From Patescibacteria group bacterium (GTDB lineage Bacteria > Patescibacteriota > Microgenomatia > 2-02-FULL-39-11), in the NCBI GenBank assembly GCA_023379265.1, contig JAMCUI010000006.1:1-33085 (forward strand): DNA of 33,085 nt, read 5' to 3'. Each line of letters begins with the position of its first letter. Position 1 is the stretch's first letter. The position numbers and the translations under genes are program-made. The notes under the pieces are model-generated. The model did no database searches. It worked only from the letters and a program-made list of their open reading frames with translations, and was not told where the DNA came from. Of the stretch, positions 1 through 33,085 are shown in pieces.

Positions 1-1
1 T

Positions 2-163
2 GATATTGCCAACCGGGATTTAACAGATTGGCTTGTGGAATACAATAGCGTGAGACCGCACAATAGTCTTGATAATATGACCCCAATTGAGTATGCTACG
101 AAAATGTTCGAAGTGTCACCGATGTGGTCGTCCGGAACAACGCTTTGCATATTTAGAGTATAA
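2..163 (+). CDS. C-terminal fragment of an IS3/IS481-like DDE transposase (integrase core)
   Basis: The reading frame is open from the window edge to a TAA. It encodes about 53 residues including DWLVEYNSVRPHNSLDNMTP. The pattern WL-x-YN-x-x-RPH-x-SL-x-x-x-TP is the usual end of the integrase core in IS3- and IS481-type transposases. The catalytic residues lie outside the window, so completeness cannot be judged. The residues after MTPIEYA do not look like a family tail, so the last part may read into flanking DNA. The next gene starts 7 nt after the stop, and its putative -10 box overlaps this stop codon. Confidence 0.75.
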   Translation, partial: DIANRDLTDWLVEYNSVRPHNSLDNMTPIEYATKMFEVSPMWSSGTTLCIFRV

Positions 164-164
164 T
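159..164 (+). promoter_or_regulatory. -10 box TATAAT just upstream of a GTG start
   Basis: A perfect TATAAT ends 6 nt before the GTG of the deoxyribosyltransferase-like gene. No convincing -35 box is present at 16-18 bp. Transcription from here would start at or next to the GTG, giving a leaderless mRNA. The hexamer overlaps the stop codon of the transposase fragment. Confidence 0.45.
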
Positions 165-170
165 TGTATC

Positions 171-728
171 GTGAAGATATATTTCACTGCTTCAATCGTA
201 GGTAAAAAGCATTACCTTTCAAACTACCTCAGGATTGTTGATTACCTGAAAAATAAGGGGAATCAGGTTATTTCCGACCATATAATAAATACTACAGAAG
301 ATAAGATAAGGATGGAAGATAAAAATGAAAGGGTGAAATTCCAGAGAACCCTTGAAGACTGGATAACATCAAGTGACGTGATGATAGCAGAGACGTCTTT
401 TCCCTCAATTAGTGTCGGTTATGAAATTTCTCTAGCAGCAAACAGGGGCAAGCCAATTCTTATTCTTTATTCTGAGGGAGATCCACCGTCTCTTCTGGCG
501 CATCACTTTGATGATAAGATTATTTGTGAGAAGTATTCACCCGATAATTTAGAGGATATTTTGGAGGATTTTCTTAATTTTGCCCAAGGTGCAGCTGATA
601 CGCGGTTTACTTTTTTTATTACCAGCAGACTGGCTTTGTACCTGGAGAATATATCCAAAAAGAAGAAAATCCCAAAATCGGTATATCTCAGGTACCTAAT
701 TGAAAAAGATATCGCAAAAAAGAAGTAA
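171..728 (+). CDS. Nucleoside 2-deoxyribosyltransferase-like protein with a basic C-terminal tail
   Basis: The N-terminus KIYFTASIVGKKHY, followed by an IVDYLKNKGNQV helix-strand, matches the Rossmann-like fold of nucleoside 2-deoxyribosyltransferase relatives. The segment SVGYEISLAANRGKPILILY (around residues 81-100) carries the family's catalytic-type glutamate in GYE, near residue 85. The last 40 residues, including SVYLRYLIEKDI and many lysines, resemble a ribbon-helix-helix or helical tail. The GTG start is chosen because the N-terminal KIYFTAS strand begins right there and a TATAAT lies 6 nt upstream. A longer in-frame start would lie inside the transposase end and adds non-family residues. 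The reaction is not certain: relatives include base-exchange enzymes and uncharacterised nucleotide-binding proteins. Confidence 0.7.
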   Translation: MKIYFTASIVGKKHYLSNYLRIVDYLKNKGNQVISDHIINTTEDKIRMEDKNERVKFQRTLEDWITSSDVMIAETSFPSISVGYEISLAANRGKPILILYSEGDPPSLLAHHFDDKIICEKYSPDNLEDILEDFLNFAQGAADTRFTFFITSRLALYLENISKKKKIPKSVYLRYLIEKDIAKKK

Positions 729-777
729 GTTTTTCCAGAAAAACATACATTTCACTCCCCCCGGAAACTTTTCAGGG

Positions 778-783
778 TATAAT
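778..783 (+). promoter_or_regulatory. -10 box TATAAT of rnhB
   Basis: A perfect TATAAT ends 9 nt before the chosen ATG. No Shine-Dalgarno sequence lies between them, which fits a leaderless or nearly leaderless transcript. No clear -35 box is seen at 16-18 bp. Confidence 0.45.
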
Positions 784-792
784 AAATCTTAT

Positions 793-1560
793 ATGCAGCT
801 TCCGGATTTCTCCTTTGAAAATAAATGTTGGCAGAAAGGTTATGATCTGGTGATTGGTGTGGATGAGGTGGGTCGGGGGGCGTTTGCCGGACCGGTTGTG
901 GCGGGAGCAGTTGTACTGAAAAGGTTTAATCAGTGGAAAGTCACGTCTGATAATAGATCTGCAGGACCAGTGGTAGCTGGAACAGCGGTTGTTAAAGAGA
1001 AAAGTTATGTACTGGGAGTGGAATACATGGGAATAGATGATTCAAAAAGATTAAGTCCTCAAAAAAGAGAAAAACTGGACATTGAAATCAGAAAATATTT
1101 TTACTTCGGGATAGGGCAGGCAGGTGTAGCGGAAATAAACAGGTTTGGAATTGTAGCGGCAACAGAAAAAGCCATGAGATGTGCGATAAAAAGAGTTTTG
1201 GATCAAGGATTAAGAATCAAGGAAAACGAAAATCCAAAAAACCCTGATTCTTGCTTCATAATTCGTGATTCAAATGTGTTTCTTTTGTTAGATGGGTTTA
1301 ACATTAAATATATCCCAGGCATAGGATTAAAAAACCAGAAAGCGATTATCAAGGGCGACCGGAAAAGCATTTCCATTGCCGCGGCATCAATCGTAGCCAA
1401 GGTGGCTAGGGATAATATGATGTGTGAGTTATCCGGGAAGTATGAAAAATACAAATGGGATGAAAATAAGGGTTATGGTACTTCTTATCACCGATTGGCT
1501 CTTTCAGAATATGGCGCTACCCGGTTTCACCGTCGACAGTTTGTATCAGCTTATATTTGA
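793..1560 (+). CDS. rnhB: Ribonuclease HII
   Basis: RNase HII cuts the RNA strand of RNA-DNA hybrids and starts removal of misincorporated ribonucleotides. The signature GVDEVGRGAFAGPVVAGAVV supplies the first Asp-Glu pair (residues 24-25). LLLDGF supplies the third acid, and SIVAKVARD supplies the last one. The ending KGYGTSYHRLAL is the usual substrate-binding C-terminal part. At 255 residues it is longer than the usual roughly 200. One extra segment after the first motif repeats AGPVVAG (residues 32-38 and again 57-63), and a second insert precedes LLLDG. The start is the ATG 9 nt after a TATAAT; an earlier in-frame start would overlap the upstream gene. The gene converges with the zinc-ribbon gene, leaving a 10-bp gap and no visible terminator. 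Confidence 0.93.
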   Translation: MQLPDFSFENKCWQKGYDLVIGVDEVGRGAFAGPVVAGAVVLKRFNQWKVTSDNRSAGPVVAGTAVVKEKSYVLGVEYMGIDDSKRLSPQKREKLDIEIRKYFYFGIGQAGVAEINRFGIVAATEKAMRCAIKRVLDQGLRIKENENPKNPDSCFIIRDSNVFLLLDGFNIKYIPGIGLKNQKAIIKGDRKSISIAAASIVAKVARDNMMCELSGKYEKYKWDENKGYGTSYHRLALSEYGATRFHRRQFVSAYI

Positions 1561-1570
1561 GGAGAAAGTA

Positions 1571-2350
1571 TCATTTGTTTCCTTCCGTCTTAAACGATTT
1601 TGTTTCAGTCGTGACGGAGTTTCCTTTCTTATCAGTAAGAGTAATCGTATAGAAATAAATAGTATCGGGTTTTAGTCCGGAAAGGGTCAAGAGATGGGAT
1701 CTGGCAGTAGCTGCGGATATTGCCTTTGTTGTCATTTCCAATATGGAAGTGCCATAAGATATCTTTGAGCTGACGGGTATATCAGTCTGGAAGGTTATAG
1801 TAATGCTTGTGGAAGATGTCGAGATTGTCTGGATATTGGAGAGCAGTGTTGCGGCTTTTGCCCTCTGGTCATTTGATTTTTGTAGTGAGGTAAGCATGGT
1901 GAAGGTTGACGCCAAAAGCAGAAATATAAGGAGAGTTGGTACAAAGACTACAGATAGGGAGGGGAAAGGCATTTTTGGCTGAACGAATTCGGAGAGTGAA
2001 TCCTCTTGATATTCTTTAACCGTCTCAAGCATTTTCTGGGTGGCCCAAATGCCATTACATTTAGCGCAGCGAAGAAGAGAAACTCCTGCAGGGATACTGT
2101 CGCTTTTGAAAAGCTCCAGTTTTTTGTGGTCATGGGGACAAAGGAGTTCCCGAGTACTATAAATAGGTGTTTTGGGAAGGACTGTGAGATTTGCCAGGCG
2201 CATCACCTCGTGGTAGGGAGTCCTGTGTAGTTCATACGGGTCAAACCAAGTGCCGCCGCAACGTCCGCAATGGTCCACCTCAAAGCGTTTGCCAGAATTT
2301 GTGGTGACTTCAAGTTTTTGCAGTGTATAAGAACAGGCGGGACAATTCAT
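1571..2350 (-). CDS. Membrane protein with two TFIIB-type zinc ribbons and an extracytosolic FN3-like domain
   Basis: The N-terminus MNCPAC plus HCGRCGGTWFD (residues 3-36) is a complete four-cysteine zinc ribbon of the zf-TFIIB type. A second, related ribbon follows (CPHDH at 71-75 and CAKCNGIW at 95-102), but its first CxxC is degenerate. One membrane segment follows at about residues 132-153. The C-terminal 100 residues are Ser/Thr-rich and contain the phrase LTLSGLKPDTIYFYTITLTD, typical of an FN3 or purple-acid-phosphatase N-terminal beta-sandwich. The ribbons should be cytosolic and the beta domain outside. Function is unknown. The 259-residue length and clean CPAC start make the ATG secure. 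A TATTTT box 5 nt upstream may give a leaderless transcript. Confidence 0.72.
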   Translation of the reverse strand: MNCPACSYTLQKLEVTTNSGKRFEVDHCGRCGGTWFDPYELHRTPYHEVMRLANLTVLPKTPIYSTRELLCPHDHKKLELFKSDSIPAGVSLLRCAKCNGIWATQKMLETVKEYQEDSLSEFVQPKMPFPSLSVVFVPTLLIFLLLASTFTMLTSLQKSNDQRAKAATLLSNIQTISTSSTSITITFQTDIPVSSKISYGTSILEMTTKAISAATARSHLLTLSGLKPDTIYFYTITLTDKKGNSVTTETKSFKTEGNK

Positions 2351-2653
2351 ACAAGAAAATAATCTTTAAAAAGCTCGAGATTAAAATTTTTGGCTCGCAA
2401 GGATGGGAACTTTCTTATCTGCGTTATTATTCAAGTTTGATCGAAACTTTACTTATCTAAGCTTATTAATATTACAGGTGTAAGCGTTCTGTATGCGATC
2501 TTCAAAGATTTTCATCTTCTCGCTTTTCCACACAACTGATTATAAGATTCACGTGTTCCTTTTATGATAACCAGAATAAGGAGAATAGTAAATAGTTGGA
2601 GGAGTGGAAAATTATTAGAGCTGTCGGTATAATGGAGCGTTTTGAGAATTATT
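2351..2653. other. Intergenic region between divergent genes
   Basis: About 300 bp separate the zinc-ribbon gene from the radical SAM gene. I see no ORF, RNA gene or strong repeat. The only clear signal is TATAAT at 2628-2633 on the plus strand, 8 nt before a TTG and 20 nt before the ATG of the radical SAM gene. The rest is AT-rich sequence without obvious structure. Confidence 0.6.
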
Positions 2654-3757
2654 ATGAGGTCACAAATTCAAAGACATTTAGATCAGGTACTTGGTCATCT
2701 CTATATAAATCCGCTGGAGAAGTGTAATCTCCGGTGCAAAATCTGTTATACAAGGAAAACCAGTCCTATTTTGAAAAAGGAAGAAATATTGGATTTTGTT
2801 TCGCGATACCGGAAGACTCACGGGTTGGAAACTGTCACTTTTTGCGGGGGTGAGGTATTTACACTTCCGTATTTTCCCGAGTTGGTGAATACAATAACTG
2901 CATCACAGCCTCGAAACCGAATTGTTCAGAATCTTCACCATTATCAGGTCTCTGATTCTTCTGCCACCAAGTATAAACTCGAAGAAAAATACGGTAATCC
3001 TAGCATTGAACTCAGGTCTTCAAAATTGGTTTCTTCGGTTGTTTCTGAAAATAGACATAATGGGATTTTTGTCCAGATTATCACCAACGGTACAATTGAC
3101 AGGCTTTCGGATTTTGACAATCCCAACATGGTAAATCTGATAGTTTCCTTGGATGGATTGAAAAATTACCACGACAAAAACAGGGGACGGGGAAATTTTG
3201 CCAAAAGCATCGCTTTTTTGGAAAAGGCAAATCGTCTTGGATTCCATACGGAAATATTTTCCATTGTTACCAGGCAAAATCTGGGCCAGATTGATGAGTT
3301 TGAAAGTTATTTGAAACGCTTTCTTAGGTTTTCCGTTTCAGTCACTTATCATCCCAGAAAACCGCCGGCATATCTATTGCACCATCCCATTTCAAACGTT
3401 TTCGGGGAGACAGACGGATTTGATTTTCTCAGGGATGAGGATATGATTGAGATTATGAAAAAAAAGCGTACTTTTCCACCCAAAGACTTAGGTTGTTACC
3501 AGATAGCTTTGGTGTCAGATGGTAGGGTTTTTGGTTGTTGTGAGGGGACTGTTTCTATAGGAAGGATAAGTGATGAAATAGATTTGTTATTTAATCGGTT
3601 GAAAGATAGAATCGAAGTTTGGGAAAAGGCAAATCCGCCGGTTGGCGGCTTGAAAAATTGTTTAGGTTGTTCCCAGCCGGACTTTGTCTGCGGTATAAAA
3701 AAATATTTAAAAGTCATTCTGGGGAACGAAGCGACTCCAGAATCAAACGGTTTATGA
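2654..3757 (+). CDS. Radical SAM protein with a C-terminal SPASM-like cysteine cluster
   Basis: The motif [13 protein letters not shown] gives CxxxCxxC, the ligands for the [4Fe-4S] cluster that cleaves S-adenosylmethionine. VTFCGGEVF is the GGE motif, and [17 protein letters not shown] is the usual later strand with SLDG. A C-terminal group of cysteines (GCYQ, GCCEG, KNCLGC, FVCGIKK) looks like a SPASM or twitch auxiliary-cluster domain. Such proteins modify peptides or act as anaerobic maturases, but the substrate is not evident. ATG 2654 is chosen because [20 protein letters not shown] runs directly into the family motif. A TTG four codons earlier, 8 nt after TATAAT, is the alternative. 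The stop overlaps the next gene by ATGA. Confidence 0.85.
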
Positions 3758-4048
3758 AACAAGGGTATGTATATATTATGGCAAATGAAAGACCAACTCT
3801 TTACACCGGAGTCACTAGTAACCTTATAAAAAGGGTATACGAACATAAGCATGATACTGTTTTGGGTTTTACTTCAAAATAAGCTACATAAATTGGTTTA
3901 TTACGAAGTTTTAGAGTCCATCCAATCCGCAATAATAAGAGAAAAACAAATAAAGGATATGAATAGGAACGATAAGTTATTTCTTATTAGAAGATTTAAT
4001 ACTGAATTTAAGGATCTTTATGCTAAGATTCTGGACAAGCCAGAATGA
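3754..4048 (+). pseudogene. GIY-YIG endonuclease-domain protein, frameshifted
   Basis: The first frame reads [20 protein letters not shown] and continues with [16 protein letters not shown], then hits TAA at 3880-3882. This is the start of a small UPF0213/YhbQ-like GIY-YIG protein, with the two Tyr motifs and the Arg. The next frame continues the same fold with KLHKLVYYEV, AIIREKQIKDMNR and FKDLYAKILD up to 4048. Joining the halves needs a change of two bases (or one the other way) in the AAAATAAG stretch around 3876-3884. It could be a pseudogene, an assembly error or a recoding site. It overlaps the radical SAM stop by 4 bp and ends 7 nt before the ligase gene, so it sits within the same transcript. 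Confidence 0.8.
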
Positions 4049-4055
4049 CAAATAT

Positions 4056-5081
4056 ATGGATAATAAACTAAAATTGATTTTTGTCAGAGAAAACATAACA
4101 AAATCCGTCCGGAAGTTTTTTGAAAGGGAGAAATTCCATGAAGTTGAGACCCCGGTCTTAAACAGCAGCTTGCCACTTGAACCAAATATTCATCCATTTG
4201 CTACTGAGTGGAAAAGAGTGAAAGGGGAGAAAAAAATATATCTCTCAACTTCTCCAGAAGCGGGGCTCAAAAAGATGATTGCAGCCGGTATCGGCAATTG
4301 TTTCTCAATAGGTCATTCATTTCGCAATCTGGAGGATGCGGGCACTTTGCACAATCCTGAGTTTCTGATGCTTGAGTGGTACAGAGAAGATGCGGATTAT
4401 AAAGATATTATGGAGAATTGCGAAAGATTGGTGAGTTATCTTTTTTTAAAGAACAAGGAACAAATAACGGAGAACAAAAAAACAAGCGTCAAGAAAGACG
4501 TGAATAATAGAAATATTCTGACGTATCAAAACAGGACAATAAGTTTTAGGCGTCCGTGGCAACGGATCACTATGACTGATCTTTTTGGAAAATATGCGGG
4601 ATTGGATCTTGATGAAATTATCGATGATGAAGTGTTAAGGAGAAAGGCAAAAGAAAAGGGATACGATATAAAAAGTGCAGATTGGGAGCAGCTTTTCAAC
4701 CAGATATTTCTAAATGAAATAGAGCCAAAATTGTCTCCAACCCCACATTTTATAACAGACTTTCCTTCGCGTATATCACCACTTTGTAAGCCCAGGAAAG
4801 ATAAACCTTATCTCGCTGAAAGGTTTGAGTTTTATCTGTTTGGTATGGAACTCGGTAACGGTAATTCTGAAAATACTGATAGCCAGTTGATTAGGAGTAG
4901 GATGAAGGAAGAGATGGTATATAGAAGTGAGAAAAAAATTGATTTTGCGCCCATAGACGAGCTTTTCCTCGCAGCTTTAGAAAAGATGAAATCCAAGAGT
5001 TGGGCGGGTATCGGTTTGGGCCTTGATCGTTTAGCGATGATTCTGGCTGACACCAAAAATATCAAAAGTTTAGAAATTTAA
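4056..5081 (+). CDS. epmA: EpmA/GenX-like lysine ligase (class II LysRS catalytic core without anticodon domain)
   Basis: The protein is a class II aminoacyl-tRNA synthetase core of the lysyl type. Motif 1 lies at VETPVLN, motif 2 at SIGHSFRNLEDAGTLHNPEF followed by LMLEWYRE, and motif 3 at GIGLGLDRLAMIL. FGMELGNGNSENTD is the lysine-site helix. It starts directly with the catalytic core and has no OB-fold anticodon domain. At 341 residues it fits EpmA, which attaches beta-lysine or lysine to elongation factor P. The ATG is chosen because MDNKLKLIFVRENI matches the family start, and it lies 7 nt after the GIY-YIG stop. No partner EpmB or EF-P gene is in the window, so the acceptor is inferred from the family. 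A free-standing lysine-activating paralogue is the alternative. Confidence 0.8.
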   Translation: MDNKLKLIFVRENITKSVRKFFEREKFHEVETPVLNSSLPLEPNIHPFATEWKRVKGEKKIYLSTSPEAGLKKMIAAGIGNCFSIGHSFRNLEDAGTLHNPEFLMLEWYREDADYKDIMENCERLVSYLFLKNKEQITENKKTSVKKDVNNRNILTYQNRTISFRRPWQRITMTDLFGKYAGLDLDEIIDDEVLRRKAKEKGYDIKSADWEQLFNQIFLNEIEPKLSPTPHFITDFPSRISPLCKPRKDKPYLAERFEFYLFGMELGNGNSENTDSQLIRSRMKEEMVYRSEKKIDFAPIDELFLAALEKMKSKSWAGIGLGLDRLAMILADTKNIKSLEI

Positions 5082-5146
5082 CCGTCTTGAAGAAAGTTAT
5101 ACGCAGTGCATTAGTGGCCTCCGGGACGAATAAGTGAGATATCTGT

Positions 5147-6787
5147 ATGGCTTCAAAAAATATAAGGAATGTCATTCTTCATCTTCTTTGCTTTCTTGCG
5201 ATAACAGCATTAATTTATCTGCCGATCAAACACCAAATCGATATAACCCCCAAAAATACTTTTTATCCTATGGTACAGGGACTCTTCCCAGATTATTATC
5301 AGTATCTCTCGATTATAAATCAGGGAAGAACCAGGATGTCTTATATAGACCAGTACACTCTGGAAAAGACTTCACCTACGGATATACACATCTTTTACCT
5401 TACGTTGGGTAAATTTGCGGCTTTGACGGGGATCTCTGATAATATAATCGTTTACCATCTGTCAATTCTTTTCTCGCTTATCCTATTTTATTTATTTTCT
5501 TACAGGCTGATTAGTATCCTGGTTGACGGGCAGTATAAGTGGCTGGCTGTATTTACCGTTTTTTTCGCAGGACCTTTTGCTGGTTGGTATATAAAATTTG
5601 CCGGACAGACAATCTATACCGGTACATCGTGGTGGAATCATACGACAGTACAGGAAAGGTTGTACATGACTCCTCATCATTTTTTTGCCAGTGCGATGCT
5701 TTTGGCAGCAGTATATGCTTTTATCCGTTTTGTCAGAGAGAAAAAGCTGAAATATGTCTTATTTTGTGCCTTTTTCCAGCTTATCGGGCTCCTGGTTTTC
5801 AGCCCTCCCGGTTTCATATTTCTTTCAGCGGTTTTTTTGTTTACCACGTTATATCTGACAATCTTAATGAGACAAAAAATTTCAGGTAAGAAGGCAAAAT
5901 CTGGATTTGGACATATAGATGACATCCGACTTTTAATCAAGGGTACAGTTGTAATACTTTTTGTTTCAATTGCCGTTTTGACTCTTTCCTATTCTCTGGT
6001 GATTGGCACCGGTTTATCACAATGGGAATATTCTATATATCGGGCTGAAATATTTCCTGGTACATTTTGGGTTTATATCACATCACTTGGAGTACTGCCC
6101 TTTTTTGCAGTTTTTTCACTGTATCCTATCAGACAAAAGCTAGGTAGAGAACAGATTCTCATATTGTTTCTTTCAATTTTGCCGTTAATTTTTTACATAG
6201 CATCTGTTTTTGGGTTTTTTACCATAAATAAGATGAGGTTTGTATATTCGGCTCCTTATGTTTTCTGGGGAATTCTTGCGGTTTGGGGAATAAGGTGGAT
6301 AGTAGAGAATGTGAAGAATAAACCTATGAAAAAGGCGGTTTTTACCATCATATTAATTATAATCCTGATTAGTACCATATCAGATTTATACGGATATTGG
6401 GTGCCCCAATTTTCCAAACTTGACACGCCAAATAATATTTATATTCCTGATCAGAATATATCTGCGATGCAGTACTTGAATATGAATGCGAAGGCATATT
6501 CGGCCGTATTGGCGCCTGATTATATCGGTAATTATCTACCCGCTTTTACTTCAGACCGTGTGTATGTTGGTCATGAAGTGGCGACCATGGATTTTTTCCC
6601 AAAGCAAAAAAAGGCATATCATTTTTTCAATCAGGATTTCAAAGCGGAGGAAGCGGCAGAATTTATTAAAAATAACGGAATTGAATATGTATTTTCCGAC
6701 AGGGGAGACATATTTGCGGAATTTTCTTCATTTCTCAAACCGGTTTTCCAGAAGGGTAATGTGGTATTGTATAAGTTCTATGAGTAG
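5147..6787 (+). CDS. Polytopic membrane protein, GT-C glycosyltransferase-like
   Basis: The 546-residue product has a first membrane helix at about residues 8-25 and about ten further hydrophobic segments. A long, less hydrophobic C-terminal tail (about residues 430-546) is probably extracytosolic. The first loop contains FPDYYQYLSIINQGRTRM, an acidic-aromatic loop like the one that carries catalytic acids in GT-C transferases using polyprenyl-phosphate sugars. The tail reads like GT-C proteins (LNMNAKAYSAVLAPDYIG, then NNGIEYVFSDRGD). No family-specific motif settles the donor or acceptor. It shares general design, but little obvious sequence, with the 517-residue protein at 21.7 kb. No Shine-Dalgarno sequence is seen upstream of the ATG. 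Confidence 0.6.
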   Translation: MASKNIRNVILHLLCFLAITALIYLPIKHQIDITPKNTFYPMVQGLFPDYYQYLSIINQGRTRMSYIDQYTLEKTSPTDIHIFYLTLGKFAALTGISDNIIVYHLSILFSLILFYLFSYRLISILVDGQYKWLAVFTVFFAGPFAGWYIKFAGQTIYTGTSWWNHTTVQERLYMTPHHFFASAMLLAAVYAFIRFVREKKLKYVLFCAFFQLIGLLVFSPPGFIFLSAVFLFTTLYLTILMRQKISGKKAKSGFGHIDDIRLLIKGTVVILFVSIAVLTLSYSLVIGTGLSQWEYSIYRAEIFPGTFWVYITSLGVLPFFAVFSLYPIRQKLGREQILILFLSILPLIFYIASVFGFFTINKMRFVYSAPYVFWGILAVWGIRWIVENVKNKPMKKAVFTIILIIILISTISDLYGYWVPQFSKLDTPNNIYIPDQNISAMQYLNMNAKAYSAVLAPDYIGNYLPAFTSDRVYVGHEVATMDFFPKQKKAYHFFNQDFKAEEAAEFIKNNGIEYVFSDRGDIFAEFSSFLKPVFQKGNVVLYKFYE

Positions 6788-6846
6788 TGAAAATCATTCA
6801 ATTACTGAATTTTTTATCTGAAATTGTAGTATCATTTAGAAACAGA

Positions 6847-7650
6847 TTATTTATGCTTGATGTCTGGCATCTTAGTGCCTTTTGGCGGGGCTATTTTCGT
6901 AATCAGGATATTGCCGCCGTGTTCACTAGATTGATCTTCTCCAAACATGATGCATACTCTTTTTCCGCTATCGCTGGGTTTTATTGGAATTAACCCATCA
7001 GCTGCAGAATCTACGGTAATATCGTCATAAGGAGTCTCAGGTACAAAATAATAAAAAACAACATCGCCGCCGATTGTCTGGCTTGGGTTTTCTGGAGGCT
7101 TAAATTTTGGCAAGACTTCAATCGCTCTCATAGCGGTATTTCCTATTCTTACCAGCTCCAGTGAGGGATTTGGGAAAGATGTGCCTTTGGAAGGAGCATC
7201 ATTGGGGATTTCATCCACACGATCCAGATTAGCCAGAGCTCCTTTCAGGAACTGCTTGCATTGTGTCGTGATACCATCTATCCAGTCGAGCGGCTCCATC
7301 TCTTTTACGATTGGAGTAGGAATGGATGGCGTATTGTTATTTCCGGGATTGCACGCTGTCAAAAGGACTAATCCTGCCAGAAGAGCAGATTCTGCGGCAT
7401 GCTTGATATCAGCCGGCTGAAGATTAGTTTTGAGAGTTTGGATGATATTCCGAGTCTTTTGGTTGAAACGGTCGAAGAGATTTAAGACATCCGGTAGATA
7501 TTTTTGCGCTGTTTCCATCAATAGGTGCGCATCATAGACAGGGTGTATTTCCATCGGTGAAGGATCCGGAAGCTCACCTGTTGTCGGTGGTAGTCTATCC
7601 GGTAGAGAGAAACCTGTTACGTAAAGCGGCCTTGCGATTTCCGCATTCAT
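6847..7650 (-). CDS. Unrecognised protein with an internal lipobox-like segment
   Basis: I do not recognise this 267-residue protein. Residues 1-90 are soluble and proline-rich at first (SLPDRLPPTTGELPDPSPME). They are followed by SALLAGLVLLTACNPG, a hydrophobic run ending in LTAC that looks exactly like a lipoprotein cleavage site but lies some 90 residues in. The remainder (VVFYYFVPETPYDD, then GKRVCIMFGED) looks like a small beta domain. The start is taken as the ATG 12 nt after a TATACT with a matching TTGACA. A TTG 14 codons earlier lies upstream of the -10 box and cannot be used from this promoter. Membrane anchoring through the central helix is the simplest reading. Confidence 0.6.
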   Translation of the reverse strand: MNAEIARPLYVTGFSLPDRLPPTTGELPDPSPMEIHPVYDAHLLMETAQKYLPDVLNLFDRFNQKTRNIIQTLKTNLQPADIKHAAESALLAGLVLLTACNPGNNNTPSIPTPIVKEMEPLDWIDGITTQCKQFLKGALANLDRVDEIPNDAPSKGTSFPNPSLELVRIGNTAMRAIEVLPKFKPPENPSQTIGGDVVFYYFVPETPYDDITVDSAADGLIPIKPSDSGKRVCIMFGEDQSSEHGGNILITKIAPPKGTKMPDIKHK

Positions 7651-7662
7651 ATATAAGCCTAT

Positions 7663-7692
7663 AGTATAGAATAACTCATGTCGATTTGTCAA
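7663..7692 (-). promoter_or_regulatory. Sigma-70 type promoter TTGACA-18-TATACT
   Basis: On the minus strand a perfect TTGACA (7692-7687) is followed by 18 bp and TATACT (7668-7663). The ATG of the unrecognised protein comes 12 nt later, leaving a leader of about 5 nt. This fixes the start codon of that gene. Confidence 0.75.
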
Positions 7693-7743
7693 ATAGATTA
7701 CAAAACATGTGGTATTTTGAGATAATTTCTAATCCTGAAAGAG

Positions 7744-9048
7744 TTACGGTAGGAGGTTGTTTGTCTGTATAGTCTCTACTATCTTTTTACTGTATAAAAG
7801 ACCGCCATCACTAGATGGATGAATATGATCTCCTTGGTTGATGTAAACTTCCTGTCCGTTGCCGTTAGTATCCATAGACGTATGATAGGCATCTGCAAGC
7901 GGATAATGTTGGGAAGTGGCAAAGTTTATCATATTCTGAAGGTAAGCTTTTATGGTCATGGCAGCGTTCCATTTCAGATTTTTGGGCCAGTTTAGTGTGC
8001 CGTCGCCGAAAGTGTCAATGTTGGGCGAGATTGAAGCGGCAAAAATGATTTTGGTGCTGGGTGAGTTTTGCCGTACGGTATCGGCAATTTTGGCATAGCC
8101 CAGCCATTGCCGGTCAAGGTCAGATTGTGTGGGACTCCAGTGGTTGTAAGCAAAGGATTCTATCACAAGTATATCGGGTTTGAATGATAAAAGAGGGGGG
8201 TATGTTGTACCAAGATAAGTGGAATAATTAGTCAGGCGGTTTAGGCCACTTTCAAGATCGGTTGAGCCTTGGCCATAGTTGAGGAGAGCAAAGGAATAAT
8301 TAGGGTAGGTGGCTGTCAGAAGATTGTGCAGCTGGGGTAAGTTTCGTCCCAAAGTATCAGTCATTGAGTCGCCTAAAAGGGCGACGGTATAGTTGGTTTT
8401 GATAGGTGAGGGAGTAGCGATAATTGTTGGTATTGGGGTAGGTGTATTTGTGGGTAGTATGGTGTTTGCTGATAGTGGAATATATGTTTGGGGTGAGTCT
8501 GATCCCAGTAACTGATCTCCTTGGGCCAAACCAAGATTGTTTGCGATTTCATTTAATGCAGCTTTTAGTGTAGGAAGAGGGATATAGGGAGTTGATGCGG
8601 GAATATAACTGGGGTTTGGAGTCGGGGTCGGCGTACCGTAAAGTGAACCGGGTCTATTTTTGTTGAAATCAGCCAGCTCTTTCTGAGATGCATAGTAGGA
8701 AGCTTCCAATTGGGAAAGGAGGTTTTTTATTCCCGCCGACTGGGTTGATTGTAGGATATAATTGTTATCCTGAGCGGAAAGTACTGTTCCGCTTTCAGTG
8801 GAAAATTGGTTGGATAAAAGGTCACCGAAACTGATAGAAGGTTTATTTGCGTTATTTGTAGAAACAATAAGTAGTTGCTTTACCGGAACATTTATATTTA
8901 GATTGTCATAAGAAGCGGAAATATTTGCAGGGTCATTCTGAGGTAATGGTTGTACCAGATATTCAGCCTGTACTATATTTCCCGATAGAAACGTCAGAAA
9001 AAAGCCTATGATAAAAATACTAATGACCCACTGGGCAGATTTTGTCAT
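7744..9048 (-). CDS. Secreted SGNH/GDSL-family hydrolase with a Thr/Pro linker
   Basis: An N-terminal hydrophobic segment (WVISIFIIGFFLTFLSG) followed by VQAEYLV looks like a signal peptide or anchor. Residues to about 150 are a little-characterised region, then TPTPTPNP and PTNTPTPIPTIIATPSP linkers lead to the catalytic domain. The SGNH blocks are ALLGDSMTD (Ser), NYGQGS (Gly), ESFAYNHW (Asn) and GDHIHPS (Asp-x-x-His). Such enzymes are esterases or acyl/acetyl hydrolases, here acting outside the cell, perhaps on acylated polysaccharides or wall glycans (inference). The ATG is set by the signal peptide and by a TTGATT-17-CATACT promoter 9 nt upstream. Longer starts would run into the transporter-nuclease gene. 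Confidence 0.82.
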   Translation of the reverse strand: MTKSAQWVISIFIIGFFLTFLSGNIVQAEYLVQPLPQNDPANISASYDNLNINVPVKQLLIVSTNNANKPSISFGDLLSNQFSTESGTVLSAQDNNYILQSTQSAGIKNLLSQLEASYYASQKELADFNKNRPGSLYGTPTPTPNPSYIPASTPYIPLPTLKAALNEIANNLGLAQGDQLLGSDSPQTYIPLSANTILPTNTPTPIPTIIATPSPIKTNYTVALLGDSMTDTLGRNLPQLHNLLTATYPNYSFALLNYGQGSTDLESGLNRLTNYSTYLGTTYPPLLSFKPDILVIESFAYNHWSPTQSDLDRQWLGYAKIADTVRQNSPSTKIIFAASISPNIDTFGDGTLNWPKNLKWNAAMTIKAYLQNMINFATSQHYPLADAYHTSMDTNGNGQEVYINQGDHIHPSSDGGLLYSKKIVETIQTNNLLP

Positions 9049-9057
9049 TCTAAATCC

Positions 9058-9086
9058 AGTATGACTAAATATTTGATAATAATCAA
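9058..9086 (-). promoter_or_regulatory. Promoter TTGATT-17-CATACT before the secreted SGNH hydrolase
   Basis: The minus strand has TTGATT (9086-9081), 17 bp, then CATACT (9063-9058), followed 9 nt later by the ATG. It lies in the 40-bp gap after the transporter-nuclease stop, so the hydrolase can be transcribed on its own. Confidence 0.5.
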
Positions 9087-9088
9087 GT

Positions 9089-10483
9089 TTAATAGCACAC
9101 TTTCCACAGGCCTCTTTTATTTTCTTTGGCCTCAGCTTCTGCACCAGCGAATTCAGCGGCATATTTTGTATCGGGTGGTATGGTTTCCAGCCTAGCAAAA
9201 CCCTGCCGAATGAGAAAATCGTTTACGAACACATTATCTACCCAAATATATCGCAGAAGACGTCCATATTTATCAGATTGAGATATATCTTTTTCAATTT
9301 TTATTGTTTGACCCAGAACTAATTGCTTATTTATATTTGTCGCTTCTTTCGCAAAACATTTATCATTATTTCCATTTTTTCCCAATTCTGGAGTATCAAT
9401 GCCTAAATAGCGTAATTTGTTTCCGTCAGAAAGTTTGATTGAATCCCCGTCATATACATAAGTGACTTTGGCAACTAACGAATCAGTTGGGGGAAGGGGA
9501 ATATTGCTAGTTTGCATCGAAGAAGTGGTATTCGGAGAAGAGTGGTTTCTAACGATATTAGGTAATTTTATTGGAGAGTCTAAATTGACAGTTTTTATCG
9601 TTGAGGCATATAGATTTATTGTTTGGGAATTGCCCAATAATATATTTGTAAGGATAACTCCAAAAACTACCAAAGTTATACCCAGCCATTGGTATAGTTT
9701 TATCTTTTCTTTCAGGAAAATGGCAGATAAAACGGTCAAAACTATTACATATGTTTCGGAAAGCGGAATGATGATTGATGCCAGGCCTTTTTCCAGAGAA
9801 TAAAAATATATGATATCAGCCACGCTGACAAAAAAGAGACCGGTTATTGTTAGGCCAACGATTCTGAATTTTAATGGAGGGAGTTTTTCTTGTTTGACCA
9901 TTTTCCATACTATAGTGGTAACAAGTTGCCCAATGGCCAGCAGTATCATAAATGTGGTGTTTGAAGTGGTTTGAAGACTGAATTTTTGCAGAACTCCGAC
10001 TAGTCCATACGAGACAGCATAAAAAATAGCAATATAAAACCATGATGCAAAATGGAATTTCCCTTTTGGTTTTTCAAAACCTGTCATAAGTATTCCTAAA
10101 AGACTGAGAAGAATTGTTAAAAGAACAAAAAGATTTAATTTCTCCTGAAGTATGTATCTGGCTAAAACTATAGAAAAGATGGGAGAAGCGGAAAGGACTG
10201 TAGAGGTCAGACTTAGAGGCCCGATATTGATAGTGAAATAATAAAGAGCCCAGAGAACGCTGGTAATCAAAGCAACGGTGATTGCTGGCCAAGTGATATC
10301 ATAAAGACCTTTTCCATTTATAAGTCCGTAGAGAAACCATAAAGGAATTGCGACAAAAAATGTATCTACAGCATATGTTTGCCAAGTGGAAAGCTCGCGG
10401 TAACCTTTTTTCATCATGAGATAACCCACTCCCCAGAGAAGGGATGTACTTATGATGACTGTGGCATAAAAAAGGGGAGTCAT
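9089..10483 (-). CDS. EamA/DMT-family transporter fused to a staphylococcal-nuclease-like (SNase) domain
   Basis: Residues 1-290 form ten membrane helices in two five-helix halves, as in EamA drug/metabolite transporters. PLSETYVIVLTVLSAIFLKE is a typical second-half segment. A linker of about 45 Ser/Thr/Pro-rich residues leads to a complete thermonuclease domain: VYDGDSIKL, RYLGIDTPE and SDKYGRLLRY supply the calcium-binding Asp and the two catalytic Arg and Glu. The end NKRGLWKVCY is the normal domain end. Loops 1, 5, 7 and 9 carry most Lys/Arg, so the positive-inside rule favours both termini being outside, which would place the nuclease extracellularly. The stop of the upstream SGNH gene lies 1 nt before the ATG, so the two are probably co-translated. 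Confidence 0.85.
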   Translation of the reverse strand: MTPLFYATVIISTSLLWGVGYLMMKKGYRELSTWQTYAVDTFFVAIPLWFLYGLINGKGLYDITWPAITVALITSVLWALYYFTINIGPLSLTSTVLSASPIFSIVLARYILQEKLNLFVLLTILLSLLGILMTGFEKPKGKFHFASWFYIAIFYAVSYGLVGVLQKFSLQTTSNTTFMILLAIGQLVTTIVWKMVKQEKLPPLKFRIVGLTITGLFFVSVADIIYFYSLEKGLASIIIPLSETYVIVLTVLSAIFLKEKIKLYQWLGITLVVFGVILTNILLGNSQTINLYASTIKTVNLDSPIKLPNIVRNHSSPNTTSSMQTSNIPLPPTDSLVAKVTYVYDGDSIKLSDGNKLRYLGIDTPELGKNGNNDKCFAKEATNINKQLVLGQTIKIEKDISQSDKYGRLLRYIWVDNVFVNDFLIRQGFARLETIPPDTKYAAEFAGAEAEAKENKRGLWKVCY

Positions 10484-10484
10484 A

Positions 10485-11213
10485 TCAGTAAGAGGGATTC
10501 ATGATGCCGTTTCTCATGTTGGACAGATATTTTTCCGGAGAGAAACTGACTCTAAATAGTTTTTCCAGTATAAATTTTGCCATATAAGCATTTCCCAAAA
10601 CATTGGGGTGTATAAAATCTTTTTCACCAGGTTTTATGTCAAAATCTTCATTTCCTTCAGAGGCTAGGGTATAAAATTTATTGAGGTCTTTTATTACTCT
10701 GAAATCATTGAATAAGTCGATATATAAATCCATGATTTCACTTATTTTTGCCTCTGAATGGGCCAAAAAAGGTTCAAATTTTTCATTTTTCTCCTCATTT
10801 GATGATGGTGGAGGAGAAACGTAAATAGTGAAACAGTTTTCTTTTTTCAGGAGGTTTGCCAGTCGAGTGAGATTGTCCAGAAATTGTGAAGGAGTATTTT
10901 TTTGCCAGATATCGTTTATGCCCACAAGCATAAGGGACATTTGCGGTTTATTACAGAGGATGTATTTGCCAGAAAGCTCCAAGATGTCTTTAGTCGAGGC
11001 TCCGTCCAAACCGGCGTTGATACAGCGGATATTCCAGTAAGGTTTTTTCCAGTCGCCCATAATCTTTGTCAGTTCCTCTTTGAGGACATATTCGAAGATT
11101 TCCCTCCAGTTGGGGTGGAGCCAATCAGAAGAGGTAAGAGAATCGCCCGAAAAGACGATTTTGTAAAGCTGGTTTTTTTCAATAGCAGTTTTTATTTTTT
11201 TTAGTAAAGACAT
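10485..11213 (-). CDS. SGNH/GDSL hydrolase, apparently cytosolic
   Basis: The 242-residue protein has no signal peptide. The blocks are VFSGDSLTSSDW (Ser), NAGLDGAS (Gly), LVGINDIW (Asn) and DFIHPN (Asp-x-x-His), all in the usual order, so it should be an active ester hydrolase of the SGNH fold. The substrate is not evident. A TTG five codons earlier is possible, but the ATG is preferred because a GATATT box lies 5 nt upstream. The stop is followed after 1 nt by the ATG of the transporter-nuclease fusion. The nearby secreted SGNH enzyme is a different subtype with little similarity outside the motifs. Confidence 0.8.
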   Translation of the reverse strand: MSLLKKIKTAIEKNQLYKIVFSGDSLTSSDWLHPNWREIFEYVLKEELTKIMGDWKKPYWNIRCINAGLDGASTKDILELSGKYILCNKPQMSLMLVGINDIWQKNTPSQFLDNLTRLANLLKKENCFTIYVSPPPSSNEEKNEKFEPFLAHSEAKISEIMDLYIDLFNDFRVIKDLNKFYTLASEGNEDFDIKPGEKDFIHPNVLGNAYMAKFILEKLFRVSFSPEKYLSNMRNGIMNPSY

Positions 11214-11235
11214 GATGAAATATCGCAAATCTGTT

Positions 11236-11898
11236 TTAGTCGGATATAATCCTTATTTTTCCGTTAACCAATGATACTGGTACTGAAAGTGAGCTTTTAA
11301 GCTGGACGCGATAGAGTTTATTGCCGGGGTCAAGAGTGATTTTGCCTGAAGTGACAGTCTGTGATGAAGGTCCATTCATAACCACATCGCTTCCCCAGAC
11401 GGGGTGTTTGTCAGTAACGTCGAAAAGCTGCGCTTCCACCTGGCCGTTTTGAGTGGGATTGGAAAGAGAAGCGGTAAAATATGCCTCCTTTATGTTACCG
11501 AAATTAGTAGTATCAATCACTGTTTCAGTAGCTGTCAGGTCATCCCAGTCTGATTTGGAGGTGGTGCCGCTGCCCAAAGGGATGTAAGTTTCGTGTGGGG
11601 TAGAAGAGTTGGTTTGAAGTGTGATGCCTGATTCACTGGGTGAGCCGATATTGAGCGTTCCTCCTGAAGTGGCTTGGGTGATAAGGGAGATACAGCTGGC
11701 AGGACAGAGATTATTGGTAAATGGGCTTGCCGGCAGCGGTATCAACCGCGAAGGGGAGGGTGTGGCGACAGCGGCAATATCGGAAAACTGTAGACCGCTC
11801 CCGCCGGAAAAGATTTTCAGGTCGAGTATAAAAAGATTGATAGCGATAAGAATAATAAGGCCCGTCAAGATAAGGTGAGGAGTCGGGTTTTCCTGCAT
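11236..11898 (-). CDS. Single-pass anchored extracytosolic protein of unknown function
   Basis: The N-terminal helix LILTGLIILIAINLFILDL (about residues 8-26) is an uncleaved anchor or signal. A short PSPSRLIPLPASP linker follows, then about 160 residues rich in Ser, Thr and Gly. Phrases such as TASLSNPTQNGQVEAQLFDV and KLYRVQLKSSLSVPVSLVNG suggest a jelly-roll or carbohydrate-binding-like beta-sandwich. One CPASC pair is present. No catalytic motif is visible. A TATACT box (11912-11907) ends 8 nt before the ATG, so the gene may have its own leaderless transcript. Its place between the cysteine-repeat gene and the SGNH genes suggests an envelope role. Confidence 0.65.
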   Translation of the reverse strand: MQENPTPHLILTGLIILIAINLFILDLKIFSGGSGLQFSDIAAVATPSPSRLIPLPASPFTNNLCPASCISLITQATSGGTLNIGSPSESGITLQTNSSTPHETYIPLGSGTTSKSDWDDLTATETVIDTTNFGNIKEAYFTASLSNPTQNGQVEAQLFDVTDKHPVWGSDVVMNGPSSQTVTSGKITLDPGNKLYRVQLKSSLSVPVSLVNGKIRIISD

Positions 11899-11936
11899 AC
11901 AATTCCAGTATATATGTTTGTAGGGGTAAAGTGAAC

Positions 11937-13262
11937 TTATTGTCCAGGATTTGGAGAGATAATATTGTCGGACTGAGTTTCAGGTGAATGAGTTGGTTCG
12001 AGTGTTGGTAAGGGTATGCTGGTAGGCGATATTGCCGGTAGGTTGCCGTTATCACTATTTTGCTGTGGCTGGGGTGATTTTTGAGGGAAACCAGGGCATT
12101 GGTCTGGATGGTTTTGGCAGTAATCCTGGCATTCTTTCTCTGTGCGGCATCCGGCCGGTCCCAAATAACTTCCTGTTGCTGGTTTGTTTTGTGTCTGAAG
12201 AGGATTAACCTGATGATTTTGTTCATTTCCTGATGGTGTGGAATTATCTGATTCAGAATTATATCCCGGGCATTGGTCAGGATGAATGGTGCAATACTGT
12301 TGACACTGTTTTTCATCAGTGCAGTTTTTGACAGATGTTTGCTGCATTGTCTTGGCAAAACCGGATTGTGCCTGATTTCCTTCCATTTCCTGTTGAGGGA
12401 TAAGACCAACTTTTTGGGCCAGTGAGAAGCATTGGCTGTGGTTATTAGGAAGTGAGCAAAAGTCCATACAGGAACTTTCCGAATCGCAGCCCAGCTCGGT
12501 TTTGGCTTCCTGCAGCATTTCGGCCCGCTTTTGCTGCGTCTCTGTAATTTTCTCCTGTAAAGCTTTGCTTATAAGGTTGTATTTTTGTGCAAATGCCAGA
12601 CATTTATCTGAATTTTCCGGCGTACTACAAAGGAGCATACAGGAGTTCTGATCGGAGCAACCAAGCTCTGTTTTTGCGGCATTTAATACGTAGGGAGAAG
12701 GATTTACCTGGTTACTTTCGCCATTGTCGCTATTGAGCCCATACTTTCGGGCAAATTTTTCACACTTATCATGATTGGCTTCCTGTGAACAAAGGTTTAT
12801 ACAGGCAGTTTTTGAACTGCAACCCAGTTCGGTTTTTGCGGTATTAAGAATAGTCGTGGTATCGGTAGGGTTAGTGTTTGAGGATTGTTTTGTCAATCCA
12901 TTTTGTTGTGCATAGGTCAGGCAGGCCTCCTGGTTGGCGGCCTGGCTACAATAGATAAAGCAGGTCTGGGCGTCCGCGCAGTTGCCTAATTCTTTGATGG
13001 GATAAGAGATGTTTGTTGTAGTATCTCCCAGGACATTTTTGTTTAATATGTATTTGTTGTAAGACCAGCAGGCGGGAGTATGAGCCGGTATGTCACAATA
13101 AAGTCTGCACTCATTTTGATTCTGGCAATTACCCAGCTCTTTTACGGGATAGCTTACATATTGGGCATTTACATTTTTTGGAAAAAATAATACCCCGACT
13201 GCAAACAGGAGAAAAATAAGGATTTTTGTTGTCGTTCTGCTTTTTGAGATGTTTTGTGTCAT
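11937..13262 (-). CDS. Secreted protein with seven cysteine-rich repeats
   Basis: A signal peptide (KILIFLLFAVGVLFFPKNVNA) is followed by seven copies of a four-cysteine unit. The first five read C-x5-C-x3-C-x8-C, within a frame such as AKTELGCSSKTACINLCSQE and ending in an FAxKYGL-like helix. The last two read C-x5-C-x3-C-x6-C and end in HPDQCPG. Each unit is about 40 residues and could form a disulfide-tied or metal-binding helical hairpin. The tail after the last unit is Pro/Ser/Gln-rich. I cannot name a family. The ATG lies 1 nt after the stop of the upstream repeat protein and leads directly into the signal peptide. Longer in-frame starts would overlap that gene by some 290 bp. Confidence 0.75.
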   Translation of the reverse strand: MTQNISKSRTTTKILIFLLFAVGVLFFPKNVNAQYVSYPVKELGNCQNQNECRLYCDIPAHTPACWSYNKYILNKNVLGDTTTNISYPIKELGNCADAQTCFIYCSQAANQEACLTYAQQNGLTKQSSNTNPTDTTTILNTAKTELGCSSKTACINLCSQEANHDKCEKFARKYGLNSDNGESNQVNPSPYVLNAAKTELGCSDQNSCMLLCSTPENSDKCLAFAQKYNLISKALQEKITETQQKRAEMLQEAKTELGCDSESSCMDFCSLPNNHSQCFSLAQKVGLIPQQEMEGNQAQSGFAKTMQQTSVKNCTDEKQCQQYCTIHPDQCPGYNSESDNSTPSGNEQNHQVNPLQTQNKPATGSYLGPAGCRTEKECQDYCQNHPDQCPGFPQKSPQPQQNSDNGNLPAISPTSIPLPTLEPTHSPETQSDNIISPNPGQ

Positions 13263-13263
13263 T

Positions 13264-14349
13264 TTATTGAAGCTTATTAAAAGGATTCTGGTAAGCCGAA
13301 TTGCTGGCGTTGGCTGACTGTGTGGCTCCGGCAAAAGGATTCTGGTATGAGCCGAAAGGATTCTGATAAGTGGCAGAAGGCGAGGCGAAGGGATTTTGGA
13401 AAGCGGCCGACGGTGAGGCAAAAGGATTGGCATATGAAGTAGGAGTATGTTTAAGTGTGACAGGTGGAGTGATTTTGGGAGTGGTGGAAGTAGAGGAGTT
13501 GTTCTGTACTGATTTTTGGAAAAATAGAAAAGACCCGGTAAATCCGACAATCATCAGGATAAGAAGTACGGTAATAAACATGAAGGGGAATTTCTTACCA
13601 CCAGAGGGTGGTATAGAAGCTGTAGTTACCGGTTCAGGTATGTTTCCAGGAGGTGGTGCAGATCCACCTGTGGTTCCACCCGTTGGCGGAATAGATGTCG
13701 TAGTTACCGGTTCAGGTATGTTTCCAGGAGGTGGTGCAGATCCACCTGTGGTTCCACCCGTTGGCGGAATAGATGTCGTAGTTACCGGTTCAGGTATGTT
13801 TCCAGGAGGTGGTGCAGATCCACCTGTGGTTCCACCCGTTGGCGGAATAGATGTCGTAGTTACCGGTTCAGGTATGTTTCCAGGAGGTGGTGCAGATCCA
13901 CCTGTGGTTCCACCCGTTGGCGGAATAGATGTCGTAGTTACCGGTTCAGGTATGTTTCCAGGAGGTGGTGCAGATCCACCTGTGGTTCCACCCGTTGGCG
14001 GAATAGATGTCGTAGTTACCGGTTCAGGTATGTTTTGTTCGGTGGGGGGAGTGGTGGAATTAGTATTTTCCGGACGGGAAGTTTGGGTTGTAGATGTAGA
14101 AACTTCCAACGGTTGAACTGAGGGTTGAGAAGAGACGTTGTTTCCCATTGATTGAACAGGCGGCTGGTCCGGGGCAGTGGTATTTTCCAACGGTTGAACT
14201 GAGGGTTGAGAAGAGACGTTGTTTCCCATTGATTGAACAGGCGGCTGGTCCGGGGCAGTGGTATTTTCCAACGGTTGAACTGAGGGTTGAGAAGAGACGT
14301 TGTTTCCCATTGATTGAACAGGCGGCTGGTCCGGGGCAGTGGTATCCAT
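13264..14349 (-). CDS. Repeat-rich membrane protein with proline-rich N-terminus and NPF tail
   Basis: The 361-residue protein starts with three copies of a 27-residue unit (APDQPPVQSMGNNVSSQP core). Five near-identical 26-residue units built on NIPEPVTTTSIPPTGG follow, with a sixth diverged at its end. One membrane helix (FPFMFITVLLILMIVGFTG) follows a GGKK stretch. The tail of about 85 residues holds five NPF motifs in FxNPFASPSA-type repeats. The KK before the helix predicts the Pro-rich part inside and the NPF tail outside. Function is unknown; it may be a scaffold or an envelope-spanning linker. The ATG is fixed by a TTGACA-17-TAGTCT promoter 6 nt upstream. The cysteine-repeat gene follows after 1 nt. 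Confidence 0.72.
   Translation of the reverse strand: MDTTAPDQPPVQSMGNNVSSQPSVQPLENTTAPDQPPVQSMGNNVSSQPSVQPLENTTAPDQPPVQSMGNNVSSQPSVQPLEVSTSTTQTSRPENTNSTTPPTEQNIPEPVTTTSIPPTGGTTGGSAPPPGNIPEPVTTTSIPPTGGTTGGSAPPPGNIPEPVTTTSIPPTGGTTGGSAPPPGNIPEPVTTTSIPPTGGTTGGSAPPPGNIPEPVTTTSIPPTGGTTGGSAPPPGNIPEPVTTASIPPSGGKKFPFMFITVLLILMIVGFTGSFLFFQKSVQNNSSTSTTPKITPPVTLKHTPTSYANPFASPSAAFQNPFASPSATYQNPFGSYQNPFAGATQSANASNSAYQNPFNKLQ
13626..14036. repeat. Tandem repeat, 78-bp unit, five identical copies plus a partial sixth
   Basis: The unit beginning TTACCGGTTCAGGTATGTTT recurs at 13626, 13704, 13782, 13860 and 13938, with no base difference that I can find. A sixth start at 14016 diverges after about 20 bp. The period is 26 codons, so copy-number change keeps the frame of the NPF/proline-rich protein. 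Confidence 0.95.
14104..14345. repeat. Tandem repeat, 81-bp unit, three copies
   Basis: The unit beginning TTCCAACGGTTGAACTGAGG recurs at 14104, 14185 and 14266 with essentially identical sequence. The period is 27 codons, and the array encodes the N-terminal end of the proline-rich membrane protein. It is unrelated in sequence to the 78-bp array beside it. Confidence 0.95.
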
Positions 14350-14355
14350 ACCTAT

Positions 14356-14384
14356 AGACTATCCGAGAATTTACCAACTGTCAA
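14356..14384 (-). promoter_or_regulatory. Promoter TTGACA-17-TAGTCT with ATG 6 nt downstream
   Basis: The minus strand shows TTGACA (14384-14379), 17 bp, then TAGTCT (14361-14356), then 6 nt and the ATG of the repeat-rich membrane protein. The transcript would begin at the start codon. It probably also serves the cysteine-repeat gene 1 nt downstream. Confidence 0.75.
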
Positions 14385-14452
14385 GGGAATATAAATGATG
14401 CGCTGTTGTTTGTATCGTCTGCCTGTAAATCCCAGCCGCCGGTCCAAAATTA

Positions 14453-15013
14453 TCACTTTCCTTCTTCAATATCGGTATTACTTGAGACGTCGAGGCTTCC
14501 TGAATGTTCTACTGCAATATTCGGTAAAAGAGCTGGTATTTCCCGTCCACTTTTGTTATTAAAGGCTGAAATTTTTAGTCCACCTTTTTCTTCGTCCTGA
14601 ACTACGCTTCTTTCCTCAAACCCGTTATCTTTATCTTTTGGACTATCTGTCACGTTTGCCGTAACATTCTCTTCGGCTTCTGTGTTTGTGTCGTTATTCA
14701 AGGTTTGATTTCCACTATCGGAAGTCTCATTCACAGATGTATTTGTCGTCATGTTGCTGTCGGTATTGGCGCTGGTACTAGCAATGGTATTTGTGTTACT
14801 GTTTGAATTGGAACTGATATTAGTGTTAGCACTTGCGTTGGCGCTAGCATTGCTATCTGTACCAATACCTGTGTTGCTGCTTGTATTAGTACTTATACTG
14901 GTGTTAGAATTAGCGTTTTGGGTATTTTCAATACCCTTAATTAATCCGACAGGATTTACCGCTAAAGATAAGCCAAGAATTATTGTAGTTATGACGCTGA
15001 TAATAGATGACAT
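14453..15013 (-). CDS. Secreted Asn/Ser/Thr-rich low-complexity protein
   Basis: A signal peptide-like start (SVITTIILGLSLAVNPVG) is followed by about 90 residues in which Asn alternates with Ser, Thr or Ala (for example SANTNISSNSNSNTNT). An acidic, more ordinary C-terminal part follows (EERSVVQDEEKGGLKISAFN, then GREIPALLP). The alternation suggests an extended, possibly amyloid-like or glycosylated segment, but no function can be assigned. The start is certain: a full Shine-Dalgarno sequence lies 7 nt upstream. That signal is unusual here, since most neighbours look leaderless. The gene lies downstream of the sigma/anti-sigma pair on the same strand. Confidence 0.72.
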   Translation of the reverse strand: MSSIISVITTIILGLSLAVNPVGLIKGIENTQNANSNTSISTNTSSNTGIGTDSNASANASANTNISSNSNSNTNTIASTSANTDSNMTTNTSVNETSDSGNQTLNNDTNTEAEENVTANVTDSPKDKDNGFEERSVVQDEEKGGLKISAFNNKSGREIPALLPNIAVEHSGSLDVSSNTDIEEGK

Positions 15014-15291
15014 ACCATTTTCACCTCCTTTCCAGAAACTTTTTTGTAGTTTTATTCAACCGGAGCTCTAAAAAGCATCAATAGTTGAGCAAAAATGGAA
15101 TTTTTGATAATTTCTGCAAGTATTTTCATATATTGAGATTAATATTTAATAACTTTCTGTTTTATTGACACTTCCCAGTGTAAAAATAACAGCCAAGACA
15201 AAAAATATATTTTTTACTAAAAACAAAATTATTTTTGCCATCTATGATAAATAACGGAGAAATTTATGATTTGTGACGATGGAGAATTGAT
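15014..15291. other. AT-rich intergenic region downstream of the anti-sigma gene
   Basis: About 280 bp lie between the anti-sigma stop and the Asn-rich protein. The region holds the Shine-Dalgarno sequence described separately and a stray TTGACA on the plus strand (15165-15170) without a usable -10 box. I see no RNA gene, repeat or convincing terminator, but a promoter for the Asn-rich gene should lie here. Confidence 0.55.
15021..15031 (-). promoter_or_regulatory. Canonical Shine-Dalgarno sequence AAAGGAGGTGA
   Basis: On the minus strand AAAGGAGGTGA ends 7 nt before the ATG of the Asn-rich secreted protein. It is the most complete anti-16S match I see in the window and decides the start between two closely spaced ATGs. 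Confidence 0.85.
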
Positions 15292-15963
15292 TTATTCTTC
15301 TGATGAGGGTGAATTTATTTTTTTGTTCTTTTCATCTGTCGGTGTGTTCCCAAGTTCATCCTGCCCGTTTTTAGAAGTCTCAATCGCTTTTTCAATTACC
15401 GGCACAGCAGTTGTCGGAGCGGATTTTTTTATTTCCTCCAGTTTCTGTGTCTGGTCCTCCAGATGTTGATCTGTTTGTTTGATTACTTCTTCTTTCTGGT
15501 TTTCAACCTTTTTTATTTCCCCGACTGCGCCCTTCACTTGCGATTCGTAATTTGAGGTGATATTTTCTATCTCACCATCTCCATTTTTATTTATGGTTTT
15601 TTTCAATTCTTCTATTCTTTTGTCTGCATTATCAAGATGAAGAAGAGTTTTGACGCTTGGATTTTTTGTCAGACTGAGTTGAGCATTTTCGACCATAATC
15701 TTGACCGGATAAAGCAGGTCTTTTGGATTACTTTTTTCTGCGGCAAATACAATTCCTGTTCCTCCCAGAAATACCAGAAGGATAGCGGCAATCGCGAGTT
15801 TCCAGGAAGGAGCCGGTAAATATAAGAAGCTTGGGTTTGTAACAGACAAGGATGGTACCATTTTTGTCATTATTTTTTTCCGGAATTTATCCCCCGGTTT
15901 CACCAATCCCAGGTTTTTTATTTGTTTTATTAAGCTGGCGTATTCTTTTTCCACGTTATTCAT
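15292..15963 (-). CDS. Membrane anti-sigma factor with DUF5667-like domain
   Basis: Residues 1-53 are cytosolic and should bind the sigma factor. A single helix follows (WKLAIAAILLVFLGGTGIVFAA, residues about 54-75). Just after it, KSNPKDLLYPVKIMVENAQL with a following hydrophobic helix is the DUF5667 signature, common in Patescibacteria next to sigma factors. The rest is a charged, probably coiled-coil stretch (about 110-190) and a polar tail. The start codon overlaps the sigma stop as ATGA, so the two are translationally coupled. It most likely holds the sigma factor at the membrane and releases it on an envelope signal (inference from family and context). Confidence 0.82.
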   Translation of the reverse strand: MNNVEKEYASLIKQIKNLGLVKPGDKFRKKIMTKMVPSLSVTNPSFLYLPAPSWKLAIAAILLVFLGGTGIVFAAEKSNPKDLLYPVKIMVENAQLSLTKNPSVKTLLHLDNADKRIEELKKTINKNGDGEIENITSNYESQVKGAVGEIKKVENQKEEVIKQTDQHLEDQTQKLEEIKKSAPTTAVPVIEKAIETSKNGQDELGNTPTDEKNKKINSPSSEE

Positions 15964-16526
15964 TTTACTAAAAGGTTCCTTAATTTTTTTAACGCTCTGG
16001 ACTGTAGAGCCCTGATGGCATCTTCTTTCTTGTTGACGATTTTGGCAATCTCGTCATTTGTCATGTCTTCAATGAATCTTAGAGTAATTACCTGTTTTTG
16101 CTCGTCAGTAAGTTTATTAATAGCTTGTGCCAGTTCCCTCAATTCGAAATTTTGAATAATTTTTTCCTCCAGACTAACTTTTTCTTCGACTAGACCCTCT
16201 TCAAGGGTAACTTGTTTCCGGTTATCGCGGAAGTGGTCGATTACAGCATTATGGGCAATTCTATAGAGCCATGATTTAAGGGTACCGCTATTCTCATCAA
16301 ATACTTTTATGTGATTCCATGCTCTAAAGAAAACTGTTTCTGCTAAATCTTCGGCAGTTTGCTCATTCTGGTTGACGCGAAAGTAAATATAACGGTAGAT
16401 TCCATCCAGATATTTTAGATAAATTTTGCCGAAGGCATCGCAATCGCCACGTTTTGCCATTTTTACTAAAATATAATCGGAAAGGCCTTCAACGGCCTTG
16501 AATCTCTTTGCCAGCCAGCTAATCAT
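15960..16526 (-). CDS. ECF-type RNA polymerase sigma factor
   Basis: The 188-residue protein has sigma region 2 (DAFGKIYLKYLDGIYRYIYF, then AEDLAETVFFRAWNHI and LKSWLYRIAHNAVIDHFRDN) and region 4 (KLTDEQKQVITLRFIEDMTN, then DEIAKIVNKKEDAIRALQSR). It has no region 1 or 3, which is the ECF layout. Region 4 contacts the -35 element. The ATG 9 nt after a TATAAT is taken as the start. The in-frame extension to 16571 lies mostly upstream of that box and adds residues not seen in the family. It overlaps the anti-sigma gene by 4 bp. The target promoters are not evident; the Asn-rich protein gene next door is one candidate. Confidence 0.9.
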   Translation of the reverse strand: MISWLAKRFKAVEGLSDYILVKMAKRGDCDAFGKIYLKYLDGIYRYIYFRVNQNEQTAEDLAETVFFRAWNHIKVFDENSGTLKSWLYRIAHNAVIDHFRDNRKQVTLEEGLVEEKVSLEEKIIQNFELRELAQAINKLTDEQKQVITLRFIEDMTNDEIAKIVNKKEDAIRALQSRALKKLRNLLVK

Positions 16527-16535
16527 TAACTCACT

Positions 16536-16541
16536 ATTATA
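16536..16541 (-). promoter_or_regulatory. -10 box TATAAT of the sigma/anti-sigma operon
   Basis: A perfect TATAAT on the minus strand ends 9 nt before the chosen ATG of the sigma gene. A weak GTCACA lies 18 bp further upstream. The arrangement implies a leaderless or nearly leaderless transcript. Confidence 0.55.
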
Positions 16542-16600
16542 ACGTAGGAATTGATATTTTGTGACGCACAAATGAAATCGTCTATGTGGAAATATGAGAT

Positions 16601-18607
16601 TTATTTTATACTCACATCGGTGCAGGATTTACCTACCAGGGTGCCACCCCAATCGGTGACAGTGAAGCCTACTCTGTCATGATGAGGGACGTTTGGTGCC
16701 GTGATAGACATTGGTCCATCCATCCCTTCAAAGACAAATCTTGTCCTGATAAGAGTATCCGGTTGGGTGGAAAAAGTGAGATGTTCTTTCTGATTTATGA
16801 CGTTTTCAGGCAACATGCCAACAAAATAATAAGGTTTTTCCTGCAGCCGGGGGAGCCAATATGACATGAAGTCTCCGATTTCCTTTTGGTTAAAGCCCGT
16901 CTCTTCTAAAATCTCTGAGAGTTTATTTTCCAGATCCGGTTGTTTTACTACCCAGCCGTCTTTGGGGAAGCTAATGCCGTTTATATCGGCTTCATAGTAT
17001 AAATATGGATAAGTAATGGGCTTGCCGGCAGCGGCGTCAGCCGCAAAGGGTTGGAGTGTACCATCTGAGTACGCTTTGACATTCCAGCCGGTGTTAGAGA
17101 CATATGCCGGTTTTGATAGGGTTAGTTTTCCGTCAACGTCTAATTTTACATTCATGTCGGTCGGTTTGGTGGGGTACATATATATTGCCGGTTTACACCA
17201 TGGTGTTGCCCAAGTCCAGGCGTTATGGGTAATCATGTCCATTACGCGCAGTTGCAGAGATGTGTCATGTCTTTGGTTTGAGGGAGCAGTTTCTTCTTTA
17301 AGTGTATAGACATATGTTGTCTTATTGTCTCCCGCTTTTACAAGATAGAAAGTTTGTGGAGTGGCCGGTTTGGAGTAAACCTTGAAACTGTTTATTGCAC
17401 CTTTATCATCCTGAAAATATATGGAACCTAAAGGATCATAACAGTTTACCAAAGGCGCAATTGTGGGAGGCGCGACAGTAGGTTGTCCGGCGGCAAGAGA
17501 GAAAATTGACATACTGGAAAATGATCCGCCAGAACAGACGTTAAGAGGTGTGGTGTTACTTTCTTTATTTGTCTGTAAGAGATTAGTCTTGAATGGATTG
17601 ATGAGGTCGCCTCTGCCCCAGACGTAAGTAAGATAATTCGTTTTTTCATCGGATGCGTTGGGAATAATTTTGCCTGTGGTATAAGTAATAGGCTGGTTTT
17701 GGGGATAGAAAGGAGTATTTATAAATTCCGGAGGTATGCTTAAATTCGCTGTAGCAGCAGGAATAAATACGTCTTCTTCTTTGCAGTTTTGTACTACTTG
17801 CCTTATGAAGTAATAAGGACTTTCAGGGTCGTTTGTAGCCGGTGCGGATTGCACGGCGTTATAAAGGTCTAGTGCCATATAGACGTCAAAGTAATGTGAA
17901 CATGCCTCACCGTTGGTGGCACCGGAGTCCCAGCGTACCGGGCAGCCAGAGCGAAGCCTGTCAGGATCAAAAGCGTCGCGGCTCCTAAGTACATAAACAA
18001 AGTCTTTCAGGTTTAGATTTCTTCTGTCTCCTGGACCACAATTTTCATCCTGTTTGTAATTGCAGCCGACATTATAGGAAAATGGATTCCAGAATACTTC
18101 ATCTTTCTGTCCGGTGGAAGGATCGGGTATTTCTGCGATTTTACGCAAATCGGTATAGCCGTCAATACTGCATGTACCGCGGTGGTGGATAGCAGTTGCT
18201 CCTAAAGCGTCACCCCAGCCTGGACATTCGCCTACACCATAAGGACCATTCAGTTCGTCTGTCTTGCAACTGGGGATTCTGGTGTTTCTTCTTACTAAGA
18301 TATATGTTCTTTGAGCCTGGCCGTTCATCGCGATTTGTTCACAACTGGCGTCGGTAGCGAAGGTTGGAGGTATGTTTGCTCCTCCCCAGACTTTTGGATT
18401 GTCTTTAGCGCGGTTATCAGAAAGATTGGTAAAGTCATCAGGCCATTTCAGAGTAATTCTGATATTAGGCTGGGGATCATAGCAAGCTCTGTAGGATACG
18501 GTTTGTACAGGAGAAGAACCGTACGGGTTGACATTCTGAATTAAACCCGCACTTCCTGCACCAAAACCCAAGACAGAAGATACTATTAGTATCAGAGCGC
18601 TCCACAT
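16601..18607 (-). CDS. Large secreted protein of unknown function with a KPAIYMYP domain
   Basis: The 668-residue product starts with a hydrophobic segment (ALILIVSSVLGFGAGSAG) that may be a signal peptide. The first 300 residues are Cys-containing (CYDPQPN, CKEEDVF and others) and low in charge. From about residue 465 a distinct domain begins with CKPAIYMYPTKPTDMNVKL and continues through SNTGWNVKAYSDGTL, YPYLYYEADINGISF and GDFMSYWLPRLQEKPYYFV. I associate this KPAIYLYP-type block with uncharacterised exported proteins of Patescibacteria and Firmicutes, but I know of no assigned activity. A poor promoter (TTGACA with TAGAAT at 15 bp) lies about 60 bp upstream. There is no Shine-Dalgarno sequence. 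Confidence 0.65.
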   Translation of the reverse strand: MWSALILIVSSVLGFGAGSAGLIQNVNPYGSSPVQTVSYRACYDPQPNIRITLKWPDDFTNLSDNRAKDNPKVWGGANIPPTFATDASCEQIAMNGQAQRTYILVRRNTRIPSCKTDELNGPYGVGECPGWGDALGATAIHHRGTCSIDGYTDLRKIAEIPDPSTGQKDEVFWNPFSYNVGCNYKQDENCGPGDRRNLNLKDFVYVLRSRDAFDPDRLRSGCPVRWDSGATNGEACSHYFDVYMALDLYNAVQSAPATNDPESPYYFIRQVVQNCKEEDVFIPAATANLSIPPEFINTPFYPQNQPITYTTGKIIPNASDEKTNYLTYVWGRGDLINPFKTNLLQTNKESNTTPLNVCSGGSFSSMSIFSLAAGQPTVAPPTIAPLVNCYDPLGSIYFQDDKGAINSFKVYSKPATPQTFYLVKAGDNKTTYVYTLKEETAPSNQRHDTSLQLRVMDMITHNAWTWATPWCKPAIYMYPTKPTDMNVKLDVDGKLTLSKPAYVSNTGWNVKAYSDGTLQPFAADAAAGKPITYPYLYYEADINGISFPKDGWVVKQPDLENKLSEILEETGFNQKEIGDFMSYWLPRLQEKPYYFVGMLPENVINQKEHLTFSTQPDTLIRTRFVFEGMDGPMSITAPNVPHHDRVGFTVTDWGGTLVGKSCTDVSIK

Positions 18608-18711
18608 ACTTTATCTATTTATCAAGCTTAAATTAGAGGTTTGATATTAATTCTAGTATACATCACTTTTTGTCAATCATTGCAAGAGGGAATTCGTGGC
18701 GGGTTTTAATA

Positions 18712-18739
18712 TTGACAAAAATAGTTTATCTAGTGTAAT
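18712..18739 (+). promoter_or_regulatory. Promoter TTGACA-16-TGTAAT
   Basis: TTGACA (18712-18717), 16 bp, TGTAAT (18734-18739) and an ATG 10 nt later. This decides the start of the following gene, because the longer in-frame start lies upstream of the -35 box. Confidence 0.75.
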
Positions 18740-18749
18740 GTTTTTATAT

Positions 18750-19808
18750 ATGGATAAAAAACTGCTTCTTAGTGTTCCGGTCATTCTTTTTATTCTCAGT
18801 CTTGTATTTACTATGCCCAAAATCTATGCGGCAACTTTTGTTATAGATTCTTCGGGCAATGTCCAGTATGTAAATAATCCTTCCGGGCAAGTTCTGGGAG
18901 AAGAAGATGGAACAAATAATTCTTGGGGAGATCACCAGGATTCGTCTTCATCAAACTCAAATAACAAAGATAGTCAGAACCAGAACCAGCAGTCGGCTAA
19001 CACAATGAGCCAGAATGAATTAAAAATTCAGGTGAAAAGTGAAGATGGTAGCAACGGTCAGGAACAACAAAAAGAACAGATTTCAAATAGTGAAAATCAA
19101 CAGGTGCCTCCGGAACCGTCTCAGGTGCAGGAAAGGGAAATAACGAGACAGGAAACTCAAAATGAGGCGTCAGGCGAAGGGAGTCAGACTCAGGAAGGGA
19201 ATACCGAAAGGGTTGAAAATCAGAATGAGGTGAAGCTGAATATTGTGGATGGTAAATTGAAGATGGAAGGCGGTAAGATAAATGACGCAAGCAATTCTGC
19301 CGACGAGCTTGATCTTTTTGAAAACCAAAACGAAAGAAAGATTACTGTAAGACCTGATAGCGATGAATATCAGATAGAACAACAGGGGATATCCGCAAAT
19401 ACCAAATTCCCTCTCTCTATTGACACTACCAATAACTCGCTTATTGTTACTACTCCGGCAGGCACAAAAGTGGTGGCAATTTTGCCAAAAGCCGCGGTGG
19501 ACGAACTTTTGCAAAGAGGCATTATTGATACAGTAAACACTGTTGCGGCTTCTGGTTCCTCCCAAAATCAAGTTAGTTCTTCCGTTTCCGGGAATCTGGT
19601 ACAGCAACAGACAAAAGAGAAAATTATGCTTACAAGCCAGAATGGGGATTTGGTATACAACGTTGATGGACAAAAGAAAGTAAAGCTGTTTGGCTTATTC
19701 CCGTTTGATGTGAATGTGGTAGCCGATGTTTCAGCCCAAACAGGTAGAGTGACAAACATAAATCAGCCTCTAATGCTGAAATTTTTGGGCTTCCTCTTTA
19801 CAAGCTGA
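18750..19808 (+). CDS. Secreted Gln/Glu/Asn-rich protein with a conserved C-terminal domain
   Basis: A clear signal peptide (KKLLLSVPVILFILSLVF, ending around YAATF) is followed by NVQYVNNPSGQVLGEED. Then come about 130 residues dominated by Gln, Glu, Asn and Ser (QNQNQQSANTMSQNELK and similar). The C-terminal half becomes ordinary: NNSLIVTTPAGTKVVAILPK, then AAVDELLQRGIIDTVN, and finally a hydrophobic end FGLFPFDVNVVADVS followed by LMLKFLGFLFTS. The VTTPAGTKVVAILP block recalls uncharacterised Patescibacteria exported proteins, but no activity is known to me. The linker is probably disordered and surface exposed. It is divergent from the large KPAIYMYP protein and shares a 140-bp promoter region with it. 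Confidence 0.7.
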   Translation: MDKKLLLSVPVILFILSLVFTMPKIYAATFVIDSSGNVQYVNNPSGQVLGEEDGTNNSWGDHQDSSSSNSNNKDSQNQNQQSANTMSQNELKIQVKSEDGSNGQEQQKEQISNSENQQVPPEPSQVQEREITRQETQNEASGEGSQTQEGNTERVENQNEVKLNIVDGKLKMEGGKINDASNSADELDLFENQNERKITVRPDSDEYQIEQQGISANTKFPLSIDTTNNSLIVTTPAGTKVVAILPKAAVDELLQRGIIDTVNTVAASGSSQNQVSSSVSGNLVQQQTKEKIMLTSQNGDLVYNVDGQKKVKLFGLFPFDVNVVADVSAQTGRVTNINQPLMLKFLGFLFTS

Positions 19809-19836
19809 AATTAAGAAGCAATATAAAAGTACTGAA

Positions 19837-20727
19837 TTATTCTCTTTCCCTTAGCCAGTCAGTTATTTTAGTGATAAGTTCATCTGTCTTGCCAGTAAAA
19901 TTGTGGTGTGTATTTATAATTTTTGAAGAAAAGTCATCACTTGATGTTCTTTCCTGAAGCATTTTCATGGCTTTATCCTGTTTTACTCCTGTGCCAAAGT
20001 CAGTTTCGGCAACTACCGTGAGAATAGGTAAAGTGATATTTTCAAAGTGTCGGAATTCTACGTGCGGCTGGGTGAAATTGAAGCAATGGGTATTGGAATC
20101 TGGTCTAGTATAGTTCCAAAAAGTGTCAGCTGACACGGGACAATTGCTCCACAGCCTTATGGCCATAATCTCTTTACCTTTCCCTTCATCAATCATCTGC
20201 TTGGCCAAAACTGATACCTGCTCCCAATGGTCGACTTCAGTATTGAGATGATAGAGTATGTCGGAAGTCGAAATGAGGACTACTTTAGAAATATCATGAT
20301 TTTTAGTGGTGTCAAGGTAGTAGCAGATTTTGTGCGGACCGAGTGAATGTCCCTGAAGGATAATTTCTTTATAACCGAGTTCCTTGATATAGTTTATGAC
20401 ACCGTCAATATCAAAGATGCAATGCTCAATGATGTCGTATGCTGATCCTCCCAAAATTGAAGTGTATCCTTGTGCGGTTTTTTTGATAAGATCGGCAATA
20501 TAGTCGTGGCCTCGATTATTAAAAGTGAGAAAGCTGTAACCTGAGAGGGGGTAGGTATAACCCATATCAAGAACAAATCGGTTTTGGACAAAGTGGCCTT
20601 CTTTTCCGTGAATATGGATGATAATTCTGTCTGTTGGTGCTACTGGTTCAAATAGAAGTGAGTCCAACTCAATTCCGTCGGTAGAAAATATTTTGTGCGT
20701 GGAAATTTTTACTTTATTATTTTTCAT
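19837..20727 (-). CDS. Alpha/beta hydrolase (paralogue 1)
   Basis: The 296-residue protein has the alpha/beta hydrolase layout. The oxyanion region is IIIHIHGKEGHF. LTFNNRGHDYIADLI is the NRGxG-like block, and ILQGHSLGPHKICYY is the nucleophile elbow with Ser in GHSLG. The acid is probably in VVAETDFGTG and the His in INTHHNFTG. No signal peptide is present, so it is cytosolic. It is related over its whole length to the upstream neighbour; both share the STDGIELDSLLFEP-type start. The start ATG lies inside the last codons of that gene, with an 11-bp overlap, so the pair is coupled. The substrate is unknown. Confidence 0.82.
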   Translation of the reverse strand: MKNNKVKISTHKIFSTDGIELDSLLFEPVAPTDRIIIHIHGKEGHFVQNRFVLDMGYTYPLSGYSFLTFNNRGHDYIADLIKKTAQGYTSILGGSAYDIIEHCIFDIDGVINYIKELGYKEIILQGHSLGPHKICYYLDTTKNHDISKVVLISTSDILYHLNTEVDHWEQVSVLAKQMIDEGKGKEIMAIRLWSNCPVSADTFWNYTRPDSNTHCFNFTQPHVEFRHFENITLPILTVVAETDFGTGVKQDKAMKMLQERTSSDDFSSKIINTHHNFTGKTDELITKITDWLRERE

Positions 20728-21610
20728 GTGACTGGAGCCAATTTATAATTAATTCCATCAGATTATCCTCAAACCCCCAATATCCATGACCAGATTTTGG
20801 TAGAATTTCAATTTTTGTAGATCTGCCGAATACCCTTTTTTTCAATTCTTTTTTTGCTTCATCTTTTGGTATACCTATGGCTATATTATCCATTTCTGGC
20901 AATACAATAAGTGATGGAAGTCTTAATTTGATCAGATGTATAAATTCCCGGTGCAGGTTTGAAAAATTGAATATCCACATATTTGAATCCTCCCGGGTAT
21001 AATTCCAGTATGTATCGGCGCTTATTGGCACATCGAGCCAAATTTTGACACCCATATACTGTTGTCCGCGGCCCCCATCTATCATATTTTTGGCTACATC
21101 CCGCCAGTATTTCCAGTCTTTGACCTGGCTATCAAGAAGATAGACGACATCCATAGGGGAAAGGAGGATTGTTGAAGAGATTGGATTATTTTTCTTTGTA
21201 GAAAGATAGTAACAGGCTTTAAGTACTCCAAGTGAGTGACCTTGGAGGATAAACTCATCATAATCCTTTGACTTCAAGTATTCTATAATTGGGTCAATAT
21301 CAAGTATGCATTCCTCCAATATGTCAAAAGCTGAACCTTTTTGGACTCTGTCTGTCCCGACCATGCCAGTTTTTATCACATCTGCAATATAGTCGTGACC
21401 GCGGTTATTGAAAGTCATAAAGGAATAACCGTTTTCCGGATAGACCCTGGACATGTTGGCAATAAAGTGGTTTTGCAGATAATGGCTTGTAATGCCGTGG
21501 ATATGAATTATGGCCCGGCGGGTTCTCCGTTTGGGTTCAAAAAGAAGAGTATCAAGTTCCAATCCGTCCTGGGAATATACTTTATCCGGAGTGACAAGCG
21601 TTGATGTCAT
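20717..21610 (-). CDS. Alpha/beta hydrolase (paralogue 2)
   Basis: This 297-residue sister of the downstream hydrolase shows AIIHIHGITSHYLQNHF, MTFNNRGHDYIADVI and FILQGHSLGVLKACYYL (nucleophile Ser in GHSLG). The acid is likely in LPEMDNIAIG and the His in KSGHGYWGFED. It is probably cytosolic and of unknown substrate. The ATG is chosen because a TGG-extended TATACT lies 11 nt upstream with TTGTAG at 17 bp. The longer TTG start falls inside that -10 box. The two paralogues have kept all catalytic blocks, so both are probably active with different preferences (inference). Confidence 0.82.
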   Translation of the reverse strand: MTSTLVTPDKVYSQDGLELDTLLFEPKRRTRRAIIHIHGITSHYLQNHFIANMSRVYPENGYSFMTFNNRGHDYIADVIKTGMVGTDRVQKGSAFDILEECILDIDPIIEYLKSKDYDEFILQGHSLGVLKACYYLSTKKNNPISSTILLSPMDVVYLLDSQVKDWKYWRDVAKNMIDGGRGQQYMGVKIWLDVPISADTYWNYTREDSNMWIFNFSNLHREFIHLIKLRLPSLIVLPEMDNIAIGIPKDEAKKELKKRVFGRSTKIEILPKSGHGYWGFEDNLMELIINWLQSHEK

Positions 21611-21621
21611 AGGACGCAGAA

Positions 21622-21650
21622 AGTATACCAAATAGTCGTACTATCTACAA
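21622..21650 (-). promoter_or_regulatory. Promoter TTGTAG-17-TATACT (extended -10) for the hydrolase pair
   Basis: On the minus strand TTGTAG (21650-21645), 17 bp and TATACT (21627-21622) precede the ATG by 11 nt. A TGG just before TATACT gives an extended -10 box. Confidence 0.65.
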
Positions 21651-21722
21651 ATTAAATGCGTGGATAATGAATACAGGATGAATGTTTAGTGGGAATATGG
21701 TACATTAATTGCCAATACAGTT

Positions 21723-23276
21723 ATGATTTTCTTTTCTGATTGTCACCGCCTTATCAGACAAAATATCAGACCCTTAGCTATTATTATCCTGATTTTGTTT
21801 TTCATTTTTCTCACACGTGGGTACGAAAACAAGATCTATTCCTTCAGTTTTGTTGACGAAGAGGACAATATGGCAATTGGTAAATTCCTCCTAAAAGGTG
21901 AAAAACTTTACGGAGATATTTATACCAACCATCAGCCGGTCACATACATCATGAGTGCGGTAATCCAAAAAGCCATCCATCCTAATTCCATTCCGCTTAT
22001 CGTGAAAAGGTTTAGAGAATCAGTTATTCTCTGGTCGTTTATTTTTTCGTTTATTCTCATGTTGCGTTTCGGTCCATGGGTGCTTCTATTTATCATTCCT
22101 TTTGAAATGACCAAAAATATCATGCTGGGTCAGGTATTTCTGGCAGAATCGTTTGTCGTTTATCCCGCAGTCTATCTTGCCGGACTCGTCCTTTTACCGC
22201 ATCAGAATCTTGGGGAAAAAGATTTATTTTTTGCTGGAGTGTTGTTAGCGTTTATAGCTTTTTCGCTTCTGCCACTTCTACCCTTTGTTGCGTTTGTAAT
22301 TTTGGCTTTAACTCTAAAATTACATCGGGGAAAAAGAGCGAAGATGATGCTTTGCCTTTCAGGATTTCTTATTGTTTTGGTAATCGTATCTTATTTTTCT
22401 TCTTTAGGGAATTATTTTCGTGATACATTTATCGCCAACTATTTCTATTATCTTCCTTCAGTAGGAATAGTAGGGGAGACGGCAAATCCTTTAGCTGGTA
22501 TTCTGGCGCCTGTGCATTATCTGCCGGCTTTTTTCGACCTATCACTTTTTTCCAGGCTATTGGCCCTGAATTCCCTAGTGTATTTATTTTGTATTCTTAT
22601 TCTTTTTGCATCCGGCACCGTTCTTTTGCCATTTTCCATGATATTTCTTGCCGGTTTTGCTAATGTGCGCTCAGTTGACCTGGTAAAGGAGTTTTTCAAC
22701 GGTTTCCATGTCTTGCCGTGGTACGGCCTCATGTTGTTTTTAATTTCATTTGCGGTAGTGAAAATTAAGGATATAAAAATAAATAGGCCGGTCCGATCAA
22801 TCTTTTTCCTTCTGGTGATGTTTGTTTTCTTCCTCAACTCCTATTTAGCCAAGGATTATTTTCTTTCCAGGGTCAATAGGGAAGGTGATGCTTATATAAA
22901 CTACTCAAAGCAGTTTGATGATGCTGAAGCCGTAAGAATTATGAATAGCGGAAATGACACATTGTTTGCCGCCTACGATGGGTCTCTCATTTATTGGTAT
23001 TCAGGTGTCCGCCATGCTTCACCTGCTGTATTTTATTATCCCTGGATGCGCGACCTGCCATATCTGAAATCCCAAGTTGACGAAATGTTTACCAAAAGCC
23101 CGCCGGCATTTCTATATCTTTCCTATGTACAGAAAGATTTATGGCCGTATCTTGACATATACGAAAGATTAAGGAAGGATGAACACGAGACAAATTTATA
23201 TGTATTGAAAGAAAAGGTTGCTGCTTTGACAAAGGAGCAATATAAGGGCTTGGATTATTACAGGTTTAGCTTCTAA
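21723..23276 (+). CDS. Polytopic membrane protein, GT-C (PMT-like) glycosyltransferase
   Basis: The 517-residue protein has a first helix (AIIILILFFIFLTRG) and then the loop FVDEEDNMAIGKFLLKGEKL, followed by YGDIYTNHQP. This acidic loop after helix 1, with a G-x-x-x-Y-x-D stretch, is typical of PMT/ArnT-type GT-C transferases that use polyprenyl-phosphate sugars. About ten membrane segments follow, then a soluble C-terminal part of some 130 residues (SRVNREGDAYINYSKQFDDA to the end). The target is unknown; protein or envelope glycosylation is plausible, since the window encodes many Ser/Thr/Asn-rich exported proteins. The stop overlaps the stop of the convergent reductase gene by 4 bp. Confidence 0.72.
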   Translation: MIFFSDCHRLIRQNIRPLAIIILILFFIFLTRGYENKIYSFSFVDEEDNMAIGKFLLKGEKLYGDIYTNHQPVTYIMSAVIQKAIHPNSIPLIVKRFRESVILWSFIFSFILMLRFGPWVLLFIIPFEMTKNIMLGQVFLAESFVVYPAVYLAGLVLLPHQNLGEKDLFFAGVLLAFIAFSLLPLLPFVAFVILALTLKLHRGKRAKMMLCLSGFLIVLVIVSYFSSLGNYFRDTFIANYFYYLPSVGIVGETANPLAGILAPVHYLPAFFDLSLFSRLLALNSLVYLFCILILFASGTVLLPFSMIFLAGFANVRSVDLVKEFFNGFHVLPWYGLMLFLISFAVVKIKDIKINRPVRSIFFLLVMFVFFLNSYLAKDYFLSRVNREGDAYINYSKQFDDAEAVRIMNSGNDTLFAAYDGSLIYWYSGVRHASPAVFYYPWMRDLPYLKSQVDEMFTKSPPAFLYLSYVQKDLWPYLDIYERLRKDEHETNLYVLKEKVAALTKEQYKGLDYYRFSF

Positions 23277-24808
23277 CTCTCCGCGTATCCAGGGAAAAAG
23301 TCGGTTTTAATATTTCCTTTATTTATTCCCATTCCTTTAAGCATGTTTTCAATAGATTGGACCATTAGCTGTGGGCCGGAGATGTAATAGGTTCTGTTAC
23401 CCCAATCCGGTACCTCAACCTTTATCATTTCAGGCGTCGGGCGACCGACTTTGCCTTTCCAGTTTTGCGGGATGGCAGCCGTATCCGTAAGTGAATAAAC
23501 CGTTCTAACTCCATATTTTTCCGATTCAGCTAGAGTATCGGCAAAGTAGATATCCTGGATAGTGCGGTTTATGAAGAAAAGGACTATATTGCATTTTATC
23601 TTTTTGTCGACTATATAGCGTATCATGCTGCGGAAAGGTGCCACTCCCACTCCGCCTGCAATAAAAACCAGGGGTACTTGGGGGTTGTCCGGCATGACAA
23701 AATCACCGGACAGCTGGGCAGCTATGATTTTCTGGTTTGGCATCAGGTTGTATAAAGCCCTTTTATAGCTACTGGACGGAACATAAAATTTTACGGCGAT
23801 AATAAGATTTTGCTCTGTAGGTGAAGAGGCTAAACTGAAATAGCGTCTGTCACCTCGGTTATCAGAATTGTCATGGGGAAGAGTCCACTCCATATATTGA
23901 CCGGGAATGTATTTGATTTTATCAGGTGTATCGAAAATGTAGGCGAATGTGTCAGGAGAGAGCCTTAGTTTATTTCTCAGCATCAATGATAATCTGTATT
24001 TAGGATTGACTATATATGAATATATATTACTGATGCAAAGTGCTACTTCAGGTGTCACGACAATACCCAAAAGGTGAAGTTGAGGAGTGGCGTAGAGAAG
24101 AGCTGTAAGAGCGCTATATCTGCTTTGGTGTTTCTTGGTTGCGGGGGAGGTAATGGGTTCAGTCAGCATGACAAAGGTGAAAAAGAAGAGGGCAGTATGT
24201 AAAAGGCTGTCTTTGAAGGTTGTGATCAGAGAAGTGATGGAGCCGGTATGAAATATGGCAAAGAGGGCTACAAGTATAAGGTATACAGAAATAAATACTG
24301 ATACCAAACTTTCCCTTTCAATTTTGCGCACCAGAAGCAAGCCACCGGCAAACACGAATGGTAACATGACGGGTGTACCCACCCACCAGGTGGCTATATG
24401 CTCAGGAGATAAAAGCGCCACACCCGCTACAGCAGCTGCGGCTGGATTGAAAATATGTTTTTTTTCGACAGTCAGAAGATATTTTGAAATCATGGCGAAG
24501 CCAGAGGCAAGAATAAGAAATGAGACGTTGGAAGGGAATTTTGTGGGGATGATAAGGACTAGTATTAGGGCTGTAATAAGATATGATTCCGTATTGGTGG
24601 TGGCATGGAAAAATTTGGAAAAGACAAGATTTGATATATCACAAATTAATACCGCAAGAAGGGTACTGAGAATAATATCAAGCGGTTGATAAGGCATAAG
24701 ACCAAATAATCCCGCAAATGTGGCGACTCCTACCAGCATGATAAGGTAATACAGCGTCAGCCGGTACATCGTGGTTTTGTTTAAAAATGAATCAATAGTG
24801 TTTATCAT
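23273..24808 (-). CDS. RnfD/NqrB-like membrane domain fused to an NqrF-like FAD/NAD(P) reductase domain
   Basis: Residues 1-260 hold about ten membrane helices with the family marks HIFNPAAAAVAGVALL and FVMLTEPITSPAT. Residues 280-511 form a ferredoxin-reductase domain: YIPGQYMEWTL, RRYFSLASSPTEQ (FAD-binding R-x-Y/F-S-x-x-S), FIAGGVGVAPFRSM (NAD(P)-binding) and YYISGPQLMVQSIE. The protein should take electrons from NAD(P)H through FAD and pass them across the membrane. No SGAT flavinylation motif is visible in the membrane half, and no 2Fe-2S ferredoxin domain is present, unlike true NqrB and NqrF. ApbE and an FMN-binding protein lie directly upstream on the same strand. Direction of flow and the role of ion pumping are inference. 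Confidence 0.87.
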   Translation of the reverse strand: MINTIDSFLNKTTMYRLTLYYLIMLVGVATFAGLFGLMPYQPLDIILSTLLAVLICDISNLVFSKFFHATTNTESYLITALILVLIIPTKFPSNVSFLILASGFAMISKYLLTVEKKHIFNPAAAAVAGVALLSPEHIATWWVGTPVMLPFVFAGGLLLVRKIERESLVSVFISVYLILVALFAIFHTGSITSLITTFKDSLLHTALFFFTFVMLTEPITSPATKKHQSRYSALTALLYATPQLHLLGIVVTPEVALCISNIYSYIVNPKYRLSLMLRNKLRLSPDTFAYIFDTPDKIKYIPGQYMEWTLPHDNSDNRGDRRYFSLASSPTEQNLIIAVKFYVPSSSYKRALYNLMPNQKIIAAQLSGDFVMPDNPQVPLVFIAGGVGVAPFRSMIRYIVDKKIKCNIVLFFINRTIQDIYFADTLAESEKYGVRTVYSLTDTAAIPQNWKGKVGRPTPEMIKVEVPDWGNRTYYISGPQLMVQSIENMLKGMGINKGNIKTDFFPGYAES

Positions 24809-24868
24809 ATCTGTAAGATTTTTTAAGAGCTTGCAAAAGAAATTTCCACTTGCTTCGCTTTTTATTTC

Positions 24869-25633
24869 TCAATTTACCAAATATTTCTCAAATCCCCTAG
24901 TAAAGACTGCCCTTTTATCTTTTGTCACCATATATGCTTCGAATCCCGGTAGCGTGGCGATAAACTCGATGCCTTTTTCTCCCATGGCAAAAGCGGCTGT
25001 GGCAAAACGGTCAGCCTCATAAACATCCGGGCCGACGACTGAGATAGAGACTATTTCATCTGCCGCTTTAGCCCTTATCGGATTATATATATGTTTTCCC
25101 CGGATATAATTTCCAGAGGTGGCAATACCTTTATCTGTAAGGTAAAGAACTTTGATTATTTCTTTCTTATTGAAGGGATTTTGAAGGCCTACTTTCCACT
25201 TCGTCCCGACCTTGAGTAGGGACTCAGTGCAAGCATTACTATACCCGTGAATCTGGATATCTCCTCCTATCTCGACAAAAAAATTCCTGTACCCTTTGTC
25301 TTGCAGCATGTCGGCTCCCTTTTTTATAGCGTAGCCTTTGACTATGCCTGACGGGTCGATTTTGCTGCCGATATGTATGTCAAAATACCCTTTTGTTTCT
25401 TGTTTAGTCTTTTGGCAAAGGGACATTATAAGTTTCATTTCAGGGCTGAAATCTTTTTCTTTTATCTCTCCCCGGTTTATCTTTTCCATCTCACTACCGC
25501 TTTTATATGTGCTGAATTTGCGGTCTATATGGCGGAAAAAATTAAATACGTCATTTATATCTTCTGTCCTTGCGTATCTATCCGCAATTTCAATTGATGA
25601 GGGCATCCCCATGACCAACTGTTGTTTTTTCAT
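24869..25633 (-). CDS. apbE: ApbE-family FAD:protein FMN transferase
   Basis: ApbE attaches FMN covalently to Thr or Ser in target proteins. The marks are FSTYKSGSEMEKINRG near the N-terminus, KIDPSGIVKGYAIKKGADML, FFVEIGGDIQIHG and GIATSGNYIRGKHIYNP. They supply the FAD and metal site. The protein is 254 residues, shorter than secreted ApbE lipoproteins. It begins MKKQQLVMGMPSSIEI, and a TGA codon lies two codons upstream of the ATG, so no signal peptide can be added. It therefore appears cytosolic, although its likely target is outside. The gene lies between the FMN-binding protein gene and the reductase gene, 60 bp before the latter. Confidence 0.92.
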   Translation of the reverse strand: MKKQQLVMGMPSSIEIADRYARTEDINDVFNFFRHIDRKFSTYKSGSEMEKINRGEIKEKDFSPEMKLIMSLCQKTKQETKGYFDIHIGSKIDPSGIVKGYAIKKGADMLQDKGYRNFFVEIGGDIQIHGYSNACTESLLKVGTKWKVGLQNPFNKKEIIKVLYLTDKGIATSGNYIRGKHIYNPIRAKAADEIVSISVVGPDVYEADRFATAAFAMGEKGIEFIATLPGFEAYMVTKDKRAVFTRGFEKYLVN

Positions 25634-25646
25634 ATATCAGAAAAAG

Positions 25647-25737
25647 GTCATTCCCGACTCGGTCGGAAATCGATTCCTGCTTTCCTGCCTCGCCCGCTTC
25701 GCCGCGAGACGAGCCGGCAGGCGGGCGCGGGAATGAC
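25647..25737. repeat. G+C-rich REP/MITE-like palindromic element
   Basis: A 91-bp element is bounded by GTCATTCCCG and its exact inverse CGGGAATGAC. The interior is very G+C-rich, with self-complementary pieces (CCTGCC and GGCAGG), in strong contrast to the flanks. It lies just upstream of apbE, in the gap after the duplicated FMN-binding tail. The layout fits the small dispersed palindromic elements that are frequent in Patescibacteria genomes. A transcript through it would fold strongly and could attenuate apbE expression. Confidence 0.7.
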
Positions 25738-25789
25738 AAAATAAATTTTTATAGCGATTTAACAATTTTTATGCTTGTTTCTTTTTTAA

Positions 25790-25866
25790 TCAGTGAGCCT
25801 GGTTCAGTGCATTTGCAAGCGATTGTTGAAAGGCCATGCTGGCGTCTGAAGCGCCAGCCGTATCCG
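25790..25866 (-). pseudogene. Duplicated 3' tail of the FMN-binding protein gene
   Basis: Directly after the stop of the FMN-binding gene, another frame encodes DTAGASDASMAFQQSLANAL followed by NQAH and TGA. The real gene ends SGASDTSMAFQQSLANALSQAH. A 34-bp block is identical in both copies (25809-25842 and 25886-25919), at a spacing of 77 bp, which is not a multiple of three. The fragment has no start of its own. It includes a second flavinylation-like GAS, so it is either debris of a duplication or an alternative end reachable by a frameshift. Confidence 0.8.
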
Positions 25867-26427
25867 TCAATGTGCTTGGCTTAACGCATTTGCAAGCGAT
25901 TGTTGAAAGGCCATGCTGGTATCGGAAGCTCCTGAAACGATATTTACATTGGCGTTTTGAGCCTGTATTGCTTCATCTTTCAGATAAGGCATCGCTTGGC
26001 TGTTTATAAATCTTGATGTGCCATTGTCATTGGGATACTGGAGGAAAGTGACATCAGTTATTCTGCCTCCGGAGATATTTACCTGTACCTGTACATTACC
26101 GTAGTAAGCGTCTTCCACGCTTCCTGTATATGTGCCGTTTTTGTACTGGCCGCTGTTTTGCTGTACCGTCGGTTGAGGAGTGGCGGATGGTATATAGATC
26201 GCTGGTTGCTGGTTGCTGGTTGCTGGAGAATTATTATTTGAGGAAGAAGTAGGATTATTGGATACGGTTGAATTTGCAGTGTTTGGTTGGAGGTTGTTTT
26301 GGTTTGAAGGTAGAGTTTGGATGTTGGCAATAATAGGTTGAGGTGTCTCATCCACTCTGGAATTCTTTAGTATTACCAGGATGAAAAAGACCGACATGAC
26401 TATTGTGATTTGCAAATATTTTCTCAT
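25867..26427 (-). CDS. Anchored extracytosolic FMN-binding (FMN_bind/NqrC-RnfG-like) protein
   Basis: A membrane anchor at residues 5-22 (LQITIVMSVFFILVILKN) is followed by about 70 residues of Asn/Ser/Thr/Pro linker. An FMN_bind domain then runs from YKNGTYTGSVEDAYYGNVQV through ISGGRITDVTFLQYP to NIVSGASDTSMAFQQSL. SGAS is the flavinylation site to which ApbE attaches FMN; the acceptor position is Ser rather than the commoner Thr. The protein should be a flavin electron carrier on the outer face of the membrane. Its gene comes first in the order FMN-binding, apbE, reductase. The promoter lies at the end of the kinase gene, with repeats matching those of the response regulator promoter. Confidence 0.88.
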   Translation of the reverse strand: MRKYLQITIVMSVFFILVILKNSRVDETPQPIIANIQTLPSNQNNLQPNTANSTVSNNPTSSSNNNSPATSNQQPAIYIPSATPQPTVQQNSGQYKNGTYTGSVEDAYYGNVQVQVNISGGRITDVTFLQYPNDNGTSRFINSQAMPYLKDEAIQAQNANVNIVSGASDTSMAFQQSLANALSQAH

Positions 26428-26505
26428 ATTGCTTAATTTAATCGAAACTTACTGAATTTTTGCTTAAAAATAATTGAAGTTTTATTTATTCCTTGATACC
26501 TCTCG

Positions 26506-26541
26506 ATTATAGCCTCAAATCATGAAGAAATTATGAAGTAG
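26506..26541 (-). promoter_or_regulatory. Promoter with OmpR-type direct repeats before the flavin electron-transfer genes
   Basis: Read on the minus strand: CTTCATAA, 3 bp, CTTCATGA, then TTTGAGGC, then TATAAT. The two 8-bp boxes are 11 bp apart, as for OmpR/PhoB-type dimers, and cover the -35 region, which fits an activator site. The boxes overlap the stop codon of the histidine kinase. The transcript would have a leader of about 70 nt before the FMN-binding ATG. Confidence 0.72.
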
Positions 26542-27580
26542 AAAGTGGCAGGTTTATTGTAAACATTGTTCCCACGCCTTCGGTGCTTTCCACTTTTATT
26601 TCCCCTTTATGTTTTTCAATAATCGCTTTTGTGATCGGTAGCCCGAGACCGCTTCCACCAGCAGTATTTTGGGTACGGCTGTTATCAGCACGGTAAAACC
26701 TGTTGAATATATAGGGAAGTTTATCCTTGGGTATACCTATTCCAGTATCGGAGATAGTGATGACGGCTGTATGACCGGATTTGTTGAGACTGATTGTTAT
26801 ATTGCCATTCTTTTTGTTATAGTCTGTTGCATTTTTCAGGACATTGTAGATGGCACGGATAAGAGAGTCATTATCTCCGGCCACATACATGTTTTCTCTG
26901 GATATATTTTTTAGCTTGATAGTGACTTTTTTGGATTTGGCATATGCTGTAAGGCTCTTAGCGGATGATCCAAGTATCTTTGTCAGGCTGATTCTTACTG
27001 TTGAAGGATACTGTTTGCCAGTATTATCCAATCGGGACAACAGCAGCAGGTCGTTTACCAGTTTGGTCATTCTGTTTACTTCCTCAAGATTGCTTTCAGT
27101 CTCCTTTTTATAGGCATTGCTTTGCATGTTTTTTGCGTTTAGTGTCACTTCCATATTGGCTTTCAGGATAGAGAGGGGAGTGCGCAGTTCGTGAGAAGCG
27201 TCCGACAGAAAACGTTTCTCTTCATTCATCATTTTCTGTATGGGAGAAAGAGTAATGCGGGCTAAAAAGTAGCTTACTGCCCCGGCAAATATGAGGATAC
27301 CGATGTTTACCACTACCAATACCGTACCCAATTCATCTTGTGCCTCGTTGACAAAATATTCCTCTTGTTTTTCTGTGGTGGCATGGCGTTCTGCTGTCGC
27401 CTGTATATTTCTGCTGAAGCCAAAAAAGATAATCTGGCTGAATACAAAAAGGATGACAGCAATTATAGTGATATAGATGAATGTCAGGCGGATGCTGGCT
27501 CTGAGAAACAGGTTGTTTCTTATGGTGTTTATGAATTGTCTGAGGGAAAGATTTGGTACTGACGTATCGCTTTGTTTCAT
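26531..27580 (-). CDS. Sensor histidine kinase
   Basis: The 349-residue kinase has two membrane helices (about residues 28-55 and 84-108) around a short, charged outer loop of about 30 residues. A HisKA domain carries the phosphorylated His in SDASHELRTPLSIL. An HATPase domain shows the N box (LIRAIYNVLKNATDYNKKNG), G1 (ISDTGIGIPKDKLPYIFNRF) and G2 (GGSGLGLPI). No separate sensor fold is present, so it probably senses through the membrane or the short loop. It starts 2 nt after the response regulator stop, so the two form an operon. Its last codon overlaps the operator of the FMN-binding gene. Confidence 0.93.
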   Translation of the reverse strand: MKQSDTSVPNLSLRQFINTIRNNLFLRASIRLTFIYITIIAVILFVFSQIIFFGFSRNIQATAERHATTEKQEEYFVNEAQDELGTVLVVVNIGILIFAGAVSYFLARITLSPIQKMMNEEKRFLSDASHELRTPLSILKANMEVTLNAKNMQSNAYKKETESNLEEVNRMTKLVNDLLLLSRLDNTGKQYPSTVRISLTKILGSSAKSLTAYAKSKKVTIKLKNISRENMYVAGDNDSLIRAIYNVLKNATDYNKKNGNITISLNKSGHTAVITISDTGIGIPKDKLPYIFNRFYRADNSRTQNTAGGSGLGLPITKAIIEKHKGEIKVESTEGVGTMFTINLPLSTS

Positions 27581-27582
27581 AG

Positions 27583-28248
27583 TTAATCTTTAAGCTTATA
27601 GCCAATTCCTCTGACTGTTTCTAATTTCTTGGCATATTCGCTTTTGAGCTTTTTGCGCAGGTTCTTTATGTGTACGTCAACAGCGTTGCTGAAAGAGTCA
27701 TAGGACATATCCCAGACATGATCCAGTATCTGTTCGCGCTCAAGAGCAATATTTTTATTGCGCAAAAGATATTCCAGAAGCCTGAATTCACGCAGAGTTA
27801 GTTTAATTTCTTTACCATCTATTTTGACCGTCTGGGTCCGAGTATCAAGTACCAAGTTTCCGGATTTGAGAACTGGAGGTAGAGTTTCGCGCGGCCGCCT
27901 GAGAAGCGCCCGGACACGGGCCAGAAGCTCAGAAAATTCAAAAGGTTTGATTATATAATCATCCCCGCCGCTATCCAATCCCGCAATTTTGTCTTCCAGA
28001 GTATCTTTGGCTGTGAGAAATAGGACAGGTGTATGTATGCCGTTTGAGCGAAGTGATTTACAAAGTGTCAGGCCGTCTTTCTCAGGCAGCATGACATCAA
28101 GTACGATAAGGTCATAGGAGTCGTTTTCGGCAAAAAGCTCGCCTTCTTTTCCGTTGAAAGCACTATCCACTGCATAACCTTTCTGCTGCAGGCCTTTTTT
28201 TATGACAAGGTTTAGTTTTGCTTCATCTTCAATAACCAAAATACGCAT
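27583..28248 (-). CDS. OmpR/PhoB-family response regulator
   Basis: The 221-residue protein has a receiver domain (RILVIEDEAKLN with the acidic pair, LIVLDVMLPEKDGL with the phosphorylated Asp near residue 51, LFLTAKD, and DDYIIKPFEF with the Lys). A winged-helix C-terminal domain follows (LTLREFRLLEYLLRNKN, ILDHVWD, SNAVDVHIKNLRKKL, VRGIGYKL). It is phosphorylated by the adjacent kinase and binds direct repeats. Such repeats occur upstream of its own gene and of the FMN-binding gene. The ATG lies 8 nt after a TAAAAT box, so its mRNA is probably leaderless. Confidence 0.95.
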   Translation of the reverse strand: MRILVIEDEAKLNLVIKKGLQQKGYAVDSAFNGKEGELFAENDSYDLIVLDVMLPEKDGLTLCKSLRSNGIHTPVLFLTAKDTLEDKIAGLDSGGDDYIIKPFEFSELLARVRALLRRPRETLPPVLKSGNLVLDTRTQTVKIDGKEIKLTLREFRLLEYLLRNKNIALEREQILDHVWDMSYDSFSNAVDVHIKNLRKKLKSEYAKKLETVRGIGYKLKD

Positions 28249-28256
28249 ATATAAGA

Positions 28257-28289
28257 ATTTTACCCTAAAATCATGAAGATTTCATGAAG
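28257..28289 (-). promoter_or_regulatory. Autoregulatory promoter of the two-component system with direct repeats
   Basis: Read on the minus strand: CTTCATGA, 3 bp, CTTCATGA, then TTTTAGGG, then TAAAAT, then 8 nt and the ATG of the response regulator. The two boxes are identical and 11 bp apart. The layout matches the site before the FMN-binding gene position for position. Confidence 0.75.
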
Positions 28290-28414
28290 AGAATGAGAAT
28301 ATGTTGAGTAGAACTGGTATCAAAATCTCAAATTTTAGCCCGATAATATACGATGACTTAGATACAAAATAATAGTTTTGATATAAGTTTGAGGAGATTA
28401 GAGGATTGAACTAT

Positions 28415-28497
28415 GTCTGCAACTGCGGGGGAAACCTTTTCTAGGAGAGAGACCGGTGAAGGTCTCAGAAAAGGTGTGCAACCCGACAGTTGCAGAC
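28415..28497. ncRNA. Strongly folded 83-nt element (candidate structured RNA or MITE)
   Basis: Nested complementary arms are present. GTCTGCAACTG pairs with CAGTTGCAGAC (11 bp, outer), ACCTTTTCT with AGAAAAGGT (9 bp), and GAGACC with GGTCTC (6 bp), closing a six-base loop. A 6-nt bulge separates the last two helices on one side. GGG and CCC can add to the outer stem. It lies 14 bp beyond the stop of the small anchored protein gene on the minus strand and could be its terminator, but there is no U-tract. With 11-bp terminal inverted repeats it could also be a small mobile element; no target duplication is visible. It does not match a known RNA class that I recognise. Confidence 0.55.
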
Positions 28498-28510
28498 AAG
28501 ACGGCGCGAA

Positions 28511-28975
28511 CTAGTGAAATTGGAGCGATCCGCCCGAGACGAAAACGCGAGTTCCTGTGAAGAGGAAACTGATTGTGGGTTTGGCTCCACCCGCAATTTC
28601 TTCTTCCGGCACGATGACTAGTACCGTTCCGTGTCCATATGTGCCATCGGGAAACTCCATGGTCGTTGGGCTCGCGCCCCAACTGGAAACGTCCTCAAGG
28701 AACAAATCGCCATTTTCTATGGTACCGAACTCTCTTTCACCCAGGTGAATTTGCGCAGCGTAGCCCAGCGAGACCGGAACTTCAGTCCAGTTCGACTGGA
28801 TTTTCGTGTACACCAGACTAGGTGATTGACTGGCGGAAGCGGGAATATGTACTTGCCATCCGCTAAGAGAAATTGTTTGGTACACCATTACTCTGATTGG
28901 TGAATTGCCAGTTATGACCACGATGGCGATGAGTATGATGACGACTGCGACGGTAAGAGCGATTCTAATTCTCAC
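28511..28975 (-). CDS. Small anchored extracytosolic protein, unrecognised
   Basis: The 154-residue protein has one N-terminal helix (IALTVAVVIILIAIVVITG) and a compact C-terminal part with phrases such as LSGWQVHIPASASQ, TVLVIVPEEEIAGG and FLFTGTRVFVSGG, probably all beta. No catalytic motif is seen. The start is a GTG preceded by GGGGGTCAAAG. Stretches I counted are about half G+C, higher than the flanking genes, so recent acquisition is possible. The two unusual inverted-repeat elements on either side support that view without proving it. Confidence 0.55.
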   Translation of the reverse strand: MRIRIALTVAVVIILIAIVVITGNSPIRVMVYQTISLSGWQVHIPASASQSPSLVYTKIQSNWTEVPVSLGYAAQIHLGEREFGTIENGDLFLEDVSSWGASPTTMEFPDGTYGHGTVLVIVPEEEIAGGAKPTISFLFTGTRVFVSGGSLQFH

Positions 28976-29374
28976 CTTTGACCCCCTTCGTTTTCTCCTT
29001 TGCTACAGATTGCTCCTACAATCTGTCCTGATTGCGTGCTGATTTTTCAGATTCCACCCGCCGTCGGTGAATGCATTGGAGAGAAAAACGGATACCAACT
29101 TTATTGATATTCGCATTTCTCTCCAATTCTTCATAGTCGGTGACATCCACTAGATTTCGCCAATAACTGAAATACCTTATGAATAAGAACGCTATTGTTC
29201 TTAATCTTTAAGTATTTTTATTAAGGTGCAACCTCTGTGTTTCTTCGCGTTTTGAAGCCACAGAAGATGGGTTATTATACTATAGGGCTAAACTCTACTC
29301 AAGGATTTCAAGTTTTGGAAGTTGTGGTTAAAGTTTATCTCTTATGATTAACGTTGAAGTAAATTCTAATTGTT
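28976..29374. other. Noncoding region with several small inverted repeats
   Basis: About 400 bp hold no convincing ORF. It contains the hairpin ACAGATTG-6-CAATCTGT (29005-29026), the 12-bp inverted repeat described separately, and TAAGAAC-6-GTTCTTA (29184-29203). The last of these is followed by a modestly T-rich tract on the plus strand and might act as a terminator. The right part is AT-rich and otherwise featureless. Confidence 0.6.
29063..29143. repeat. MITE-like element with 12-bp inverted and 8-bp direct repeats
   Basis: ATTGGAGAGAAA (29075-29086) and its inverse TTTCTCTCCAAT (29116-29127) lie inside two copies of GTCGGTGA (29063-29070 and 29136-29143). The direct copies are separated from the inverted repeats by 4 and 8 nt, so they are not a clean target-site duplication. 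It could be a decayed miniature element or a regulatory hairpin. Confidence 0.45.
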
Positions 29375-30280
29375 TCAATTACCTGGAATATTTACTGTAA
29401 ATTGTAGTGATTTTGTAGCTTCTACATTTCCGGCTCTATCTTTTGAGTGGTAATAAAGTGTGTGAGGGCCGTTGGCAAGTGTGTTTGCACATAGGTAACC
29501 GCGACCGCCGGCATATCCTGACCAATTTTCATCATCAAATTTATATTCAGTTTCTATCCCATCGGGACCGGAATTGTCGTTGGGTTGAGTCGTTATGGCA
29601 CAAACCTGCCCGTCTATTTTGTAGGTTATGGACCCGTTTGGCTGGGGATAGTAAATATTTGTATTGGGTGGAGTAGTGTCATTTGATAATTGGTTATTGG
29701 CTACCTGTGTTGATGGAAGCGGTATGACGGGATGCAGTTCACATGCTAAACTGATCGAATTTCCTGCTGAAAGTTCGACTGTGTATCCGCAAGTGCCAGG
29801 ACCTGATATATTTTGTGGATTTTGGCACCCCTGGCAGCTTATCTGTGGATTTATAAAATGATTGGTGTCATAAGCTATATAAACTTTGTATCTTCCCGGA
29901 GTAATCCCTGTTATGGTCCAGCGGGAATTTTCATTTTTGAGAATTTGTTCCTGCGCACTGTTTTCATTGCGTATGAAAAGGTAGGGAGAAGTATCGGAGA
30001 TTGCCGACCCGTTATTGCTTATTGTAGCCAGAATGGTCGCTGTGGCTGATTTTGTGGGAAGAGGTGTGGGTATGGGAGTGTATTTTATCAATGGTCGGGG
30101 TGATGGTGTGGGGGTAAAGGAAGGAGTGATGGGAAGAGAAGGTGCGGGGGATAGAAAAAGTATTTGTTTTTCAGGAGCGGTTTTATGACGCGTAATAGAA
30201 AGACCTGTCAAAACAGCAATTGAGCTGATTGCAGCTATAAGAAGGATTGCTATGGGGGCAAATCCCTTTTGGAGCTTCAT
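29375..30280 (-). CDS. Prepilin-like anchored protein with Pro/Thr linker and extracytosolic beta domain
   Basis: The N-terminus KLQKGFAPIAILLIAAISSI is a class III (prepilin-type) leader: short and basic, then Gly-Phe at the cleavage point, then a hydrophobic helix. The helix lacks the Glu at position 5 of true pilins, so it may only be an anchor. A TPTPSPRPL-type linker runs to about residue 80. The remainder has a domain with CQGCQNP and CGYTVEL cysteines and an end such as GPHTLYYHSKDRAGNVEATK, which recalls an Ig-like domain in exported proteins. Function is unknown. The ATG is set by the leader. Confidence 0.7.
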   Translation of the reverse strand: MKLQKGFAPIAILLIAAISSIAVLTGLSITRHKTAPEKQILFLSPAPSLPITPSFTPTPSPRPLIKYTPIPTPLPTKSATATILATISNNGSAISDTSPYLFIRNENSAQEQILKNENSRWTITGITPGRYKVYIAYDTNHFINPQISCQGCQNPQNISGPGTCGYTVELSAGNSISLACELHPVIPLPSTQVANNQLSNDTTPPNTNIYYPQPNGSITYKIDGQVCAITTQPNDNSGPDGIETEYKFDDENWSGYAGGRGYLCANTLANGPHTLYYHSKDRAGNVEATKSLQFTVNIPGN

Positions 30281-30352
30281 AGAGAGGAAATATTAACATA
30301 AATGCAGTATACTGTCAAAACTATAGGGTGAATATGGAGGTGGGTAATGATT

Positions 30353-30748
30353 TTATCGCAGCATAGGTAGGTTGCCGACGAGGGAATTGACGATTTCATC
30401 AGGTCCTACTACGCCAAGACCTAGAAGTGTAACTGATTCTAAAGGAAACCCTGACACTGATTTTATATATGTGCCATAGTTTGTAGTAGATTGAGCCTCT
30501 TTGGTAAAAGCCATATATTTCAAATTCAGATTTTGAGCCTGACGACAGAGTTCAAGTAAAGTCTTATTGCCGGGTTTGAGGATTAAAATAGGGATCTTTG
30601 TGATAGGGATATAGTTTACGTCTTTCCCTTTAATTTCCGGTCCTACTAGTTCATTTCCATTGTTAAAAATTCCCGATGAAATGCAGGCTACGGCGTTGGC
30701 GAGAAAGCCCAATGGTAGATCAGGATTTATGATGATGGCTGATTTCAT
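30353..30748 (-). CDS. DUF2000-family protein
   Basis: The 131-residue protein begins KSAIIINPDLPLGFLANAVA, has KIPILILKPGNKTLLELC in the middle and ends LGLGVVGPDEIVNSLVGNLP. This is the DUF2000 layout: a small alpha/beta protein with structural resemblance to peptidyl-tRNA hydrolase 2. The biochemical role is not established. A TATAGT box ends 6 nt before the ATG, implying a leaderless transcript. It is cytosolic and lies alone between the prepilin-like gene and the tRNA. Confidence 0.75.
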   Translation of the reverse strand: MKSAIIINPDLPLGFLANAVACISSGIFNNGNELVGPEIKGKDVNYIPITKIPILILKPGNKTLLELCRQAQNLNLKYMAFTKEAQSTTNYGTYIKSVSGFPLESVTLLGLGVVGPDEIVNSLVGNLPMLR

Positions 30749-30802
30749 ACCGTTACTATAAATAAGATAAATAATGGGTTTTCAGACGTAATATGTACTT
30801 TG

Positions 30803-30973
30803 CAGGGGCTAGAAGAGTTGTCCCGTAAAGATATATTATCTGCAGGGCCAGGTGGAGTCGAACCACCGTCAAAGGTTTTGGAGACCTCTATTCTACCATT
30901 GAACTATGGCCCTATCTCTATTGCAATCTTTACGGGATTGGAGACCTCTATTATACCGTTTAACTAAGCCCCT
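30803..30973 (-). pseudogene. Split tRNA-Trp-like gene surrounding the intact tRNA-Trp
   Basis: Read on the minus strand, the first 36 nt (from 30973) match the 5' half of the intact tRNA-Trp at 31 positions, including the CCA anticodon loop CTCCAA. The complement of its altered acceptor arm AGGGGCT, namely AGCCCCT followed by G, lies at 30810-30803, beyond the intact tRNA. Three changes are compensated in pairs (two in the acceptor stem, one in the D stem). A T arm and the 3' anticodon strand are not recognisable. A 12-bp inverted repeat, TCCCGTAAAGAT (30937-30926 and, inverted, 30832-30821), lies at the inner ends of the two halves. It is probably not functional, but the retained pairing is odd for simple debris. 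Confidence 0.6.
30843..30913 (-). tRNA. tRNA-Trp (CCA anticodon)
   Basis: A complete 71-nt cloverleaf reads on the minus strand: acceptor AGGGCCA with TGGCCCT, D arm GTTC-loop-GAAT, anticodon stem GAGGT with ACCTT around CTCCAAA, four-base variable loop, and T arm GGTGG-TTCGACT-CCACC. The discriminator is G, as expected for Trp. The 3' CCA is not encoded and must be added by the CCA-adding enzyme. Confidence 0.95.
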
Positions 30974-31034
30974 ATTTACTTTGGAGATAATTATACCAAA
31001 ATTTGTTGTTATTATATATTTATCCTTTTCCTTA

Positions 31035-31063
31035 TTGACACTTTTTCAGCATATGTATATAAA
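31035..31063 (+). promoter_or_regulatory. Promoter TTGACA-17-TATAAA
   Basis: TTGACA (31035-31040), 17 bp and TATAAA (31058-31063) end 8 nt before the ATG of the following gene. An AGGAG lies between box and ATG, but it would be mostly upstream of the predicted transcript start. Confidence 0.7.
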
Positions 31064-31071
31064 AGGAGTAT

Positions 31072-31944
31072 ATGCAAAAAAAGAATAAAGTACAGGTATC
31101 CGAAGGAAAAATTTCTCCAGTAATTATCATTGCCGTGATAGTGGTTGTTGTCGCGGCGGCGGGAGGGTTTTTATTCCTTAGTAAAAAGGGAAGCATGACG
31201 GGCGCCTTGACAAATGAAGTCGGCAGCATGATGAATGCAAACTGTCCTTTTAAGGATGGCAACGTCTGTCGGTTTATGGGAAGTTGGGAAGGGATGAAGG
31301 ATTATTCTGTAGAGTCAGTGATGACTGATTCAGCCGGAAAGAAAACGGATAACCTGATGGAAATGTCAGGTGGAGACAAGTTTCATGTAGTGACAAAGGA
31401 AAACGGCAAGGAAATAGCCAACATGATTACAATCGGGGATACCACCTACACAAAGGATTATTCCGACAACAGCTGGTTTATGATCAAACAGCCCAAAGAG
31501 ACACAGACTATAAAAAATGAAATGCAGACCAACCTGTTTGGGAATATCACGCCTGAACCCAGCCAGCCGGCAGAGCCGCAGGTAACTTTCAAAGCCATGG
31601 GGAAGGAAGCTTGTGGGAATATGCAGTGTTTCAAGTATCAGGTGATTTCACCAAGCGACAACGGAACTATCGTCTATGTCTGGTTTGACGATAGCCAATA
31701 CAAGTTGAGAAGAACGGTGACGCAGGAAAAAGACGGATCAACTTCAGACTCAGCTTTTTCCTATAATGCTATTGCTATTTCCGTGCCTTCTCCGGTAAAG
31801 GAGATGCCCGGGGTAGGAGCCATGACAGGTGGAGAATCGGGAGCAGGAAACGCACAGATACCAAATCTTAATCCGACACAGGAGGCAGAAATGCAGAAAA
31901 AGATCCAGGATCTTCAAAACACTTATAATCAGACACAGCCGTAG
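31072..31944 (+). CDS. Anchored extracytosolic protein, possibly LolA/LppX-like, unrecognised
   Basis: The 290-residue product has an N-terminal anchor (VIIIAVIVVVVAAAGGFLFL) after a basic start. Residues 60-230 form a soluble domain with phrases such as DYSVESVMTDSAGKKTDNLM, ITIGDTTYTKDYSDNSWFMI and TIVYVWFDDSQYKLRRTVTQ. These read like the half-barrel of lipoprotein-carrier or LppX/DUF4412-type proteins (weak inference). The end is Gly/Pro/Gln-rich, with a short predicted helix. Two pairs of cysteines (CPFKDGNVC and CGNMQC) could form disulfides. The start is supported by the promoter 8 nt upstream. Confidence 0.65.
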   Translation: MQKKNKVQVSEGKISPVIIIAVIVVVVAAAGGFLFLSKKGSMTGALTNEVGSMMNANCPFKDGNVCRFMGSWEGMKDYSVESVMTDSAGKKTDNLMEMSGGDKFHVVTKENGKEIANMITIGDTTYTKDYSDNSWFMIKQPKETQTIKNEMQTNLFGNITPEPSQPAEPQVTFKAMGKEACGNMQCFKYQVISPSDNGTIVYVWFDDSQYKLRRTVTQEKDGSTSDSAFSYNAIAISVPSPVKEMPGVGAMTGGESGAGNAQIPNLNPTQEAEMQKKIQDLQNTYNQTQP

Positions 31945-31965
31945 CATTTTGATCCGCCTTCGCGA

Positions 31966-32090
31966 AATTCCCCGACCTTTAGGTTGTGGGAGCTTTAATC
32001 CTTCGCAAAAATCATCAGGCTTTAGACCGTGTGATGAATGCAAATTAATTGCTCATGAGGGAACCTTGGGCTTTAGTCCGGGGTGACTCC
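31966..32090. repeat. Series of TTTA-loop hairpins resembling IS200/IS605 end structures
   Basis: Three hairpins with the loop TTTA follow one another: CGACC-TTTA-GGTTG (31973-31986), a CATCA-GGC-TTTA-GACC-TGATG type (32012-32036), and GGGC-TTTA-GTCC (32068-32079). A weaker version, AGCTTTAATCC, lies between the first two. Imperfect hairpins with this loop are common at the ends of IS200/IS605 elements and downstream of tnpB. No transposase or tnpB is present, so this would be an orphan end, or else a multi-hairpin terminator of the upstream gene. Confidence 0.45.
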
Positions 32091-32125
32091 ATTTTAATCT
32101 CGAAAGATCTTTCTCATGATTTTAG

Positions 32126-32150
32126 GCTGATAAAGATATCTTTATTCAGC
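32126..32150. promoter_or_regulatory. 25-bp palindrome around TAAAGATATCTTTA
   Basis: The 14-bp perfect palindrome TAAAGATATCTTTA is flanked by GCTGA and, after one extra T, TCAGC. This could be a dimeric regulator site. It is not next to a start codon, so its target is unknown. Confidence 0.4.
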
Positions 32151-32274
32151 TGTGTAATTCTCAGAATTAGGAAAAAAGCTTCGGATGGCACCACTTGTAT
32201 CGTATTTCATAAATTTGACAATCTGGGTGAGTTTTGCGAAACGGATGGAAAATCAAAGGAACAAAATACTAGGG

Positions 32275-32295
32275 ATCCTGAAATAAATTCAGGAT
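32275..32295. terminator. Hairpin ATCCTGAA-5-TTCAGGAT, possible terminator
   Basis: A perfect 8-bp stem with a 5-nt loop lies 15 bp beyond the stop of the minus-strand anchored protein gene. There is no strong U-tract on either side, so factor-independent termination is only a guess. Confidence 0.45.
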
Positions 32296-32310
32296 GATTT
32301 CCCCCGTGGT

Positions 32311-32904
32311 TTATTGGATAAATTTGAAAGAATTAAGGGCGCTTTGGAATGTGGAGCCGTAACCAGCAATTATTATTTCCAATCCGTTATTTGGGTTTTT
32401 GACTATAACTTCATTCCTTGATTGACCGTCCTGAGTCTGGTCATGGTAGAGCGTAGCTGCAACTCCACCCAAAGTAACAGCTTCTATTTTGTCCGAAGAG
32501 ACGGGGGGACGGGGGATAGATGTAGCACAAGTGGTAGCAATAGCGTCATTGGGATTGTTGGGGTCAACAAGGATGATTGATTGGTTGTTGACTGATTTTT
32601 CGTTGATATATGAACCTGGGTAAGAGAAGGAAAATCCGCAGCTTTTATTGGAATAGGTAGTAATTCCGGTGGATGAAGCTTGGCGATTTGAAGGGGTAAG
32701 CGAGGCAGAAGGGGAGGAAGTGAGAGAGGGAATTGGAGTTAAGGATAGTGATGGGTGGTGGGTGGTGGGTGGTGGGTTGGAAATTAGAGGCTGTGAGGTG
32801 CGTATTGATTGTGAGAGTTTTATGTTTTTGCCTATGTTTATACCGACTAGTAGGCTGGCAACAATTGCTAGGATAAAGAGGAAAATGACTGTACCTTTGG
32901 CCAT
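32311..32904 (-). CDS. Single-pass anchored protein with Ser/Pro linker and small extracytosolic domain
   Basis: The 197-residue product begins with a helix (VIFLFILAIVASLLVGINIG). A linker follows (PPPTTHHPSLSLTPIPSLTS and on to about residue 80). A 110-residue domain then opens with CGFSFSYPGSY and contains VTLGGVAATLYHDQTQDG and LEIIIAGYGSTFQSALNSFK. This FSFSYP domain is a recurrent exported module resembling PsbP-like folds (weak inference). Function is unknown. The ATG lies 9 nt after a TACCCT with TTGACG at 17 bp, giving a leaderless transcript. Confidence 0.68.
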   Translation of the reverse strand: MAKGTVIFLFILAIVASLLVGINIGKNIKLSQSIRTSQPLISNPPPTTHHPSLSLTPIPSLTSSPSASLTPSNRQASSTGITTYSNKSCGFSFSYPGSYINEKSVNNQSIILVDPNNPNDAIATTCATSIPRPPVSSDKIEAVTLGGVAATLYHDQTQDGQSRNEVIVKNPNNGLEIIIAGYGSTFQSALNSFKFIQ

Positions 32905-32913
32905 AATTTATTG

Positions 32914-32942
32914 AGGGTAAATCAGGAAGCGTAAAGCGTCAA
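32914..32942 (-). promoter_or_regulatory. Promoter TTGACG-17-TACCCT
   Basis: On the minus strand TTGACG (32942-32937), 17 bp and TACCCT (32919-32914) precede the ATG of the anchored protein by 9 nt. The -35 box abuts one arm of the 10-bp inverted repeat beside rpmG. Confidence 0.55.
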
Positions 32943-32970
32943 GTATAACACTATAATTTTCTTTACGCTT
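32927..32970. terminator. 10-bp inverted repeat directly after the rpmG stop
   Basis: AAGCGTAAAG (32927-32936) and CTTTACGCTT (32961-32970) are exact inverses with 24 nt between them. The repeat starts immediately after the rpmG stop codon on the minus strand and may end that transcript, although no U-tract follows and the arm lies at the next promoter. Confidence 0.4.
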
Positions 32971-33085
32971 TCAGTCCAGTTTTTCTGTTTCCTTGTGTTC
33001 AGTGTGCTTTTTGCAGTGCTTACAGTATTTTTTGAGCACGATTTTTTCTTTACTGTTGAGCTTATTTTTCTTTGTGATATAGTTC
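32971..33085 (-). CDS. rpmG: 50S ribosomal protein L33, 5' end outside the window
   Basis: The 37 visible residues read NYITKKNKLNSKEKIVLKKY, then CKHCKKHTEHKE and TEKLD. This is the L33 ending, with the second CxxC of the zinc-binding type. The usual length is about 50-55, so only the first dozen or so residues are missing. L33 commonly sits by secE, nusG and tRNA-Trp; here a tRNA-Trp lies 2 kb away on the same strand. Confidence 0.92.
   Translation of the reverse strand, partial: NYITKKNKLNSKEKIVLKKYCKHCKKHTEHKETEKLD

Follow-up and report, generated by a model that had tools for sequence, protein, structure and literature searches.

Putative tandem operators of an OmpR/PhoB-family regulator at its own promoter and at a flavin-module promoter in a Patescibacteria genome

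The PhoB operon of Escherichia coli is autoregulated. PhoB is an OmpR/PhoB-family regulator that binds CTGTCAT, repeated in tandem at 11 bp (PMC4832192), and Mycobacterium tuberculosis PhoP reads TCACAGC-N4-TCACAGC, its Glu215 contacting C19′ opposite the G of TCACAGC (PMC4832192; the pairing of C19′ was worked out from the statement there that G21′ pairs with C7). NQR/RNF-like flavinylation systems have been defined by Meheust et al. 2021 (PMC8238504), in a paper that mentions neither Patescibacteria/CPR nor histidine kinases in its main text. As far as the literature searched shows, hardly any transcription-factor sites have been mapped in Patescibacteria (CPR), because so few of these bacteria grow in culture. 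The locus described below lies in the window, a stretch of 33,085 nucleotides that belongs to the genome of an uncultured Patescibacterium, here called G000.

The operon and its two promoters

The minus strand of the window encodes, in this order, a response regulator, a sensor histidine kinase, an FMN_bind protein, an ApbE flavin transferase and a fused NqrB/RnfD-NAD-binding protein. The regulator (27583..28248, 221 aa) matches Response_reg (8.9e-27) and Trans_reg_C (3.1e-26) above the curated cut-offs, as expected of the OmpR/PhoB family; its receiver domain carries the predicted phosphorylatable aspartate Asp51 in the motif LIVLDVMLP, as judged from the sequence and alignments, and its winged helix has Asp191 in the recognition helix. 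The kinase (26531..27580, 349 aa) has HisKA and HATPase_c domain matches and two hydrophobic segments that can be read from its sequence. The FMN_bind protein (25867..26427, 186 aa, FMN_bind 2.4e-08) is membrane-anchored or secreted, and its SGASDTS resembles the ApbE flavinylation motif, a putative site of covalent flavin attachment. Below it are the ApbE flavin transferase (24869..25633, 3.9e-41) and the fused protein (23273..24808), in which domain matches place the NqrB/RnfD-like membrane domain PF03116 before a C-terminal NAD-binding domain, PF00175; its closest named relatives, at 54% identity, are from Candidatus Levyibacteriota, which points to a patescibacterial host. With FMN_bind and ApbE nearby, this is the composition of an NQR/RNF-like flavinylation system. 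Elsewhere in the window, the protein encoded at 13264-14349 consists of two tandem repeat blocks (TTAPDQPPVQSMGNNVSSQPSVQPLEN and PEPVTTTSIPPTGGTTGGSAPPPGNI), and at 15292-16571 an ECF-like sigma gene is followed by a gene for a membrane protein, placed as an anti-sigma factor would be.

Upstream of the regulator gene, a putative operator at 28271..28289 (minus strand) consists of the half-sites CTTCATGA (28289-28282) and CTTCATGA (28278-28271), with an 11-bp period, and the -10 box TAAAAT (28257..28262, minus strand) lies 8 bp past it. A second putative operator at 26520..26538 (minus strand), with the half-sites CTTCATAA (26538-26531) and CTTCATGA (26527-26520), precedes the -10 box TATAAT (26506..26511, minus strand) of the flavin module. 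The first-pass annotation had described an identical operator-promoter layout at the two genes, and both minus-strand sequences (28289-28257 and 26538-26506) read as it quoted them, sharing the pattern CTTCATRA-N3-CTTCATGA-N8-TANAAT and placing direct repeats at the 10-11 bp spacing of a tandem operator beside a -10 box. A search for the full pattern that tolerated as many as three mismatches returned only these two sites in the window, and nothing in 100 dinucleotide shuffles. In scans of the genome (1.53 Mb, 20 contigs), which consisted of pattern matching only, the 19-bp double box CTTCATRA-N3-CTTCATGA has two perfect matches, both in this operon; one mismatch adds no further match, and the next-best matches carry two.

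In the regulator promoter, 8 nt separate the end of the -10 box from the ATG (28248). Transcription is therefore expected to begin at or within a few nucleotides of the start codon, and the mRNA should be leaderless or nearly so. No TTGACA-like -35 element was found at the usual spacing in this promoter. The flavin-module promoter is situated at the end of the kinase gene, its -10 box ending 78 nt upstream of the FMN_bind start codon (26427) and its upstream half-site overlapping the last kinase codons and the stop codon (..ACT TCA TAA). Part of the conservation of this half-site could reflect coding, as it overlaps the Ser-stop codon pair.

Very likely, both sites are tandem operators of the operon's own OmpR/PhoB regulator, through which it would activate its own transcript and that of the flavin module. 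The adjacent kinase would phosphorylate the regulator, which would bind as a head-to-tail dimer, each subunit on its own CTTCAT half-site and the half-sites recurring every 11 bp, and the bound regulator would stand in for the missing -35 element beside -10 boxes of the sigma70 type. Activation of the regulator-kinase mRNA, starting at or near the ATG, would amount to positive feedback, while activation of the FMN_bind-ApbE-NqrB/RnfD mRNA would serve extracytosolic flavin electron transfer. Binding, activation rather than repression, the leaderless start and dependence on phosphorylation are all predictions from sequence; the pair of boxes itself is very probably a real operator and, for the most part, a conventional control switch.

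The promoter plan of OmpR-type regulator genes

The 11-bp tandem geometry that the first-pass annotation had invoked for OmpR/PhoB regulators was confirmed on the 70 bp upstream of each of 135 distinct genes for OmpR-type regulators in this group. An exact 7-mer is repeated at 11 bp in 35 of the 135, compared with 0-2 at every other spacing from 7 to 25 bp. When the full site was defined as TT[CA]A[TG]-N6-TT[CA]A[TG] with a small tolerance, followed at a fixed distance by TANNNT, it was found in 93 of the 135 upstream regions, in none of the reversed sequences and in 0-3 of the shuffled ones. The -10 box of these 93 genes begins 24-27 bp after the first half-site, and in 73 of them the start codon stands 6-9 nt past the -10 box, implying leaderless mRNA. 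The tandem-site plan thus belongs to the regulator genes of this group generally, and the site in the window is one case of it.

These promoters also bear on the sign of regulation. The regulator might bind both sites and act as a repressor, blocking RNA polymerase at the -35 region in a negative autoregulatory loop. The sites do cover that region, and sequence is silent on the sign, but there is no -35 hexamer there to block: no -35 consensus is visible in the regulator promoters, where the column consensus is CAGCTA or CATGAA. Moreover, the distance to the -10 box is held at 24-27 over 93 genes, as with activators that replace the -35 element (the geometry of the pho box). Repression is accordingly considered improbable, and activation by the regulator is the preferred reading.

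Two main types of box, TTCAT and TTCAG, occur in the group, and the fifth letter goes with residue 191 of the recognition helix: Asp with T (..CAT) in 30 of 30 and Glu with G (..CAG) in 62 of 62. Residue and letter thus agree in 92 of 92 regulators, one mixed site being left out. The regulator tree needs a single change of box type, so that the 92 cases are not independent, and the agreement is consistent evidence without being independent proof. Residue 191 aligns with Glu215 of M. tuberculosis PhoP, and E. coli PhoB has Asp at this position in the alignment.

There is perhaps an even chance that the OmpR-type regulators of Patescibacteria follow one plan, consisting of a self-read 11-bp tandem site, no -35 element and a leaderless regulator mRNA, with the choice between CAT and CAG boxes set largely by the Asp/Glu residue, with regulons readable directly from the genomes of unculturable bacteria, and with the flavin module moving between lineages as a cassette together with its regulator and operators.

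Occurrence of the sites with the regulator and candidate targets

The closest ortholog of the regulator (70% identity) is found in G180, a genome of the same class and a different family, in a locus that matches the window's operon in all five genes and in their order (kinase 49%, FMN protein 44%, ApbE 49% and fused protein 55% identity). Both sites are present (TTCATGAAACCTTCATCAGAGCGGAGTACAAT and TTCATGATCTCTTCATCCGGCTTCCGTAGACT) and spaced as in the window, the half-sites at 11 bp and the -10 box 15 bp from the second TTCAT, and the second site likewise overlaps the kinase stop codon. Across the phylum, TTCAT-N6-TTCA[TC] stands upstream of 13 of 14 regulator orthologs (56-100% identity), and in the exception, G623, the site stands after the kinase gene instead. 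The expectation that the same boxes would precede orthologous operons was thereby borne out. The pattern TTCAT-N6-TTCAT-N9-10-TANNNT has 28 matches in the 14 genomes with an ortholog, against one for the reversed-pattern control, compared with 14 against 10 in 50 genomes that lack it. Two of the loose-pattern matches in ortholog genomes (G505:C3 and G498:C32) fall within opposite-strand genes and were rejected as noise.

Of 374 genomes sampled in the class, 3 have an ortholog, as do 10 of 380 sampled in the phylum; the ortholog is absent from the other 14 family members, and a search of 15 genomes of the family and order found it only in the window's own genome. This patchy distribution fits horizontal transfer, which may have spread the system. 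At one locus (L247, G030:C11), a TTCATGAAAACTTCATC site and a -10 box at 1501-1790 precede a truncated regulator of about 53 residues; the kinase and the DNA-binding domain are gone and the downstream gene is the same as in G258. At L247 the system has decayed but kept an intact operator.

Four OmpR-type regulators are encoded in G000, and a paralog rather than the adjacent regulator might read the boxes. The paralog at C7:129865 also has Asp191, with a TTCAC/TTCAT repeat before its gene, so that cross-binding is possible, but the other two paralogs have Glu191 and the CTTCAT sites accompany the adjacent regulator's orthologs and not the paralogs. A paralog as the reader of the boxes is considered very unlikely. 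That the repeats are a sigma-factor promoter element, for instance of the ECF-like sigma factor encoded within the window (15960-16571), or a chance resemblance is hardly credible, given a -10 box of the housekeeping form TATAAT, an 11-bp direct repeat such as regulator genes typically have, chance controls near zero and a motif that follows the regulator ortholog. Returning to the operon's own regulator as the reader of both sites, the site upstream of its gene is conserved with it, and the earlier predictions of positive autoregulation and of direct control of the FMN/ApbE/NqrB-like module appear well supported by conservation of the sites and their co-occurrence with the regulator.

Most ortholog loci have a second site after the kinase gene or a little further on, ahead of a gene whose product is secreted or belongs to the envelope; sites placed after the kinase as in the window occur in G258, G425, G633, G498 and G669. 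The second site precedes FMN_bind genes in G000, G180, G404 and G669, and in G623 it leads into a gene for an SH3-domain protein, with FMN_bind one gene on. In G425, G633 and G505 (where the site is weak) it precedes a gene for a secreted protein of 161-176 aa, with no Pfam match in the two that were scanned, and in G258, G381 and G498 a gene for a secreted protein of 90-95 aa with a GGHQD motif, with no Pfam match for the one that was scanned. One more site of G623, away from this locus, precedes a gene for a NAGPA-family phosphodiester glycosidase, a homolog of which adjoins the regulator in G381. Control of the flavin module, as proposed by the first-pass annotation, therefore stands for the operon of this genome, where the adjacent operon is a likely target, and is too narrow for other genomes, where second sites precede other secreted or envelope genes; the wider role of the regulator looks like control of envelope functions.

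Two features of these protein families may be recorded. The helical proteins of 161-176 aa encoded after the kinase at L221, L223 and L224 recall Spy/CpxP-like envelope stress proteins in size and position only. The family of 90-95 aa ends in GGHQDxxGxNxxHxFxGxE (L168 3563-3847, L188 4007-4294 and L226 after 3599), each member being preceded by a site.

Within G000 the loose pattern has five matches, the two operon sites and three others, all three with the 11 + 15 bp spacing: before an MFS transporter gene (C9:109024-109055, 8 nt from the -10 box to the ATG), before a gene for a 183-aa membrane protein (C10:3641-3672) and before a gene for a 110-aa secreted protein (C15:23712-23743). Their -10 boxes end 8-45 nt upstream of the genes, all three sites are correctly oriented and none falls inside a long gene; they are no more than candidates for additional members of the regulon. 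As the repeat pattern has two exact matches and these three looser ones directly upstream of genes, it is not common elsewhere in the genome, contrary to what would have counted against the proposal.

Among 23 FMN modules without the ortholog, 20 lack such a site within 160 bp of the start. The other three (L033, L034 and L043) are preceded by a tandem site of the CAG type at 11 bp, compared with none at other spacings or in the reversed control and at most one in simulated sequences. These three weakly suggest that OmpR-type control of the FMN module may reach beyond linked regulators. A strict 12-position pattern, applied ahead of the FMN module to 29 loci with an NqrB homolog, gave nothing convincing; most of those genomes lack the regulator ortholog. 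In G381 and G382 the ortholog stands beside other genes, and the FMN module is on another contig, adjoining a different two-component system.

Comparison with known systems

A site pattern with near-zero controls, tied to a residue and to leaderless starts, would make regulons of the phylum predictable and testable in vitro, and the operon would link a signalling system to a flavin-based electron path in these reduced bacteria. The flavin module resembles the NQR/RNF-like flavinylation systems (PMC8238504) in its FMN_bind protein, its ApbE and its NqrB/RnfD domain fused to a NAD-binding domain, and differs from them in its link to a two-component system that has an operator of its own. M. tuberculosis PhoP, among the best solved-structure matches of the regulator, has the same 7+4 bp repeat, and its Glu215, equivalent to position 191, contacts the base that varies here; the regulator of the window has Asp191 and CAT boxes, whereas the CAG-type paralogs of Patescibacteria are in this respect closer to PhoP. 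The likeness to E. coli PhoB extends to Asp at the position of residue 191 and CAT in the box. In contrast to the pho box, the half-site here is CTTCAT, not TGTCAT, no phosphate genes were seen beside the sites, the predicted targets are flavin and envelope genes, and the regulator mRNA appears to be leaderless. The OmpR/PhoB tandem operator is thus a kind already known, and what is new is a member of it from a group with almost no mapped sites.
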